From contig CANNEK010000001.1 of the NCBI GenBank assembly GCA_947503625.1, positions 986,152-1,050,151 on the forward strand: a stretch of 64,000 bases of DNA. Reading direction: 5' to 3'. The stretch is from an uncultured Kordiimonas sp. (GTDB lineage Bacteria > Pseudomonadota > Alphaproteobacteria > Sphingomonadales > Kordiimonadaceae). Positions 1 through 64,000 of the stretch are shown in pieces. How positions within the stretch are numbered: position 1 is the stretch's first letter; the number at the start of each line of letters is the position of its first letter. Made by a program: the position numbers and the translations under genes. Below the pieces are notes generated by a model, which made no database searches, was not told the origin of the DNA, and saw only the letters and a list, made by a program, of their open reading frames with translations.

Positions 1-2
1 CA

Positions 3-590
3 AGACTGACAACCGAAGCGGTTGAGAAATCCGGAAATGTCTCTCGCCAGATTTCGGTCTTGTCCGAGCGAACACAGGACATCGGTTCGGTCGTTTCATT
101 GATTACCGAGATTGCAGAACAGACAAACCTGCTGGCTTTGAATGCCACCATCGAGGCAGCCCGTGCCGGCGAGGTCGGGCGGGGTTTTGCGGTTGTGGCA
201 ACGGAAGTGAAAAGCCTTGCCGGGCAGTCCGCGCAGGCGGCGGAAGGTATCCATGAACGCATCGGCGCGGTGCAGGACGCCACCAGGGACGCCGTGAACG
301 CCATGCAGTCGATCAATGATGTCATCAAATCCATCAACCAGGGCTCGTCCGCGATTGCGGCGGCTGTTGACCAGCAGGATGCGGCAACCCGGGATATCGC
401 GAATTCGGTCCGGCAGGCATCAGACGGCACGCGCGCCACGGCGGAAGGTGCTGTTGATGTTGAAGGCAGCGCCCGCAATTCGGAAGAAGCCGCGACAACT
501 GTACTGGCGGCGGTCGAGCAGCTTGAAATCCTTTCAAAAACACTCAACGAGCATACGGATAGCTTTCTCGCACGGGTGCGCACGGGCTGA
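3..590 (+). CDS. Methyl-accepting chemotaxis protein, C-terminal signalling fragment (5' truncated)
   Basis: This is the cytoplasmic signalling end of a chemotaxis receptor, which controls CheA through CheW. The frame is open to the left window edge, so sensor and membrane parts are missing. The conserved hairpin tip is plain, with [19 protein letters not shown] followed by GRGFAVVA and EVKSLA. Heptad-rich coiled-coil helix follows down to the stop at 588-590. No NWETF-like CheR/CheB tether is seen at the C-terminus. Nothing can be said about the ligand. The family call is secure; the gene start lies outside the window. Confidence 0.95.
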
Positions 591-635
591 CTGAAAACCT
601 GCAACGATTTAACACAGATAGTCGTGGGCTTGTTG

Positions 636-1607
636 TCAGAACCACTTTAGTTTTCTGAAAAGCCACACTTGCAGAAGAACAAGGACGGCAAGCCCCGAAA
701 CAAATATCCAGAAGGCATTTTCTTCTTCGGCCCCCGGGATACCGCCGACATTGATACCCAGCAGGCCGGTCAAAAAGCCAAGCGGTAAAAATACGGCAGC
801 GATAACCGACAGGACATACATGTTCTTGTTCAATTTGTCAGAGAGCATGGTGGCAAGCTCGTCTTTCACAATCTGGGCACGTTCTCTTATGGCATCAAGG
901 TCTTCCACATAGCGCTTTATCCGGTTGAAACTCTCCTGCAACGAGCGGCGGTGCCGCAGGTTCAGCCACTCTGCCTCCATGCCCTGAAGCTGCATGATGG
1001 CATCACGTTGCGGTGCCATATAGCGCCTGAAGATGATGGCCTGCTTGCGAGTTTGCGTTATGGAGTGTCGAAGGGCCGCATCAGCATGATCCAGAATTTG
1101 CTCTTCGATGGTGTCGGTTGCTTCATCCAGTGCAGAAAGAACCGTTTCTATGCGCGCAAACATATTGGCGACCAACAGCGTGACAAAATCTCCGGCATCC
1201 TTTGGCCCCTTGCCTGCGACAAGCTTTTCCTCGATGTCCCGGACCGCCTTCAGCTTACGCTTGCGAACACTGATGATGCGGTGTGGATCGACCCATAATC
1301 GGATTGAAACCATGTCCTCCGGGCTTGCATCCTCATTCAGGTTCACACCTCTCAGGATGAGGATCGCACCGTCACCGATTTGCGTAAGTCTCGGACTGGT
1401 TTCCTCCGCCAGAAGTGCCTCGCAGATGAAGGGGTCCAGATAGGAAATCTCTTGTTCGAGCCACGCGCGGGTGCCTTCATGGTTGGCATCAAGATGCACC
1501 CAGGCAATATCGTCGGCTTTAATACATGCGCTGGCCTCGGATGGTTTGAGCGCCGCGCCGCCGCCATTACCGTCAAATGCATAACTGAACAATATGGGAT
1601 CGCTCAT
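636..1607 (-). CDS. CorA/ZntB-type divalent cation transporter
   Basis: A 323-residue inner-membrane protein of the CorA superfamily, which moves Mg2+, Zn2+ or related cations as a pentamer. A long charged cytoplasmic domain is followed by two C-terminal membrane segments. The signature loop between them reads GINVGGIPG instead of the GMN of classical CorA, as in ZntB-like members. The C-terminus ends in basic and aromatic residues (FRKLKWF). Its ATG overlaps the stop codon of the upstream mscS-type gene by four bases, so the two genes are probably translationally coupled. Which ion is carried, and in which direction, cannot be told from the sequence. Confidence 0.88.
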   Translation of the reverse strand: MSDPILFSYAFDGNGGGAALKPSEASACIKADDIAWVHLDANHEGTRAWLEQEISYLDPFICEALLAEETSPRLTQIGDGAILILRGVNLNEDASPEDMVSIRLWVDPHRIISVRKRKLKAVRDIEEKLVAGKGPKDAGDFVTLLVANMFARIETVLSALDEATDTIEEQILDHADAALRHSITQTRKQAIIFRRYMAPQRDAIMQLQGMEAEWLNLRHRRSLQESFNRIKRYVEDLDAIRERAQIVKDELATMLSDKLNKNMYVLSVIAAVFLPLGFLTGLLGINVGGIPGAEEENAFWIFVSGLAVLVLLQVWLFRKLKWF

Positions 1608-2569
1608 GATCGCGGCTCCTCAGTTTTGAGATGGACATCCTGTTGAGGGAATGGAATTTCAATACCTTTGGTTTTGAAATTACGCCAGATGGCGCGCATC
1701 ACGTCGCTTTGCGGCTCGTACCTGCCAAGTGTAACGTCCTCAACCCAGAACTGTAGCAGCAGATTGATAGAGCTGTCGGCAAATTGGCGAACGAAACAAA
1801 CAGGCACGGGGTCGGGCGCGCATCGCGGATGCGCACGGGCTGCTTCCAGCATGATTTCCATGGCAAGGTCAACGTCACTTGAATAAGAGATGCCTACGAA
1901 AATTTCTATGCGCCCCTGCTTGTTTGTGTATGTCCAGTTGGTCACGCGGGAGGTCATGAAATCCTCGTTGGGGATCATGACTTCACGACCGTCGGGTGTT
2001 TCAAGCAACGTATAGCGGGCGCCAGTATGGCGAATGAAACCGAAGGTATTGTCAGACAGTTCAACAAGGTCACCATCTTCGATAGACTTCTCAAAAAGCA
2101 GGATAATACCGCTGATAAAATTGGATGCAATTTTCTGGAGGCCAAAGCCAACACCAATACCTACCGCACCGCTAAAAATGGTGAGGGTCGTAAGATCAAA
2201 ACCAAAAACATCAAGCGCAACAGTTGCAGCCGCGAAATAGATGATAATCTGGACCGTCTTAACCACAAGCGAACGATTGCTTGATTTAATGCGTTTGATG
2301 GCATTGATACGGCTGGATACAACTTGCGACACAATGCCGGCAAGCCAAAACACCAAAATGATAGTAAAAAATGCGCGCAGCAGCAGATAAGCTGAAAAGC
2401 GCATCTCACCAAGCTGAAAACTCAACTGGTCAGAATTCAGAAAACCAATTATCGGTTCGAGATAATCTAAAAACCCGAGGCCAAAAAAAGCTGCTGTCGC
2501 TAGCAGAATAAGAACAATAGCAATCCAGGACTTGGGCTTCAGGATTGTGCCTACAAATTTGCTGCTCAT
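1604..2569 (-). CDS. MscS-family mechanosensitive ion channel
   Basis: About 321 residues. Several N-terminal hydrophobic helices are followed by the Gly/Ala-rich pore helix (GAVGIGVGFGLQKIASNF) and the soluble beta/alpha-beta domain (VMIPNEDF, VTNWTY). Such channels open under membrane tension and release solutes on osmotic downshock. I chose the ATG at 2569 because GAGGGG precedes it by about ten bases; in-frame starts further upstream, to 2623, lack a comparable site. It overlaps the downstream CorA-type gene by ATGA, which suggests one stress or ion-homeostasis operon. The region upstream is shared with the divergent M24 peptidase gene. Confidence 0.9.
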   Translation of the reverse strand: MSSKFVGTILKPKSWIAIVLILLATAAFFGLGFLDYLEPIIGFLNSDQLSFQLGEMRFSAYLLLRAFFTIILVFWLAGIVSQVVSSRINAIKRIKSSNRSLVVKTVQIIIYFAAATVALDVFGFDLTTLTIFSGAVGIGVGFGLQKIASNFISGIILLFEKSIEDGDLVELSDNTFGFIRHTGARYTLLETPDGREVMIPNEDFMTSRVTNWTYTNKQGRIEIFVGISYSSDVDLAMEIMLEAARAHPRCAPDPVPVCFVRQFADSSINLLLQFWVEDVTLGRYEPQSDVMRAIWRNFKTKGIEIPFPQQDVHLKTEEPRS

Positions 2570-2791
2570 ACGGCGCTTCCCCTCTTCGACAAAGAGCCTA
2601 ACCATAAACTGCCCACGGTTCAATGAGGCACAAAGTGAGCCAGGACCGCAAAGAAGACCAGTGGGCCGACACCCAGTTCACTTCCGCAAATCTTCGGGGC
2701 GGCATGACAATAACGAAGACTACAATCAAGCTGTCTTAATTCCTGACTGAAAACCCCGGAAACTTTCTGGCCAGCCAGCCCGATCTGCCCT

Positions 2792-2808
2792 ACCCTGAAC
2801 GTCAGGGT
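2792..2808. repeat. Perfect inverted repeat ahead of the M24 peptidase gene
   Basis: ACCCTGA-ACG-TCAGGGT is a 7-bp perfect inverted repeat with a 3-nt centre. It lies just upstream of the AAGGGA ribosome-binding site of the gene starting at 2831. It could be an operator or a 5'-leader hairpin. No regulator is recognised for it. Confidence 0.4.
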
Positions 2809-2830
2809 CAGGTTTCAAGAAGGGAAAGAC

Positions 2831-4117
2831 ATGATACGGTTTGTTGTCGGGCTTATGATGATGGGTGTTTGGCTACCCGCTGCAATGGCAGCCGACGGTT
2901 CGCCGTGGCCCGAAATACGCAACGAACGTATCGCCAGCCTGTTGCCCGAGGCCCTGAAAGCCACCAACACAGACCTGTGGATGGTGATTTGCCGCGAAAA
3001 CAACAACGACCCGCTGGCCGACCATGTGGGGTGTGAAAACGCGGGCTCCACTGCCGCCTTCATGTTCTATGTGGATGATACGGGCTTTCACTCTCTTGTG
3101 TTCTCCCCCGCAGGCGAAGCAACCGCGCTCGATAGTCTGGACATCCACGACACTGTCATGCCTGTGCCGCGCGGGGAAAGTGCGGTCGGGAAAGCTGCGG
3201 ACTTCATCCGGCAAAAGGACTTCGGCTCTATTGCTGTCAATATGTCGGATAATAACGCGCAGGCTGATGGTCTTAGCCACACGCAGTGGCAAACCCTGAC
3301 CAGCCTTATGGGGCCTGATGTCAACGGCCGGTTAAAATCATCTGAAGAGCTGGTGTACGAGTGGCTGTCGATCAAACTGCCTGCGGAAGTCGAGATCATG
3401 CGGCAGGCGGCGGAAATGACCGCTGCACTGGAAATTGAAGCCTATAAGCAGGTGGTTCCCGGCACGTCAACAGATGCCGATATTGCCGGGTTTCTGAAAA
3501 AACGCATGCAGGAGCTTGGCGTGACCGACGCATGGGCCCCGGACCAGAACCCGAATGTCAACTCCGGGCCGGATCGCGGGCATTCAAACGCCACGGACAA
3601 AATCATTATGCCGGGCGATGTGATCCAGATCGATTTCGGCATCAAGCTGCACAATCGCTGGGTCAGCGATATTCAGCGCTTTGCCTATGTTCTGAAGCCG
3701 GGCGAAACACAGGCACCTGATGATATTCAATACTATTGGGATAGTGCACGGGCTGGTGGCTATGCCGCGTTTCAGGCGATGCGCCCCGGTGTGAAAGGCA
3801 TTGAAGTGGATGCGGCGCAAAGCAAGCTTATGGAAGCGGCCGGTTCGGAATATGTGCCTTGGTCAACAGGCCACCCCGTTGGGTATGTGGCGCATGACAC
3901 GGGTCCAAACCTTGGCGGTTCCAGAACACAAAGCGTGCGCCCGGCTGCGCAAAAGTGCCTGAAGGCCGGGATGGTATTTGCGTTTGATGGTTTCCACAGC
4001 TGGAAGCGCACTGATGGCACCTTCAAAACCATTTCCGTGGAGGAAATGGCTGTCATCACAGAAACCGGCGCCGAGTATCTCATTCCGCGCCAGATGGACC
4101 TTGTTCTGATACCCTGA
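2831..4117 (+). CDS. Secreted M24-family metallopeptidase (Xaa-Pro aminopeptidase-like)
   Basis: A 428-residue protein with a Sec signal peptide (cleavage likely after AMA, residue 20), so it probably acts in the periplasm. Residues from about 180 form a pita-bread M24 domain. Predicted metal ligands are D268 (QIDFG), D280 (SDIQRF), H348 (GHPVG) and E404/E405 (SVEEMAV). The fourth ligand, usually Glu in a TIEPG-like strand, appears to be D386 in FAFDGFH. The N-terminal part resembles the creatinase-type domain of Xaa-Pro peptidases. AAGGGA precedes the ATG. The substrate is not known; proline peptidase activity is inferred from the family only. Confidence 0.85.
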   Translation: MIRFVVGLMMMGVWLPAAMAADGSPWPEIRNERIASLLPEALKATNTDLWMVICRENNNDPLADHVGCENAGSTAAFMFYVDDTGFHSLVFSPAGEATALDSLDIHDTVMPVPRGESAVGKAADFIRQKDFGSIAVNMSDNNAQADGLSHTQWQTLTSLMGPDVNGRLKSSEELVYEWLSIKLPAEVEIMRQAAEMTAALEIEAYKQVVPGTSTDADIAGFLKKRMQELGVTDAWAPDQNPNVNSGPDRGHSNATDKIIMPGDVIQIDFGIKLHNRWVSDIQRFAYVLKPGETQAPDDIQYYWDSARAGGYAAFQAMRPGVKGIEVDAAQSKLMEAAGSEYVPWSTGHPVGYVAHDTGPNLGGSRTQSVRPAAQKCLKAGMVFAFDGFHSWKRTDGTFKTISVEEMAVITETGAEYLIPRQMDLVLIP

Positions 4118-4152
4118 CAATCGCGGCAGTTATCTATTTTGGAGACAAATGA

Positions 4153-4869
4153 TCAGCGCCCGGACTGAGCACGAATTGCGTCCCTCAGCTTGCCCATCAG
4201 GACCTGGTCTTTTTCTGGCAAAAAGCCTTCATCGGCGAGTTTCGCGAGATACCCGGCCAGAAACGCGAACGGAATTTCAAGCTGCATGTCCATCGATATT
4301 TTCGAGTGCATTGTCAGCCTGATGCTACTGCCGAAGCGAACAGGTTTCACAAGGCCAGACGTGTCAATCGGAATGGTGAGTTCTTCGATGGAGTCAAAAC
4401 GAGCCTTGCGTGTCAGTGTGTCTGAGTACTGGCTGGCCAGTTCCACTGGCACGTCTTTTTTGTGATACTGAAGGGTGTATCCATTCCATTGACGCTTGCG
4501 CGCGCTGCCGGTTTTACGCGGGGAAGACGGAAGAAGGGTATTTGCGTCCTCGACCGCCTCCGACGACCTGGTTTTCACAACAATCCTTGACATCGACGTA
4601 CCGGAAGCCTTGTCCAGATCGGTGACGATACAATATTCGATCCTGCCTCGTGCGCCCAGTACCACGTAGCTTTTTATTGTGATCGTCCGGCTGGTTGCCC
4701 GCTTGATGGTGGCCTTTTCCCGTTCGCCAACATCAGTGAGGCGAAAGGAGCGCTCCAGCATTCTGTGCATGTCTTCGATGCTTTGGCCTGCCGCCTTTTT
4801 TGCGGATTCGCCGGCTGATAATGGCATAGCAAGGCCACACACCAAAAACACGATGGTCAAAAGTTTCAT
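4153..4869 (-). CDS. Secreted protein of unknown function
   Basis: I do not recognise this 238-residue protein. It has a clear signal peptide (hydrophobic stretch at residues 3-15, cleavage likely after LSA near residue 19). The mature part is rich in Lys, Arg, Thr and Ser, with alternating beta-type segments (for example RTITIKSYVVLG and SIRLTMHSKISMDMQLEI) and no membrane helix. A GGGGG-containing site precedes the ATG at 4869; the frame continues to 4989, but that extension would bury the signal peptide. It faces the M24 gene convergently with 35 bases between. It may be a periplasmic or lipid-handling beta protein, but this is a guess. Confidence 0.6.
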   Translation of the reverse strand: MKLLTIVFLVCGLAMPLSAGESAKKAAGQSIEDMHRMLERSFRLTDVGEREKATIKRATSRTITIKSYVVLGARGRIEYCIVTDLDKASGTSMSRIVVKTRSSEAVEDANTLLPSSPRKTGSARKRQWNGYTLQYHKKDVPVELASQYSDTLTRKARFDSIEELTIPIDTSGLVKPVRFGSSIRLTMHSKISMDMQLEIPFAFLAGYLAKLADEGFLPEKDQVLMGKLRDAIRAQSGR

Positions 4870-4960
4870 AAGTTTACCCCCGTCATTTCGGGCACTGACA
4901 AAACAAATCAATCCCCAAAAACAACGCTGTGGTATCACAAGCTGCATTTTGTGCAAGTGC

Positions 4961-4979
4961 CATCGGGAAAGACCCGATG
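4961..4979. repeat. Perfect inverted repeat (possible hairpin) between two secreted-protein genes
   Basis: CATCGGG-AAAGA-CCCGATG has a 7-bp stem with a 5-nt loop. It lies downstream of the alpha/beta hydrolase gene and upstream of the unknown secreted protein gene on the minus strand. No T-run follows on the minus strand, so it is not a typical intrinsic terminator. Confidence 0.35.
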
Positions 4980-5047
4980 AAAAGGGCATGAAAGCCGGTG
5001 TGACAAAAAGCAGCAGCAGGTTTTCCTATGAGTGCCGCGGGTCTGTT

Positions 5048-5896
5048 TTATTCCGGCAACCCCCTGATCCAGTCCGTCACCATGCTGAAGGTTTCTGACA
5101 TATTGTTATGGCCGAGGTTTGAAAACAGCGCATATTCATAGTCATGGCCTTTTGCCATGAGAGCGGCAAGCCGCTCGATCGACAAATCAACAGGCACGCT
5201 GCCGTCCTGCGCACCAAACACCCACAAACCGGGGATATCAAGTGCTGCCAAATTGTCGCTCGGGTCACTGTCTTTGCCAAGAAAGTCCGGCCAGATGTAT
5301 GGAGTGGTTCGGGCGGCCAGCGCTTCGCGGTAGCCTGGCACTCGCCTGGCATCAAGGTCAGCAGTGTATTTGCTGAAAATGTCTTCTTCACTCACTTTGC
5401 ATACCGGGCCACTCCAGAGCACCATAAAGTCTGCTCCCTCTGATTGCCGGGCCGATTTTTGGGCGGCGAGCGGCACAATCCATCCGGCCTGGCTGATGCC
5501 TGCAAGCCCAAGTGCCACATCTTTTGTTTTCGAATGCACCCGCAGCTTTTCAAACGCGGCAAGTGCGTCGTCCGCCAATAGGGTGATATTTTGTTCACTA
5601 ACGCTTTGATTACCCTCATATGTGCCCCCCGAACGCCCAACTCCGCGTTTATCATACACAAGAGCTGCGATACCCTCGGAAGCAAAGCGCTGCGCCCAAT
5701 GCATAGAGCGTTTCTGCGGGCCGGATCCGTGCACAAACACCACGGCAGCATGAATGGGTCCTTCTGCCGGCATCACAAGCGAGCCGGAAAGGCGCACCCC
5801 ATGGCTGGAAAACCCGAGATCCTTAACGACAGTATCCTCACCGTAAGCCGGAAAGTTCAGGAAAAAAATCAAAGCCAACATCAATAATCTATTCAT
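5048..5896 (-). CDS. Secreted alpha/beta hydrolase (dienelactone-hydrolase/serine-aminopeptidase type)
   Basis: A 282-residue protein with an N-terminal signal peptide (MNRLLMLALIFFLNFPAYG), so periplasmic. It has the alpha/beta hydrolase fold: an HGSGPQ oxyanion strand near residue 56, a GISQAG nucleophile elbow with S135, acid D231 (GAQDGSVP) and H263 (NLGHNN). It probably hydrolyses an ester or a small amide; the substrate cannot be read from the sequence. It is divergent from the molybdenum hydroxylase gene at 6020 and stands 178 bases upstream of the unknown secreted protein on the same strand. The enzyme class is secure and the substrate open. Confidence 0.85.
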   Translation of the reverse strand: MNRLLMLALIFFLNFPAYGEDTVVKDLGFSSHGVRLSGSLVMPAEGPIHAAVVFVHGSGPQKRSMHWAQRFASEGIAALVYDKRGVGRSGGTYEGNQSVSEQNITLLADDALAAFEKLRVHSKTKDVALGLAGISQAGWIVPLAAQKSARQSEGADFMVLWSGPVCKVSEEDIFSKYTADLDARRVPGYREALAARTTPYIWPDFLGKDSDPSDNLAALDIPGLWVFGAQDGSVPVDLSIERLAALMAKGHDYEYALFSNLGHNNMSETFSMVTDWIRGLPE

Positions 5897-6019
5897 CGGT
5901 CACTCCACCACCACAGTTCAGCGCCGACCCCGCCGCATGCACGCTTGGTCGATCAATAATAGGTATTCGAGATAAATATACGTACAAAGGAAGAAAGGCC
6001 AGCAACCAAAAGGCGTCTC

Positions 6020-8290
6020 ATGAACCAACAACAGGCAAAGACCACATCGCTCTCAATGAAAACACTGCTGAACGAAATTGACCCCATTGTAGAGGCTGAA
6101 CCGCATGCAAACCCACGCATGGATCGTCGGACTTTCCTCAAGATAACAGGCGCGGCCGGAGCCGGGCTCATCCTCGCCTTCAACATGGGCAGCAAGGTCA
6201 AGGCGGCCTCGTCCGTTTCCGATGCGGTGCTTAATGCCTACATCCGGATTACGCCGGAAGGTGGCATCTATATCTATTCAAAAAACCCGGAGATCGGTCA
6301 GGGCATCAAAACCGCCATGCCAATGATTGTTGCCGAAGAGCTGGACGCTGACTGGGCCGATGTGATGGTTGAGCAGTCCCCCATCGACGCGGCGCGGTTT
6401 GGACAGCAGGGTGCTGGCGGCTCCCGCTCTATCGCCCGCAACTGGAACACCATGCGCGAGGCCGGGGCGGCAGCGCGGCACATGCTGGTGCAGGCTGCAG
6501 CAGACGAGTGGCGGGTTCCTGTCGCCGAGTGCACCACGGACAAAAGCTTTGTTGTTCACGGGCCCACCGGCCGACGGGCCGCATACGGCGCACTTGCGGA
6601 AACAGCAGCCAGCCTGCCCGTGCCGCCGACCGGGAGCCTGACGTTCAAGAACCGCAAGAACTATACGCTCATTGGTGCGCGCAAAGGCGGGGTCGATAAT
6701 CTGGCCGTCGTGACCGGCAAGCCGCTGTTCGGTATCGACCAGGCCGTGCCCGGCATGCTTTTCGCTGTTTACGAGAAATGCCCTGCTGTCGGGGGCACGG
6801 TCAGGAACGCCAATCTGGATGAAATTCTGGCGCTGCCGGGCGTGAAGCACGCTTTTGTGCTCGACGGCAACGGCAATGACATGGAACTGATGCCCGGTGT
6901 GGCGATTGTCGCGACATCGACCTGGGCTGCTTTTCAGGCAAAGGAACAGCTGCGGGTTGAGTGGGATGAAACAGATGCTTCCAAGGACAGCTGGAATAGC
7001 CTGCAGCAAATGGCACAGACACTGAAGGATCAGCCCGGCGAGAAGGTGTTGCATGAAACCGGGGATGTGGAGGCAGCCGCAGCAGGCGCTGCAACATCCG
7101 TTGAAGCCTTCTACACCTATCATTTTGCCGCCCACGCCAACCTTGAGCCGCAAAACTGCACAGCTTCCTACAAGGACGATGCCATTGAGCTGTGGGTGCC
7201 GACCCAGTCCCCGACGCGCGGCGTCACGGCGGTTGCCCGCCTGCTCGGTATTAGCGAAGACGCGGTAACACTGCATCAAACACGTGTGGGCGGCGGGTTT
7301 GGCCGCCGGCTGGTCAATGATTATGCGTGCGAAGCCGCAGCAATCTCAAGGGCCATCAAGGTGCCGGTCAAGCTGACATGGACCCGCGAAGACGATATGC
7401 AACATGACTTTTACCGCACAGGCGGCTTTCATGCTTTCGCGGGTGGGCTGGACGCGGGCGGCAAGCTCACCGCCTGGCAGGACCATGTGATCACCTTCAG
7501 CAATGACGGCGAAAAGGCCGTAATCGCCGGGGTGCCGCGCCAGCCAGAACACGAATTTCCGGCACATCTGATCGAGAACTTTCGCCTGAGCCAGTCGTTG
7601 CTGCCCTTGAGAACACGGTGCGGCCTGTTGCGCGCGCCGGGCTCAAACACGCGTGCGTGGGCAATCCAGAGCTTCCTGCATGAGCTCTCGGAAGCAGCCG
7701 GGCGGGATCATCTGGAATTTCTGCTGGACGTGATGGGTGAACCAAGATGGTTGCCGCCTCAAACCCCATACGGCCTGAACACAGGCCGCGCTGCTGCTGT
7801 TATCAGGCTGGCGGCGGAAAAGGCCGGCTGGGGCAAGGCCTTGCCGGATGGTCGCGGGCTGGGTTTGGCGTTCCATTTCAGCCACGCGGGGCATTTTGCT
7901 GAAGTCGCCGAAGTCAGCGTGGACGAGGCAAGACAAGTGACGGTGCACCGGGTGACGGTTGCCGCAGACATTGGCCCCATCATCAACATGAGCGGAGTGG
8001 AAAATCAGGTTCAGGGATCGGTTGTTGACGGCCTGAGCGTAATGGCAGAACAGGAAATCACAATGGAACAGGGCCGTATCGAACAGGCCAATTTCGATAC
8101 CTATTCGTTGTTGCGCATGGAAAGCGCCCCGATGGTGGACGTGCATTTCATCCAGAGCGAGAACCCGCCAACGGGTGCAGGCGAGCCCGCGCTGCCGCCG
8201 CTCGCGCCTGCGGTATGCAATGCGATTTTTGCCACTACCGGCCACAGGGTGCGCACGCTACCGCTTTCGAAAGAAGGTTTTTATATCTGA
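6020..8290 (+). CDS. Tat-exported molybdenum hydroxylase large subunit (isoquinoline 1-oxidoreductase beta-like)
   Basis: A 756-residue molybdopterin-binding subunit of the xanthine dehydrogenase/aldehyde oxidase family, closest in layout to IorB-type proteins. A twin-arginine signal (RRTFLKITGAAGAG, from about residue 36) implies export with cofactor bound. Family motifs include GGGFGRR and the C-terminal catalytic Glu in GAGEPALPP (about E722). Such enzymes hydroxylate N-heterocycles or oxidise aldehydes and pass electrons to a small 2Fe-2S subunit. No such subunit lies beside it; the flanking genes are a secreted hydrolase and a convergent acetyltransferase. AAGGCG precedes the ATG. Confidence 0.88.
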   Translation: MNQQQAKTTSLSMKTLLNEIDPIVEAEPHANPRMDRRTFLKITGAAGAGLILAFNMGSKVKAASSVSDAVLNAYIRITPEGGIYIYSKNPEIGQGIKTAMPMIVAEELDADWADVMVEQSPIDAARFGQQGAGGSRSIARNWNTMREAGAAARHMLVQAAADEWRVPVAECTTDKSFVVHGPTGRRAAYGALAETAASLPVPPTGSLTFKNRKNYTLIGARKGGVDNLAVVTGKPLFGIDQAVPGMLFAVYEKCPAVGGTVRNANLDEILALPGVKHAFVLDGNGNDMELMPGVAIVATSTWAAFQAKEQLRVEWDETDASKDSWNSLQQMAQTLKDQPGEKVLHETGDVEAAAAGAATSVEAFYTYHFAAHANLEPQNCTASYKDDAIELWVPTQSPTRGVTAVARLLGISEDAVTLHQTRVGGGFGRRLVNDYACEAAAISRAIKVPVKLTWTREDDMQHDFYRTGGFHAFAGGLDAGGKLTAWQDHVITFSNDGEKAVIAGVPRQPEHEFPAHLIENFRLSQSLLPLRTRCGLLRAPGSNTRAWAIQSFLHELSEAAGRDHLEFLLDVMGEPRWLPPQTPYGLNTGRAAAVIRLAAEKAGWGKALPDGRGLGLAFHFSHAGHFAEVAEVSVDEARQVTVHRVTVAADIGPIINMSGVENQVQGSVVDGLSVMAEQEITMEQGRIEQANFDTYSLLRMESAPMVDVHFIQSENPPTGAGEPALPPLAPAVCNAIFATTGHRVRTLPLSKEGFYI

Positions 8291-8356
8291 GGCCGTCCAA
8301 GCCCAACTGAAAACGGCGAATGCATAAAAGCTGGACGGACAACTGCGGGCAGGGAG

Positions 8357-8812
8357 TTATAGGCGTAGATGAAGAAATTGATTGAATGCAGTGTCCTGAT
8401 AATCAGCAAACGACTGACCGTTTTCAAATCCGTACTTTCTATAAAGGTTGACCGCTGGCTCAAACGCCGGGCCTGTGCCAGTTTCCAGCGAAAGCCTGTG
8501 ATACCCTCGAAGTTTCGCGGTTTGGATGATATGCTCCAGCAATGCTACACCCACGCCTTTGCGCAAATGGCTGGCATGGGTCCGCATTGATTTTATTTCG
8601 CCCGCTTTGACGGACAATTCTTTCAGGGCTCCGAATCCCAGAACTTCACCGCCTTCCCAAGCGACCCAGAAACTGACATTTACGGCTTTTAGCTCACCAA
8701 GGCCCAGCGCATGAACATGCCCTTCAGGAGTGTGTTCATGCATACCTTCAAGATGACTGCGCAAGAGCGCCACAACATCTGGATGAATTAAGTCATCTAA
8801 CAAGATTTTCAT
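8357..8812 (-). CDS. GNAT-family N-acetyltransferase
   Basis: A 151-residue single-domain acetyltransferase using acetyl-CoA. The cofactor-binding motif A is visible as RKGVGVALLEHI, followed by LSLETG and a C-terminal YRKYGF segment typical of the fold. It follows the DUF2160 gene by 15 bases on the same strand and so may be the last gene of the ABC transporter operon. The substrate is unknown; an amine made or imported by the neighbouring genes is possible but unproven. Confidence 0.85.
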   Translation of the reverse strand: MKILLDDLIHPDVVALLRSHLEGMHEHTPEGHVHALGLGELKAVNVSFWVAWEGGEVLGFGALKELSVKAGEIKSMRTHASHLRKGVGVALLEHIIQTAKLRGYHRLSLETGTGPAFEPAVNLYRKYGFENGQSFADYQDTAFNQFLHLRL

Positions 8813-8827
8813 AGGTTTACAGCCAGC

Positions 8828-9121
8828 CTAAACCCAGCGGAAAACAGCGAGAGCATAAAGGCCTGAAATGCCAAGGGCCCAGTAAAGATCGGTGCCGCCA
8901 AAAAAGAGCCAGCCTAGATGGATGAAGGCGCCGCCCAGCAATGAGACAAACAAACGGTCACCCCGCGTGGTTTCAAACCCGAGCACTCCGCGCCGGGGCG
9001 CGCCACCGGGACGTGCGATTTCCCATACGGTCATGGCGATGAGCATGCTGGCGATCACCGCAAAAAAGGTGGCAGTAAAAGGCGTCCACCCCATCCAGGC
9101 GAGATCAAAAGCGTTTTCCAT
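8828..9121 (-). CDS. DUF2160 small membrane protein of a glycerol-type ABC system (GlpU-like)
   Basis: A 97-residue protein with about three hydrophobic helices (residues 14-32, 58-74 and 80-95) and a conserved basic loop (RGDRLFVSLLGG). I recognise it as the DUF2160 family, which accompanies glycerol-type ABC transporters of alphaproteobacteria such as the rhizobial GlpSTPQUV system. Its function there is not established. It follows the second permease gene closely (12 bases), in the same operon as both ATPases and both permeases. In related operons a solute-binding protein gene follows; here an acetyltransferase does. Confidence 0.8.
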   Translation of the reverse strand: MENAFDLAWMGWTPFTATFFAVIASMLIAMTVWEIARPGGAPRRGVLGFETTRGDRLFVSLLGGAFIHLGWLFFGGTDLYWALGISGLYALAVFRWV

Positions 9122-9133
9122 GCGTCCCTCCCC

Positions 9134-9940
9134 CTATACTCGTCCAAGGGCAAAGCCCTTGGCGATATGGTTGCGTACAAACCAGATGACAATGGCGCCC
9201 GGCACGATCGTGAGCACACCCGCCGCCGCAAGCACACCCCAATCAAGCCCAGAGGCCGAAACCGTACGTGTCATCACGGCAGCGATGGGTTTGGCGTCCA
9301 CGGACGTGAGCGTGCGTGCGATCAAAAGTTCCACCCAACTGAACATGAAGCAGAAGAAGGCTGCAACACCGATACCGCTTGCAATCAGCGGCATGAAAAT
9401 GAGGGTGAAAAAGGCCGGGAAGCTGTAGCCGTCGATCTGCGCGGTTTCATCAATCTCTTTCGGCACGCCGGACATGAAACCCTCCAGAATCCAGACGGCG
9501 AGCGGCACGTTAAACAGGCAATGCGCCAGCGCCACGGCGATATGGGTGTCGAACAGGCCGATCGAGCTATAGAGCTGGAAAAAGGGAAGCACAAACACCG
9601 CGGGCGGCGCCATCCGGTTGCTAAGCAACCAGAAGAAAAGGTGCTTGTCACCGAGAAACCGATAGCGCGAGAAAGCGTATGCCGCCGGCAGCGCCACCGT
9701 GATCGAGATGATGGTGTTCAAAACCACATAGATGGTGGAGTTGATGTAGCCCGAGTACCAGCTGGCATCCGTCAGGATGGTTTTGAAATTGGCAAGCGTA
9801 GGGTCCTGAGGCCACAGCGAAAAACCACCAAGGATTTCGCTGTTGGTCTTGAGGGACATGGTCAAAAGCCAATACAATGGCAGCATCAGGAAAATGATGT
9901 AAAGCGTCGGCGTGAGCCGGATATTTTTGATCATCTTCAT
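9134..9940 (-). CDS. ABC transporter permease, GlpQ/MalG type
   Basis: A 268-residue inner-membrane permease of the carbohydrate-uptake (CUT1) class. It has about six transmembrane helices and the cytoplasmic EAA loop contacting the ATPase (EIDETAQIDGYSF, near residue 160). Its start overlaps the stop of the preceding permease gene by ATGA. With the GlpP-type permease and two ATPases it would form the importer core. It resembles GlpQ of glycerol-type systems, but the substrate is uncertain because no binding protein is encoded nearby. Confidence 0.88.
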   Translation of the reverse strand: MKMIKNIRLTPTLYIIFLMLPLYWLLTMSLKTNSEILGGFSLWPQDPTLANFKTILTDASWYSGYINSTIYVVLNTIISITVALPAAYAFSRYRFLGDKHLFFWLLSNRMAPPAVFVLPFFQLYSSIGLFDTHIAVALAHCLFNVPLAVWILEGFMSGVPKEIDETAQIDGYSFPAFFTLIFMPLIASGIGVAAFFCFMFSWVELLIARTLTSVDAKPIAAVMTRTVSASGLDWGVLAAAGVLTIVPGAIVIWFVRNHIAKGFALGRV

Positions 9941-10809
9941 GTGTTTGTCCCGGCATCGTTCACGGTCATCACCGTGTAGAACACCCAGCTAAGCAGCAGG
10001 ACGATCAGAAAATACACCAGTGAAAAGGCGGCGGCGGGCCCCAGGTCAAACTGACCAATGGCCATTTTCACCAAGTCGATTGACAGGAAGGTAGTGGCAT
10101 TGCCGGGGCCACCCCCTGTGACAACAAAAGGCTCGGTATAGATCATGAAACTGTCCATGAAGCGCAACAACACTGCGATGAGAAGGACCCGCTTCATCTT
10201 CGGCAGCTGGATATGTCGGAATACAGCCCACTTGCTCGCGCCGTCAATTTTTGCCGCCTGATAATAGGCATCAGGGATGGAAGAGAGCCCGGCGTAGCAC
10301 AAGAGCACCACAAGGCTGGTCCAGTGCCAGACATCCATGACAACGACCGTTATCCAGGCTGACAGCGTGTCTTGTGTGTAATTATAGTCGATGCCCATGG
10401 CGGCAAGTGTGTGACCCAAAAGGCCGATATCCTCGCGCGCAAAGATTTGCCAGATCGTACCCACCACATTCCACGGGATAAGGAGTGGCAGCGCCATCAA
10501 GACAAGACACACGGATACGCCCCAGCCTTTCCTGGGCATCTTGAGCGCGACCCAGATGCCAAGCGGGATTTCGATAAAAAGAACAAGAGCAGAAAACAAC
10601 AGTTGTCGCCCGAGCGCCGAATGAAATCTCTCGGAGTTCAGAATTTCCACGAACCATTCAGCCCCAACCCAATAAAATTCATTGTTGCCGAAACTGTCCT
10701 GCACCGAATAGTTGACCACCGTCATCAGTGGGATGATGGCCGAAAAAGCCACCAGCAGGAAGACGGGCAACACAAGGAACCACGCTTTCTGATTTTTGAT
10801 CTTTTGCAT
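9937..10809 (-). CDS. ABC transporter permease, GlpP/MalF type
   Basis: A 290-residue inner-membrane permease with about six helices and the EAA loop (AAKIDGASKWAVFRHIQLP, near residue 188). Segments such as FSAIIPLMTVVNYSVQD and LPLLIPWNVVGTIWQ are characteristic of GlpP-like permeases that pair with DUF2160 and two distinct ATPases. Its start overlaps the last base of the preceding ATPase gene, and its stop overlaps the next permease start, so translation is tightly coupled. The substrate is inferred only by family resemblance (glycerol or another small polyol). Confidence 0.88.
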   Translation of the reverse strand: MQKIKNQKAWFLVLPVFLLVAFSAIIPLMTVVNYSVQDSFGNNEFYWVGAEWFVEILNSERFHSALGRQLLFSALVLFIEIPLGIWVALKMPRKGWGVSVCLVLMALPLLIPWNVVGTIWQIFAREDIGLLGHTLAAMGIDYNYTQDTLSAWITVVVMDVWHWTSLVVLLCYAGLSSIPDAYYQAAKIDGASKWAVFRHIQLPKMKRVLLIAVLLRFMDSFMIYTEPFVVTGGGPGNATTFLSIDLVKMAIGQFDLGPAAAFSLVYFLIVLLLSWVFYTVMTVNDAGTNT

Positions 10810-11882
10810 CAGGCGGCCCCTTCCACAAGATAGTCTTCGCGGTAAAGCAGCGTATGTTTGGGGTCAAACACAAGCCTTGCCGTGCCTGATGGTATTGGTT
10901 CGCCTTCAGGCACCAGTACCGTCGCGTCCTGCCCCGAGGCCAACACGCGCACAACGCGGTGCCGCCCAAGGTCCTCGACGGACCGGACCGTGCAGTCAAG
11001 TCCTTCCGAACCACTGTCTGTCAGCGTCAGAAACTCCGGACGGATGCCGATCTGCAGTGGGCCACTGGCGTCGCCGCGCACAAGATCAAGGCGTTGATCG
11101 CCGACGTGGGCGACTTGGCCTTCAACGACGGCATCAATGAAGTTCATGCCCGGTGAGCCGATAAAGTAACCGACAAAAGTGTGTGCAGGCCGCTCGAACA
11201 ATTCATCAGGCGTACCCACCTGCAGCACCCTGCCCTCGTTCATCACCACCACCTTGTCGGCAAATGTCAGCGCCTCGGTCTGGTCGTGAGTGACATAGAC
11301 CATCGTATGGGCAAACTGCCGGTGCAGGTCCTTGAGTTTGGAACGGATCTGCCACTTCAGGTGCGGGTCAATGACCGTCAATGGCTCGTCAAACAAAATC
11401 GCACTCACGTCCTGGCGCACAAGACCCCGTCCCAATGAGATAATCTGTTTCGCATCTGCTGTCAGGCCTGCGGCACGCTCATCGAGACGGTCTGTGAGGT
11501 CAAGAAGTGCGGCCACCTCTTCAACACGCGCCTGGATGGCGCCCGCATCCATACCGCGGTTCTTCAGCGGAAATGCCAGATTGGCACGCACGCTCATGGT
11601 GTCATAGATGACAGGAAACTGGAAAACCTGCGCGATGTTGCGGTGTGCAGTATCGCGACCGGTTACATCATCGCCGTCAAACAGGATGTGCCCGCTGGAC
11701 GGGCGAAGCAGGCCCGAAATAATGTTCAAAAGCGTGGTTTTGCCGCAACCCGACGGCCCGAGGAGCGCATAGGCGCTGCCGTCCTCCCATACATGATCCA
11801 TTGGTTTCAGGGCATAGTCCTGCTCGCCTGCAGGCATGGGCATATAACTATGGGCGATATTCTTCAGGCGGATTTCAGCCAT
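10809..11882 (-). CDS. ABC transporter ATP-binding protein, GlpT type, with degenerate signature motif
   Basis: A 357-residue ATPase with a C-terminal MalK-like regulatory/OB domain. Walker A is GPSGCGKT (42-49) and Walker B ends in D165-E166. The ABC signature, normally LSGGQ, reads LTADAKQ (140-146), so one of the two composite ATP sites formed with the partner ATPase is probably catalytically weak. I recall the same feature in GlpT-type proteins of glycerol systems. The ATG at 11882 overlaps the upstream ATPase gene by eight bases; upstream in-frame starts lie inside that gene. Confidence 0.88.
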   Translation of the reverse strand: MAEIRLKNIAHSYMPMPAGEQDYALKPMDHVWEDGSAYALLGPSGCGKTTLLNIISGLLRPSSGHILFDGDDVTGRDTAHRNIAQVFQFPVIYDTMSVRANLAFPLKNRGMDAGAIQARVEEVAALLDLTDRLDERAAGLTADAKQIISLGRGLVRQDVSAILFDEPLTVIDPHLKWQIRSKLKDLHRQFAHTMVYVTHDQTEALTFADKVVVMNEGRVLQVGTPDELFERPAHTFVGYFIGSPGMNFIDAVVEGQVAHVGDQRLDLVRGDASGPLQIGIRPEFLTLTDSGSEGLDCTVRSVEDLGRHRVVRVLASGQDATVLVPEGEPIPSGTARLVFDPKHTLLYREDYLVEGAA

Positions 11883-12954
11883 CGGTTTCTTCCCTGCCTG
11901 CAAAAACAAACACCTCGCCCGGGTCGAGATAAAGCGCAATTTCGCTACCAATGACGGGGGCATGGATACCATGTGCAAGTGCGGTCCAGCGCTCGTCGAG
12001 CACATCGATATGGATAAAGCTTTCCGACCCGGTGATTTCCGTCAGGATAACCCGGCCTTTCACTTCAACGTCCGCATCACCCGCTTTTTGCAGGCGCAAC
12101 TGATGCGGCCTGAACCCGACCGTGCAGGACCGCCCGTCCGCAACCGCAGCAGCCTTGCCATTAACCAGAAGCGACATTGAACTTTCACCGGCAAACAGTA
12201 TCCGTTCGCCTGACTTTATGCCGCTGATCGTGTTGAGAGGCGGATCAGCGAACGTACGCGCAGCCTGAAGGGATGCAGGTTTTTTATAAACATCAAGCGT
12301 TGGTCCTGCCTGTTGCACACGCCCTTCGTGCAACACAACCACCTGACCCCCGAGCAAGAGCGCCTCTTCCGGCTCCGACGTGGCATAAACGACAATCGAA
12401 CCAGTATCGGCAAAAAGCTTTGGCAGTTCGGCGCGCAATTCTTCCCGCAGTTTATAATCCAGATTGGCCAGCGGCTCATCAAGAAGGACAAGCTGGGCAC
12501 CGCGAACAAGCGCGCGGGCCAATGCCACGCGCTGCTGCTGCCCACCGGAAAGCTCAAGTGGTTTTCGAGCAAGATAAGGCTGTATGGCCAGAAGCTCCGC
12601 GATTTTTTCCACTCGCGCAGCAATGTCATCTTTTTTGAGCCCAGCGACCCTTAGCGGTGACGCGATGTTATCAAAGACGCTAAAGCCTGGATAATTGATG
12701 AACTGCTGGTACACGAAAGCTACATCTCGTGCCCTCACGCTCTGGCCGGCAACATCTATGCCGTTCATTCTGATCTGACCGTCTGTTGGCTGGTCGAGCC
12801 CCGCCATCAGCCGAAGCAGGCTCGTTTTTCCTGCAAGCGTCGGCCCCAGCAGCGTGTTGAACGAACCGGGCTCCAGTGTTACCGAAACATCCGTAACATG
12901 CGGCACACCGTCTTCCGTTTTGGTGACATTCAAAAGCTCAAGCGCCACAGGCAT
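11875..12954 (-). CDS. ABC transporter ATP-binding protein, GlpS type
   Basis: A 359-residue ATPase of the CUT1 class. Walker A is GPTLAGKT (37-44), the signature is a canonical LSGGQ (135-139), and Walker B ends LLDEP (D159-E160). A C-terminal regulatory domain follows. It is the first gene of the transporter set, starting 78 bases after the kynureninase stop on the same strand. That gap could hold a promoter, or the genes may be one long operon. It pairs with the downstream GlpT-type ATPase to form an asymmetric dimer. Confidence 0.88.
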   Translation of the reverse strand: MPVALELLNVTKTEDGVPHVTDVSVTLEPGSFNTLLGPTLAGKTSLLRLMAGLDQPTDGQIRMNGIDVAGQSVRARDVAFVYQQFINYPGFSVFDNIASPLRVAGLKKDDIAARVEKIAELLAIQPYLARKPLELSGGQQQRVALARALVRGAQLVLLDEPLANLDYKLREELRAELPKLFADTGSIVVYATSEPEEALLLGGQVVVLHEGRVQQAGPTLDVYKKPASLQAARTFADPPLNTISGIKSGERILFAGESSMSLLVNGKAAAVADGRSCTVGFRPHQLRLQKAGDADVEVKGRVILTEITGSESFIHIDVLDERWTALAHGIHAPVIGSEIALYLDPGEVFVFAGREETDG

Positions 12955-13032
12955 TATCCCACGTTATGTGCTGGCATCTTTGTCGTTCGGCGCAGCCTAA
13001 CGAGCGAGAGAAGTCAGTGCAAGAACACACAG

Positions 13033-14268
13033 TCATGTGACCTCGTCACCGCGTTCAGCGCTTTCGGTTTTCCAGGCCTCCGTTTTCATGACGTTGTCAA
13101 GAATATCAACAGCACTCCAGATACCCTCATAGCTTAGCGTCAGGGGTGTGAAACCAAATCGCAGGATATCCGGCGCGCGAAAGTCGCCGATAACGCCGCG
13201 AGCGATCAGTGCACGCATGATCGCCAGACCGTTTGCGTGCCGGAAGGAAACCTGACTGCCGCGCTTACTGGCTTCCCGCGGTGAGGCAAGCCTGAAGCCA
13301 TAACCCGGGTTCAGTGCCTCGACCATGTCGATGAACAGGTCACTCATCGCCGTGCTTTTGGCCCGCACCGTATGCATGTCGACGCTTTCCCATATATCAA
13401 GCGACGCCTCGAGCGCGCCGTAACTGACAATAGGCGGTGTACCACAAAGGAACTGCCGGATATCATCGGCAGGAGCATAGTCGGCTTCAAAAGCAAACGG
13501 GTCTTTGTGGCCAAACCAGCCAGCGATGGGCGTTCGCGCCGCTTTCTGGTGGCGCGCCGCAAGATACAGAAAAGCGGGCGCGCCTGGCCCGGCATTCAGA
13601 TACTTGTATGTGCATCCGACGGCCATGTCGGCGCCGATGCCATCAAGGTCTACCGGATGAGCCCCTGCGCTATGTGCAAGGTCCCAAATCATCAAAGCAC
13701 CCGCCGCCTTCACCTTTTTGGTTACGTCTGCCATATCGTGCATGGCACCGGTGCGGAAATCCACGCAAGTCAACAGGATAGCTGCCGTGTCTTCGTTGAC
13801 CAAATCCTCAAAAGAACCATCTCGGCCAATAAGTTTAACATTGATGTCCGGCCACATGCGCGCCAGACCCTGCAAAACATAGACATCAGAAGGAAAATTG
13901 CTCGCTTCGGTTACGAGCGTATGTCTACCGGGGCGCATTTCAAGAGCGGCACACGCAAGCTTAAACAGATTGACGGAGATGCTGTCGGTAACGACGGTTT
14001 GCCCGGGTGCAGCGCCGACCAAGGTACCAATTCTGTCACCAAGCTCGACAGGTTTTCTGTACCAGCCTGCTTCCCCCCAACTCCCAATCAGGCCCTGGCC
14101 CCATTCCTGTTGGACAATCCGGTTTATGCGCTCAGGCGCTGCTTTTGGCAACGCACCAAGAGAGTTGCCATCCAGATATATAACACCCTCGGGCAACATA
14201 AACTCGCTCCGCACCGATGCAAGCGGATCACGCCGATCCATCTCACGGATCATTTCGAGCGTTTTCAT
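13033..14268 (-). CDS. kynU: Kynureninase
   Basis: A 411-residue PLP enzyme of fold type I that splits kynurenine (or 3-hydroxykynurenine) into anthranilate (or 3-hydroxyanthranilate) and alanine. The N-terminal YLDGNSLG motif, D196 in IWDLAHSAGA and the PLP lysine K222 in CTYKYLNAGPG are all present, and the length matches the family. Its ATG overlaps the stop of the upstream arylformamidase gene (ATGA), so the two act as a pair. No tryptophan 2,3-dioxygenase or anthranilate-using gene lies in the window, so formylkynurenine must come from elsewhere. Confidence 0.95.
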   Translation of the reverse strand: MKTLEMIREMDRRDPLASVRSEFMLPEGVIYLDGNSLGALPKAAPERINRIVQQEWGQGLIGSWGEAGWYRKPVELGDRIGTLVGAAPGQTVVTDSISVNLFKLACAALEMRPGRHTLVTEASNFPSDVYVLQGLARMWPDINVKLIGRDGSFEDLVNEDTAAILLTCVDFRTGAMHDMADVTKKVKAAGALMIWDLAHSAGAHPVDLDGIGADMAVGCTYKYLNAGPGAPAFLYLAARHQKAARTPIAGWFGHKDPFAFEADYAPADDIRQFLCGTPPIVSYGALEASLDIWESVDMHTVRAKSTAMSDLFIDMVEALNPGYGFRLASPREASKRGSQVSFRHANGLAIMRALIARGVIGDFRAPDILRFGFTPLTLSYEGIWSAVDILDNVMKTEAWKTESAERGDEVT

Positions 14269-15125
14269 GAGCTCGCCTCTCCTTCACACAGTGCCAAAAC
14301 TCGCTTGAACAGTGCCGATTTCGGGTCAGCCAAGTCAAACAGAATGTCGAAATGGTCGCAGGCCCTGATCACTTCATATGTACAGGCGGCTGTTGTTCTC
14401 TGCCACACCGCGTACAATTGCCGGGACTGGTACTTGAATGCGGGCGTTTCGATGTCACCGACAATAATGTCCACGACACCCCCTGATACTGGCGCAAGAT
14501 ACATTGGGCTCAGGTTACGAACTTCGTTGTCCGATATTGATACGGTGTCATTCACATAAGAGCGCTGTACTGGCGCCAGATCATAAACGCCGCTGATCAA
14601 TAGAGCATTGACTGGTATTGTAGCTACATCTGTCTTCGCCATGGCGGCCAGATGCGCGCCTGCGGAGTGGCCAACCAATACAATCCGTCTGGCATCAAAA
14701 CCCAGATTATCGGCATTCTGAATGAGCCAGGCGATTGCCAGTCGCCCGTCCAACACAATTTCAGAAAGACTTGCTTCAGGCGCCAACCTGTATGTCAGCG
14801 AAACATAGTTGACACCTGCCATTGTTATTGCACTTGCGGGAAACGAAAAATGGCTCTCGTCAAGCGCGGACCAGAAGCCGCCATGGATAAACACAATTGT
14901 AGGTGCATACCTTTGACCGCAGGGGAAAAAGTCGAGCCGGTGCCGGGCGTGCGTGCCATACCTCAGGCCAAAGCTGGCCCTGCCTTTCATCTGTTGACGC
15001 ACCGTCGCGCTTTGAGCGGCGTATGCATCAATATAGATATCAAGGCTTTCAACCAGATGACTGGGCGAATAGTCAAGGTCCAGTAGTGCCTGATCAGCCG
15101 GTTCAACATAGGTGTCTTCTTGCAT
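14265..15125 (-). CDS. Arylformamidase (kynurenine formamidase), alpha/beta hydrolase type
   Basis: A 286-residue alpha/beta hydrolase with HGGFW at residues 81-85 (oxyanion region), GHSAG at 152-156 (S154), D224 in VGDIETP and H258 in CDHFDI. The HGGFW-type motif and direct coupling to kynureninase identify it as the enzyme hydrolysing N-formylkynurenine to kynurenine plus formate. This is the eukaryote-like alpha/beta fold rather than the KynB cyclase-like fold. I chose the ATG at 15125, preceded by GGTGG; an open extension to 15335 lacks family sequence and overlaps the upstream intergenic region. It is divergent from the sortase target gene. Confidence 0.85.
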   Translation of the reverse strand: MQEDTYVEPADQALLDLDYSPSHLVESLDIYIDAYAAQSATVRQQMKGRASFGLRYGTHARHRLDFFPCGQRYAPTIVFIHGGFWSALDESHFSFPASAITMAGVNYVSLTYRLAPEASLSEIVLDGRLAIAWLIQNADNLGFDARRIVLVGHSAGAHLAAMAKTDVATIPVNALLISGVYDLAPVQRSYVNDTVSISDNEVRNLSPMYLAPVSGGVVDIIVGDIETPAFKYQSRQLYAVWQRTTAACTYEVIRACDHFDILFDLADPKSALFKRVLALCEGEASS

Positions 15126-15300
15126 GCTGCCACCGGGCCACAACGGCATCTGAAAATCAAGCCCGATAACGTGCTGGCCTCGCTGCCACAATTTAACCGC
15201 AAGAATGTCTTGACCCCGGCAAGGTTCCGGCACGCGGCAGCCACTCTTTACCCCTATACCGGAACTTCCCCTATCTCCTGACCGGAAAGAACTCCCCAAG

Positions 15301-17418
15301 ATGCCATTGATACGCCACTTGCTCTTCATCCTCATCGTTAGCTCGCACGCGCAGGCAAGCTCGCCTACCTATGATGTCAACACCGTAGAACCCGGCGGCC
15401 TGTATTTCGCAACGGACAAACCCGGCCGCGTGGTGCGCGCGCCCACCCTTAAAGCAGATGTAGAGATGATTGTTTCAGGGCCGATTATCCGCACACGCGT
15501 GACCCAGCACTTCGAGAACACCGACGATGCCTGGGTTGAAGGCATCTATACCTACCCCTTACCCAAAGGCTCCGCGATTGACGTGCTCAAAATGCAAACA
15601 GGAGAGCGGGTTATTGAGGGCGAGATACAGGAAAAAGAACAGGCTAAACAGACGTTTGAGCGCGCACGGGATGAAGGCCGGCGTGCCAGCCTGATCATAC
15701 AGCGTCGTCCCAACATATTTTCAACCCGCATCGCAAATATAGGCCCTGGTGAAACAGTGCGAATAACCATCGAGTATCAGGATCTGATTGAACCCAGGGA
15801 CAATGTATTTGAGCTGCGGTTCCCGATGGTTGTACGCCCTCGTTATAACCCGGGCATCGCACTGGATGACCGCGCCGCGCGCGCGGGTTGGGGTTTTGAT
15901 ACCGATGAAGTACCCGACGGAAGCAGCATCACCCAGCCACTGGTGAACGGCGCGCGGGCCAGGCACAACCCGGTCACCCTCAAAGTATCACTAAATCCGG
16001 GCTTCGAGATGCAATCACTGACAAGCCCCAGCCATGAAATATCCATAGTGGAAGACACCCGAAGTGCAGAAGTCCGGTTGGCTGAAGGCGATGTACCTGC
16101 GGATCAGGATTTTATCCTGCGCTGGAAACCAAAAGACAATGCAGCACCCCAAATCGGGGTTTTCAGTGAAGATACTGCACAGGGCAAGCATCAGCTTCTA
16201 GTGTTGTTGCCTCCTACCCTTCAAACAAATGCCCTTGACGCGCCCGCTAGGGAACTGGTGATTGTGCTTGATAAGTCTGGCTCAATGGGTGGTCAGGCAA
16301 TCCGACAGGCCAAATCAGCAGTCCGGCGAGCCCTTATGCGCCTCAAAAGCAAGGACAGCTTCAACGTGATTGCCTTTGACAACAGTGCACAGTCCCTGTT
16401 TGACGAAAGCAAACCTGTAACAGACCGTACAATTGACGCAGCGCTAGATTTTGTGGGCAACGTCCAGGCAGGCGGAGGCACTGAAATGTCTGCCGCTCTG
16501 GCTCATGCCTTAAGCATCCCCGGACAATCAGAAGATAACGGCGAGCGACTGAAACAGGTGATTTTTGTCACCGACGGCGCAGTTGGCAATGAAACGGCCC
16601 TAATGGCACAAATAAAAGACACTCTTGGGGCCGCACGGCTTTTCACCGTTGGTATCGGCAGCGCGCCCAACAATTATTTTATGAGCGAGGCTGCTCATTT
16701 TGGCCGCGGGGCATTCATCAATATCGCCATGCAGGATGACGTAATGGACGCCATGGCGGGACTGTTTGCCAAAATTGAACGCCCACAAATAACCAACCTG
16801 AGTATAAGCGGCGTTGAAGATCACGAAGGCCTCGTGCCAGCGACAATTCCTGACCTCTATGACGGCGAACCTGTCATTCTTGCAGTAAAATCAACCAACG
16901 GTCTCGGCGGCAGAAAGATCATCGGCGAGCGTGGCGGCCAGCCTTGGTCGATGGAAATACCTGAAGCCCAAAACGGCGAGGCACCGGGAGTTGCGAGCCT
17001 GTGGGCACGCCGGACCATCCGCGCAGTGAACCGGTCATTCATCGATAAACACAGCCCCGAAATGCAGACCGAACGCCGGAATGCTGTTCTGGCGCTGGCA
17101 CTTGATTATCATCTGGTAAGCGATTTCACGAGCCTTGTTGCCGTGGAAAAGGAAGCCGTGCGCGACAGTGCTGACCCGCAGTATCGCCGCGAAGTACCCG
17201 CAAACCTGCCAGCAGGTATGGATTGGGCGACACGAAAACGCATGACCATCCGTCAGGGCCTGATGACTGCCAGCCTATCGTCTGCGGAACTGGGTGTAAT
17301 GCCCCGGTCTACAGCAACTCCCATGGCAAGATACCTTCTCCTTGGGCTGACGCTCATGCTTCTGTCAGTCATCATGGCCGGCTTTGCCAGCCTGCAGCGT
17401 CGACAGGTTCCGGAATGA
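15301..17418 (+). CDS. Marine proteobacterial sortase target protein (VIT and vWA domains)
   Basis: A 705-residue surface or envelope protein with a signal peptide (residues 1-20). A VIT domain (about 40-170; VTQHFEN, YPLPKGSAID) is followed by a vWA domain whose MIDAS motif is D324-K-S-G-S328. At the C-terminus are a sorting-signal-like segment MPRSTATP (from 667), a hydrophobic helix (about 677-696) and a basic tail (QRRQ). This architecture, beside a sortase, matches the marine sortase target family (TIGR03788 as I recall it). The sorting motif departs from LPXTG. It overlaps the sortase gene by ATGA. Confidence 0.92.
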   Translation: MPLIRHLLFILIVSSHAQASSPTYDVNTVEPGGLYFATDKPGRVVRAPTLKADVEMIVSGPIIRTRVTQHFENTDDAWVEGIYTYPLPKGSAIDVLKMQTGERVIEGEIQEKEQAKQTFERARDEGRRASLIIQRRPNIFSTRIANIGPGETVRITIEYQDLIEPRDNVFELRFPMVVRPRYNPGIALDDRAARAGWGFDTDEVPDGSSITQPLVNGARARHNPVTLKVSLNPGFEMQSLTSPSHEISIVEDTRSAEVRLAEGDVPADQDFILRWKPKDNAAPQIGVFSEDTAQGKHQLLVLLPPTLQTNALDAPARELVIVLDKSGSMGGQAIRQAKSAVRRALMRLKSKDSFNVIAFDNSAQSLFDESKPVTDRTIDAALDFVGNVQAGGGTEMSAALAHALSIPGQSEDNGERLKQVIFVTDGAVGNETALMAQIKDTLGAARLFTVGIGSAPNNYFMSEAAHFGRGAFINIAMQDDVMDAMAGLFAKIERPQITNLSISGVEDHEGLVPATIPDLYDGEPVILAVKSTNGLGGRKIIGERGGQPWSMEIPEAQNGEAPGVASLWARRTIRAVNRSFIDKHSPEMQTERRNAVLALALDYHLVSDFTSLVAVEKEAVRDSADPQYRREVPANLPAGMDWATRKRMTIRQGLMTASLSSAELGVMPRSTATPMARYLLLGLTLMLLSVIMAGFASLQRRQVPE

Positions 17419-18008
17419 GAGGTATCAGGATCAGCGCCCTGTTGATTGCGCTTGCAGGCGCAGTCTTTCTGGCCAAAGGCTTTTGGATACCAGCCAAGGC
17501 CTGGCTGGCAAAAGACTTGATGGACCGCGCCTTTGCCCGAACGTCAATCACGACGAAAGCCCAGAAACCGTGGCCTTCAGCAGATTTTGGCGTCATTGCC
17601 AAACTTCGTATCGGACCCGAAACAATTCATGTACTGGACCGCGCAACCAATCAGGCAATGGCCTTTGGCGCGGGGCGCCATGAAGAATATGATTCCGAGA
17701 ATGGCCCATTGGTACTGTCTGGTCACCGGGATACACACTTTGCGACGCTTGAGCATATCGCTGTTGGTGATACTGTCTCCTACCTGACGGCAGAGAGCGT
17801 TCAACACTATATAATCGGCGAGACCCGCATATACGATATACGTGAAGGTGTGATTTACCCACCAGGCTCGGGCGAAATCCTGCTGATCACTTGCTGGCCG
17901 TTTGATGCAGTCGACCCCGGCACCACAAAACGCTATCTGGTTTGGGGAGAGGCAAAATCAACGCGCGACAAAGCTAACGCACCTTCAAGCCACCAGCCTG
18001 CACGATAA
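17415..18008 (+). CDS. Class GN (marine proteobacterial) sortase
   Basis: A 197-residue transpeptidase with one N-terminal membrane anchor ([15 protein letters not shown]). The catalytic triad is clear: H104 in [10 protein letters not shown]160 in LLITC and R173 in TTKRYLVWG. It should cleave the sorting signal of the protein encoded immediately upstream, with which it overlaps by ATGA, and join it to an unknown envelope nucleophile. A longer frame beginning at 17223 lies inside the target gene and is not credible. Its 3' end overlaps the convergent ureG gene by 35 bases. Confidence 0.92.
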
Positions 18009-18597
18009 AGTCCGCAACTTCCGCAACACCGTCGCCCGCCTTGATGTTGGTGAATATAAAAGGTTTGTCGCCGCGCATGCGCTTGCTGTCCCGGTCCATT
18101 ACGCCGAGGTCTGCCCCCACATATTGGGCCAGGTCTATTTTATTGATCACAAGCAAGTCGGATTTCGTAATACCCGGCCCGCCTTTGCGGGGGATTTTGT
18201 CACCTGCGCATACATCAATCACATAAATCGTTATGTCCGCCAGTTCTGGTGAGAAGGTTGCTGCCAGATTGTCCCCGCCACTTTCGATAATCACCATTTC
18301 AAGGTCAGGAAACTTCGCAGTCATCTCCCGGACAGCCACCATGTTTATCGATGCATCCTCGCGGATTGCTGTGTGGGGACAGCCCCCGGTTTCAACGCCC
18401 ATGATGCGCTCAACCGGCAAGGCACCTGATCGTGTCAGAAACTCCGCATCTTCCTTGGTGTAGATATCATTGGTGATTGCCGCGACTGAATACTGGTCAC
18501 GCATATGTTTGCAAAGCGCATCTGTGAGTGCTGTTTTGCCTGAACCCACCGGTCCGCCAATGCCGACCCTCAAAGGGCCATGATGAGACTGTGTCAT
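17974..18597 (-). CDS. ureG: Urease accessory GTPase UreG
   Basis: A 207-residue GTPase of the SIMIBI class that drives nickel delivery into urease with UreD, UreF and UreE. The P-loop GGPVGSGKT lies at about residues 12-20, followed by the CPH metal motif ([11 protein letters not shown]) and the NKID guanine-specificity motif. It is last in a ureDABCEFG operon; its ATG overlaps ureF by four bases. Its 3' end overlaps the convergent sortase gene by 35 bases. Length and motifs are normal. Confidence 0.97.
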
Positions 18598-19268
18598 GAT
18601 CTGAATAACCTTGTGTATTGTGTTTCATGTTTCATGGAAGCGATGTCGCTCAGTATCGCGCTGGTCGCCAAGTTATCGATACCTATGTTCTTTGCCTGCC
18701 CTGATATTTCCTGCACCGTGTCTGCAAGCGCCGCGGTGATAAGCTGTCCGTCCGTTTGTCCCAACGGGATCAGTCGCACCGCAGCAGAAACAAGATTAGC
18801 GGCAAAAGCGTGGAGATACGCGCCAACAGCCGTATCGATCGGGATGCCGGCACCCAATGCCGCAACACCAACAACAACAGGATACGCATATGGCCCCGAC
18901 CACGCCTGTGTAAGGTGATCCAGCGCCGGTGACGGCCAGGCCTTCCTCGTGATTTCCAGAAATGCACCGCCCTGCATTTCGCTCTCAAGCGCCAACTCTG
19001 CTGTTGGCACGAACGCCAGCGCAAGCTCTGCAACCTCCTGAATTTCCGGGACTGTTCGAGCCTGATGGGCAGTTTTCAACATCACTGCGTCGGCAAAACC
19101 ATCACCAAATGCAAGGACATCCCTGATCCATTTTTCTGTGCTCTTGCGATCTAAAACCCAACCTGCATCAATGGCATGCTCAAGCCCGTGACTATAGGTA
19201 TATGCCCCGACAGGATAGGACGGCGAAAGCCACGTCATCAATTGATACAAGGCTTTGCCGTCAGTCAT
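18594..19268 (-). CDS. ureF: Urease accessory protein UreF
   Basis: A 224-residue all-helical chaperone that binds UreD on the urease apoprotein and gates UreG GTPase activity. Typical family segments are [17 protein letters not shown] near the N-terminus and PLGQTDGQ toward the C-terminus. I chose the ATG at 19268, which overlaps the ureE stop by eight bases; the frame extends upstream inside ureE but that is not family sequence. It overlaps ureG by ATGA, so stoichiometry is probably set by coupled translation. Confidence 0.95.
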
Positions 19269-19740
19269 GGTCGTGACCGTGGTGGGTTCCGTGACCGCCC
19301 TCATACGCGCCGCCTTCCGGATTAAATGGTGCGTCCAGCAACCTGGTTTCCGCCCCCAGACCTTTGACCATATCAAGGATGACTTTATCAAACCGGATGC
19401 GGATCGAACTTTCCCTGATCTCGGCGGGCAGATGGCGATTGCCCAGATGCCAGGACATCTTCAGCAAAGCTTCCCCGTCTGCACAGCTGATATCTATGAG
19501 TGCTTCTGCAGCTGCTTTCACTTCGACAAAGTCGCCCGTATCAAGCACAAGCGCATCACCGTCTTCCAACCTTTCGGCGTCCGCAAGGCTCAGGAGAATC
19601 TGCTTGCCTGCTTCGCTATTGAGCGCAACACGTCTGCGAAAACGATCATCATAATCCAGCACCACCCGGTCGACCGGGTCCCCAAGCCAGGAACCGGCCT
19701 TGCGTACCATATAAGCGGTGTAGTTTTCTGTTTCACTCAT
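19261..19740 (-). CDS. ureE: Urease nickel metallochaperone UreE
   Basis: A 159-residue nickel-binding chaperone. The N-terminal peptide-binding domain and central metal-binding domain are followed by a His-rich tail ([12 protein letters not shown]) able to bind extra nickel. GAGGTG precedes the ATG at 19740; an in-frame TTG at 19752 overlaps ureC and is less likely. It sits between ureC and ureF in the standard order. The His-rich tail is variable across the family and here is short but clear. Confidence 0.95.
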   Translation of the reverse strand: MSETENYTAYMVRKAGSWLGDPVDRVVLDYDDRFRRRVALNSEAGKQILLSLADAERLEDGDALVLDTGDFVEVKAAAEALIDISCADGEALLKMSWHLGNRHLPAEIRESSIRIRFDKVILDMVKGLGAETRLLDAPFNPEGGAYEGGHGTHHGHDHD

Positions 19741-19748
19741 GATGCACC

Positions 19749-21461
19749 TCAATACATGAAATAGCGCTGCGCCATTGGCAGCTCTGTTGCGGGTTCGCAG
19801 GTCAGCAGATTGCCGTCCGCCTTCACTTCGTAGGTTTCAGGGTCAACCGATATATCCGGCATGGCATCGTTCAATACCATCGCGGCTTTGCCGATCTGAC
19901 CACGCGTGTTTTCCACAGCAAGCAAGTCTTTCGACAGACCTAGCGAACCGCCTATGTCCGCTTCAAGTGCCGCACTGGATACAAATGTCACGGCACTGCG
20001 AGTAAGGCTGGCGCCAAATGCCCCGAACATGGGACGGTAATGCACAGGCTGCGGCGTGGGGATGGAAGCATTCGGGTCTCCCATCAAAGCAGCAGCGATG
20101 GTGCCCATTTTGAGCACCATGTCAGGCTTGACACCGAAAAACGCTGGTGACCAAAGCACCAGATCGGCCAGCTTGCCAACTTCAACCGAACCAATGTGCT
20201 TTGACATGCCGTGAGCAATCGCCGGGTTGATGGTATATTTGGCAATATAGCGTTTCACCCGCGCATTGTCGTTTTCACCGATTTCTTCCGCCAGTCGTCC
20301 ACGTTGCTTTTTCATCTTGTCGGCTGTTTGCCACGTGCGGATGATCACTTCTCCCACCCGCCCCATGGCCTGACTGTCAGACGCAATAATCGAAAAAGCG
20401 CCCATATCATGCAGGATATCTTCTGCTGCTATGGTTTCCTTTCTGATGCGACTTTCCGCGAAAGCTATATCCTCCGGGATAGACGAGTCCAGATGGTGAC
20501 ACACCATCAGCATGTCCAGATGCTCGTCAACTGTGTTTATCGTGTAGGGCCGTGTCGGGTTGGTGGAAGACGGGATAAAGTTTTCGAACCCGGCCACCTT
20601 GATAATATCCGGCGCGTGACCGCCACCAGCCCCTTCGGTGTGAAAGGCATGAATGGTGCGTCCATTGATCGCTTTGATCGTATCCTCGACAAAGCCGCTT
20701 TCGTTCAAGGTATCAGTATGGATCATCACCTGAATGTCCATATCGTCTGCAACTGACAAACAGCAATTAATGGCTGCCGGTGTCGTGCCCCAGTCTTCGT
20801 GCAGCTTCAGCGCACAGGCACCAGCAGTTACCTGCTCCACCAGCGCGCCCGGTGTGCTGGCATTGCCTTTGCCCGAAAACGCCAGGTTCATTGGGAAGGC
20901 TTCAGCCGCCTGCAACATGCGTCCGATATGCCAACTGCCGGGCGTGCAGGTGGTCGCGTTGGTGCCGGTTGCGGGGCCCGTCCCACCGCCGAGCATGGTG
21001 GTGACACCTGACATCAGCGCTTCGTCAATCTGTTGCGGGCAGATAAAATGGATGTGGGCATCAAACCCGCCTGCCGTTAAAATCTTGCCTTCGCCTGCAA
21101 TCACCTCGGTACCGGGGCCTATGATAATATCAACGCCATCCTGCACATCCGGGTTTCCAGCCTTGCCAATGGCCGCAATGCGTCCGTCCTTCAATCCAAC
21201 ATCAGCCTTGATGATACCCGTATGGTCGACGATCAGGGCATTGGTGATGACGGTATCGACCGCGCCGTCGGCCCGCATGACCTGCGACTGGCCCATGCCA
21301 TCCCGGATCACCTTGCCACCGCCAAACTTCACTTCATCGCCGTACCGGGTGAAATCCTGCTCCACTTCGATGAACAGATCGGTATCAGCAAGGCGCACTC
21401 GGTCACCGACCGTAGGGCCAAACATGGCGGCATAGTCGCCGCGCTCCATACGGTAAACCAT
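19749..21461 (-). CDS. ureC: Urease alpha subunit UreC
   Basis: The 570-residue catalytic subunit hydrolysing urea to ammonia and carbamate in the cytoplasm. Nickel ligands and active-site residues are all present: H136 and H138 (DAHIHF), the carbamylated K219 (ALKLHEDWG), H248 (IHTDT), H274 (HAFHTEG), flap C321-H322 and D362. The ATG at 21461 shares one base with the ureB stop (TGATG) and has an AGAGGGG site. With ureA and ureB as separate genes this is the usual bacterial three-subunit arrangement. It consumes the urea made by allantoicase and ureidoglycolate lyase nearby. Confidence 0.98.
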
Positions 21462-21805
21462 CAGCTTTGCCCCTCTTTAACAGACCCCATGACCTTGCCT
21501 TGAAAGCCAATGGCTTTGCGTGCACCTGCGAATGACACCAGCACAACCCGCCGTTCCATGCCAGGCTCAAAGCGTACAGCCGTACCCGCCGGAATATCCA
21601 GCCGGTGCCCGCGCGCAGCATCCCGGTCGAAGACCAATGCCTCGTTCACTTCAAAAAAGTGATAGTGGCTGCCCACCTGCACCGGTCTGTCGCCGGTGTT
21701 GGCAACAACAAGTTCCAGGCTTGCAAGCCCTTCGTTCAAAGCGATGTGACCATCGGAGGGGATAATTTCCCCCGGTATCATCTTGGAGATTGTTCTGGAT
21801 GTCAT
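21461..21805 (-). CDS. ureB: Urease beta subunit UreB
   Basis: A 114-residue structural subunit of the urease (alpha-beta-gamma)3 assembly. The family opening [18 protein letters not shown] occurs at residue 9, and [11 protein letters not shown] and AVRFEPG follow in the expected order. GAGGTGATAAA precedes the ATG at 21805, which supports the slightly longer N-terminus over the internal methionine. Its stop overlaps the ureC start. Confidence 0.96.
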
Positions 21806-21814
21806 TTTATCACC

Positions 21815-22117
21815 TCACCGAATGGGTTCATGCACGGTCACCAGTTTGGTACCGTCAGGGAAAGTAGCTTCCACCTGCACTTCACCAATCATCTCCGGGA
21901 TGCCCTCCATCACCTGATCGCGGGTTAGCACGCTTGCGCCGGCAGCCATAAGGTCAGCGACCGAGCGACCATCGCGGGCGCCTTCAACCACAAAGTCGGA
22001 AATCAGCGCAATGGCTTCCGGGTAATTCAGCTTTACTCCACGCGCCAGTCTGCGTTCCGCCACCATGGCGGCTACGCTGATCAGCAATTTGTCTTTTTCC
22101 CGGGGGGAAAGGTTCAT
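21815..22117 (-). CDS. ureA: Urease gamma subunit UreA
   Basis: A 100-residue small urease subunit beginning [13 protein letters not shown] and containing the conserved [14 protein letters not shown] and [11 protein letters not shown] segments. Its length matches the family exactly. It follows ureD with an 18-base gap and precedes ureB by nine bases in the same operon. Confidence 0.97.
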
Positions 22118-22135
22118 CTGTTTTGTCCTTCATCG

Positions 22136-23008
22136 TTAGAATTGTCGCCGCGAAAGGATGGGTTCGGCAATCGGCGCACCAGCGTGCAGGTGTGTGTCGA
22201 TGGTCCGGATAGCTTCTGAAACGACCGTCGAAAGTGCGGCTGCATCAGTACTTGCAAATCGGGCCAGCAACATTCCTTTGCGCACCGAACATCCGGCAAA
22301 CAGATGTTCAGGCACCACAAGCGCCCGCAGGCTGTCTCTCGCTGCTTCAGGGCCCGGCCCGGCATACAGCATGGTCGCCGTAGCGGTGCTGCCCGCTAAC
22401 ATGGCTTTGCCATCGTAGTGGGCATTAAGGCCTCCAGTGACATCGCTGTTCAGCCGGTATCCATCAGCAAACACAAGCCTGCCACCTACCCGCACCCGCC
22501 AACGGTCAAACAGATTGGCGGTTTGAACCTGTTCCTGCATTGCAGTACGGCCCAGCACAGTCATCTCTGCGGCCAGCAATCGTGCATTTCCCGCAATGTC
22601 GAAGTCATAGTGCCGCCGTGCGGCGGCCCCATCAAACAGGATGGTTTCCTGCGGCAACCAAAACAGGGTGGCCTTATCCGCAATATCCAGCGATGTCCTG
22701 ATGTGCGCCGGGTTCAACAGATTCCGCGCGCGGTAAACACGTTCGGCTGCCTGCGTTGTCAGCACAGCGCTGGCACCAGCCTGCAGTGCAATGCTGGTAT
22801 TCAACTGGTCACCATCTGCGATGCCGCCGGTGGTATTAATCAAATAACCGGATTTTGAACGAGCAGATGATTTGGGGAAACGCGCCTTCAGGCAGCCCTG
22901 CTGATATAGGGTAGCAAGCGAGGTATGCTCGTCTCGGCGCTTGAAGGTTATGGCCAGTTTACCGCTCGCGCGTTCCAGCAGATTGATTTTTTTCGCCGCG
23001 CCGTCCAC
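22136..23008 (-). CDS. ureD: Urease accessory protein UreD
   Basis: A 290-residue beta-helical scaffold that binds apo-urease first and recruits UreF and UreG. Conserved segments are GGIADGDQLN, TTQAAERVYR and LPQETILFDGA. The start is a GTG at 23008 with GGAG nearby; no better ATG lies upstream in frame. It is the first gene of ureDABCEFG, divergent from guanine deaminase across about 200 bases that should hold both promoters. Confidence 0.94.
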   Translation of the reverse strand: MDGAAKKINLLERASGKLAITFKRRDEHTSLATLYQQGCLKARFPKSSARSKSGYLINTTGGIADGDQLNTSIALQAGASAVLTTQAAERVYRARNLLNPAHIRTSLDIADKATLFWLPQETILFDGAAARRHYDFDIAGNARLLAAEMTVLGRTAMQEQVQTANLFDRWRVRVGGRLVFADGYRLNSDVTGGLNAHYDGKAMLAGSTATATMLYAGPGPEAARDSLRALVVPEHLFAGCSVRKGMLLARFASTDAAALSTVVSEAIRTIDTHLHAGAPIAEPILSRRQF

Positions 23009-23092
23009 CGAGTCTCCGTATCACCAGCCCGCTCAGTATTTCCATCAAGTGTTTTCAAGGCGCCCAAACCCTTCTTTCAACCTTATGGCGCA

Positions 23093-23108
23093 ATTGCAAA
23101 AAGGCAAT
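23093..23108. promoter_or_regulatory. Inverted repeat between ureD and guaD (candidate operator)
   Basis: ATTGC-AAAAAG-GCAAT, a 5-bp inverted repeat with a 6-nt centre, lies midway in the divergent ureD/guaD region. It is roughly placed for shared control of urease and guanine deaminase. The short stem makes chance occurrence possible, and it does not match the candidate GntR site at 33546. Confidence 0.3.
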
Positions 23109-23206
23109 GACAGACTGATCAATAATTATCGAAAACGGTCCAATTAAACGCTGGCATGTGGCTTTTGGCTCTGGCACAGTTTGGTGACTTTAGGGAGAGA
23201 AACGGC

Positions 23207-24514
23207 GTGACAGCAAAAGCCATCATCGGTGACCTGTTCACCATGGTTGATGACCCCACCATTGTGGGGCCCAAACAAGCATATCGTTACATTCCGGGCG
23301 GCATGATGGTGGTGGAAAACGGAATTATCACCGCTATTGGACCGCAGGCAGACGTGCAACCGACGCTTGTCCCCGGCACCGAGGTTCGTGATCATTCGGG
23401 CCAACTGATCACGCCCGGTTTCATCGACACCCACATCCATTTCCCGCAAATCGATATGATCGCAAGCTACGGCGAACAACTGCTGGACTGGCTGGAGAAC
23501 TATACCTTCCCTGCAGAAGCTCAGTATTCAGACCCGGCCCATGCCGCAGACGCTGCAGAGTTTTTTATCTCGGAGCTTCTTAGAAACGGCACCACCAGCG
23601 CGCTTGTTTACGGCTCGGTACACGCGCAGTCGGTTGATGCATTGTTTGAAGCGGCGCATACAAGAAACATGCGGCTCGTTGCGGGTAAATCCCTCATGGA
23701 CCGCAACGTACCGGACGCGGTGCGGGACACGGCAGAAAGCGGCGACTCAGACAGCCGTATGCTTGCAGACAAATGGCACGGAAAAGGCCGGCTTGGTTAC
23801 GCTGTGACGCCGCGGTTTGCGCCCGCCTGCTCGGATGAACAACTGATGCGCGCAGGGAAGATGCTCCAGGAATATGACGGCCTCTTGATGCATACCCACA
23901 TGTCCGAAAACACTGCGGAGATTGCCTGGGTTGCAGAGCTTTACCCGGAAGCAAAAGATTATCTGGATGTGTATGACAGCTTCGGACTGCTTACAGATCA
24001 TAGCGTGTTTGCCCATTGCATCCATCTGGGCGGTGACGAATTTCAGCGCATGAGCGAAGCGAATGCAGCCATCGCTTATTGCCCAACCTCGAACCTGTTT
24101 CTTGGCAGTGGTCTGTTTCACCTGAAAGAGGCCGAAAAATACGGCGTGAAAGTGGGCATCGGATCAGACGTCGGTGCAGGCACCAGCTTCTCGATCCTTA
24201 CTACAATGGCTGAAGCCTATAAGGTGGGGCAACTGAGAGGCCACAAGCTGGACCCGATGAAGTCCTTTTATCTGGCAACACTGGGCGGCGCAAACGCCCT
24301 GAACATGGGCGACAGGGTCGGTAGCCTTGAGGTTGGCAAAGAGGCTGACTTTCTGGTTTACAACATGACGGCGACGCCTTTGCTGGCGCGGCGGCTGAAG
24401 CACTGTAAATCCATTGAGGAGACCCTGTTTGTGTTATCCATCCTTGGCGATGACCGGGTAGTGGCAGAAACCTGTATAGCGGGTGAAAAGGCGTATTTTC
24501 AGCAACCCGATTGA
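23207..24514 (+). CDS. guaD: Guanine deaminase
   Basis: A 435-residue zinc amidohydrolase converting guanine to xanthine and ammonia. Metal and catalytic residues fit the family: H76 and H78 (DTHIHFPQ), H231 (HTHMSE), H270 or H273, and D321 (GSDVGAGT). The KSLMDRNVP segment is characteristic of guanine deaminases. I prefer the GTG at 23207 with AGGGAGAGA upstream over the ATG at 23156, which adds non-family residues. It feeds xanthine to the XdhAB enzyme of the same locus and is divergent from the urease operon. Confidence 0.94.
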   Translation: MTAKAIIGDLFTMVDDPTIVGPKQAYRYIPGGMMVVENGIITAIGPQADVQPTLVPGTEVRDHSGQLITPGFIDTHIHFPQIDMIASYGEQLLDWLENYTFPAEAQYSDPAHAADAAEFFISELLRNGTTSALVYGSVHAQSVDALFEAAHTRNMRLVAGKSLMDRNVPDAVRDTAESGDSDSRMLADKWHGKGRLGYAVTPRFAPACSDEQLMRAGKMLQEYDGLLMHTHMSENTAEIAWVAELYPEAKDYLDVYDSFGLLTDHSVFAHCIHLGGDEFQRMSEANAAIAYCPTSNLFLGSGLFHLKEAEKYGVKVGIGSDVGAGTSFSILTTMAEAYKVGQLRGHKLDPMKSFYLATLGGANALNMGDRVGSLEVGKEADFLVYNMTATPLLARRLKHCKSIEETLFVLSILGDDRVVAETCIAGEKAYFQQPD

Positions 24515-24529
24515 AAAGTGAAACACTTT
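24515..24529. repeat. Inverted repeat in the guaD-acyltransferase gap
   Basis: AAAGTG-AAA-CACTTT is a perfect 6-bp inverted repeat that begins directly after the guaD stop and ends 16 bases before the next ATG. It could be a weak hairpin or an operator; its AT-rich stem argues against strong termination. Confidence 0.3.
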
Positions 24530-24545
24530 CATTTATTGATCTGAT

Positions 24546-25715
24546 ATGAAATCAGACAGATATTTTGGAATGGACTTTTTGAGGAGCGCGATGCTCTTTC
24601 TGGGTCTGGTGCTGCACACTGCGCAATATTACATGGTTATGCAGCTTTTCGAGAGCAAGTATGATGATCCAAGCGCGTCCTACTCCATGGATTTCCTTCT
24701 GCTTTCCATCAACACGTTCCGGATGCATGAATTTTTCCTGATTTCCGGCTTTTTCACTGCGATGCTGTATGAAAAATATGGCCGCGACGAGCTTTTGCGG
24801 CGCCGCATGAAACGCCTGCTGCTGCCGTTTCTGTTATTCTGGCCCACGCTTGGTACCGTTGAAACGCTGTGGAACAAAATGTGGCTTACGTACCGCGACC
24901 ACGGCTATTGGGGATTGCACCAAAGTCATATTGACAGCTTCCCGCGATATCTGATGGACACGGAACACTATTGGTTCCTTTATTATCTAATACTGTATGT
25001 GTTGGTGATCTGGCTTTTGTTGCCGATGCTCAACAAGTTTCCGGAGAGCATGAAAACCGCGTACAAAAACCTGATGGGTTTTTTCCTGAAAACCCTGTTG
25101 GGCCATATATGTCTTGGCCTTGTGTTAGCACTTTTCGGTTGGTTCCACGACGCGGGCCGTGTGTCGGGTGACCTTTCATTCCTGCCAAATCTCGCATCAC
25201 TGAGCTTCTATTTTATGTTTGTCGTTACTGGGTGGTCTTTGTACGGGTTGACCGGGTATCTGGACACCTACAAGAAGTATGGCGGGCGATACCTGCTCGC
25301 CGCCCTGCTCTTCTTCTTTCTGGCGCTGGTATCCTTTTCCCTGCAAGGACCAACAGACAGCGAGCAGTACATGATGTTCCATGCGCTGCTGGCTGGTTTT
25401 AACGGCCTTGCCATTGTATTTTTTGTTATCGGTTTCATTGGTGTGGCACAGCAGCATTTCAACAAGCCCAGTCCCAAAATTCGCTACCTGAGCGACAGTG
25501 CTTATTGGGTCTATATCCTTCACCTGCCAGTGATTACCGGTCTGGCACAATTACTCCATGACTGGAATGCAATCGCGGAGATTAAATTCCTGACCGTGCT
25601 TTTGACGTCCACCGCGGTTTGCCTGCTGACCTATGATCTTTTGGTCCGAAACAGCTGGCTCGGTGCCTTGCTGAACGGTCAGCGCATGCCCCGGCTATTA
25701 GTGGCATCAAAATAG
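24546..25715 (+). CDS. Membrane acyltransferase, acyltransferase-3 family
   Basis: A 389-residue polytopic membrane protein with about ten helices. The family opening (FGMDFLRSAMLFLGLVLHTAQYY) carries the catalytic-type histidine (LHT), and the C-terminal half keeps SDSAYWVYILHLPV, typical of OpgC/OafA-like acyltransferases. These transfer acyl groups onto envelope glycans or other exported molecules; the acceptor here is unknown. It follows guaD by 31 bases on the same strand, so it may be cotranscribed, but no link to purine catabolism is evident. It is convergent with the first BLUF gene. Confidence 0.85.
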   Translation: MKSDRYFGMDFLRSAMLFLGLVLHTAQYYMVMQLFESKYDDPSASYSMDFLLLSINTFRMHEFFLISGFFTAMLYEKYGRDELLRRRMKRLLLPFLLFWPTLGTVETLWNKMWLTYRDHGYWGLHQSHIDSFPRYLMDTEHYWFLYYLILYVLVIWLLLPMLNKFPESMKTAYKNLMGFFLKTLLGHICLGLVLALFGWFHDAGRVSGDLSFLPNLASLSFYFMFVVTGWSLYGLTGYLDTYKKYGGRYLLAALLFFFLALVSFSLQGPTDSEQYMMFHALLAGFNGLAIVFFVIGFIGVAQQHFNKPSPKIRYLSDSAYWVYILHLPVITGLAQLLHDWNAIAEIKFLTVLLTSTAVCLLTYDLLVRNSWLGALLNGQRMPRLLVASK

Positions 25716-25718
25716 CTG

Positions 25719-25739
25719 CACTGAAGAACGGTCTCAGTG
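25719..25739. repeat. Inverted repeat between convergent acyltransferase and BLUF genes
   Basis: CACTGA-AGAACGGTC-TCAGTG, a 6-bp stem with a 9-nt loop, fills the short gap between two convergent genes. It may help end transcription on both strands, but there is no T-run on either side. Confidence 0.3.
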
Positions 25740-25762
25740 ACCGGCATGCCTGTGGCACACTT

Positions 25763-26194
25763 TCAGATGGCGATACCGGCGCTATCCTGTCTGAATTTTT
25801 CCAAAATCGTTAACAGGTTTATCAGTTCGTTTGCGCTACAGTCCCGGATACTGAACTTTTTCCTGCCAATCAAACTTTCTGCAATCTGCCTGGTATCACT
25901 GCCCGAGCCAAGATACGCCATTGACCAGTCCGGAAAAAGCCTTTGTTCCCAATCGCCGCTGCTCAACATTCTAATGTTTGTATGCGACCTGGCGGATGCG
26001 ATTTTATCGTGAAAAACGAGTTCTAGCGCCGCCTTCTGCCCTTCCAGAAGCTGCACGAAATGCCTGCCATCCGACCACAATGCGCCCGTGACGTCGCAAG
26101 CGCTATTGGTCATCGCCGCGTTTGCGATGATTTTCTGGAAATCACAAGGGTATTCCTCTGCAAGGTCGCTGACATAGAGGAAGTGATGGAGCAT
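25763..26194 (-). CDS. Short BLUF-domain blue-light photoreceptor (copy 1)
   Basis: A 143-residue protein consisting of one BLUF flavin-binding domain and a helical C-terminal extension. Residues of the flavin hydrogen-bond switch are in place: Y7 (FLYVSD), N30 (TNSACDVTG), Q48 (FVQLLEG), and W90 with M92 (DWSMAYLG). BLUF proteins bind FAD and signal through partner proteins. No EAL, cyclase or other output domain is fused. I chose the ATG at 26194, with GGAAAG before it; longer in-frame starts lack a site and family sequence. It lies 92 bases downstream of a second BLUF gene on the same strand. Confidence 0.9.
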   Translation of the reverse strand: MLHHFLYVSDLAEEYPCDFQKIIANAAMTNSACDVTGALWSDGRHFVQLLEGQKAALELVFHDKIASARSHTNIRMLSSGDWEQRLFPDWSMAYLGSGSDTRQIAESLIGRKKFSIRDCSANELINLLTILEKFRQDSAGIAI

Positions 26195-26286
26195 ACTGCT
26201 TTCCAATCGACCCCACATGGTAATTTTAACAAAGTCCGGCCCTAAATGACAAGCTTTGACTTCAAGGCCTACTACGTCCCGGATGT

Positions 26287-26694
26287 TTAATCGTCGTGCT
26301 CCAGGGCCAGCAAAAATTTCAGCATGCTTTCGGGCGACATCTCTCTGGGCTTCAATTCCCTGTGGCCGGAAAACTTGAATATGTTTGCCCAGTTGCGTTT
26401 TGTGGCAGCGAGATATCCCATGCTCCATTCACCAAACAAGCGGGTATCAATCGCCTCACAGGCGACAAGTTCGATATTACAGTGTCGTGGATCAGCCGCT
26501 ATCCGATGATAAATTCGACTAACAGCAAGTCTTTGCCCTTCAAGGGCCTGAATGAAAAACTTGCCGTCAAACCATAAAGCTCCGGACACCTCTTCCACTT
26601 CGTTTCTGGTGCGCGCAGAACTTAAAATGCGCTCAATGCAGGGGTCCAGTTCAGGATTACATTCGCTAAAATACAGCAGCCGTGTCAGGTACAT
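26287..26694 (-). CDS. Short BLUF-domain blue-light photoreceptor (copy 2)
   Basis: A 135-residue single-domain BLUF protein, a diverged paralogue of its downstream neighbour. The switch residues are Y8 (RLLYFSE), N31 (TRNEVEEVSG), Q49 (FFIQALEG), and W90 with M92 (EWSMGYLA). A short amphipathic C-terminal extension (residues 100-135) could mediate oligomerisation or partner binding, as in PixD-type proteins. The ATG at 26694 has an AAAGGG site. It follows the ureidoglycolate lyase gene on the same strand after 104 bases, so separate or read-through expression are both possible. Confidence 0.9.
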   Translation of the reverse strand: MYLTRLLYFSECNPELDPCIERILSSARTRNEVEEVSGALWFDGKFFIQALEGQRLAVSRIYHRIAADPRHCNIELVACEAIDTRLFGEWSMGYLAATKRNWANIFKFSGHRELKPREMSPESMLKFLLALEHDD

Positions 26695-26798
26695 TTCCGA
26701 CCCTTTATAACCCCCAAAAGCGCGTTTAGAGTTATAAGCCGGAGCCGTTAACAAAGGCTAAATTTGAATCTACTCCACGTTTTGTGAAGACTTTTCCG

Positions 26799-27332
26799 TC
26801 AAACTTGAGGGCCTTCAGGAGACGGCCATACCAAAGTATACGTATTCTCGCCGAGTTCATGCTCGACGCAGTTGACGGCATCTGCCTCATCGGCGATGCG
26901 GTCAATCACCAGAAAGTCGCTGACATCTTCAAGGGCGAGACTGAAGTGATGCCACGTGCCGGGGTGGTAATTCACGCCTTGTGCGCCACTTGCCACAAAG
27001 GCCCGCATAGCAGCCGCTTCAAAAGGACCCTTCGGGGCAACTACAACCAGATATGGTCGTTTCGATAGCGGAATAAAGGCCTGACTTGAAAGCGGGTGGT
27101 ATTCCATAACCTTGATGGTGACGGGCTGAGCCAAAGGCGTGGACCGAAAAATGCTTACACCTCCGCGGCCACCCTCCGCTGTCAGTTCCAGCTCGGCAAG
27201 GTCATGAAAACGGATGGTGTTATCATAGTTGATTGTCCTCTGCACCGCGTCTTCAGATGCCTCTATTACATCGCCGAAAGGAGCGAAAGCTTCCGCAGTC
27301 AGGGGCTCGGCATTCAGGATACGTTCGGTCAT
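26799..27332 (-). CDS. allA: Ureidoglycolate lyase
   Basis: A 177-residue cupin-type enzyme releasing urea and glyoxylate from ureidoglycolate, the last ureide step. Family features include the opening LTAEAFAPFGDVIEA, the conserved EYHPLSSQAFIPL and the C-terminal YHPGTWHHFSLAL metal-site strand. The ATG at 27332 overlaps the puuD stop by four bases; the frame extends upstream but inside puuD. It is last in the xdhA-xdhB-xdhC-puuD-allA part of the operon. Its urea product is the substrate of the urease 5 kb away. Confidence 0.93.
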   Translation of the reverse strand: MTERILNAEPLTAEAFAPFGDVIEASEDAVQRTINYDNTIRFHDLAELELTAEGGRGGVSIFRSTPLAQPVTIKVMEYHPLSSQAFIPLSKRPYLVVVAPKGPFEAAAMRAFVASGAQGVNYHPGTWHHFSLALEDVSDFLVIDRIADEADAVNCVEHELGENTYTLVWPSPEGPQV

Positions 27333-28519
27333 CTTTTGGCACCATCCTCGATCCATTTGCCGAGAAGCGCGCGTTCCTCGTCGGTCATGCCTGTCTCATT
27401 GCCTAGCGGCATGATGTCCGATAGCACAACCTGTTCCATAATAGCAGGCGCATACTGGATAATCAGGTCAGCCCGGTCGAGAAGTACGCCGCCGGGCGCT
27501 TCGTCAAAAAACTCATGGCTCGGCGCCGCCGTGTGGCACATGACACAGTGCCTGCCAACAATCACCTGAACCTGCCCGAAGGGAACCGCCTGATCCCCCA
27601 CATCAACACGTGTTTGCTTTTCGGCCTTGGCCGCAAACACCATCACAGCAATAAAAAGCAGGATGGAAGCAACCACCAGCCCGACACTTGTTTTGCCCTT
27701 ATGCCGCAGGTTGAAAAAGTGCCGAACCATGACACCCACAAGCCCAAGTCCGGCAATCACCGCCCAGTTGTAGGGATTGGAAAAAGTCATCGGATAATGA
27801 TTGGAAATCATCAACAAAAGAACGGGCAACGTCATGTAATTATTGTGCAAACTGCGCTGCTTGCCAATCTGGCCAAGCTTGGGGTCCGGCTCTTCACCTG
27901 CCGACAAGGCCGCCACCACCTTCTTCTGGTTCGGAATGATCACCATAAATACATTGGCCGCCATTGATGTACCGGCGATCGCACCAACGTGGATGAAGGC
28001 GGCACGGTCGCTGAAAATCTGGCTAAGGCCATAAGCCGCCGCAACAAGAATTAAAAACCAGATAACCCCCGTCAGGCGGTTGTTTTGTCCAATGGGCGAC
28101 CGGCACAGACCATCATAAAATATCCACCCGCCAACCAGGAAAGCGAGACTGATCCCGATGGCCTGCCATTGCGACAGATCCATCTTGGACTTGTCGATCA
28201 GGAACAGGTCCGCACCCAAATAATAAATGACCGCGAGCAACGCAAAGCCACTCATCCAGGTGAAATAGGCTTCCCATTTGAACCAGTGCAGGGTGTCAGG
28301 CATGACCTCCGGAGCAACGGCATATTTCTGCTTGTGGTAAAAACCACCGCCATGCACCGACCAAAGCTCGCCAGACATACCCTTTTTAGCCTCTTTGGGC
28401 TGTTCCAGATGATTATCGAGCCAGACAAAATAGAAGCTGGAGCCAATCCAGGCGATGCCGGTGATAAAGTGCAGCCAGCGGATCGCCATATTGATCCAGG
28501 GCGTGATGTCAAATTCCAT
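27329..28519 (-). CDS. puuD: Membrane-bound urate hydroxylase PuuD with C-terminal cytochrome c domain
   Basis: A 396-residue inner-membrane protein with about eight hydrophobic helices and a fused haem c domain (CVMCH, C325-H329; probable distal Met M370 in DIMPLG). PuuD proteins oxidise urate to 5-hydroxyisourate and are thought to send electrons into the respiratory chain rather than directly to oxygen. The helical part keeps family residues (HGGGFYH, WFKWEAYFTW, HNNYMTLPVL). A strong site (AAGGGGGG) precedes the ATG. It follows xdhC closely and overlaps allA. No cofactor-free uricase or HpxO is seen in the window. Confidence 0.93.
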   Translation of the reverse strand: MEFDITPWINMAIRWLHFITGIAWIGSSFYFVWLDNHLEQPKEAKKGMSGELWSVHGGGFYHKQKYAVAPEVMPDTLHWFKWEAYFTWMSGFALLAVIYYLGADLFLIDKSKMDLSQWQAIGISLAFLVGGWIFYDGLCRSPIGQNNRLTGVIWFLILVAAAYGLSQIFSDRAAFIHVGAIAGTSMAANVFMVIIPNQKKVVAALSAGEEPDPKLGQIGKQRSLHNNYMTLPVLLLMISNHYPMTFSNPYNWAVIAGLGLVGVMVRHFFNLRHKGKTSVGLVVASILLFIAVMVFAAKAEKQTRVDVGDQAVPFGQVQVIVGRHCVMCHTAAPSHEFFDEAPGGVLLDRADLIIQYAPAIMEQVVLSDIMPLGNETGMTDEERALLGKWIEDGAKR

Positions 28520-28531
28520 GGGTTTCCCCCC

Positions 28532-29308
28532 TTATTCTTTTTTGTCTTTGCTGACTACCTGAAGCAATTGCGCGGCAACAGCGGCGGCAATAACCTCAGG
28601 TTCTTTGCCGCGCACGCCTGCGACCCCAATGGGACAGGTCAGCCGAGCGATCTGCACCTTACTGAGGCCTTCCTCTTTTTCGAAGCGGGAAACAAAACGC
28701 GCGCGTTTTGTCCCAGACCCGATAAGACCGCAAAAGGCCGCGTCGCCACGCCTCAATATCGCGGCTGTAATGTCATAGTCGAGCTGATGACTATGGGTAA
28801 ACACAAGATACAAGCACCCCTGCACCGCCTGTTCGACCACACGAACCGGATTGTCATCAAGCAGCTTTCGCGTGTGTCTGGCAAGCAGGCTTGGAAACTC
28901 ATGTGCACGACTGTCAATCCAGGTCACCTGAAAAGGCAACCTCTGGATCGCCTTCATCACCGCCTTGCCCACATGCCCGGCACCAAACATGAAGAGGGGC
29001 GCAAAAACGCGGCCGTCCGCCATCAGCGATTGTCGCTCGGCGATTGGGCATTTTTCAAGCTTGAGCACAACATTGCCGCCGCAGCATTGCTCCAGCAGGG
29101 GCCCGAGGGCGTAATGCTGTGTCGCTTCATTCCGGGCCGGGTCATCAAGCAGCTTGCGGGCCTGCTCAATCGCCTGAAACTCCAGGTTTCCACCCCCGAT
29201 TGTTCCCTGAATACCGCGCGCATCAACCCACATAATGGTGCCCGCTTCACGGGGAGCAGACCCTCTGGCCTCTTCAACCCGGACCAGTACACCTTCTTCA
29301 ACAGACAT
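28532..29308 (-). CDS. xdhC: Xanthine dehydrogenase accessory protein XdhC
   Basis: A 258-residue protein that binds and sulfurates the molybdenum cofactor before its insertion into XdhB. It carries the N-terminal XdhC/CoxI domain (EEARGSAPREAGTIMWV, GGGNLEFQAIE) and a C-terminal Rossmann-like domain (MFGAGHVGKAV near residue 107). It starts five bases after the xdhB stop and ends twelve bases before puuD, so it sits in its usual place. Size and motifs are normal. Confidence 0.94.
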   Translation of the reverse strand: MSVEEGVLVRVEEARGSAPREAGTIMWVDARGIQGTIGGGNLEFQAIEQARKLLDDPARNEATQHYALGPLLEQCCGGNVVLKLEKCPIAERQSLMADGRVFAPLFMFGAGHVGKAVMKAIQRLPFQVTWIDSRAHEFPSLLARHTRKLLDDNPVRVVEQAVQGCLYLVFTHSHQLDYDITAAILRRGDAAFCGLIGSGTKRARFVSRFEKEEGLSKVQIARLTCPIGVAGVRGKEPEVIAAAVAAQLLQVVSKDKKE

Positions 29309-29313
29309 TGAAG

Positions 29314-31632
29314 CTACCCCGCCTTCGATTGCACGGCCTGCACTGCCTTCAGCACTTCTTCAGGCGTTGCTGGCGCATTGAGTTGCGGCGAGCATTTGCC
29401 TTCGCCGACACTTGCAACGGCATCGCGAAGGGCGAGAAAAACAGAGTTCGCAAGCATAAAGGGTGGCTCACCTACAGCTTTGGAGCGGTGAATTGTCGCT
29501 TCCACATTCCGCCCACGTGCATAAAGCTCAGTGTTCATCTCGTCGGGCCGATCACTCGCAGTAGGGATTTTGTATGTACTCGGCGCATGTGTCATCAACC
29601 GCCCGCTTTCGCTGAACACCAGCTCTTCGGTGGTTAGCCAACCCATGCCCTGAATAAATCCGCCTTCAATTTGCCCCTTGTCGATCGCAGGGTTGAGCGA
29701 TCGGCCGGTATCATGAAGGATATCCGTGCGAAGCACCCGGTTTTCACCTGTCAGGGTGTCAATAATCACTTCTGAAACGGCGGCACCATAGCAAAAATAC
29801 AAAAAAGGCCTGCCTTTGTGATTTGCGCGGTCATAATGAATTTTCGGGGTTTTATAAAAGCCTGTGGAAGACAGGGAAACACGGTTCAGATAGGCATCTT
29901 TAATGAGATCAGCAAAAGCCACTTCCCGGTTTTCAATATAGACATTATTATTGCGAAAGGTAATCCGGTCCTTTGCGCACTGATATTTTTCCGCTGCAAA
30001 ACTGATCAGTCTCGCCTTGATCTTGCGTGCGGCATCCAGAGCCGCCATACCGTTGAGATCCGAGCCACTTGAAGCAGCCGTTGCGGATGTATTTGGAACC
30101 TTGGCGGTGGTTGTGGCGGTAATTTTAATATGATCAACGTCGATCTGGAATTCTTCCGCGACCACCTGTGCGACCTTCACAAACAACCCCTGCCCCATTT
30201 CCGTGCCCCCGTGGTTGAGGTGCACACTGCCGTCAGCGTAGACATGCACCAGAGCACCCGCCTGATTGAGATGGGTCGTGGTGAAACTGATGCCAAACCT
30301 GACCGGTGTCAGCGCAAGGCCTTTTTTCAGAAAGGGGGTCGACGCATTGAATTCCCGAACGGATTTACGGCGGGCCCGATAGTTTGACTGCTGCGCCAGT
30401 GTTTCCATGAGTTCTGCGGCAATGTTATCTTCCACCGTCATGCCGAAGGGCGTTACATCACGCCCATTACCGCCATAAAGATTCCTGAGCCGCACATCCA
30501 GCGGATCCATATCAAGCGAGCGTGCGATATCGTCAATGACATACTCGATGCCCAGCATGCCCTGAGGGCCACCAAAGCCTCGGAACGCTGTGTTGGAAAC
30601 CGTATGGGTTTTGCATCGATGCGATTTGATCGTTACGTCCGACAGGAAATAACAGTTGTCCGCATGGAACATGGCGCGGTCATTGATTGCAGGAGACAGG
30701 TCGGTTGAGCGACCGCACCGCGAGGCCATTTCTATACCAAGCCCGGTGATCAGGCCATCGTTGTCATACCCGACATCAAAGTCATAACGAAAATCATGCC
30801 GCTTGCCGGTCATAACCATATCATCATCCCGGTCAAGCCTGAGTTTGGCGGGCTTACCGGTTTTTACCGCAACAAGCGCCGAGAGGGCCGCAAACATCGC
30901 GGGGTGAGTTTCCTTACCACCAAATCCGCCGCCCATGCGGCGTACTTCCACCGTCACTGCATTGGTGGGGCGCCCAAGCACATGGGCAACCAGATGCTGT
31001 ACTTCACTTGGATGCTGGGTCGAGGAGAAAACATGCACGTCACCATCTTCCTGAGGCGTTGCGAACGCAATCTGCCCTTCAAGGTAAAAATGGTCCTGAC
31101 CGCCGATCCTGAAGCTGCCTGAATGCCGATGCGCGGCCGTTTCCAGCGCCGTGCTTGCGTCGCCCTGCCCCATGGTCTGCATGGGCTCAATGGCGCTGTC
31201 TGCCTCAAGCGCCTGATCAATGGTCGTCAGCGCATGCAGTTCTTCATAGTCGACGAGGGCAAGGTCCGCTGCCGCGCGCGCTGCCTCTATGCTGTCTGCA
31301 GCAACCGCAAAAACCGGCTGACCAATATACTCTACCAACCCCTCTGCAAGCAGAGGATCGTCGCCTGCAAACGGACTGACGTCATTATGGCCCGGGATAT
31401 CCTCGGCGGTTAGCACCAGCGCCACGCCCTTGGCAGCCTCGACCGCCGTCAGGTCCATCGACTTTATGCGCGCGTGCGCCTTGTCACTCATTGCCACATA
31501 GATATGGAGCAGGTCCTTTGGTTCAGGCATGTCGTCAATATAGACAGCGTCACCCGAAACATGCTTGTGGGCGCTATCGTGCCTGAGGTCTTTGTGCACA
31601 GCCCCTTTAATGTCGGAGAGCATATCAGCCAT
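29314..31632 (-). CDS. xdhB: Xanthine dehydrogenase molybdopterin-binding subunit XdhB
   Basis: A 772-residue catalytic subunit that hydroxylates hypoxanthine to xanthine and xanthine to urate. Family motifs are RRMGGGFGGKE, FRGFGGPQG (substrate-guanidinium region), GGTEMGQGL and the catalytic Glu in AVGEPPFMLA near the C-terminus. GGGAGA precedes the ATG at 31632, which overlaps the xdhA stop by eight bases; upstream in-frame codons are not family sequence. It works with XdhA (Fe-S and FAD) and needs XdhC. Confidence 0.96.
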   Translation of the reverse strand: MADMLSDIKGAVHKDLRHDSAHKHVSGDAVYIDDMPEPKDLLHIYVAMSDKAHARIKSMDLTAVEAAKGVALVLTAEDIPGHNDVSPFAGDDPLLAEGLVEYIGQPVFAVAADSIEAARAAADLALVDYEELHALTTIDQALEADSAIEPMQTMGQGDASTALETAAHRHSGSFRIGGQDHFYLEGQIAFATPQEDGDVHVFSSTQHPSEVQHLVAHVLGRPTNAVTVEVRRMGGGFGGKETHPAMFAALSALVAVKTGKPAKLRLDRDDDMVMTGKRHDFRYDFDVGYDNDGLITGLGIEMASRCGRSTDLSPAINDRAMFHADNCYFLSDVTIKSHRCKTHTVSNTAFRGFGGPQGMLGIEYVIDDIARSLDMDPLDVRLRNLYGGNGRDVTPFGMTVEDNIAAELMETLAQQSNYRARRKSVREFNASTPFLKKGLALTPVRFGISFTTTHLNQAGALVHVYADGSVHLNHGGTEMGQGLFVKVAQVVAEEFQIDVDHIKITATTTAKVPNTSATAASSGSDLNGMAALDAARKIKARLISFAAEKYQCAKDRITFRNNNVYIENREVAFADLIKDAYLNRVSLSSTGFYKTPKIHYDRANHKGRPFLYFCYGAAVSEVIIDTLTGENRVLRTDILHDTGRSLNPAIDKGQIEGGFIQGMGWLTTEELVFSESGRLMTHAPSTYKIPTASDRPDEMNTELYARGRNVEATIHRSKAVGEPPFMLANSVFLALRDAVASVGEGKCSPQLNAPATPEEVLKAVQAVQSKAG

Positions 31633-33091
31633 TAGCACTCTCCCTGTGCTCCAACACACGGGTCGCACCCGCGCCTTCAATTTCGTAGAAGGCTTTCAGC
31701 AGCAGGTTTTTGGCCGATGCCATGCGATAGTCTGCCGATGCCCGCATGTCGGTAAGCGGGCTATAGTCCTCTTCCATGGCTTTCATCGCAGCCCGAACGG
31801 TCTGTTCGCTCCAGCGCTTTCCTTCAAGGGCCGCTTCGGCCACCGCTGCGCGCTTGGGCGTTGCCGCCATACCACCAAAACAGAGGCGCGCCCTGGACAC
31901 TTTTCCATCGACAACCGTCAGGCCAAAGCACCCGCACACTGCTGAGATATCCTGGTCAAAGCGCTTTGAAAGCTTGTAAGCCTTGAAGTATTGGTTGGCC
32001 GCCGGCTTTGGCAAAATCACCTTTTCGACAAACTCACCGGGCGAGCGGTCCTGTTTTCCGTAGGCAATGAAATAGTCTTCAAGGGGAATGGTCCGCCGAG
32101 CACCCCCTTTCCTCAGCACAAGCATGGCACCCAGGGCGATGAGGGCTGGCATACTATCTCCGATGGGTGATCCGTTGGCGATATTACCGCCTATGGTGCC
32201 ACTGTTCCTGATCTGAACCGAGCCGATGCGCCGAATGAGTTCTCCCAAATCAGGATACACCTCACCCAAAGTGTTCATGGCATCCGTATAAGTTACGCCT
32301 GCTCCGATCTCCAGCGAGCTTCCGGTGTCCGCGATCTCCAGAAGTTCCTTCACATCACCGACATAGATGACGGCTTCGAGTTCGCGGTGCTGTTTGGTCA
32401 CCCAAAGGCCAACGTCCGTGCCACCCGCCAGAAACGTTGCGTTGGGGTGTCCGGCCGCCAGCTCAGCGAGCGCATCAATTGTTACGGGGGCGTAATAGTG
32501 TTTTGTGATACCCGTCAGCTGGCTTTTTGCAGACAGTTCAAGAGTGGTTTCCCGCTGGATTGCCCTCAATGCGTTCACCTGCTCATCGCGCAGGTCTGCC
32601 GGAGCGCCACTGACGCCCTGTGCTGCCTCAACAATAGGCCCATAGCCGGTGCATCTACAGAGGTTGCCAGCAAGCGCGTCTTCAATGCTGGATTTGTCGT
32701 TGGCGCCGCTCATCAGCCAATGAGCGTAAAGAGACATCACAATACCGGGCGTGCAAAAGCCACACTGGGACCCATGAGTATCGACCATCGCCTGTTGGAC
32801 AGGATGCAGGCTGCCGTCCTTTTGGCGCAAGCTCTCAACCGTCAATAGCTCCTTGCCATCGAGTGTCGGCAAAAACAGGATACAGGCGTTTACGGCGCTA
32901 TATCGCACCCGATCGCCATCCAACTCACCGAGCACAACGGTGCACGCGCCGCAGTCGCCTTCGGCGCAGCCTTCCTTTGTGCCGGTTCGGGCCATGCGAT
33001 ATCGAAGGTGATTGAGAATGGTGTCCGTCGGGTCAACACCCTTCAGTTCAACCACATCGCCGTCCAACAGAAATCGGATTGTGTCGCTCAT
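31625..33091 (-). CDS. xdhA: Xanthine dehydrogenase small subunit XdhA (2Fe-2S and FAD)
   Basis: A 488-residue electron-transfer subunit. The N-terminal ferredoxin-like domain has C42, C47, C50 and C70, and the second cluster domain has C110, C113, C145 and C147 (CRCTGY). From about residue 195 the FAD-binding domain follows, with FLAGGTDVG and IGGNIANGSPIGD. NAD+ is the usual acceptor for this type. The ATG at 33091 is preceded by GAGGCACAGG, eight bases after the uraH stop. A TTG at 33103 in the same frame is less likely. Confidence 0.96.
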   Translation of the reverse strand: MSDTIRFLLDGDVVELKGVDPTDTILNHLRYRMARTGTKEGCAEGDCGACTVVLGELDGDRVRYSAVNACILFLPTLDGKELLTVESLRQKDGSLHPVQQAMVDTHGSQCGFCTPGIVMSLYAHWLMSGANDKSSIEDALAGNLCRCTGYGPIVEAAQGVSGAPADLRDEQVNALRAIQRETTLELSAKSQLTGITKHYYAPVTIDALAELAAGHPNATFLAGGTDVGLWVTKQHRELEAVIYVGDVKELLEIADTGSSLEIGAGVTYTDAMNTLGEVYPDLGELIRRIGSVQIRNSGTIGGNIANGSPIGDSMPALIALGAMLVLRKGGARRTIPLEDYFIAYGKQDRSPGEFVEKVILPKPAANQYFKAYKLSKRFDQDISAVCGCFGLTVVDGKVSRARLCFGGMAATPKRAAVAEAALEGKRWSEQTVRAAMKAMEEDYSPLTDMRASADYRMASAKNLLLKAFYEIEGAGATRVLEHRESANG

Positions 33092-33099
33092 CCTGTGCC

Positions 33100-33453
33100 T
33101 CAACTGCCCCGGTAAGTGCTGTAGCCATACGGTGATATCAATAGCGGCACATGATAGTGTGCGTCCGCATCGGCGATGCCAAAGCGAATAGGAACAACGT
33201 CCAGAAAGGCCGGGTCGGCCAGTTTGGTTCCGCTTGCACGGAAATAATCGCCAGCATCGAATTCAAGCTCATAGATACCTGTTTTAAAAGCATCGCCTTC
33301 AAGGAGAGGTGCATCCGCCCGGCCATCCGAGTTGGTGATCACCTTTACCAGGAGAGCACGGCCTCCGTTTTCCAGCCGAAACAAACGCAGAGTAAGTCCG
33401 CTTCCCGGGCAGCCGTTCGCTGTATCCAGTACATGTGTGGTCAACCGACCCAT
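33100..33453 (-). CDS. uraH: 5-hydroxyisourate hydrolase (transthyretin-like)
   Basis: A 117-residue enzyme hydrolysing 5-hydroxyisourate, the PuuD product, to OHCU. The N-terminal [11 protein letters not shown] and C-terminal [19 protein letters not shown] carry the family His/Arg residues and the YRGS ending that separates true hydrolases from transthyretin. GGAG precedes the ATG at 33453; the frame runs upstream to 33576 through the intergenic region without family sequence. It is the first gene of the minus-strand uraH-xdhABC-puuD-allA operon, divergent from the GntR regulator. Confidence 0.95.
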
Positions 33454-33545
33454 CGCTTTGTTCTCCGGCTTGTCTTGGTGAAAGCATAAAGCCTGAAGCA
33501 GGAAAGTAGAATTGTAAAGCTGATCGTCGACATTTTTTGCCTTAA

Positions 33546-33557
33546 ATTGTTGACAAT
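33546..33557. promoter_or_regulatory. Candidate GntR/FCD operator between uraH and its regulator
   Basis: ATTGT-TG-ACAAT is a perfect 5-bp inverted repeat with a 2-nt centre. FCD-type GntR proteins often bind TTGT/ACAA-like dyads in divergent promoters. It contains TTGACA, a possible -35 element reading toward the regulator gene, though the -10 region there is poor. The assignment to the adjacent regulator is an inference. Confidence 0.5.
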
Positions 33558-33625
33558 CTGACACGGCACACGACAAATTCCAGTATTCAGGAGCCCAAGT
33601 GGCATAAAGTCGGCAGGATCAACCC

Positions 33626-34318
33626 ATGGCGAACACAGCCCCGATGACGGAAGAAGATGTGTGTGCACACATCCGCGATAGTGTGCTTGAACGCCGACTT
33701 GCGCCCGGCACCAAGCTGACCGAAGAGTCGCTGTGTGCGATCTTTGGCGTGGGCCGCACAACCATCCGTCGGGCATTTTTGCTGTTGAAACGTGACAACA
33801 TCGTCGAACTCCAGCGCAACCGAGGGGCCATGATTGCGTCGCCCAGCCCCGAAGAAGCCCAGCAAGTTTTCGAAAGCAGGCGGCTTGTCGAAAAAGCACT
33901 GCTTGAGCAGTCCATCGGCAAGATCAACACTGCATCGCTGGAAGAGTTGGAGGCTCATCTTAAAGAAGAACAAAGTGCGCTTGCCTCGGGCAATATTGCA
34001 CGCTGGATACGCCTAACCGGTGAGTTTCATATGCATTTGGCCCGCCAAGCAGGCAATGAAATCATGCTGGCATTTCTCGAGCAACTGATATTCCAGACAT
34101 CCCTTATTGTTGCGCTTTACGGACCCTCAAACAGTGGATCAAACTGCAATGGGGACGATCATCGCAACATTGTAGAGGCCCTGAATTCGGGAGATTTCGG
34201 CTGCGCGTCCCGCCTGCTGGTTCATCACTTGCAAGAGATCGAGTCTCAATTGGTTTTCGACAGTCCTCATGAAGCCGACGACCTTCAGGCCGCTTTTGCC
34301 AATGTGAGAACAGCATGA
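33626..34318 (+). CDS. GntR-family transcriptional regulator with FCD domain
   Basis: A 230-residue regulator. An N-terminal winged helix-turn-helix (LTEESLCAIFGVGRTTIRRAF) is followed by a helical FCD ligand-binding domain (about residues 90-220) with metal-site His residues (FHMHLARQ, DDHRNIVEAL, HHLQEIE). It is divergent from uraH-xdhABC-puuD-allA and overlaps puuE by ATGA, so it probably controls the ureide genes on both strands and its own expression. The effector could be a purine degradation intermediate such as allantoin or urate; this is inferred from context only. Confidence 0.9.
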   Translation: MANTAPMTEEDVCAHIRDSVLERRLAPGTKLTEESLCAIFGVGRTTIRRAFLLLKRDNIVELQRNRGAMIASPSPEEAQQVFESRRLVEKALLEQSIGKINTASLEELEAHLKEEQSALASGNIARWIRLTGEFHMHLARQAGNEIMLAFLEQLIFQTSLIVALYGPSNSGSNCNGDDHRNIVEALNSGDFGCASRLLVHHLQEIESQLVFDSPHEADDLQAAFANVRTA

Positions 34319-35235
34319 GCACCACGCACCCCAGAGATTTTGTCGGATACGGCGCAGAGCCACCTCACGCCAATTGGCCCGGTGGTGCACGCGTCGCCGT
34401 TCAACTGGTCATGAACTATGAAGAAGGCGGCGAAAACTGTATGCTGAATGGTGACGCAGGTGCTGAAACATTCCTCTCCGAGATCATCAATGCGCCGATG
34501 ATTGAAGGCGCACGCCACATGAGCATGGAATCAATCTATGAATATGGCAGTCGTGCCGGCGTTTGGCGTCTTCTGCGCCTTTTTGAGGAATTCAATGTCC
34601 CTGTAACCGTATTCGCGGTCGCTACTGCGCTCGCAAAACACCCGGATGTTGCGCAAGCAATCATTAAAGCAGGGCACGAGGTCTGCAGCCATGGCTATAA
34701 ATGGATCAATTATCAGGATGTTCCAGAAGACGTGGAACGCCAGCACCTAGCCTGCGCAATGGATATCCTGACCGAATTGGTCGGCGAGCGGCCACTGGGA
34801 TGGTACACAGGTCGCACAGGGCCAAACACCAGCAGGCTGGTCGCCGAGTATGGTGGTTTTTTGTATGATGCAGATGACTATTCCGATGACCTGCCCTTCT
34901 GGCGGGAGATGGCGGGCGAACCACAACTCATCGTACCCTACACGCTGGACACCAACGATATGAGGTTTGCCAGCCCGCAAGGCTTCAACAGCGGCGATCA
35001 GTTTTACACCTATCTGAAAGACAGCTTCGATGCGCTTTATGCCGAAGGCGAGACCAGACCCAAAATGATGTCTGTGGGCCTGCATTGCAGGCTGATTGGC
35101 AGACCCGGTCGTATCCAGTCGCTGCGCCGCTTCCTGGAGTATGCCAAAAGCCACAGCGATGTCTGGTTCGCACGCCGTGTGGATATCGCCCGTCATTGGC
35201 GAAACGAGCACCCCTATCAAGGGCCAGCGTCATGA
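34315..35235 (+). CDS. puuE: Allantoinase PuuE (polysaccharide-deacetylase fold)
   Basis: A 306-residue NodB-fold protein. In this context it is the PuuE-type allantoinase that opens allantoin to allantoate, unrelated to the amidohydrolase AllB. The family opening PRDFVGYG, the GGENCMLNGD segment, SHGYKWINYQ and GWYTGRTGPNTSRLVAEYGGF match PuuE. Its ATG overlaps the regulator stop and its stop overlaps uraD (ATGA), so these genes are coupled. General chitin or peptidoglycan deacetylase function is unlikely because there is no signal peptide. Confidence 0.93.
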   Translation: MSTTHPRDFVGYGAEPPHANWPGGARVAVQLVMNYEEGGENCMLNGDAGAETFLSEIINAPMIEGARHMSMESIYEYGSRAGVWRLLRLFEEFNVPVTVFAVATALAKHPDVAQAIIKAGHEVCSHGYKWINYQDVPEDVERQHLACAMDILTELVGERPLGWYTGRTGPNTSRLVAEYGGFLYDADDYSDDLPFWREMAGEPQLIVPYTLDTNDMRFASPQGFNSGDQFYTYLKDSFDALYAEGETRPKMMSVGLHCRLIGRPGRIQSLRRFLEYAKSHSDVWFARRVDIARHWRNEHPYQGPAS

Positions 35236-35747
35236 CCGGGATGAAACTCAAGGCAAGCCTGTGTGATCGCTCAACATTCACCGCAGCTTATGGCGGCGTG
35301 TATGAGCATTCCCCTTGGGTTGCTGAAACGGCGTGGGACAACCGGACAGGCGACAGTCTCGACAATCTCGAAGGACTTATGGCAGCAATGCGGCAGGTGG
35401 TGGACACCGCTGAAGAGGCCCGGCAGATGACGCTTATATGCGCGCACCCGGACCTTGCGGGCAAAGCCGCCATCAGTAAAGACTTGACGCCGGAATCCCG
35501 GTCAGAACAATCGGGTGCAGGCCTTGACAGATGCACGCCTGCGGAGTTCGACGAGTTTCAGCAACTGAATGCTGCCTACAAACAAAAGTTCGGCTTCCCT
35601 TTCATCATCGCCGTTAAAGGCCATGACCGCCACAGTATCCTTGCAGCTTTTCGAGCGCGCCTTAATCACGCACGTGATCAGGAATTTCGCACGGCTCTTA
35701 ATGAAATTCACAAAATCGCAGGCTTCCGGCTTCTGGACCTGACCTAA
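35232..35747 (+). CDS. uraD: 2-oxo-4-hydroxy-4-carboxy-5-ureidoimidazoline (OHCU) decarboxylase
   Basis: A 171-residue all-helical enzyme converting OHCU to (S)-allantoin. The diagnostic HPDLAGKAAI motif (around residue 68) and the GFPFIIAVKGHDR segment (near residue 122) are present. The ATG at 35232 overlaps the puuE stop; the frame runs upstream within puuE but has no family sequence there. It completes the three-enzyme route urate to allantoin together with PuuD and UraH encoded on the other strand. Confidence 0.95.
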   Translation: MTGMKLKASLCDRSTFTAAYGGVYEHSPWVAETAWDNRTGDSLDNLEGLMAAMRQVVDTAEEARQMTLICAHPDLAGKAAISKDLTPESRSEQSGAGLDRCTPAEFDEFQQLNAAYKQKFGFPFIIAVKGHDRHSILAAFRARLNHARDQEFRTALNEIHKIAGFRLLDLT

Positions 35748-35761
35748 ATATTGGACCCATT

Positions 35762-36751
35762 ATGACACCCCCAGATTTCTCCCGGCACAATGTGAACCTG
35801 GCGAGCCCCAGACTCGGCGCAGAAGTAACATATGCTACCGATGATTTTTTTGCCCCGATGGACCGGTTGATCAACCCGGAGGAACCCGTCTTCATCCCCG
35901 GAAAGTATGACGACAATGGCAAGTGGATGGACGGTTGGGAAAGCCGCCGCAAACGCACACCTGGGCACGACTATTGCGTGGCTCGCCTTGGCCAGCCTGG
36001 TATTATCGCCGGTGTTGATATAGATACGCGGCACTTTACCGGGAACTACCCACCTGAAGCCTCGCTTGAAGCCTGTGTTTCCGACGAGGCGGTGCCTGAG
36101 GCTGACGCGGCCTGGACAGAGCTGGTTGCTCGCAGTCCGCTGAACGGAGACAGCCAGCATTTTATTGAGATCAACAGTGAGCAAGCCTGGACCCATCTGC
36201 GTCTTCACATATACCCTGATGGCGGCGTCGCCCGCCTGCGTGTTTATGGTCGTGTCCTCAAGAACTGGGGCCCGGATGAAGCCACCAAAACCGTTGACCT
36301 TCTGGCAACAGTGAACGGTGGTTATCCCGTTTTTGCCAACAACGAACATTTTGGTATCCTGGCCAATATCATGGCGCCCGGCAAAGGTTTAAACATGGGC
36401 GATGGATGGGAAACACGCCGCCGCCGTGAACCGGGCCACGACTGGGCGATCGTGGGTTTGGGCCATATAGGCACTATCGAGGAAATTCTGGTTGATACTG
36501 CCCATTTTAAAGGTAATTACCCGGCGTTTGCGTCGCTGCAGGCAGCAAACCTTGATCAACTACCTCAGGACCTTGAGAGCGAGAGTGCCAATTGGCCTGA
36601 ACTCCTCGCCAAACAACCACTCAGCGCAGACAACGAACATGTGTTTAAACCGACCGCAGCCTTGGGTCCCGTCACTCATGTGCGCCTGAATATTTTTCCG
36701 GATGGAGGGATCAGTCGGCTTCGACTGTTTGGCAAAACCTTTCCGGGCTAG
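35762..36751 (+). CDS. alc: Allantoicase
   Basis: A 329-residue enzyme hydrolysing allantoate to ureidoglycolate and urea. It shows the internal duplication typical of the family: two jelly-roll halves, each with GW-E-T/S-RRK/RR-PGHD and a D-T-FxGNYP strand (about residues 58-100 and 217-258). It starts 14 bases after uraD and is the last plus-strand gene of the purine locus. Its TAG stop overlaps the stop of the convergent AtuA-type gene in a shared CTAG. The standard symbol in bacteria varies (alc or allC-like names), so the symbol is a convenience. Confidence 0.93.
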   Translation: MTPPDFSRHNVNLASPRLGAEVTYATDDFFAPMDRLINPEEPVFIPGKYDDNGKWMDGWESRRKRTPGHDYCVARLGQPGIIAGVDIDTRHFTGNYPPEASLEACVSDEAVPEADAAWTELVARSPLNGDSQHFIEINSEQAWTHLRLHIYPDGGVARLRVYGRVLKNWGPDEATKTVDLLATVNGGYPVFANNEHFGILANIMAPGKGLNMGDGWETRRRREPGHDWAIVGLGHIGTIEEILVDTAHFKGNYPAFASLQAANLDQLPQDLESESANWPELLAKQPLSADNEHVFKPTAALGPVTHVRLNIFPDGGISRLRLFGKTFPG

Positions 36752-38532
36752 TGCAAGCCCCACCCGGGCGGCACTTTGACCGGCAGCGAAAGAAGCATCT
36801 GACCATAAGCCTTACCCTGGTTATCCATCCTGATGGAAGCAGTGGCGCCGCCACCCAACGCTTCCGTCAGAAGAAAATTGTAGGCGCCAAATCCCGGCAA
36901 GGCGAAACGGGCCGCCGAGCCTGACATCAGGTGTCCAAAATAGCTCGCGACTACATCCGCTGTTAATTGCCCTTCGAGGATTGGCAGATACTTCTGGTCC
37001 CGGGCCATTACGCCAACATTAGCCTTATTACCCTTGTCACCGCTGCGCGCATAGGCAAGCTTTTCCAGAGGAACGTTAACCCAGTCATCCACGATTTCCG
37101 CTGCCGCCACAGGCATATCCGGACAGTTTGCAAGGTCTGAGCTTTCCCCAACATCGTATGGCTCGTCAGCGATTACAGTGTCACCCAACAATACCTTCAC
37201 CCGTACATCCGTTTTCTTTATCAACCCGGAGTGGACCCGCATCAGAGGCTGGGGTTTAACACGCCCACCTCCAAGTCCGCTCATGCCCGGTGTGCCCGAG
37301 GTACCCAAATAGGCAAGCTCCGCAGCCGCAAAAGCTAGCGCCTTTGGATCGTCATGATGTAACCCGAACTTGCACATCACTTCGCGGGTGCCCGTATCAG
37401 CGGCATGCGGCCCGTAAACCGCCTCGGCACCAATAACCTCAATGGACACATCCCGGAAATCATTTATGCCACGCTCGGTAAACGCCTTGCGCACACGCTT
37501 TATCCAGGCGTCTGCACCGGCTTGAGCCTTTTCAGCCGCTCGCGGCCCTGCGATAAAATAGCAGCCCATTAATCTGTACCCATCAATATGGGTCGCGCAG
37601 ACTTTATAGTCCGGTCCCGGTGCCCTGCCTCTGGCACCCGACACGTGAATGCTGTCCTTACCGGCTTCGGTTAGCTTGACGCCCGTGAAATCACATGAGA
37701 CATCAGGCAGCAAATAATTTGCCGGATCCCCAATTTCATAGAGTATCTGCTCACCAACAGTTCCCCTGCTTATCAAACCACCTGTTTCAGGTGGAATACC
37801 TACCGTAAAGCTGCCGTCGTGGTTCACTTCGGCGACAGGATAACTGATATCGGAATAATCAGGCACCAGATGCCAGTCAGTGAAATTGCCGCCAGCGCAC
37901 TGGGCACCGCACTCCAGCACATGGCCTGCAAGCGAACCCTGAGCCAGCCTGTCATAGTCTGTCATCGGCCAGCCAAATTCATGCACGAGCGGCCCCAGCA
38001 CCAGTGCGCTATCAACAACCCGACCGGTAACGACAACATCAGCACCGGCGGCAAGTGCGTCAGCTATCGGCTTTGCACCCAGATATGCGTTCACACTAGC
38101 CAAACGGTCGGGCAACGGCTTCCCGTCGTCAATATCCGACATTCCCTGCACTGCTAGATCATCCGCGCGATCCGACAGGTCGTCACCGTACACTCCTGCT
38201 ATTTTCAGGTTCAGGCCTTTCGCTTCGCACAAGTTCTGAAGCGCTTTCACACACCCGGGCACGTTGACACCGCCTGCATTTGCGACAACCCTAATTCCCT
38301 TTTTCGCACAATCAGCAAGAACATCGTTCATGGCGACCGTCACAAAATCAACCGCGTAGCCATATTGAGGGTCACGTATGTGCGCACGAGCAAGAATTGC
38401 CATCGTGACTTCGGCCAGATAGTCGAAAATCAGATAATTAACAGCGCCTTTATCGACAAGTTGCCGAGCTGCAAGCTGGCTATCACCATAAAAGGCAGAA
38501 GCCCCGCCGATACGAATAGTTTTATCAGTCAT
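36748..38532 (-). CDS. AtuA-family acyclic terpene utilisation protein
   Basis: A 594-residue protein. The long N-terminal domain (DUF1446; GGASAFYGDSQLAARQL, VVANAGGVNVPGC) is fused to a smaller C-terminal domain (LAYARSGDKGNKANVGVMA). AtuA is required for citronellol and geraniol degradation in Pseudomonas, but its reaction has not been settled to my knowledge. It is last in the carboxylase operon, overlapping the biotin-subunit gene by ATGA. The presence of AtuA points to branched or isoprenoid acyl-CoA substrates rather than simple leucine breakdown. Confidence 0.88.
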   Translation of the reverse strand: MTDKTIRIGGASAFYGDSQLAARQLVDKGAVNYLIFDYLAEVTMAILARAHIRDPQYGYAVDFVTVAMNDVLADCAKKGIRVVANAGGVNVPGCVKALQNLCEAKGLNLKIAGVYGDDLSDRADDLAVQGMSDIDDGKPLPDRLASVNAYLGAKPIADALAAGADVVVTGRVVDSALVLGPLVHEFGWPMTDYDRLAQGSLAGHVLECGAQCAGGNFTDWHLVPDYSDISYPVAEVNHDGSFTVGIPPETGGLISRGTVGEQILYEIGDPANYLLPDVSCDFTGVKLTEAGKDSIHVSGARGRAPGPDYKVCATHIDGYRLMGCYFIAGPRAAEKAQAGADAWIKRVRKAFTERGINDFRDVSIEVIGAEAVYGPHAADTGTREVMCKFGLHHDDPKALAFAAAELAYLGTSGTPGMSGLGGGRVKPQPLMRVHSGLIKKTDVRVKVLLGDTVIADEPYDVGESSDLANCPDMPVAAAEIVDDWVNVPLEKLAYARSGDKGNKANVGVMARDQKYLPILEGQLTADVVASYFGHLMSGSAARFALPGFGAYNFLLTEALGGGATASIRMDNQGKAYGQMLLSLPVKVPPGWGLH

Positions 38533-40478
38533 TGCTTTTCTCCGGCCTGCACATCAACGTTCGCAAGCACCTGCTTGCTTTTGACCTGATCACCCACCTT
38601 GGCTGATAAATCGGAAACGATGCCAGCCACTGACGCCTTGAGTGAATGCTCCATTTTCATGGCTTCCATAACGACCAGAATATCCCCCTTGGCAACAATA
38701 TCACCGACCGCCGCTTTCACATCGACGATAGCCCCATCCATCGGTGCCCTCACACTTCCGTCACCTTTGCCCGCCGATGCAACGGCAGGCTCCCCCGCAA
38801 CATTTTTGACCGCAAGGTGCCCTGCAGAACCATCCAGATAGACAGTCTGATCATTGACAACAAAAGCAAAAGACGTCCGAACACCGTTTTCGATGACTAC
38901 ACATGCCTCATTCGACATGGAAAGCAGTTCAATTTCAATTTCCTGGTCAGCAACCACTACTGTGTTTCGCTGCCCGCGTTTCACGATAGACACCGGCAAA
39001 CGATCGCCAGTTACATCGAACAAAAACTGAGATGTCTGACCAGACGCACTTGTCCAATCGCCGCCAGCCATCGGGGTACTGTGAAACAAAACCAGTGCCG
39101 CGCGCGCCAACTCTAGCGAAACTGAATTGTCCACCGTACCTTCACCAAAATACTGCTCCAGAAAAGCCGTCGTTACACTGTCATTTTCAAATGCGTCATG
39201 GCCGACGATTTCGGAGAGGAACGCCCGGTTATGTGTCACTCCCAAAAGCGTTGTATCCTGCAACGCAGACCTTAAGCGTCGAAGCGCAACGCCGCGTGAA
39301 GGGCCATACGCAATCAACTTGGCAAGCATCGGGTCATAAAACGCACTAACTGCCTGGCCCGATTGCAAACCGTGATCAGTCCTGACACCGTCGCTTACAG
39401 GTGTTTTCCAACCCAGAACTGTTCCCGTTTGCGGCAAGAAGCCATTGGCCGGATCTTCGGCATACAGTCGAACTTCAATCGCGTGACCCTGCAACCGGAT
39501 ATCATCTTGCGCTAACGGCAATGGCTGCCCCTCGGCAACCGACAACTGCCAGGCAACCAGATCAACGCCCGTGACCATTTCGGTAACAGGGTGTTCAACT
39601 TGCAAGCGCGTGTTCATCTCGAGGAAATAGAAATTCCGGTCTTTGTCGACCAGAAATTCCACTGTACCAGCGCCCACATAATCGCAGGCTTTCGCAGCTT
39701 TTACAGCTGCCTGCCCCATGCGCAACCGCAGCTCATCAGTCATGAACGGGCTGGGGGCCTCTTCAACGACTTTTTGGTGTCTTCGCTGGATCGAGCAATC
39801 GCGCTCGAAGAGGTGCACTATATTACCGTGACTATCGCCAAATATCTGGACTTCTATGTGACGTGGCTCAACAATGGCCTTTTCAAGGATTAGCTCGCTG
39901 CTTCCAAAAGCATTCATTGCTTCGGAACGCGCAGTTTCAATGCTGGCAAGCAGGTCTTCTTTCCGTTCTACAAGCCGCATGCCACGGCCACCGCCGCCTG
40001 CAGACGCCTTGACCATCAACGGGAAGCCAATTTTCTCCGCCTCGAATGCAAACACGCCGTCAGTCTGATCTGAACCACTATAACCCGGCACGCAGGGCAC
40101 TTTCGCTCGTTCCATCGCGAGTTTCGAAAGCCTCTTGCTGCCCATAAGCTCAATTGCATCGGGTGAAGGGCCGATAAATATCAGGCCGGCTTCATCGCAC
40201 GCTTTTGCAAATTCAGCATTTTCAGAGAGGAAGCCATATCCCGGGTGAACAGCGTCTGCGTTGGTCAATTTTGCGGCTGCAATGACAGCGTCAATCGACA
40301 AATAGCTTTCAGCTACAGGGGCCGGGCCAATGCAAACAGCTTCATCAGCCATGCTGGTGTGCAGTGCGCCTGCGTCCGCTTCGCTGTATACAGCAACGCT
40401 TCTGTACCCTTGTTCCCGTGCGGTTCGGATAACTCTGACAGCGATTTCGCCCCGGTTAGCAATAATAATTTTCTTCAT
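38529..40478 (-). CDS. Acyl-CoA carboxylase biotin-containing alpha subunit (AtuF/LiuD-like)
   Basis: A 649-residue protein with a biotin carboxylase domain (residues 1-450: IANRGEIAVR, ATP-grasp loop KASAGGGGRGMRLV, EMNTRLQVEHPVTE), a linker domain and a C-terminal biotinyl domain with K608 in VMEAMKMEHS. It carboxylates biotin and supplies the beta subunit encoded three genes' distance upstream. Substrate may be methylcrotonyl-, geranyl- or a related 3-methyl-enoyl-CoA. The stop overlaps the AtuA start. Sequence reading alone cannot separate the geranyl- and methylcrotonyl-type enzymes. Confidence 0.93.
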   Translation of the reverse strand: MKKIIIANRGEIAVRVIRTAREQGYRSVAVYSEADAGALHTSMADEAVCIGPAPVAESYLSIDAVIAAAKLTNADAVHPGYGFLSENAEFAKACDEAGLIFIGPSPDAIELMGSKRLSKLAMERAKVPCVPGYSGSDQTDGVFAFEAEKIGFPLMVKASAGGGGRGMRLVERKEDLLASIETARSEAMNAFGSSELILEKAIVEPRHIEVQIFGDSHGNIVHLFERDCSIQRRHQKVVEEAPSPFMTDELRLRMGQAAVKAAKACDYVGAGTVEFLVDKDRNFYFLEMNTRLQVEHPVTEMVTGVDLVAWQLSVAEGQPLPLAQDDIRLQGHAIEVRLYAEDPANGFLPQTGTVLGWKTPVSDGVRTDHGLQSGQAVSAFYDPMLAKLIAYGPSRGVALRRLRSALQDTTLLGVTHNRAFLSEIVGHDAFENDSVTTAFLEQYFGEGTVDNSVSLELARAALVLFHSTPMAGGDWTSASGQTSQFLFDVTGDRLPVSIVKRGQRNTVVVADQEIEIELLSMSNEACVVIENGVRTSFAFVVNDQTVYLDGSAGHLAVKNVAGEPAVASAGKGDGSVRAPMDGAIVDVKAAVGDIVAKGDILVVMEAMKMEHSLKASVAGIVSDLSAKVGDQVKSKQVLANVDVQAGEKQ

Positions 40479-40481
40479 GCT

Positions 40482-41288
40482 CTATAGCTCCCCTGCCCAG
40501 TCAGGCTTGCGTTTTTCGACAAAAGCTCGTGTCCCTTCGCCACCTTCATCACTACCAAGAGCGTCAGCGAACCAGTCAGCAGCCTGATCAAGCAGGACCT
40601 CATGTTCGATTTTGCCAACAGCGTGCAGCAGTTTCTTCGTCAGGGCGTTGGCACCCGGAGCGGTGCGTTTCACACACTTCAGAACCGCAGCAAGCGCGGC
40701 CTCCATATCCGCAGCACCCTCTGTTACCTGATGGGCAAACCCCAGCGTTTTCGCCTCGTCGCCCTGCACCCAGTTCCCCAGAAGGGCAAGGCGCCTTGAA
40801 GCGGTCAGGCCAATACGTGCAACAACAAAAGGTGCGATCTGCGCCGGGATAATACCAAGGCCCGTTTCGGGCATGCCGAACTTCGCACCCATATCAGCGA
40901 TCGCTACATCTGAAACGCAGGCCAACCCAAGACCGCCACCTAATACTGCTCCTTCAAGGCAGGCGATAACAACCTGTGGCGCTGCATTGGCTTCAGTTAC
41001 CATTCGACCGAAGTTGCGATTAAATTCCCACATGACTTTTGCAGCGTCCACATCCTGTGTTCGGTCATTCATGCTCGAAATATCGCCACCTGCGCAGAAG
41101 TTCCCTTCGGCACCTCGAAGCACAACGGCCCTGATGGCCCTGTCATCGTGGATACCAGCGAATACCGCCCGTAGCTCGTGAACCATCTGGTCATTCATCG
41201 CATTGCGTTTGTGCGGGCGGTTGAGCGTTATGGTCAACACCCCTCCTTGCTGTTCCAGCAACAGTTCCCGGCAATCAGGTAAAGCCAT
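40482..41288 (-). CDS. Enoyl-CoA hydratase/isomerase (AtuE/LiuC-like)
   Basis: A 268-residue crotonase-fold enzyme. Oxyanion-hole segments are NFCAGGDIS and EGAVLGGGLGLACVSD, and a catalytic-type Glu is in PETGLGIIP. In Atu or Liu pathways this enzyme hydrates the carboxylated enoyl-CoA (isohexenyl-glutaconyl-CoA or methylglutaconyl-CoA). It lies between the two carboxylase subunit genes, three bases before the alpha-subunit gene, which supports that role. No HMG-CoA lyase follows in the window. Confidence 0.9.
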   Translation of the reverse strand: MALPDCRELLLEQQGGVLTITLNRPHKRNAMNDQMVHELRAVFAGIHDDRAIRAVVLRGAEGNFCAGGDISSMNDRTQDVDAAKVMWEFNRNFGRMVTEANAAPQVVIACLEGAVLGGGLGLACVSDVAIADMGAKFGMPETGLGIIPAQIAPFVVARIGLTASRRLALLGNWVQGDEAKTLGFAHQVTEGAADMEAALAAVLKCVKRTAPGANALTKKLLHAVGKIEHEVLLDQAADWFADALGSDEGGEGTRAFVEKRKPDWAGEL

Positions 41289-41309
41289 GAAGAATTCCCA
41301 TTCGTTGTC

Positions 41310-42923
41310 TTAAAGGCGTGCAACGCCAAAGCTGTTGGGGTTAAGAGTGCGCCGGTCAGCTTCAACGCAAACCGATAAAGCGAAGGCGACAACAGAACGA
41401 GTGTCGCGCGGATCGATCATGCCGTCGTCCCACAGGCGTGCCGTATTGGCGAGCGCGCGTGATTTCGCTTCCATCGAGTCCACCACATCTTTTTCCATCG
41501 CGTCGAGCAACTCGTGATTGACGGCCCCGTGGCGCGCCATTTTTGCTTCGCCAACCTGACGCATGACACTTCCTGCCTGCGCCGGCCCCATCACTGACAC
41601 CACGCTACGTGGCCAGGCAAACATGAAACGAGGGTCCATGCCGCGCCCGCACATGGCATAATTTCCCGCGCCATAAGAGCCACCGACAACGACACTGACC
41701 TTCGGCACACGAGCGTTTGTGACAGCCTGAATAAGCTTGGCACCGTGCTTGATGATGCCCGCTTGTTCTGCCTCGGTACCAACAAGAAAACCTGTGGTGT
41801 TGTGAAGAAACAAAATTGGCGTTCCAGCCTGCTCGCAAAGTTGAATAAACTGCGCAGCTTTTGCGGCACCCCGTGCAGTGATGGGGGCATTATTGCCAAT
41901 CACACCACAAGCCCGGCCCTCAATTTCAATATTGCCGCAAACGGTGCCGACATCATAGTCAGCCTTGAAGTCGAGATAGTCAGACCCGTCTGCAATGCGC
42001 GCGATAACTTCCCTGACATCATAAGGAATTTTGGGGTCAACCGGCACCAGCCCCAAAAGCTCCTCTGCGGGATATAGTGGCTCTTGAAAAGCTTTTTGAG
42101 TAGGGGGCAACGCGTCCTCATTCCAGCCCACTTTCGTCATTATGTCGCGGGCGATACGCACACCATCGCTGTCGTTTTCTGCCAGATAGTCGGCGGTACC
42201 GGCAATTTCGGCATGCATCTCCGCCCCACCAATTTCTTCATCGGTCGCGATCTCACCGGTCGCAGCTTTCAAAAGTGGTGGCCCGGCCAGATAAACAGTG
42301 GATTGCTTGCGGATCATGACTACATAGTCCGAGAGACCAGGCTGATAAGCGCCACCCGCTGTTGCGCTTCCGTGAACCACAGTGATTTGCGGGATACCGG
42401 CCGCCGACAACTTCGCCTGCATGGCAAAACCACCCCCGGAAGGGCCAAACCAGTCCCCGAGGGATTTCAAGTCCCCGCCACCACTTTGGGCAAGAGTGAT
42501 CAACGGCAGTTTGTTTTCCAGCGCCAGATCCATCATCCGGCGGCGTTTTTTTCCCGCAAGTTCAGTTATGGTACCGCCCTTGGTTAGATAATCGTCGGCC
42601 ATCACCATCACACGGGCCCCACCAACATAACCAATACCGGTTATACAGCTACCGCCAGCCCCGCTACCATCCTTGTCCCCCTGTTGCATATAGCCGCAGA
42701 GCGTTGAGAGCTCCAGAAACGGCGCGCCTGGGTCCAGGAGTAAATTCAGTCGTTCACGCGGTGGCAACAGTCCTCGTTTGATGTAACGCGGGGCTTTTTC
42801 AGCGGCTTTTTCAATCACCATGCGTTCAATACCGCGGAACTCTTCAACAGCGGCCAGCATCACTTCATGATTGGCTGCAAAACCAGCAGAACCCGGATCA
42901 AGTTGACTTTCGAAGACAGCCAT
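41310..42923 (-). CDS. Acyl-CoA carboxylase carboxyltransferase beta subunit (AtuC/LiuB-like)
   Basis: A 537-residue carboxyltransferase that moves CO2 from biotin to an enoyl-CoA. Typical segments are the N-terminal ERLNLLLDPGAPFLELS, GGDLKSLGDWFGPSGG, NTTGFLVGTEAEQAGIIKHGAK and the GGSYGAGNYAMCGRGMDPRF biotin region, all in the methylcrotonyl/geranyl-CoA carboxylase group. It begins eight bases after the acyl-CoA dehydrogenase gene. Length is normal. Confidence 0.93.
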   Translation of the reverse strand: MAVFESQLDPGSAGFAANHEVMLAAVEEFRGIERMVIEKAAEKAPRYIKRGLLPPRERLNLLLDPGAPFLELSTLCGYMQQGDKDGSGAGGSCITGIGYVGGARVMVMADDYLTKGGTITELAGKKRRRMMDLALENKLPLITLAQSGGGDLKSLGDWFGPSGGGFAMQAKLSAAGIPQITVVHGSATAGGAYQPGLSDYVVMIRKQSTVYLAGPPLLKAATGEIATDEEIGGAEMHAEIAGTADYLAENDSDGVRIARDIMTKVGWNEDALPPTQKAFQEPLYPAEELLGLVPVDPKIPYDVREVIARIADGSDYLDFKADYDVGTVCGNIEIEGRACGVIGNNAPITARGAAKAAQFIQLCEQAGTPILFLHNTTGFLVGTEAEQAGIIKHGAKLIQAVTNARVPKVSVVVGGSYGAGNYAMCGRGMDPRFMFAWPRSVVSVMGPAQAGSVMRQVGEAKMARHGAVNHELLDAMEKDVVDSMEAKSRALANTARLWDDGMIDPRDTRSVVAFALSVCVEADRRTLNPNSFGVARL

Positions 42924-42931
42924 ATCGCCCC

Positions 42932-44092
42932 CTATCCCTGACGCCGTGCAGGCATAATGCCCATGTATTTACAGATAATACCAAGCATGACTTCATCAGC
43001 CCCACCCCCGATTGAGCCCAAACGGCTGTCCCGGTAAGCCCGCGCAATGCCACTGTCCCACATGAACCCCATGCCGCCCCAGTATTGCAGGCAAGCATCA
43101 TTGACTTCACGCGCGAGGCGCCCGGCTTTCAACTTGGCCATTGAAGCTTTCAGCGTTACATCATCGCCGTGGATGTACCCTTCAACCGCGTCATAGGTTA
43201 GCGCCCGCATCATCTCGACATCTGTCTGTAACTCCGCAAGACGAAAATGCACGACCTGGTTATCAAGGATCGACTGCCCGAACGCCTGACGCTCGCGGGT
43301 GTAATCAATCGTATCATTGATACTGTTTTCCAGCCCCTTCAACGTGTTGGCAGCGGCAAAAATCCGCTCTTCCTGAAACTGCTGCATCTGGTAGGTAAAT
43401 CCAGCACCTTCCGCCCCAATGCGATAGCGTTGCGGCACTCTCACATCATCAAAGAAAATCTGCGCCGTGTCGCTTGAGCGCATGCCCAGCTTGTTAAGCG
43501 GCTCGGAAAAAGTGATACCCGGCGTCTTTGTCGGCACAATCACAAGTGACTTGTTTTTGTGCATAGGGTCGTCGCTGGTATTGACCAGCAAGCAGATATA
43601 GTCCGCCTGCGTAGAGTTGGTTATCCACATCTTGGTGCCATTGATGACATAGTCATCACCGTCTTTTCGGGCAGATGTTTTAATTGCTGCCACATCAGAA
43701 CCCGCATGAGGTTCGCTCACGCCAATCGAGAAAACAGCCTCTCCTGTTATTGATGGCACCAGAAAATCCCGTCGCAATTCATCACTGCCGAACCGAGCGA
43801 GCGCCGGTGTCGCCATATCTGTCTGCACGCCAATTCCCATGGGAACACCACCACACCGGGTCGCACCGATTTCCTCTGCAAATACGGTCTGATAGCTGTA
43901 ATCGAGGCCAAGCCCGCCATACTCGACGGGTTTGTGGATACCAAGCATACCCAGATCACCCAGTTTTTTGAATACCTCATGAGCCGGGAAAATGCCCGCT
44001 GCTTCCCATTCATCGACAAAAGGGTTGATTTCTTTCTCGACAAACTGCGCAACAGTGTTGCGAATGGCTTTATGTTCTTCCGTAAAACGCAT
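42932..44092 (-). CDS. Acyl-CoA dehydrogenase (branched-chain/citronellyl-CoA type, copy 1)
   Basis: A 386-residue FAD enzyme making the alpha-beta double bond in an acyl-CoA. Visible are ISVSEPHAGSD-like GVSEPHAGSDVAAIKT, KMWITNSTQADY and the C-terminal YRDSRLGSIGGGADEVM. Where many family members have the base Glu in YEG near the C-terminus, this protein has GGG. A Glu in QEERIFAA corresponds to the isovaleryl-CoA-type base position. This favours a branched substrate. It is followed eight bases later by the carboxylase beta gene. Confidence 0.92.
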   Translation of the reverse strand: MRFTEEHKAIRNTVAQFVEKEINPFVDEWEAAGIFPAHEVFKKLGDLGMLGIHKPVEYGGLGLDYSYQTVFAEEIGATRCGGVPMGIGVQTDMATPALARFGSDELRRDFLVPSITGEAVFSIGVSEPHAGSDVAAIKTSARKDGDDYVINGTKMWITNSTQADYICLLVNTSDDPMHKNKSLVIVPTKTPGITFSEPLNKLGMRSSDTAQIFFDDVRVPQRYRIGAEGAGFTYQMQQFQEERIFAAANTLKGLENSINDTIDYTRERQAFGQSILDNQVVHFRLAELQTDVEMMRALTYDAVEGYIHGDDVTLKASMAKLKAGRLAREVNDACLQYWGGMGFMWDSGIARAYRDSRLGSIGGGADEVMLGIICKYMGIMPARRQG

Positions 44093-44101
44093 CTTTAAGT
44101 C

Positions 44102-44734
44102 CTATTTAAACGGGCTTTGCTCGGCGCCCAGCGCCGCGGCTTTCTCAAACGCGGGCCGCGCCTGAAGGCGGGCGAGATAGTCTTTCACTTGTGGTGTATA
44201 GCGGTCATCAAGGCCAAGGGACTGGCCGAGATGCAGGGCATATCCTACCGCTATATCAGCGATGGTGAACCGGCCATCACACAGAAATTCCCGATCCTCA
44301 ATGTGAGTATCAAGCCTGCGCAGGCGAGCAATAAACCATGCGGCATAGTCCTCCGCAGCCTGTGGCAGGCGGCGATCGCCCTGCTCCAGCATTGTATAGC
44401 GCAGAACAATGGTTTGCGGGAATGTCAGCGTGGCATCACTGTGATACAGCCAATTCAGATAGTCGCCGTATTCCACATCGGCCGGTGTGAGGCCAAAATC
44501 ACGCTGATCATACTTTTCGACCAGATAATGACAAATGCCGGACGACTCTGTCATGGTGGTGTCACCATCAACAAAATAGGGAACGGTGCCAAGTGCATTG
44601 ACCCCCAGATATTCTTTCTTGAAGACCCGGGGCGGAAACGGCAGTACTTCAAGATCATACTCCATTCCCATCTCTTCCAGCGCCCACAAAGGTCGCAAAG
44701 ACCTTGCATTATGACAGTGCCAAAGTTTCATCAT
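44102..44734 (-). CDS. Glutathione S-transferase family protein
   Basis: A 210-residue protein with an N-terminal thioredoxin-fold domain (WHCHNARSLRPLWALEEMG, then NALGTVPYFVDGD and the glutathione-binding TESSGICHYLV) and a helical C-terminal domain (FTIADIAVGYALHL). Ser/Asn rather than Tyr probably activates glutathione (CHNARS), as in beta/nu-like classes. It lies between two acyl-CoA dehydrogenase genes with gaps of under ten bases, so it is part of the operon. A role in isomerising or detoxifying an unsaturated intermediate is possible but unproven. Confidence 0.88.
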   Translation of the reverse strand: MMKLWHCHNARSLRPLWALEEMGMEYDLEVLPFPPRVFKKEYLGVNALGTVPYFVDGDTTMTESSGICHYLVEKYDQRDFGLTPADVEYGDYLNWLYHSDATLTFPQTIVLRYTMLEQGDRRLPQAAEDYAAWFIARLRRLDTHIEDREFLCDGRFTIADIAVGYALHLGQSLGLDDRYTPQVKDYLARLQARPAFEKAAALGAEQSPFK

Positions 44735-44742
44735 TGTTTTCC

Positions 44743-45915
44743 CTAAAGACCAAACTGACGTGCGGCGAGATCACGCATGATTTCCTCACTTCCGCCGCCA
44801 ATGGCGTTCACCCGCACCTCGCGGTAAATGCGCTCGACCCGGTTTCCACGCATGTAGCCAACGCCACCCAAAATCTGCATCGCTTCCCGTGCGCAATACT
44901 CCATAGTCTGACTGCACTGCACCTTGAGAAGTGCAATGTCGCCGGCGGGCTCAACCCCATCCTCGATTTGTTTGGACAAAAGCTGGATATAGGCTTCGGT
45001 CGCATTAATGCGCATTTTCATATCGGCAATTTTATGCCGTATTACCTGATGGTCAGCCAACCGTTTGCCAAAGGTTTTGCGTTCACGCGCCCAATTGACG
45101 GCTTCTTCCAGACAAACCCGGGCAGATGCCGCCATCGCCACACTCATCGCCATGCGCTCACTGTTGAAATTCCGCATAATCACCGCAAAACCCTGGTTCT
45201 CAGCGCCAATCAAATGATCTGCCGGCACCCGAACATTGTCGAAGTAAAGCGTTGCGGTGTCGGACGCCCACCAGCCTTGCTTCCTATCAAGAGCCGTGCG
45301 CGAAAAACCTTCAGCATCTGTTGGTATTAGAAGCGTTGAAACGCCGCCCGCACCGTCGCCGCCCGTACGCACAGCGGTCGTCACCCAGTTGGCCCGCATG
45401 CCACCTGTAATGTATGTTTTGGAGCCGTTTACGATATAATAGTCACCGTCCCGCACCGCGGTTGTTGAAAGCTGCGCCACGTCGGAGCCAGCACCGGGCT
45501 CTGTAATACCAAGAGATATATTTTTCTCACCGCGCAACACAGCAGGGGCGACCATCTTTTTGATATGTTCCTGAGCAAAATTCACGACGGGTGGCAGACC
45601 AATGCCGTGCACCATCAACGAGGCCGCGATACCACCGGCACCAATGCGCGCCAATTCTTCATTAACGATGTTTTTGTGCCAGATGCTGATGCCCTCAGAC
45701 ACGCCGCCGAATTCTTCCGGATAGCCAAGCCCCAACAGACCGAGCTCGCCTGCCTTGGGCCAAAGATCATCCGGGATATGGCCATCTTCATCCCAGTCAT
45801 CGGCAAAGGGCATTATTTCCTTGTCAATGAAGCGTCGCAACTGTTCACGCCAGGCATGATGGTCTTCCGTAAGGTAAGCATTGGGCAGGCACGCACCGTC
45901 GAAATCCAATACCAT
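44743..45915 (-). CDS. Acyl-CoA dehydrogenase (copy 2)
   Basis: A 390-residue FAD acyl-CoA dehydrogenase, clearly distinct from the copy encoded 650 bases away. It keeps LGITEPGAGSDVAQLSTTA, KTYITGGMRANW and YREVRVNAIGGGSEEIM. As in copy 1, the C-terminal YEG Glu is missing and a Glu in NSERMAMS occupies the isovaleryl-type base position. GGGAGAG precedes the ATG at 45915; the frame extends to 45960 without a good site. It is the first structural gene after the AraC regulator and probably handles the first or second oxidation of a branched acyl-CoA. Confidence 0.92.
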   Translation of the reverse strand: MVLDFDGACLPNAYLTEDHHAWREQLRRFIDKEIMPFADDWDEDGHIPDDLWPKAGELGLLGLGYPEEFGGVSEGISIWHKNIVNEELARIGAGGIAASLMVHGIGLPPVVNFAQEHIKKMVAPAVLRGEKNISLGITEPGAGSDVAQLSTTAVRDGDYYIVNGSKTYITGGMRANWVTTAVRTGGDGAGGVSTLLIPTDAEGFSRTALDRKQGWWASDTATLYFDNVRVPADHLIGAENQGFAVIMRNFNSERMAMSVAMAASARVCLEEAVNWARERKTFGKRLADHQVIRHKIADMKMRINATEAYIQLLSKQIEDGVEPAGDIALLKVQCSQTMEYCAREAMQILGGVGYMRGNRVERIYREVRVNAIGGGSEEIMRDLAARQFGL

Positions 45916-45980
45916 CACACACTCTCCCGTTTCGATGGACAGGGATAGAGAATAAGGCAAAGCTGTCCTCAGTTCATGTG

Positions 45981-46009
45981 ATATTACGCCAAATTAATAT
46001 TATATTACG
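45981..46009. promoter_or_regulatory. Direct repeat with 21-bp spacing ahead of the acyl-CoA catabolic operon (candidate AraC operator)
   Basis: ATATTACG occurs at 45981-45988 and again at 46002-46009, exactly two helical turns apart, in an AT-rich stretch between the AraC stop and the first acyl-CoA dehydrogenase gene. AraC-type activators commonly bind such direct half-sites just upstream of -35. The right copy overlaps the last codons of the AraC gene. Binding is an inference. Confidence 0.5.
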
Positions 46010-47003
46010 ACAATTCGACTTTTTGCCGGTATTCCGACGGCGCGCACGCGTGCCATGTTTTAAAAGCGTTCGAAAATGCGCCTTGATCGTTGTATCCCAG
46101 CATGAATGCAGTATCCGTGACGCTGACAGTTGGATCGCTAAGGTAGCGGACAGCAAGTTGGGAGCGGATATCCCGAACTTCTTCCCTGAAACGGGTTCCG
46201 CGTTGTTGCAGCTGTCGCTGCAGAGAACGCGGCGACAGGTTCATATCTGCGGCAACTGCATGGATGGACAGGTCACCAAGAGGCAAAAGGCGCATGATAG
46301 ACTGCCGAAGCCGTGACCAGAATTTATCGCTTGGGTCCTTGCCGTCAAACAGGTCGGCAAACGGAATTACACCGCCCTGAGCACGACGGTAGTTTTGTTG
46401 CACCATTGGCAATCTCAATGAGTCGCGCGAAAAATACAGGCAACTCGTGGATGCGCCGTAAGACAACTCGGGCCCAAGCATTTTTATCAGCAGCGCGTCG
46501 TCCTCGGGCCGCGCGTAGGTGAGGCTGGCGCGCAACACCGGGTTAGGCATCACACACAAGCTATCAACAATCATCGCGCTTGCAGAGAGCATCACATCGC
46601 TCAAATACCGCCGCGCGCCGGTTGCTGGTTCCAGCGGGCGCCACTCGAGCCGGATGAACGCACCTTCCGCCTTGATTTTCACCTCCCCAACGTCGCCCCA
46701 CATTTTAAGCACACTGGGCATGAGGTTCAGATAGTCACGAAACGTATGGCATATGGTCGACATATAGAGCTGGAGGTTAAGGCCGGTCAGGTAGCTGATA
46801 CGCCCGGCATACAGGCCAATACCGGCGCAGCCTGTCGCCTGCTCTGCGGCTTCGAACAGACGAAAATAATGAGCAACGGGAATTCTGCGTTCCGGGTCCT
46901 GCAACCGCTCGGCATCCAACCCTGCCATAGCAAGAAGATCATCTCGTTTGGCGCCTAGTTGCTCAGCAGCAATTAATAGAGAATTGACCGGCGCGGCGTA
47001 CAC
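46005..47003 (-). CDS. AraC-family transcriptional regulator
   Basis: A 332-residue regulator with an N-terminal arabinose-binding-like ligand domain (PF12625 type; LLIAAEQLGAKRDDLLAMAG, RRIPVAHYFRLFEAAE) and a C-terminal double helix-turn-helix (IHAVAADMNLSPRSLQRQL, then FMLGYNDQGAFSNAFKTWHACAPSEYR). Proteins of this build often regulate lipid or terpene catabolism. The start is a GTG at 47003 with AGGA upstream. It lies between the acyl-CoA ligase gene (55 bases upstream) and the dehydrogenase-carboxylase operon it probably activates. The effector may be an acyl-CoA or the free acid. Confidence 0.92.
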   Translation of the reverse strand: MYAAPVNSLLIAAEQLGAKRDDLLAMAGLDAERLQDPERRIPVAHYFRLFEAAEQATGCAGIGLYAGRISYLTGLNLQLYMSTICHTFRDYLNLMPSVLKMWGDVGEVKIKAEGAFIRLEWRPLEPATGARRYLSDVMLSASAMIVDSLCVMPNPVLRASLTYARPEDDALLIKMLGPELSYGASTSCLYFSRDSLRLPMVQQNYRRAQGGVIPFADLFDGKDPSDKFWSRLRQSIMRLLPLGDLSIHAVAADMNLSPRSLQRQLQQRGTRFREEVRDIRSQLAVRYLSDPTVSVTDTAFMLGYNDQGAFSNAFKTWHACAPSEYRQKVELS

Positions 47004-47058
47004 GCTCCAGTCCTGATTTTGGGTGCCTGTATCTATGCCTGACGCGATGGTCCTGACT

Positions 47059-48606
47059 CTATTGGGGCAACAGGTCAGGCATCATGTCCCGAAGCTTAAA
47101 CTTCTTGACCTTGCCTGTCGCATTTCTGGGCAGCACATCCATAGTCACCAGATGCATTGGGTGTTTGTAGCGCGCCAGTTTTGAATCGCAGTGCAAGCGT
47201 ACTGCATCAAGCGAAAGGCTTTGCCCTTCGCACAAAACCACGACCGCGCAGCCCGTTTCACCCCATTTTTCGTCCTTGATACCAATGACGGCTACTTCAT
47301 GAATTTCTTCCATTTCATAAAGCACGCCTTCCACCTCGGCCGGATAGACGTTTTCACCGCCGGAGATGTACATATCCTTGGCGCGATCCTGCAAGATGAA
47401 ATTCCCTTCCTCGTCCTGTCGCGCTATATCCCCGGATTTGAACCATCCGCCCTCAAACGACTCCGCGTTTGCTTTGTCGTTGTTCCAGTAGCCCGGCGTG
47501 ATGGTGGGCCCCCGCATCCAGATTTCGCCAACCTCGCCTTGCGGCACCGTTTCGCCGCGCGCATCGACGATTTTCATTTCCGTATACTGGAGCGCCTTTC
47601 CGGAGGTTCCGATGATACGCGGAACATCTGTCCGGGTGGTCATGCAGTTGCTAGCGGCAGACTCAGTCATGCCGTAGCCATCCTGAATTAGAAGACCGCG
47701 CTCATACCACCATTCAACAAGTTCTTTTGGCACACTAGCGCCGCCAGCGAGCGTTGATTTCAGCCGGGTATAGTCTGTTGTGGCAGCCTTTGGCGAAAAT
47801 CTCATGGCGTTGAACATGGCCGGGACACCGAGAGTGTGATTTATGCTGAGCTCCGGGTCGTTGATGACGTCAAGTGTTGACTCAGGATCAAACATTCGCA
47901 TGACAACTGCTGTTGCGCCAATCGAGATCGGCGGCAGGCTGGTGACATTCAGACCGCCGATGTGAAACTGTGGCATCAGCGTCAGCCAGACGTCGTTTGA
48001 CGTCGCTGCCGTTGGCGCTACACCGTTGAAGTGTGAGTAGCGCAGCATCTCGTGCGTGATGATGACACCCTTGGGTTTACCGGTTGTACCGGACGAGTAC
48101 ATCAGCATCGCCTGATCTGTGACAGGCTGCTCAACCCGATCATAAATCGGGTCGTGGTTTGCGATGCCCACTTCCATGGAGGAAGGCCCGCCAACGCCAT
48201 CAAAATCCACATAGTGGTCAATCTCAATCAGCTTTTTCAGGTCTTCGACAACAGCGGAAAATTCACTGTCAAACACCATCACCTTAGGTGCGGCATCACC
48301 GATAATATATTCAAGCTCGGGCGCGGTAAGCCTGTAATTCAGCGCCAGAGCAGATCCCCCAATTCGCCAGATAGCCAGCACAATATCGATCACATCCGTG
48401 GAGTTAAGCGCCAGAAAACCAACACGATCACCAAGCCCGACCCCCTTGCTTTTAAGAAACGCCGCAAGACGCCCAACGCGTTCGTGCATCTGCCGGTAGG
48501 TCTGGCGCCGGCCACTTGCAAGATCAACGGTCGCCAGCTTATCCGGCGTGACATAGTTGAAGTGGGCGACCCAATCGGTTGCTAAAGGTGCAGGTGTGGT
48601 TTGCAT
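47059..48606 (-). CDS. Acyl-CoA synthetase (AMP-binding, fatty-acid ligase family)
   Basis: A 515-residue adenylate-forming enzyme that activates a carboxylic acid to its CoA thioester. The phosphate loop YSSGTTGKPKG, the A5-type motif DGYGMTE, the A8-type GWFKSGDIA and the C-terminal lysine region LPRNATGKVKKF are all present. AAGGAG precedes the ATG at 48606; a frame continuing to 48732 is not family sequence. It is the likely entry enzyme for the downstream AtuA-type pathway, though the acid is not known. It is divergent from the exported amidohydrolase gene. Confidence 0.93.
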   Translation of the reverse strand: MQTTPAPLATDWVAHFNYVTPDKLATVDLASGRRQTYRQMHERVGRLAAFLKSKGVGLGDRVGFLALNSTDVIDIVLAIWRIGGSALALNYRLTAPELEYIIGDAAPKVMVFDSEFSAVVEDLKKLIEIDHYVDFDGVGGPSSMEVGIANHDPIYDRVEQPVTDQAMLMYSSGTTGKPKGVIITHEMLRYSHFNGVAPTAATSNDVWLTLMPQFHIGGLNVTSLPPISIGATAVVMRMFDPESTLDVINDPELSINHTLGVPAMFNAMRFSPKAATTDYTRLKSTLAGGASVPKELVEWWYERGLLIQDGYGMTESAASNCMTTRTDVPRIIGTSGKALQYTEMKIVDARGETVPQGEVGEIWMRGPTITPGYWNNDKANAESFEGGWFKSGDIARQDEEGNFILQDRAKDMYISGGENVYPAEVEGVLYEMEEIHEVAVIGIKDEKWGETGCAVVVLCEGQSLSLDAVRLHCDSKLARYKHPMHLVTMDVLPRNATGKVKKFKLRDMMPDLLPQ

Positions 48607-48772
48607 GGCGGCTCCTTCCCCAGAAAACGACGGTTTCATCCAATTGTCATCAAGCCTAGTCACCCTCATGCGATCGAACAAGTCAAGATGTTGTGGGGGT
48701 CCATAATAGCAAGAACTGTTGCACCCGCTCATACGAATGCGGCATGCTGGGCAAAATGGTCAGGGGGTTGAA

Positions 48773-50068
48773 ATGACGCTGAAGAATTTTTTCCGATCAG
48801 TTGCGATTGTGTTCGCACTTGGCCCTGCAGTATCAGCAGAAGTGACAATTTACCGGTTCGAACGAATAATTGATGGCACAGGGGAAATTCTGGACGCACA
48901 GGATATCGCAATCGACGGCACACGGATTACAGCGGTCGGCAACCAGCTTGATCAATCCATCACCGGAACGCTGGTTTTGCTGGAAGGCCTGACTGCCCTT
49001 CCCGGGCTGATAGATGCTCATACGCACATAACCTATGGCCTGAAGGCGCAACCACAGGGCGATGCCTGGGCAGAATTAAATGCGACGACACGAGCAGACC
49101 GCTACGAGGCGGCAAAACGTAACGCGTTACTGACACTTCAAACCGGTATCACAAGCATCAGAGATCTTAATGCTGACCAGAACCTCGACTTTGACTTGCG
49201 TGCCGAAATCGCCGAGGGGAAATTGCCCGGACCAAGAGTATTCACGTCCGGCAGCGGTATTCACCCCTTCAATGATCCACTGCCAGAAGGTATGGCGGAA
49301 GCGACCCCGGAGTTTTTAACGGTAGCGACTCAAAAGCGGCTTGAAGCCGGGGCCGACTGGATCAAGATATTCGGCACCACGGGCAGCGCATCCGACCTGA
49401 CAAGCACGCCCTACTATTCCGCTGACGCGATTGCAGCAGCCACCAGGACGGCGAAAGCAGCGGGAAAGCGTATCACCGTTCACACATACGGACCCGAGGC
49501 TGTTGACGCAGCGATTACAGCACGGGTTACATCCCTTGATCATCCGGTCGGCATGAGCAAACGGCAGCTCGCAGCAATGGCAGACGCCGGAATCATTTAC
49601 GTGCCAACGATTGACCACAATCGCTATTATGCCCAGCATGGCGAGGAATATGGCTACGATGCCGATACGAAAGCAAATCTCCACGTCTTTGTTGGCCGCA
49701 ACATAGAGGCCGTTCGTCAAGCCCACGCTGCGGGGGTCACCATCGCCATGGGATCAGATGCTGTGCTCACAGGGTTTGGGGAAAACACCTGCGAGTTAAA
49801 AGCCTTTGTAGCAGCAGGCATGGTGCCAGCAGAAGCCATTCGCGCGGCAACAATGAATGGCGCCGAACTTCTGGGGCAAGAGCTCACGCTCGGACGCATC
49901 CGGTCAGGTTACGCTGCAGACTTTGTTGCAGTCTCCGGAAACCCTCTTGAAGATATTGACGCATTGGTCTCAGGCGTTGTGGTCGTATCGAAGGACGGAA
50001 GGCTGGTCATTGACCACCGGCGCAACCCTGACGCCGTCAATAAACCGAACTGCGGCACTCTCTATTGA
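48773..50068 (+). CDS. Exported metal-dependent amidohydrolase (imidazolonepropionase/prolidase-like), copy 1
   Basis: A 431-residue protein with a Sec signal peptide (cleavage likely after AVSA, residue 22). The amidohydrolase barrel shows HxH (DAHTHITYG), a bridging-lysine candidate (ADWIKIFGT), His in VHTYGPEA and SLDHPVG, and the catalytic Asp in MGSDAVL. Relatives cleave dipeptides with C-terminal proline or other amides and lactams; the substrate here is not known. AGGGGG precedes the ATG at 48773. It is followed after 17 bases by a second amidohydrolase and then an RND pump, an uncommon combination. Confidence 0.88.
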   Translation: MTLKNFFRSVAIVFALGPAVSAEVTIYRFERIIDGTGEILDAQDIAIDGTRITAVGNQLDQSITGTLVLLEGLTALPGLIDAHTHITYGLKAQPQGDAWAELNATTRADRYEAAKRNALLTLQTGITSIRDLNADQNLDFDLRAEIAEGKLPGPRVFTSGSGIHPFNDPLPEGMAEATPEFLTVATQKRLEAGADWIKIFGTTGSASDLTSTPYYSADAIAAATRTAKAAGKRITVHTYGPEAVDAAITARVTSLDHPVGMSKRQLAAMADAGIIYVPTIDHNRYYAQHGEEYGYDADTKANLHVFVGRNIEAVRQAHAAGVTIAMGSDAVLTGFGENTCELKAFVAAGMVPAEAIRAATMNGAELLGQELTLGRIRSGYAADFVAVSGNPLEDIDALVSGVVVVSKDGRLVIDHRRNPDAVNKPNCGTLY

Positions 50069-50085
50069 TTCGAATTGAAAGCAAC

Positions 50086-51306
50086 ATGATGAAATCAACA
50101 CTTATCCAGCTCGCGCTCGCAGGCGCCCTATTTGTTTGCTCAGGCGTGTCTGCAAAGGACTATGCCCTGATTAATGGCAACCTGTTTAACGGTGTGGAAA
50201 ACCGAATCCAGTCCAACGTCGTTGTGTTATTGAAAGACGGGAAGATTGAAGCGATTGAAAACACCGGCATTGATCTGCCGGAGGGCTATACCGTGGTTGA
50301 CCTTGAGGGCAACTATCTGATGCCAGGCCTGTTTGATGTTCATACACATCTTGCAACCCTTGAACAGGCCAAACGAGCACTGCTTTCCGGTGTAACAACG
50401 GTGCGTAGCGCCAGCGTCAAGGCTTTTGAGGATGTTGCTCTGCGAGAACTCGTAAAAACCGGCCATATTGCGGGTCCGGATGTGGTTGCCGCCGGGGTGT
50501 ATGTCACACCTGATCTCGGCAGTACAGTACTGGCAGACCCCCGTCTTGCAGCACTGGCAGACGGCGTGGACACCGATGAAGATCTGCGTACATTGGTGCG
50601 CATCAACATTGAACGCGGCGTAAACGTTATCAAAACCCGAGGCACGCAACGAGCCGGCGTCGCACACACTGATCCGCGACAGCAGGTTTACACCCAGCGC
50701 CAACTACAGGTGGTTGTAGAAGAAGCTGGAGAACACAACATATCAGTGATGGTGCATGCCCATGGCGACGAAGGTGCCCGTGCTGCTGTACTGGCCGGTG
50801 CACGTAGCATCGAACATGGCACTTATCTTTCAGATGAAACTCTGGATCTGATGAAAGAGCGCGGCACATGGCTGGTACCTACACTGGTGACGATGAATGA
50901 AATGCACGAGGAACAGTATGATCACGTGCTCCGACTGCGTGCCAAGCATATGGTGCCACACCTTGAGCGCGCGATTAAATCGGCCATTGCAAAAGATATA
51001 AGATTTGCGACTGGCGCCGACAATTATTACGATAACAAATCGATCAATCGCATTTCCATTGAAGTCGAGCATTTTACCCGACTTGGCATGAGCAATTTCG
51101 AAGCTATTCAAACCGCAACAACAAGCTCGGCAGAACTTCTGCACCTGCAAGGCCAAACAGGACAAATCACCGAAGGCTATGAAGCCGATATGATTCTGGT
51201 GCCTGCAAACCCCCTGACTAACATTGAAGCCATACAGGATGTATTGATGGTAGTCAGCAATGGCCATATTGCGTTAAAACGTATTCCTTTTCATGTAACA
51301 GAATAA
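50086..51306 (+). CDS. Exported metal-dependent amidohydrolase, copy 2
   Basis: A 406-residue paralogue of the preceding gene product, also with a signal peptide (residues 1-23; cleavage after GVSA). Metal and catalytic residues: DVHTHLA, lysine in NVIKTRGTQ, VHAHGDEGARAA, SIEHGTYL and Asp in ATGADNYY. The two proteins are only distantly alike, so they may cleave different bonds or form a heteromer. The start is one of two adjacent ATGs (50086 or 50089); the ribosome site is weak. An RND adaptor gene begins 33 bases after the stop. Confidence 0.87.
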   Translation: MMKSTLIQLALAGALFVCSGVSAKDYALINGNLFNGVENRIQSNVVVLLKDGKIEAIENTGIDLPEGYTVVDLEGNYLMPGLFDVHTHLATLEQAKRALLSGVTTVRSASVKAFEDVALRELVKTGHIAGPDVVAAGVYVTPDLGSTVLADPRLAALADGVDTDEDLRTLVRINIERGVNVIKTRGTQRAGVAHTDPRQQVYTQRQLQVVVEEAGEHNISVMVHAHGDEGARAAVLAGARSIEHGTYLSDETLDLMKERGTWLVPTLVTMNEMHEEQYDHVLRLRAKHMVPHLERAIKSAIAKDIRFATGADNYYDNKSINRISIEVEHFTRLGMSNFEAIQTATTSSAELLHLQGQTGQITEGYEADMILVPANPLTNIEAIQDVLMVVSNGHIALKRIPFHVTE

Positions 51307-51339
51307 GCAAAATCAACTCTGGTCCACAAGGCATAAACA

Positions 51340-52485
51340 ATGACCTCTATTTCCCCATCACGCTTCACCCGTTTAACAAGTTTTATCCTCGCTGCTGGTC
51401 TGTTGGCTGCATGTAGTGAACAATCCACGGAAGATACCGATCCTCCGATACGGGGATTGAGGGTTTTCGAAGTTTCGGCACAAGCCCAGAACATGACCAG
51501 ACGTTTCCCGAGCCTTGTACAGCCATCCGACGAAACCCCGCTGTCTTTTGAAATCTCTGGCCAGCTCGCAGAGCTGAACCTTGAGGTTGGAAGCCGCGTT
51601 GAAGCAGGAGAAACTCTCGCGTCGATAGACGAAACAACTTTGCGCCTTGAATTACAACAAGCGCGTGCATCGCTTGATCAGGCAGAGGCAACGTTGAAGA
51701 ACGCACGAACAGACTTCTCTCGCAAGTCAGAGCTGTTAAAGTCCGGCAATGTTACTCAGGCAGCGTACGACACATCGGAAACCAGCCTGAAAGGCGCTGA
51801 ATCACAGGAAGACCAGGCACTGCAACAATATGCGATCGCGAATGAACGCCTTGGAAAAGCTGTACTGCAAGCCCCCTTCGATGGGATCATATCCCGCGTT
51901 GATGCCAAATCATTCTCCAATATCTCGGCAGGGCAGACAGTCCTGTCATTATATAGCGAAAATGCTTTTGAGGTGGATTTCACAGTGCCCGCGACGGTGA
52001 TCAATGACTTGAAGCTGGGTGATCAGGCAGAGGTCGAAATCGCAGACCTGAACGGAAGGACCGTCGGCGGAAGGATCAAGGAACTTGGGTCGCGTGCAGG
52101 TCAGGTTTCTTCTTTTCCCGTTGTTGTTGCCCTTGAAGAGGATGTGCCAGGATTAAAGGCAGGCATGTCAGCGGACGTTGCCGTTACCGTGAAGCTTCTC
52201 CAGGGAAGTGAAGGCTTTCTTGTTCCCATCCACTGCTTTTCCCTCGCTACATCCGCAACACTTCAGGAAGGTCAGGCAATTCGAGATGGCGGCGGACAGG
52301 CCGAAGTGTTTGTGTTTGACCCCGTCAGTTCGACTGTCAGTCGCAGAACGATCTATACCGCCGGCATCAGGGAAAACCTTATAATTGTCGTTGGTGGCCT
52401 TGAGGAAGGCGAATTACTGGCATCAGCCGGTGTTTCTTATTTGCGCGACGGACAAAAGGTCCGCCGCCTGCTCGCAGCGCAATAA
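51340..52485 (+). CDS. RND efflux periplasmic adaptor lipoprotein (membrane fusion protein)
   Basis: A 381-residue adaptor. A lipobox (LLAAC, Cys25, followed by Ser) anchors it by lipid. The mature part has a lipoyl-like domain, an alpha-helical hairpin (LELQQARASLDQAEATLKN, KSELLKSGNVTQAAYDT), beta-barrel (RVDAKSFSNISAGQTVLSL) and membrane-proximal domain. It links the RND pump encoded 11 bases downstream to an outer-membrane channel that must be encoded elsewhere. It belongs to a tight operon with two exported amidohydrolases. Confidence 0.93.
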   Translation: MTSISPSRFTRLTSFILAAGLLAACSEQSTEDTDPPIRGLRVFEVSAQAQNMTRRFPSLVQPSDETPLSFEISGQLAELNLEVGSRVEAGETLASIDETTLRLELQQARASLDQAEATLKNARTDFSRKSELLKSGNVTQAAYDTSETSLKGAESQEDQALQQYAIANERLGKAVLQAPFDGIISRVDAKSFSNISAGQTVLSLYSENAFEVDFTVPATVINDLKLGDQAEVEIADLNGRTVGGRIKELGSRAGQVSSFPVVVALEEDVPGLKAGMSADVAVTVKLLQGSEGFLVPIHCFSLATSATLQEGQAIRDGGGQAEVFVFDPVSSTVSRRTIYTAGIRENLIIVVGGLEEGELLASAGVSYLRDGQKVRRLLAAQ

Positions 52486-52496
52486 GGGGTGCCAAA

Positions 52497-55400
52497 ATGA
52501 CATCTCTTACCGAATTGGGGTTAACCAGAACCCGCTTCTCTTTGTTGTTGATGGTTGCGCTCGTGATCTCCGGCATTCTGCTATATGTCGATTTTCCCAA
52601 ACGTGAAGACCCTGAAATCCTTATCCGCACCGCAATTGTGGACGCACGTTACCCAGGCATGACGCCCGAGCGTGTTGAAAACCTGATCGCAGAGAAGATC
52701 GAGCGCAAGATACGCGAAATCAAGGAAGTCGATGAGATCAATACGGTTCTCAAAACCGGTAGCATGCGCACATACGTTAACCTGAAGGACGAAGTGACTG
52801 ACCTTGACCCAATCTGGCAGGAACTGCGGGATAAAATGGGAGACATTGAGCGTGAACTGCCGGAAGGCACGCATGGTCCGTTCGTGAATACCGATTTCGG
52901 CGATGTATCAATCGCGACGATTGCCATGACCGCCGAAGGTTTCTCATACCGGGAGATGGAAGAAACCGCCAAAGACCTGCAGCGCCAGTTATACACAGTG
53001 GACGGCGTCTCCAAGGTCGATATCTCCGGCGTACAGGAAGAGCGTATCTGGCTGGAGTTGGACACACGCCGGTTTGGCTCGATTGGCGCGCAGGTCAATA
53101 CCCTGGTCAACGACCTGCAAACACAGAATGTCATCTTGCCAGCTGGCAAGCTCAACGCTGCAGGCACTACCATTTTACTTGAGGCAAGCGGAGACTTCAA
53201 AAGCGTTGAAGACATCGAGAATATGCTGACGCAAACTTCTGGTGGTGAAAGTTTTGTTCGCTTGAGGGATGTTCTTGACGTGCGACGGGATATCGTCTCG
53301 CCCAAAGAGCAGCCTGCCTATTATAATGGCCGCCCCGCGCTTGTTGTCTCCGTTCAGATGCAACCGAGTTTTGATGTGAAGAATGTCGGTGTCGATATTC
53401 TGGAGAAGGTCAAATCCTTTGAACAACAACAACCCATTGGTTACAAATTTGAGTTCGCCACCTTCCAGCCCGATGACGTGTCCAAGGCGATCAATGATGC
53501 GCTTTCGAATGTGGCACAAACATTCATTGTCGTGTTGTTGGTTGTACTCGCTTTTCTTGGTGTCAGGTCGGGGCTGGTAATCGCGTCGATTGTACCCTTC
53601 GCGGTTATGTTCACTCTTCTCGGCATGAATGTGCTCAACATTGCACTCGAACAGGTTTCCATTGCCGCAGTGATCATTTCTCTTGGATTGCTGGTCGATA
53701 ATGGCGTGGTGATTGTAGAAGATATCCTGCGACGCATTGACGAGGGCTCTACACGGCGAGACGCATCAATGGCGGCAGGAAAGCAGTTTGCTGTCCCGCT
53801 TCTGGTGTCTTCACTAACCACCATTTTCGCATTCACGCCTTTCTTTTTACTTGTCGGTGCTGAAGGTGAATACGCATTTTCCCTTGGTTCGGTGGTTGCC
53901 TTGACATTGATCGGTTCCTGGATATCCGCAATGTACTTCCTGCCACTCATAGCCGCCAACTTCCTGAAGCGCCGGTCCGTGGAGGATTCTGTCGAAGAAA
54001 AGGCGCAGAGTTATCTGGCCAACTGGTACGGCGCACTCCTCAAGAGTGCGATAGGAAAAGCGGGGTTTGTGATTGTACTGAGTTATGGTCTGATCGCGGG
54101 TACGGTACAGCTTTTTGCCTATGTCCCCAACGAGATGTTCCCCGTTAGTGACCGGGCAGAAGTGTTGGTCTATATGGATTTGCCCAAAGGCGCCCATATT
54201 TCCGGTACAGAACAAGTCGCAAAACAGGTATCTAGCTGGATTTCCGATCAAACAACCAATCCGGAAGTTGATGATCATATTCTATATGTCGGATCAGGCG
54301 GCCCCCGGTTTTACCTGAGCCTCAACCCGGAAGACCCTGATCCGGCCACGGCGTTTTTTCTTGTCAATACAACATCATCTGAGGACGCTGACAGGTTTGC
54401 CGCTAGAGCAAAACGCTATCTGTTCGAAAACCAGCCTGAAGGCAGGTTTACCATCAAGAGACTGTCCATGGGGGCTAAAGAATCCGGTCAGGTTGATGTG
54501 GAAATTTCAGGGCCTGATCTGGAGCAGCTGTTGCAGATGGGTACCGGCGTTGTACAGATGTTCGCAGAAGCACCCGGTATTATTGAGAACAAACATGACT
54601 GGGGCGAGAAACTGATCAAATTCGTTATTGATATCGATCAGGACAAAGCGCGACGGCTCGACATGAGTTCGCAGGATATGGCGCAAACACTGAGCGCATA
54701 TTTTGATGGCTTTGCAATTTCTGATTTCCGTGATGCAGATCAAACGATCCCTATCATGTTACGATCGACAGAGCGGGACAGAAACAGTGTCGGCGACCTG
54801 CTGGATATCATCTTGCCCGGAGGTCAGGGAAGCGAGCTAACACCACTGGAACAGTTGGCTGTACTCAAACCACAGCTTGAAAACTCCCAGATACGCCGAA
54901 AGGACCAGGTGCGGACGATTACGATCACCGGCAAAAGCGCAACACTGACCGCAGATGAGCTTTATGCGTTCATCAAGCCCAATCTGGATGAGCTTGATCT
55001 GTCCGGGGGCTTCTCTATTTCAATCGGCGGCGAACTGGAAGACAGTAAGGAAATTTACACCAAACTCGGCAACGGTCTGCCTTATGCATTCCTCCTGATG
55101 ATTTTGGCCGTGGTGTATCAGTTCAACTCACTGCGTCGGGGGCTTGTTATTTTCATGACAGTGCCACTGGCACTTGTTGGTGTTCCAATTGGGTTGTTTG
55201 TAACCGGCGAGCCGATGTCGTTTTTTGCCATGCTCGGCATCATCAGCCTGGCTGGCATCATCATCAACAACGCCATTGTTCTGGTTGACCAGATCGATAT
55301 CGAGTTGCGATCAAATGATATAACGACCGCGATTACCAATGCCGGCATGAAACGGTTGAGGCCGATTTTACTGACATCCATCACAACTGTTGTGGGTTTG

Positions 55401-55553
55401 GCGCCGCTATATTTCTTCGGCGGAAACCTATGGTCGCCGCTTGCAGCAGTGATGATGTTTGGGCTGGCCTTCGCCTCCGCGCTGACACTCTTTTTCGTGC
55501 CAGCAGCCTATATGCTTTTCTTCCGCCGCAAGTATGCAGTGGAAACTGGCTAG
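52497..55553 (+). CDS. RND-family efflux pump, inner-membrane permease
   Basis: A 1018-residue proton-driven exporter with twelve helices in two repeats and two large periplasmic loops. The TM4 motif reads GLLVDNGVVIVED (D401-N402) where AcrB has Asp-Asp, and the TM10 segment INNAIVLVD has Asn (about N924) where AcrB has Lys940. So the AcrB proton-relay triad is altered, as in a recognised RND subgroup. The N-terminus (ELGLTRTRFSLLLMVALVISG) and the ARYPGMTPERVE loop are typical. Its stop overlaps the convergent dioxygenase stop in CTAG. The exported compound is unknown. Confidence 0.93.
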   Translation: MTSLTELGLTRTRFSLLLMVALVISGILLYVDFPKREDPEILIRTAIVDARYPGMTPERVENLIAEKIERKIREIKEVDEINTVLKTGSMRTYVNLKDEVTDLDPIWQELRDKMGDIERELPEGTHGPFVNTDFGDVSIATIAMTAEGFSYREMEETAKDLQRQLYTVDGVSKVDISGVQEERIWLELDTRRFGSIGAQVNTLVNDLQTQNVILPAGKLNAAGTTILLEASGDFKSVEDIENMLTQTSGGESFVRLRDVLDVRRDIVSPKEQPAYYNGRPALVVSVQMQPSFDVKNVGVDILEKVKSFEQQQPIGYKFEFATFQPDDVSKAINDALSNVAQTFIVVLLVVLAFLGVRSGLVIASIVPFAVMFTLLGMNVLNIALEQVSIAAVIISLGLLVDNGVVIVEDILRRIDEGSTRRDASMAAGKQFAVPLLVSSLTTIFAFTPFFLLVGAEGEYAFSLGSVVALTLIGSWISAMYFLPLIAANFLKRRSVEDSVEEKAQSYLANWYGALLKSAIGKAGFVIVLSYGLIAGTVQLFAYVPNEMFPVSDRAEVLVYMDLPKGAHISGTEQVAKQVSSWISDQTTNPEVDDHILYVGSGGPRFYLSLNPEDPDPATAFFLVNTTSSEDADRFAARAKRYLFENQPEGRFTIKRLSMGAKESGQVDVEISGPDLEQLLQMGTGVVQMFAEAPGIIENKHDWGEKLIKFVIDIDQDKARRLDMSSQDMAQTLSAYFDGFAISDFRDADQTIPIMLRSTERDRNSVGDLLDIILPGGQGSELTPLEQLAVLKPQLENSQIRRKDQVRTITITGKSATLTADELYAFIKPNLDELDLSGGFSISIGGELEDSKEIYTKLGNGLPYAFLLMILAVVYQFNSLRRGLVIFMTVPLALVGVPIGLFVTGEPMSFFAMLGIISLAGIIINNAIVLVDQIDIELRSNDITTAITNAGMKRLRPILLTSITTVVGLAPLYFFGGNLWSPLAAVMMFGLAFASALTLFFVPAAYMLFFRRKYAVETG

Positions 55554-56530
55554 GCAATCAGGGAAGCAAGCACACGCCGTCGGCCAACAAAGGGCCGACG
55601 GCCGTGCATGACCTGAAAATTATCCACGAGAGCGACATCGCCAGCCTGCCAGGGCAGGTTTACCGTTAACTCTTCGGCAAGGTCACAAACTTTCTGCATG
55701 GTCGCTTCAGGCATGGCGCTGCCGTCACCAAAAGCAATTTTGTGGATGCCAGTGTGGCTGGTATCTGCCCAGCCCAGGAAGGCCGCGATCAATTGATTGA
55801 AAAATGCCTCTCTGCCGTTGTCTGCTTCGCGAATGGCAGGCAGCGCCGGCGTCGTTGTCCGCAAACTGCCATCACCAAGCCACTTCCAGCTATAGCCCAG
55901 CTTTTCCAGTCGCACTTCAGCTTGCTCGCGAGTATCAACGCCGAGTGTACTTTGCCAGCCTCGCCCCTGACCTGATTCCGGATCGTCTGCATCAGGCATG
56001 ATCAAGCTGTACTTCACCTGCTTGTCTCTGCAGGTCTGAACAAATTCAGGATCAAGCTCCTTGATTTTATCGAGCAGAATATCCGAGCGGCAAACAGGGG
56101 TTTCGCCGCCCGTATCCGCTGCGGTCTCGCAGAAAAAATAAAGCTTTGACGGAAACAAAGGAGTTTGTGCCATCTCGTGATGGAGGAAAATTCCAACCTC
56201 GGGCGGAGCCTCGTTTGCAGTAAAAACACGGTCTGTCAGATTGACCCGAACAGCATTTGAAAGCGATTCTTTGTAAGTGAACCCAGGCTCGTCAAATGCC
56301 TCGACAAAGGCATCAAAATCCTCTGGCGCAGAAAGTGGAAAACCCCGGAAAAGAACAGTTCCACTGCTGGAAAGCATATCGAAAAGTCGCTGTCTCTCGC
56401 GTTTCACCCAGGCAATGCTGGACGGCAGGTCCAGTTCGCGCTCTTCATTGATAATCAGGGTCGGGAAAACGCTATCGGAATAACTCTGTTGGAACGCTGC
56501 GCGCGTTTCATGAATATTCATTTTGGTCAT
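55550..56530 (-). CDS. TauD/TfdA-type Fe(II)/2-oxoglutarate-dependent dioxygenase
   Basis: A 326-residue oxygenase of the clavaminate-synthase-like group. The iron site is probably H117-x-E119 (LHHEMAQ) with the distal His in VMHGRRPF (about H309), and Arg residues just after bind 2-oxoglutarate. The N-terminal SGTVLFRGFPL is typical of the family. AAGGGA precedes the ATG at 56530. It follows the Gfo/Idh oxidoreductase by 54 bases on the same strand, so the two are likely cotranscribed. The reaction could be hydroxylation or oxidative cleavage of a small acid; substrate unknown. Confidence 0.9.
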   Translation of the reverse strand: MTKMNIHETRAAFQQSYSDSVFPTLIINEERELDLPSSIAWVKRERQRLFDMLSSSGTVLFRGFPLSAPEDFDAFVEAFDEPGFTYKESLSNAVRVNLTDRVFTANEAPPEVGIFLHHEMAQTPLFPSKLYFFCETAADTGGETPVCRSDILLDKIKELDPEFVQTCRDKQVKYSLIMPDADDPESGQGRGWQSTLGVDTREQAEVRLEKLGYSWKWLGDGSLRTTTPALPAIREADNGREAFFNQLIAAFLGWADTSHTGIHKIAFGDGSAMPEATMQKVCDLAEELTVNLPWQAGDVALVDNFQVMHGRRPFVGRRRVLASLIA

Positions 56531-56584
56531 TGGTCTTCCCTTACAGCTTAACAAGTTGAAAATCTGGCCCCACCCCAAATTTTC

Positions 56585-57805
56585 TCAAAGAAGTAACGCC
56601 TCAAGGTCATGTTTCGTTATAAGATCTGTTACATTGACAGGCTCGCCGGATTGAACAGACATTTCGGCTGCCACACCCACCAGTACAGCCAGCAAGCCCT
56701 GCGCGCAGTCCGCCGCGTCAGTCTCTTTGCCATCCAGCATGTCGACAAAAATTTTGTGTTCCACATAGGTTGCGCCGCTATGACCGCTTCGCTCGATAAA
56801 GTCGACATATTGAGGCACAATCGTGCGGGAGATACCTGCTTCACCGTGCAAAATCTCAATGCCCGTTTTCAGCTTGTTGTCCTGAAACGTATTGATGTCT
56901 TCAAAAGCTTTCAATCGGCCTTCGTCACCGCATACAACAAGTTCTTCATAAAATGATGGCGAGAACATATTCAGGGAAAATCCACCGCGCACGCCGTTCT
57001 GATAATCAATTGTGACAAAGGCATTGTCGAGAATATCAGAATGCTCTCCGTCCTTTTCGAAGTCAGTGAAGTTGACCGCCTGAGACCCGGTCGCGAACAC
57101 CCGCGCCGGTCTTGAGCCCGCAATAATGTTCATCAAATCGAAGTAATGGCAGCATTTTTCCACAAGCGTACCGCCAGTTTTGCTGGAAAACTTGTTCCAT
57201 TGGTCAACCTTGTCAAGGAAAGGCGGGCGGTGCTCGGCCATGGAAATCGTTTTGACATTCCCAAGTGACTGCCTGTCCATGATTTCATAGAGCGCTTCAG
57301 AATAGGTGGCCTTGTATCGATATTGCAGACCAACCTGAATTACAGAGGAATAGCTTTTGGCTATCTGCGCTATGGCTTTTGCATCTTCGATTGTTGTGGC
57401 CATTGGTTTCTCAAGCAAAATCGGTTTGCCCGATTTCACAGCCACCTTAAGTACGTCAAGATGCGTGTGATTGGGAGTGCAGATCAGCAATGCATCAGCC
57501 CTGGAGTCCATGCATGCAGCTTCAAGGCTCTCGTATGCATGGACATCATGTTCCGAATGCTGGCGGAACACGCTCTTCGCGACCTCAACACTCGCAGGTT
57601 GAGTATCGAACAGACCATGCACTGTTGCCCGGCCTTCCAGCGCGGTAACGCGCATGTGCTCCTGTCCAATCGTTCCCGTGCCAATCACGTTAAAGCGATA
57701 TCGCGGTGCATCCGCCTTGAAAAGATATCGGTCGTTTTCACCGACAAAATCGAAAAAACGATCCTGTTCCATATGCCTGAGACGCAGTTCTTTTTTTGGT
57801 GGCAT
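56585..57805 (-). CDS. Gfo/Idh/MocA-family oxidoreductase
   Basis: A 406-residue NAD(P)-dependent dehydrogenase. The Rossmann motif is VIGTGTIGQEHM (from about residue 40), the EKP motif is LLEKPMATT, and a C-terminal alpha/beta substrate domain carries GGTLVEKCCHYFDLMN with the family His. Such enzymes oxidise or reduce hydroxyl groups of sugars, inositols or related compounds. About 35 residues precede the Rossmann fold, so M1 or M12 may be the true start. It is divergent from the TonB receptor gene, which suggests that the imported compound is its substrate. Confidence 0.9.
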   Translation of the reverse strand: MPPKKELRLRHMEQDRFFDFVGENDRYLFKADAPRYRFNVIGTGTIGQEHMRVTALEGRATVHGLFDTQPASVEVAKSVFRQHSEHDVHAYESLEAACMDSRADALLICTPNHTHLDVLKVAVKSGKPILLEKPMATTIEDAKAIAQIAKSYSSVIQVGLQYRYKATYSEALYEIMDRQSLGNVKTISMAEHRPPFLDKVDQWNKFSSKTGGTLVEKCCHYFDLMNIIAGSRPARVFATGSQAVNFTDFEKDGEHSDILDNAFVTIDYQNGVRGGFSLNMFSPSFYEELVVCGDEGRLKAFEDINTFQDNKLKTGIEILHGEAGISRTIVPQYVDFIERSGHSGATYVEHKIFVDMLDGKETDAADCAQGLLAVLVGVAAEMSVQSGEPVNVTDLITKHDLEALLL

Positions 57806-57935
57806 AATATTAGAAACCTTGAATTTAGCCCGTGGGATGCCCCCATTCAGGTGTGTTCACCGCAAGCTGCGGCCCCACCGTGGCTCACAGTATGATCACA
57901 GTTTTTTTTGCTTCAAGCGAATTCTATACAGATTG

Positions 57936-57952
57936 ATCACATTAATCACATT
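57936..57952. repeat. Tandem ATCACATT direct repeat
   Basis: ATCACATT occurs at 57936-57943 and 57945-57952, nine bases apart, with a related GATCACA at about 57893-57899. The first copy overlaps the palindrome TGATCA. Close repeats suggest cooperative regulator binding on one DNA face or a LacI/CRP-like site, but the protein is unknown. Confidence 0.35.
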
Positions 57953-58020
57953 TTATAGTCTTATGGTTGCATTTATTTTCCATTTGTAATCATATATCGC
58001 TTGGGATGATTAATAAAACG

Positions 58021-58054
58021 CAATATTTTGTTTTCATATTGAAATAAAATATTG
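58021..58054. promoter_or_regulatory. 9-bp perfect inverted repeat upstream of the TonB receptor gene
   Basis: CAATATTTT (58021-58029) is mirrored by AAAATATTG (58046-58054) across a 16-base spacer. The centres lie about 25 bases apart, near two and a half helical turns. The AT-rich arms suit an operator or a bend site better than a stable RNA hairpin. Confidence 0.45.
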
Positions 58055-58161
58055 AATCGGAGCAATTACTGCTACCCAAGGTTTTGTTTAGGCAATGCCG
58101 GTTTCTCCCGCACGTTCTGTTTTGAGTTGTCGCAAAACATACACCAAGCCGGAGGTAACAA

Positions 58162-60552
58162 ATGTTCACGAAAAGCAGGATCAGAATTACGGCATGCTCG
58201 TGCGTTTCAATAGCAACCGCACTTGTATATGCTTCACCCGTGCTCGCTCAAGATGCAGCAAACGATGAAGGCTATGTATTTGAAGAAATTGTTGTCACAT
58301 CGCAAAAACGCGAACAACGCCTCAGCGAAGTGCCGATCGCCGTCAGCGTTTTGGGCGCAGGCGCGATTGAACGGAGCCAGGCACCTAATATTGAATCACT
58401 GCAAACGCTTATTCCCTCCATCAGCTTTCGTAAGGGCACAACCAGCGCCAATTCTGCCATCACCATTCGCGGTATTGGCACCATCTCTTTCAGCGGCGCA
58501 GCAGAACCAAGTGTGTCTACCGTTGTTGATGGTGTCGTTTTAGGCCGCTCAGGCCAGGCGTTTGCTGATTTGTATGACCTTGAGCGCCTTGAGGTCCTTC
58601 GGGGGCCGCAGGGAACATTGTTCGGAAAAAACGCGTCAGCGGGTGTTGTCAATATCACTACCAAACGCCCCTCCAGCGAGGTTGAAGGTTATGTTGATGC
58701 GATGCTCGCGGAAGACAATGAATGGCGAGTACGAGGCCGCATTTCCGGACCCCTCAGCGACAATGTAAATGCAAGCCTTACTGTTACCAAAGCGGAGTTT
58801 GCCGGTAATATCACCAATGTATTCAACAACCGCACAGTCAATGGTTATGACCGCCAGGGTTTGCGGGCAATGGTGGAGTTCACGCCGTCTGACACACTCT
58901 CGATCCTCGCGATATACGAACACAACGAGTCAGACGATGATTGCTGCGCCGACCTTGAAGTGCTGCCAAGCGGTCGCAATCCCAATTCACCAGCGGCACC
59001 TGATAGCAACGGCATTGTAAACGGTGTTGCGGACCTGGACCTCGGCCAGCGTCTTATCGATCATGATTTTGAGACCCGCATGCTCGACAACACCGACGCC
59101 TGGTCCATAGAGATCAACAAAGATCTGGAAAACGTGACACTGACATCTATTACAGCCTACAGAAACTGGGAGAACACCGAGTTCAGGGAAGGTGATTTTA
59201 CCTCAATTGGCGGTACGTCCGACCAGCCGGTTTTTGGAGTTCCCTTCCAGTTACACGACGATGGGACACGTGAATGGGATCAGTTGTCCCAGGAGTTCAG
59301 GATATCCGGCCCTGAAGGCGAGCGGCTTTTCTATCAGGCCGGGTTCTACTACTTCAATCTGGATCAGGAAGCGGACTTCACCCGCAACGCAAGCTGCCAG
59401 AATAATGGCGGACAGAACCAGCCAATACTGGATGCTAATCCCGGACTTACCTGCAATGCCAATGATATTGTCGCCGCGACCGGCTTCAGCAGCGTAGATA
59501 TCGAAAACTGGGCGCTTTTTGGTCAGGGAAGTTACGAGATTATCGAGGATGAACTGACATTGATTTTCGGTGCGCGTTACACGGACGATACAGTTTCGTT
59601 CAACCACCGCCGCGTCAGCCTCGATCCATTTGGCCGGCAAGGTGTCGGCGTCAGGCCTGAATTACCCAACAGTCAGTTCAGTGAAGCATCTGGCGGTTTC
59701 GCCACTGATTTCTCGAACGAAAGCGGCAACACCGACTTCTCGTTTCAGGCAGGCCTGCAATACAATCTGCAGGAATATGGTGTGTTTTATGCCACGTACG
59801 CCCAAGGATACAAAGGGCCAGCTTTCAATGTATTCTATAACATGGGACGCAACGATGAACTGCCCATTGATGAAGAGTCGTCCGACTCTTATGAAGTTGG
59901 CTACAAATATGCTTCTGCCAATCTGGTTGTGAACCTTGCTGCCTACTACACCGAAATCAGTGGTTTTCAGGCCAACAACTTTGACAACTCGACGGGCGTG
60001 ACGATCACGCGCCTGACCAACGCAGGCGATGTGTCTACCAAAGGCATTGAGCTTGATGTCTTGTGGAATCCGACAGAGTTCTTCACTTTGACAGCAGCAG
60101 CAGCATGGAACGACGCCCAGATCGAAGAGTTCAACTGCCCACTCGACCCACTTACAGGCCAACCACCAGCAGGCTGTACAAGTCGATCAGGGCTTGACCT
60201 GCTATTCTCGCCAGACTTCAATTTCAATATTGGCGGTGAATACATCATCCCGGTAAGCGACGATACCGAAGTGATTTTGAATGCAAACTGGGCGCAGGTC
60301 GACGACCAGCAATCATTGCTTCCGGGCACCGATGGCACCTTCAATCCCGTAAGCCTTTTGCCGGGCTATGACAAGGTGGATGCAAGCGTCACCCTCTCCT
60401 TCAATGACGGCGACTATCGCATCACAGGGTTTGTTCGAAACCTGTTTGACAAAAGCTTTGTTACCACACACAGCGGTGACAACTTCCGCTATCAAATTCC
60501 TCGTGAAGCCGACCGGTATTTTGGCGTCAACATTCGCGCCAATTTCAACTAG
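58162..60552 (+). CDS. TonB-dependent outer-membrane receptor
   Basis: A 796-residue receptor with a signal peptide (cleavage likely after VLAQ, residue 30), a TonB box (EEIVVT, 41-46), a plug domain (SEVPIAVSVL, YDLERLEVLRGPQGTLFGKNASAGVVNITTK) and a 22-strand barrel to the C-terminus. It resembles the large receptor family of sphingomonad-like and marine alphaproteobacteria that take up organic compounds, not only iron. It is 92 bases upstream of the TRAP genes, so outer- and inner-membrane uptake of one substrate may be joined. Ligand unknown. Confidence 0.95.
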   Translation: MFTKSRIRITACSCVSIATALVYASPVLAQDAANDEGYVFEEIVVTSQKREQRLSEVPIAVSVLGAGAIERSQAPNIESLQTLIPSISFRKGTTSANSAITIRGIGTISFSGAAEPSVSTVVDGVVLGRSGQAFADLYDLERLEVLRGPQGTLFGKNASAGVVNITTKRPSSEVEGYVDAMLAEDNEWRVRGRISGPLSDNVNASLTVTKAEFAGNITNVFNNRTVNGYDRQGLRAMVEFTPSDTLSILAIYEHNESDDDCCADLEVLPSGRNPNSPAAPDSNGIVNGVADLDLGQRLIDHDFETRMLDNTDAWSIEINKDLENVTLTSITAYRNWENTEFREGDFTSIGGTSDQPVFGVPFQLHDDGTREWDQLSQEFRISGPEGERLFYQAGFYYFNLDQEADFTRNASCQNNGGQNQPILDANPGLTCNANDIVAATGFSSVDIENWALFGQGSYEIIEDELTLIFGARYTDDTVSFNHRRVSLDPFGRQGVGVRPELPNSQFSEASGGFATDFSNESGNTDFSFQAGLQYNLQEYGVFYATYAQGYKGPAFNVFYNMGRNDELPIDEESSDSYEVGYKYASANLVVNLAAYYTEISGFQANNFDNSTGVTITRLTNAGDVSTKGIELDVLWNPTEFFTLTAAAAWNDAQIEEFNCPLDPLTGQPPAGCTSRSGLDLLFSPDFNFNIGGEYIIPVSDDTEVILNANWAQVDDQQSLLPGTDGTFNPVSLLPGYDKVDASVTLSFNDGDYRITGFVRNLFDKSFVTTHSGDNFRYQIPREADRYFGVNIRANFN

Positions 60553-60577
60553 GCGATTGCTTTGCAGCAAGAAAAAA

Positions 60578-60601
60578 GGCACACCCCTAAGGGAGTGAGC
60601 C
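60578..60601. repeat. Imperfect inverted repeat between receptor and TRAP genes
   Basis: A GC-rich hairpin can form from GGCACACCC and GGGAGTGAGCC around a TAA loop, with one mismatch and one bulge. It lies between the receptor stop and the dctQ start. No T-run follows, so it may reduce read-through or protect mRNA rather than terminate. Confidence 0.35.
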
Positions 60602-60644
60602 TGGCCAACGCCATAACTCGCTGGCACATGTATGGGGAGATGCT

Positions 60645-61184
60645 GTGCACCACTTTCTGGAACACATACTGAAACCTCTGGCCACAGTAAACCGATCAGC
60701 AGCAAACGTCGGCTGCAACCTGGCGGCTGTCCTGCTTGCTGCCATGGTCATTATCGTTCTGGCACAGGTGTTTTTCCGCTACGTTCTGAATGAAGCCTTT
60801 GGCTGGAGCGAGGAAATTGCCAAAGTCATGATGGTTTGGGTCACGTTTCTGGTGAGTCCCTGGGCTTATCGCTACGGCGCCTTCGTTTCTGTCGATATGT
60901 TCATAGAACCATTCAGTGACAAATTTCGCCTTTGGCTTAATCTGGTCGTCCATCTGCTCGTATTATGGGCGCTTTTCGTATTTTTGCGCGAAAGTAACGA
61001 TTTCTGGGATAAAGGCCGGGCTACGTTTGCCGCCACCGTTCCCCTAAAACTAGCATGGTTCTACAGCATTGTACCAATTGCTTTTACTGCGATGCTTTCA
61101 GTTGGCCTTGAAACCATAATCCGTACCTTGCTGTCATTGACAACCGGTGACAGGTCCTACCTGCTTTCAGAAAAGGACAGCTAG
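60645..61184 (+). CDS. TRAP transporter small membrane subunit (DctQ type)
   Basis: A 179-residue four-helix protein. The conserved FRYVLNEAFGWSEEIAKVMMVWVTFL and YGAFVSVDMF segments are diagnostic of DctQ. It partners with the large subunit encoded three bases downstream. The start is a GTG at 60645 with GGGGAG upstream; no ATG in frame fits better. Substrate is not indicated. Confidence 0.93.
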   Translation: MHHFLEHILKPLATVNRSAANVGCNLAAVLLAAMVIIVLAQVFFRYVLNEAFGWSEEIAKVMMVWVTFLVSPWAYRYGAFVSVDMFIEPFSDKFRLWLNLVVHLLVLWALFVFLRESNDFWDKGRATFAATVPLKLAWFYSIVPIAFTAMLSVGLETIIRTLLSLTTGDRSYLLSEKDS

Positions 61185-61187
61185 GTC

Positions 61188-62474
61188 ATGTCGCTCGGCT
61201 ATTTCTGGATTTTTATTTTACTGATGGTCGTTGGCGCGCCCGTTGTATTTGCGTTGTTGATCGGCCCGGCGTTGAGCCTGACACTTGATGGCCAGCCAAT
61301 GTATGTGCGCGCGTTATTAAGTCGCCTCTATAACGGAATGGACAGTTTCCCGCTTATGGCCGTGCCATTCTTCATTCTGGCAGGGGAATTAATGAATTCC
61401 GGTGGCATTACGCGCGCAATCGTGAAATTCAGCCAGACCTTGATTGGTCATGTTCGTGGTGGATTGGCCCAGATCAACATCTTGTCATCAATCCTGTTTG
61501 CAGGACTGTCCGGTTCCGCTGTTGCAGATACATCCGCTCTGGGAAAGATGCTTGTCCCGGCCATGGAAGAAGCCGGCTATTCCAGGCGCTTTTCGGCTGC
61601 TGTGACCGCAGCCTCTTCTGTCATCGGCCCAATCATTCCACCTTCGGGCATCATGATAATTTACGCCTTCATTATGAATGTTTCAGTCGGCGGCCTGTTT
61701 GCGGCCGGCATCGTTCCTGGCTTCATGGTTGCGACCGGATTGATGTTGATGACGAGCCGTATTTCTAAAGTAAGAGGCTATCCTGTCGCGAGCCAAAAAG
61801 CGAGCTGGAGCGAGCGCGGTGCCGCGCTCAAAAGCACTATTCTGGCACTCTTGACGCCCGTGATTTTGCTTGGCGGCATAGTCCTTGGCATTTTTACGCC
61901 CACCGAAGCTGCCGCCGTCGCGGCATTTTATGCTTTGGTCGTAGGACTGTTTTTCATGCGCTCCCTTAACCTTCGTGACCTGCCAACCATATTCAGGAAC
62001 GTCGCCATACAGTCCGGTGTAATCCTCCTGCTTGTCGGTGCCGCCGTCACTTTTGCATGGATTATTACGGTATCCGGCATGGCTGAAAGCCTTGCAACGG
62101 CATTGACCAGCATAAGCGACAATGTGTTGCTTCTACTGTTTCTGGTAAATATCTTCCTGCTCATCGTCGGGATGTTTCTGGATGCAGGGCCGGCGATCCT
62201 GATACTGGGCCCGGTATTGGGTCCAATCTTCATTGGTCTTGGGGTCGACCCCTTGCATTTTGCCATCGTGATGTGTGTGAATGTGACCGTGGGTCTGGCA
62301 ACACCACCCATGGGGCTGGTGCTGTTTGTCGCGTCCTCCATATCCGGAGAGAAAGTAGATCGTATTGCACAGGAAATGCTACCATTTCTTGCTGTCGAAA
62401 TCGGTGTGATTTTTCTGATCACTTACATCCCGGCGTTGTCGCTCACGGTGCCCCGGCTTCTTGGTTTTCTTTAG
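61188..62474 (+). CDS. TRAP transporter large membrane subunit (DctM type)
   Basis: A 428-residue polytopic protein of the sodium-ion-driven TRAP family. Family segments include LMAVPFFILAGELMNSGGIT, SGSAVADTSALGKMLVPAM, VIGPIIPPSGIMIIY and GLATPPMGLVLFV. It forms the transport channel with DctQ and receives ligand from the periplasmic DctP protein. Spacing of three bases to dctQ and nine bases to dctP shows one transcript. Confidence 0.95.
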   Translation: MSLGYFWIFILLMVVGAPVVFALLIGPALSLTLDGQPMYVRALLSRLYNGMDSFPLMAVPFFILAGELMNSGGITRAIVKFSQTLIGHVRGGLAQINILSSILFAGLSGSAVADTSALGKMLVPAMEEAGYSRRFSAAVTAASSVIGPIIPPSGIMIIYAFIMNVSVGGLFAAGIVPGFMVATGLMLMTSRISKVRGYPVASQKASWSERGAALKSTILALLTPVILLGGIVLGIFTPTEAAAVAAFYALVVGLFFMRSLNLRDLPTIFRNVAIQSGVILLLVGAAVTFAWIITVSGMAESLATALTSISDNVLLLLFLVNIFLLIVGMFLDAGPAILILGPVLGPIFIGLGVDPLHFAIVMCVNVTVGLATPPMGLVLFVASSISGEKVDRIAQEMLPFLAVEIGVIFLITYIPALSLTVPRLLGFL

Positions 62475-62483
62475 GAACGACAC

Positions 62484-63548
62484 ATGGAAAAACAGGAAAA
62501 CGGCCCGACAGACATGAGAAACAACGTTATTCGTATTTTGTTTTTCGCTCTGGTTATCATGTGCCTTGTCGGCTTGAGTTTTAGCTTCGACCTATCTCGC
62601 GGCCATATCATCAAGGTGGCGTTCCTCGGATCACAGGAAGACGAAGACTATGCTGGCGCTCTCGCCTTTAAAAAGGTTGTCGAAGAACGTACTGGCGGCG
62701 CAACAACTGTACAGGTTTTTCCCGCCGGCCAGTTCTGTTCGAACGCGCGGGAATGCCTGGAGGCTCTGCAATCCGGGACACTTGAAGTGACCATGACAAC
62801 GGCAGGAGGAGCAGGAAGCCTTTTTGGTGCCATTCAGGTTCTGGACCTTCCATACGCTTTTTCAGGGGACGAAATGGCGGAATGCATCTTGGATGGCCCG
62901 TTCGCCGACAAGCTGAGGGAGAGCGTTCTGGGTGCAGAAGCGGGCATTCGACTGGGCGTAATATCCAATACTGGTGGATGGCGCAATTTTGCCACTGTCG
63001 CAACGCCGGTGCGCAACGCATCTGATCTCAAGGGGCTAAAGCTGCGCACCGTCACCGCGCCAATTCAGCAGGAAATGATGCGTCAGCTAGGGGCGAGTGC
63101 AACTCCCATTGCCTGGTCCGAACTCTACTCGGCCCTCGCGACCCGCGTAGTAGAAGGCACCAAAAACAGCGTTCAGGACATTGTTGGGATGAAGTTCAAT
63201 GAACATATCAAGTACCTGACTCTGGACGGCCATGCCTATATGGCGGCCATGTGGTGGTACTCAGAGCCCCTCTGGCAAGATTTGTCACCTGAAATGCGGG
63301 CGATCATTATGGAAGGATTTCAAACTTTGCAGCGGACAACGCGCAAGATTGTCAAGACGGGCGAGGCAGCAGCGCTTCAGGAATTCCGAGCATCCGGGGG
63401 CACCGTTCACGTTCCGTCACCCCAAGAACGGAAAAGTTTTGAAAACGCGACAACCGGCATGCGCCATTGGTTTGCCGAGCAATACGGCAAAGAATGGCTC
63501 AATGCTATTGATACCGCGGTCAACGCATGCAGCACTAATCTCTCATGA
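62484..63548 (+). CDS. TRAP transporter solute-binding protein (DctP type)
   Basis: A 354-residue periplasmic binding protein. An N-terminal hydrophobic segment (about residues 15-34) exports it, and no clean signal-peptidase motif is seen, so it may stay anchored. The mature fold shows VQVFPAGQFCSNARECLEALQSG, LDLPYAFSG, GWRNFATVATPVRNASDLKGLKLRT and the ligand-binding R-T region. It contains several Cys residues, unusual for DctP. It would bring an organic acid or sugar acid from the receptor to DctQM. AGGA precedes the ATG. Confidence 0.93.
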   Translation: MEKQENGPTDMRNNVIRILFFALVIMCLVGLSFSFDLSRGHIIKVAFLGSQEDEDYAGALAFKKVVEERTGGATTVQVFPAGQFCSNARECLEALQSGTLEVTMTTAGGAGSLFGAIQVLDLPYAFSGDEMAECILDGPFADKLRESVLGAEAGIRLGVISNTGGWRNFATVATPVRNASDLKGLKLRTVTAPIQQEMMRQLGASATPIAWSELYSALATRVVEGTKNSVQDIVGMKFNEHIKYLTLDGHAYMAAMWWYSEPLWQDLSPEMRAIIMEGFQTLQRTTRKIVKTGEAAALQEFRASGGTVHVPSPQERKSFENATTGMRHWFAEQYGKEWLNAIDTAVNACSTNLS

Positions 63549-63655
63549 TACCCTGCGCTGGAAAAACGCTATCCGGGCCAGCATAGACTTGCCCCAAAAC
63601 CTTCAGCCGCCTACATTGCACCAAATTTCCCTTAAACTCTTTGGTTGCGGTACGC

Positions 63656-63666
63656 GCCAAATTGGC
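63656..63666. repeat. Short palindrome upstream of the last gene
   Basis: GCCAA-A-TTGGC, a perfect 5-bp inverted repeat around one base, lies 17 bases before the ATG at 63684. It may be an operator or chance. Confidence 0.25.
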
Positions 63667-63683
63667 TGGTTAAACGTCGCTCT

Positions 63684-64000
63684 ATGAATTCTGAAAAAAA
63701 ATCACCATCAGACACCAACACGCCTTCTCAGCTCGACATGGAAGTCGCTGAAGCGTTTGTAAAGATGGGCACGCGCGACGCACAGGCACCAATCGAAGCC
63801 GGACTAGCCAAAGAAACGATGATCTCGCTGATGTACCGCCATGCCGACCTGTTAGCGGCAACGGCAAAGTCTACAGAGTCGGATATTCTCAAAGAGATTG
63901 CGATGCATCTCTCCGGATACGATATCAAAGCTTTATATGAAAAGAGCGGCATAGAAGACCTTCGCGCCCTTGGCGGTAACCTCATGACAGCCGGGCGTTT
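63684..64000 (+). CDS. Unrecognised protein, 3' truncated by the window edge
   Basis: The frame opens at an ATG and stays open to the window end, giving about 105 residues. The start is polar (NSEKKSPSDTNTPSQ), followed by helical, Leu- and Ala-rich segments (MEVAEAFVKMGTRDAQ, ISLMYRHADLLAATAKS, IALMHLSG-like MHLSGYDIKALYEKSG). No signal peptide or membrane helix is seen so far. I do not recognise a family; a cytoplasmic alpha-helical or regulatory protein is possible. It begins 135 bases after the TRAP genes, enough for its own promoter. Confidence 0.55.
   Translation, partial: MNSEKKSPSDTNTPSQLDMEVAEAFVKMGTRDAQAPIEAGLAKETMISLMYRHADLLAATAKSTESDILKEIAMHLSGYDIKALYEKSGIEDLRALGGNLMTAGR

Follow-up and report, generated by a model that had tools for sequence, protein, structure and literature searches.

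Two short BLUF proteins, one PixD-type and one diverged at the D-x-R-H motif, in a variable slot of a Kordiimonas purine locus

Short BLUF proteins and the Kordiimonas pair

PixD, known from Synechocystis (Slr1694) and as Tll0078/TePixD, consists of a single BLUF domain followed by two C-terminal helices, an architecture shared by the two proteins described here. Its assembly with PixE is light-dependent, the change being conveyed through Met93 and the C-terminal helices, and PixD-type proteins form both dimers and decamers, as described in excerpts of PMC5899715. BlsA of Acinetobacter baumannii and the other short BLUF proteins of Acinetobacter are likewise devoid of an output domain, with BlsA binding regulators such as Fur, which is bound in the dark (excerpts of PMC5955987). 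Short BLUF genes of Acinetobacter are present in multiple copies per genome and in variable neighbourhoods, with four found in A. baylyi (excerpts of PMC9020721 and PMC3554667 respectively). The BLUF fold also extends to AppA, BlrB, BlrP1, and the photoactivated adenylyl cyclases OaPAC and bPAC, however most members of this group carry output domains, whereas the two proteins described here carry none. To our knowledge, the signal output of short BLUF proteins lacking an output domain is poorly understood beyond PixD-PixE and BlsA.

The window, the 64,000-nucleotide stretch of DNA analysed here, comes from a genome of 4.07 Mb (working label G000; other G numbers denote comparison genomes) that holds four BLUF genes, two of which, BLUF_A and BLUF_B (A and B hereafter), lie together in the window, with the other two found elsewhere in the genome. 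B, a PixD-type short BLUF protein of 135 residues, is encoded at 26287..26694 of the minus strand, with its start ATG at 26694 and the end of its stop codon at 26287. A, a diverged short BLUF protein of 143 residues, is encoded at 25763..26194 of the same strand, with its start ATG at 26194 and the end of its stop codon at 25763. Read along the minus strand, the order is allA, a gap of 104 nt, B, a gap of 92 nt, and A, with plausible ribosome-binding sequences read by eye for both BLUF genes. The photocycle residues are Y8/N31/Q49/W90 and M92 in B, and Y7/N30/Q48/W90 and M92 in A. Both proteins match the Pfam BLUF family (PF04940) above its curated cut-off of 25 bits, B with 88 bits (E = 4.7e-25) and A with 69.2 bits (E = 3.3e-19), and neither matched a second Pfam family at E ≤ 0.001. 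This agrees with the preliminary description of the locus, which had reported no output domain in either protein, and whose coordinates, strand, residues, and single-domain BLUF calls for both genes were exact on rechecking.

The AlphaFold2 models of the two proteins (pLDDT 92.5 and pTM 0.87 for A, pLDDT 91.8 and pTM 0.86 for B) and their Foldseek matches predict the beta-alpha-beta-beta-alpha-beta ferredoxin-like BLUF fold for both, with two C-terminal helices, at residues 99–109 in both proteins and at 121–134 in B or 121–141 in A, that are predicted to pack as in PixD. PixD-type structures are the best Foldseek matches of both models, with B matching PixD 2hfn most closely (E = 2.3e-15, TM 0.91) and A reaching E = 1.6e-11 and TM 0.82, and the Tyr, Asn, Gln, Trp, and Met residues are common to PixD, A, and B. 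In the structural alignment, B is ~34% identical to PixD and A 20–25%, with the first residue of the PixD Asn-Asn pair replaced by Arg in B and by Thr in A. By sequence, B matches Slr1694 across residues 2–131 (phmmer, E = 2.4e-18) and is closer to PixD than to BlsA (E = 6e-14), with the best sequence match of A being a photoactivated cyclase (E = 5.9e-7).

We consider it probable that B is a PixD-type receptor and A a derived paralogue, that the two act in trans, and that their location in a slot of the purine locus is incidental. B would bind flavin in its ferredoxin-like BLUF fold, with blue light expected to rearrange the Tyr-Gln-flavin hydrogen bonds, and the resulting change predicted to travel via Met92 to the two C-terminal helices. 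By analogy with PixD, the self-assembly of B and its hold on a partner protein would shift with light. A, alike in predicted fold and with its photochemical core mostly kept, would be without the Asp contact to the flavin and the Arg relay, so that both its flavin binding and its signalling probably differ, and A may modulate B. The putative partner on which A and B would act in trans is presumed to be encoded away from the pair.

The D-x-R-H motif in the A-type clade

Compared with PixD, A has lost the Asp and Arg of the D-x-R-H motif, with A68, S70, and H71 at these positions and just the His kept, whereas B reads ADPRH, with R70, H71, and an Asp68 assigned tentatively by alignment. The motif was counted in the 83 distinct BLUF proteins collected here, comprising 6 proteins of the A clade and 77 others, with positions matched to OaPAC via the sequence alignment with the photoactivated cyclase, and to AppA by motif. 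Asp occupies the position of OaPAC Asp67 in 76 of the 77 proteins outside the A clade, and Arg follows two residues later in 73 of the 77, with neither residue found in any of the six A-clade proteins; these six represent about four lineages, given the close relationship of G011 to G024 and of G017 to G018. The His of the motif is present in all six, and Tyr, Asn, Trp, and Met are retained throughout the clade, with Gln retained in five of the six. The exception is the A-type BLUF protein of G020 (L060, 1527–1955), in which the photoactive Gln is replaced by His.

Asp67 of OaPAC bonds the ribityl chain of the flavin (excerpts of PMC11533990), and in simulations of AppA, Arg84 separates from Asp82 and passes the change to the beta-sheet, with Asp82 proposed as a signalling site (excerpts of PMC10278134). 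The A clade, having kept the Tyr-Gln-Trp-Met core and dropped the Asp and Arg, is a natural test of the roles of these two residues. Both flavin switches had been described as intact in the earlier account of this locus, which is just partly right; the Tyr, Asn, Gln, and Trp residues are indeed present in both proteins, however A is without the Asp and Arg of D-x-R-H.

The long branch of A (1.1–1.4 changes per column) and its loss of near-universal residues could also be read as the decay of a functionless gene, with B alone of importance. However, A has a full open frame, a confident model, and its core residues, and the A-type genes of other genomes give pN/pS values of 0.145 between G018 and G017 (104 codons, with synonymous sites close to saturation) and 0.344 between G024 and G011 (on few changes). 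Judged by these sequence comparisons, A-type genes are conserved as protein under purifying selection, and decay of A is improbable.

The purine locus and its variable slot

The pair lies in a slot (24515..26798) bordered on one side by the guanine deaminase gene guaD (23156..24514, plus strand; NCBIfam TIGR02967, 585 bits against a cut-off of 375) and on the other by the ureidoglycolate lyase gene allA (26799..27356, minus strand; Pfam PF04115, E = 2.2e-54), which is the upstream neighbour of the pair and the end of an xdh-puuD-allA run. The remaining purine locus beside the slot (27329..36751, both strands; assigned with Pfam and NCBIfam) holds genes for a membrane urate oxidase, XdhC, XdhB, an FeS/FAD subunit, and hydroxyisourate hydrolase on the minus strand, and for a GntR regulator, PuuE, OHCU decarboxylase, and allantoicase on the plus strand. 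The pathway around the BLUF genes also includes urease genes, with PuuE being an allantoinase and the FeS/FAD subunit of xanthine dehydrogenase type. Pfam and NCBIfam thus confirm the guanine-to-ammonia gene set that the preliminary description had placed around the BLUF genes, with allA adjoining them. The third occupant of the slot is an acyltransferase-3 family gene (24546..25715, plus strand; Pfam Acyl_transf_3, E = 1.3e-22), convergent to A. This gene is nearly private to G000 within the family, with its best relative in the 28 other family genomes, found in G028, only 45% identical, and none of the family matches located at a guaD-allA slot.

In the surroundings of allA in 15 genus genomes, guaD faces allA in 11, with the arrangement of the two genes differing in G010, G012, G015, and G021. 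The slot between them is empty in 3 of the 11 (G014, G017, and G019) and occupied in 8, by the acyltransferase gene, A, and B in G000, an M17 peptidase gene in G025, an M17 peptidase gene and further ORFs in G016, a solute-binding protein gene in G018, and, as read by eye, two genes in G026, an ORF pair in each of G024 and G011, and one ORF in G020. Since the slot is empty or differently filled across these genomes, this is a place that accepts varied cargo, and the guaD-allA slot would accordingly represent a permissive, variable site and not a sign of light-controlled purine use. A recent horizontal insertion of the pair is unsupported, with neither gene unusual in GC3 (0.604 for A, ranking 34th of 47; 0.529 for B, ranking 5th of 47), and no long flanking repeats found in 24300–27100.

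The positions of allA and BLUF genes were compared in two collections, an order set of 296 genomes and a class set of 385. BLUF genes of the class set were found using a profile built from A- and B-type proteins that may overlook some of them, and those of one allA-bearing genome (G253) were checked separately to complete the order-set comparison. Both genes are present in 38 genomes (18 of the order set and 20 more of the class set), with a BLUF gene adjoining allA in one of these, G000. The sole other near case is G018, where an A-type BLUF gene shares a contig with allA at a distance of ~9 kb, because the OsmC-GST site at which this gene is found sits on the purine contig. In the remaining genomes the BLUF gene is on another contig or more than 100 kb away, although contig ends may conceal adjacency in draft or fragmented genomes. 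With 61 BLUF genes, ~0.15 would be expected by chance within 5 kb of allA and ~0.3 within 10 kb, and the occurrence of BLUF genes near allA is within chance. A search of the 296 order genomes for urate oxidase (PF06181) gives a similar picture by eye in the high-scoring matches listed; most of the low-scoring matches listed are short C-terminal cytochrome-like proteins, and no conclusion rests on this search. Purine markers (allA or guaD) are found in the flanks of the BLUF loci of 12 named relatives at the A-type locus of G018 only, and G025, the closest relative of G000 by two proteins, has kept the purine locus and is without A- and B-type BLUF genes. Furthermore, full-text searches of the open-access literature gave no paper connecting BLUF proteins with purine catabolism, xanthine dehydrogenase, or Kordiimonas in its title or the opening of its abstract.

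On these neighbourhood counts, purine regulation through conserved linkage is rejected. The preliminary description had proposed a light sensor adjusting purine or nitrogen use; the adjacency of BLUF genes and allA is however not conserved, relatives almost never have a BLUF gene near purine genes, and the slot itself is variable. Insertion by chance, which the same account had offered as the plain alternative, is a better account of the location than a purine function. The purine address of the BLUF pair is most likely accidental, and the purine neighbourhood, which is why the locus was flagged, provides no basis for assigning function. Against an accidental location, A and B lie on the strand of the xdh-puuD-allA run, 104 nt past allA, and G018 and G000 together represent a loose linkage to allA in 2 of the 38 genomes.

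Co-transcription of A and B with the purine genes is possible, given the shared strand, the gap of 104 nt, and a simple scan in which no terminator-like site was found between allA and B, with terminator scans performing at chance level. The same features, together with the whole pathway surrounding the pair, could suggest dedicated light control, with A and B forming part of the purine operon and adjusting xanthine dehydrogenase and the downstream enzymes. Such control is very unlikely, with adjacency in one of 38 genomes and one further case at ~9 kb, the purine locus of G025 kept in a genome without the A- and B-types, and no linking report found in the open-access literature. Coupling may also run in reverse, with read-through from the purine operon setting the amount of photoreceptor, so that purine or nitrogen status would tune light sensitivity and light would be without effect on purines. 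Gene order and strand, the ribosome-binding sequences read by eye on both BLUF genes, and the lack of a terminator-like site between allA and B in the scan are consistent with this reading, however the arrangement is found in one genome only, and a promoter-like site lies before A (26252–26223), though with 2 such sites found against 3.2 expected, their number does not exceed chance. We consider reverse coupling unlikely.

Origin, co-occurrence, and neighbourhoods of the A- and B-type genes

The family holds 38 BLUF genes in 18 of its 29 genomes. Over these 18 genomes, 0.018 pairs of BLUF genes would be expected within 1 kb of each other, with clusters seen in 4, and clustering within 1 kb is beyond chance. 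Tandem clusters comprise three genes in G001 and G002 and two in G021 (L035, L036, and L037), and G176 of the order also has a BLUF cluster among the matches listed, with the two or three genes of these clusters lying within 1–3 kb. The two genes of G021, and two genes each of G001 and G002 (not the third), are neighbours in one clade, which fits local duplication. In contrast, A and B are not sisters, and a recent tandem duplication as their origin is rejected, with a sister grouping costing 22 log-likelihood units (p-AU 0.0019). By these trees, A and B are separate lineages.

A falls within a clade of six genes of the genus, with an SH-aLRT support of 96, and 99/99 in a second tree with five rows, while its link to the other A-types inside the clade has moderate support (93/74 to 96). 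This moderate support for the place of A, together with its long branch, weighs against the reading of B as receptor and A as derived paralogue. B groups near genes of G018, Aestuariispira, and Maricaulis with a support of 81–82 in one tree and without resolution in the second, and 'B-type' is a loose label for genes that do not form a clade when A is left out.

Among the 15 genus genomes that are at least 90% complete, 4 carry both A- and B-types (G000, G018, G011, and G024), none carries one singly, and 11 carry neither. Fisher's test gives 0.0007, rising to 0.003 when G011 and G024, which are nearly identical, are treated as one genome, in a test that ignores relatedness; the carriers lie on at least three branches of a tree of two proteins. 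Two less complete genomes, G017 (80%) and G020 (76%), have an A-type without a B-type, and G028, of the same family and 100% complete, has a B-type without an A-type. The co-occurrence of A- and B-types mildly supports a heteromer, weakened by relatedness and by G028.

Such a heteromer would be a Kordiimonas-type two-part sensor, in which the receptor B and a pseudo-receptor A co-assemble as hetero-oligomers of the PixD kind, and the impaired A dampens, gates, or redirects B, setting its gain or dark level, with the two genes side by side in G000. That A- and B-types go together in 4 of the 15 near-complete genus genomes, are never found singly among these, and lie on at least three branches is in keeping with this arrangement, as are the loss of both the Asp and the Arg throughout the A clade, with one member also without the Gln, and the dimers and decamers of PixD-type proteins described in excerpts of PMC5899715. 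However, Fisher's test is blind to relatedness and the B-types are a loose set, A-types stand without B-types in G017 and G020 and a B-type without an A-type in G028, and in G018, G011, and G024 the two types are not linked. We therefore regard co-assembly as doubtful, though if A does pair with B, the two would constitute a receptor and pseudo-receptor pair among BLUF proteins. The motif loss of A and the co-occurrence of A and B are the points worth following.

The relatives of A are found in several settings. The A-type genes of G018, G020, and G017 adjoin an OsmC gene, with those of G018 and G020 also adjoining a GST gene near bacterioferritin, and the contig of G017 ending at the A-type BLUF gene. 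In G018 (L033, 14398–18495) and G020 (L060, 54–2568) the A-type BLUF gene lies between the GST and OsmC genes, and most other genus genomes have the OsmC-GST-bacterioferritin group with no BLUF gene in it. The OsmC-GST site is present elsewhere in the genome of G000, also without a BLUF gene; however, with just 37% identity between A and the A-type gene of G018, no claim is made for a move of A out of this site in a G000 ancestor. The A-type genes of G011 and G024 are at other locations again.

The relatives of B in Maricaulis MAGs (46–56% identity), Aestuariispira insulae (50%), and G018 (57%) sit among other genes. At the loci of the Maricaulis MAGs (L113–L118), an M14-type carboxypeptidase gene is found near the B-type BLUF gene (Pfam run on L113 only), as is, at several of them, a kynureninase-like gene. 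The window analysed here also holds a kynureninase gene (13033–14268), away from the BLUF genes. Aestuariispira insulae has its B-type BLUF gene (L119, 10001–10414) 45 nt downstream of a same-strand regulator gene (L119, 9059–9955), whose product combines a MerR domain with a B12-binding domain, the domain pattern of CarH/LitR-type light regulators, and the regulator and the BLUF protein are possibly a blue-light pair. Additionally, a search of plasmids with B as the query matched 182 of 72,556 records, the best at ~39% identity. On a plasmid of Vibrio coralliilyticus (L175, 4001–5239), fur is found two genes away from a BLUF gene whose product shares ~39% identity with B, an arrangement that recalls BlsA-Fur.
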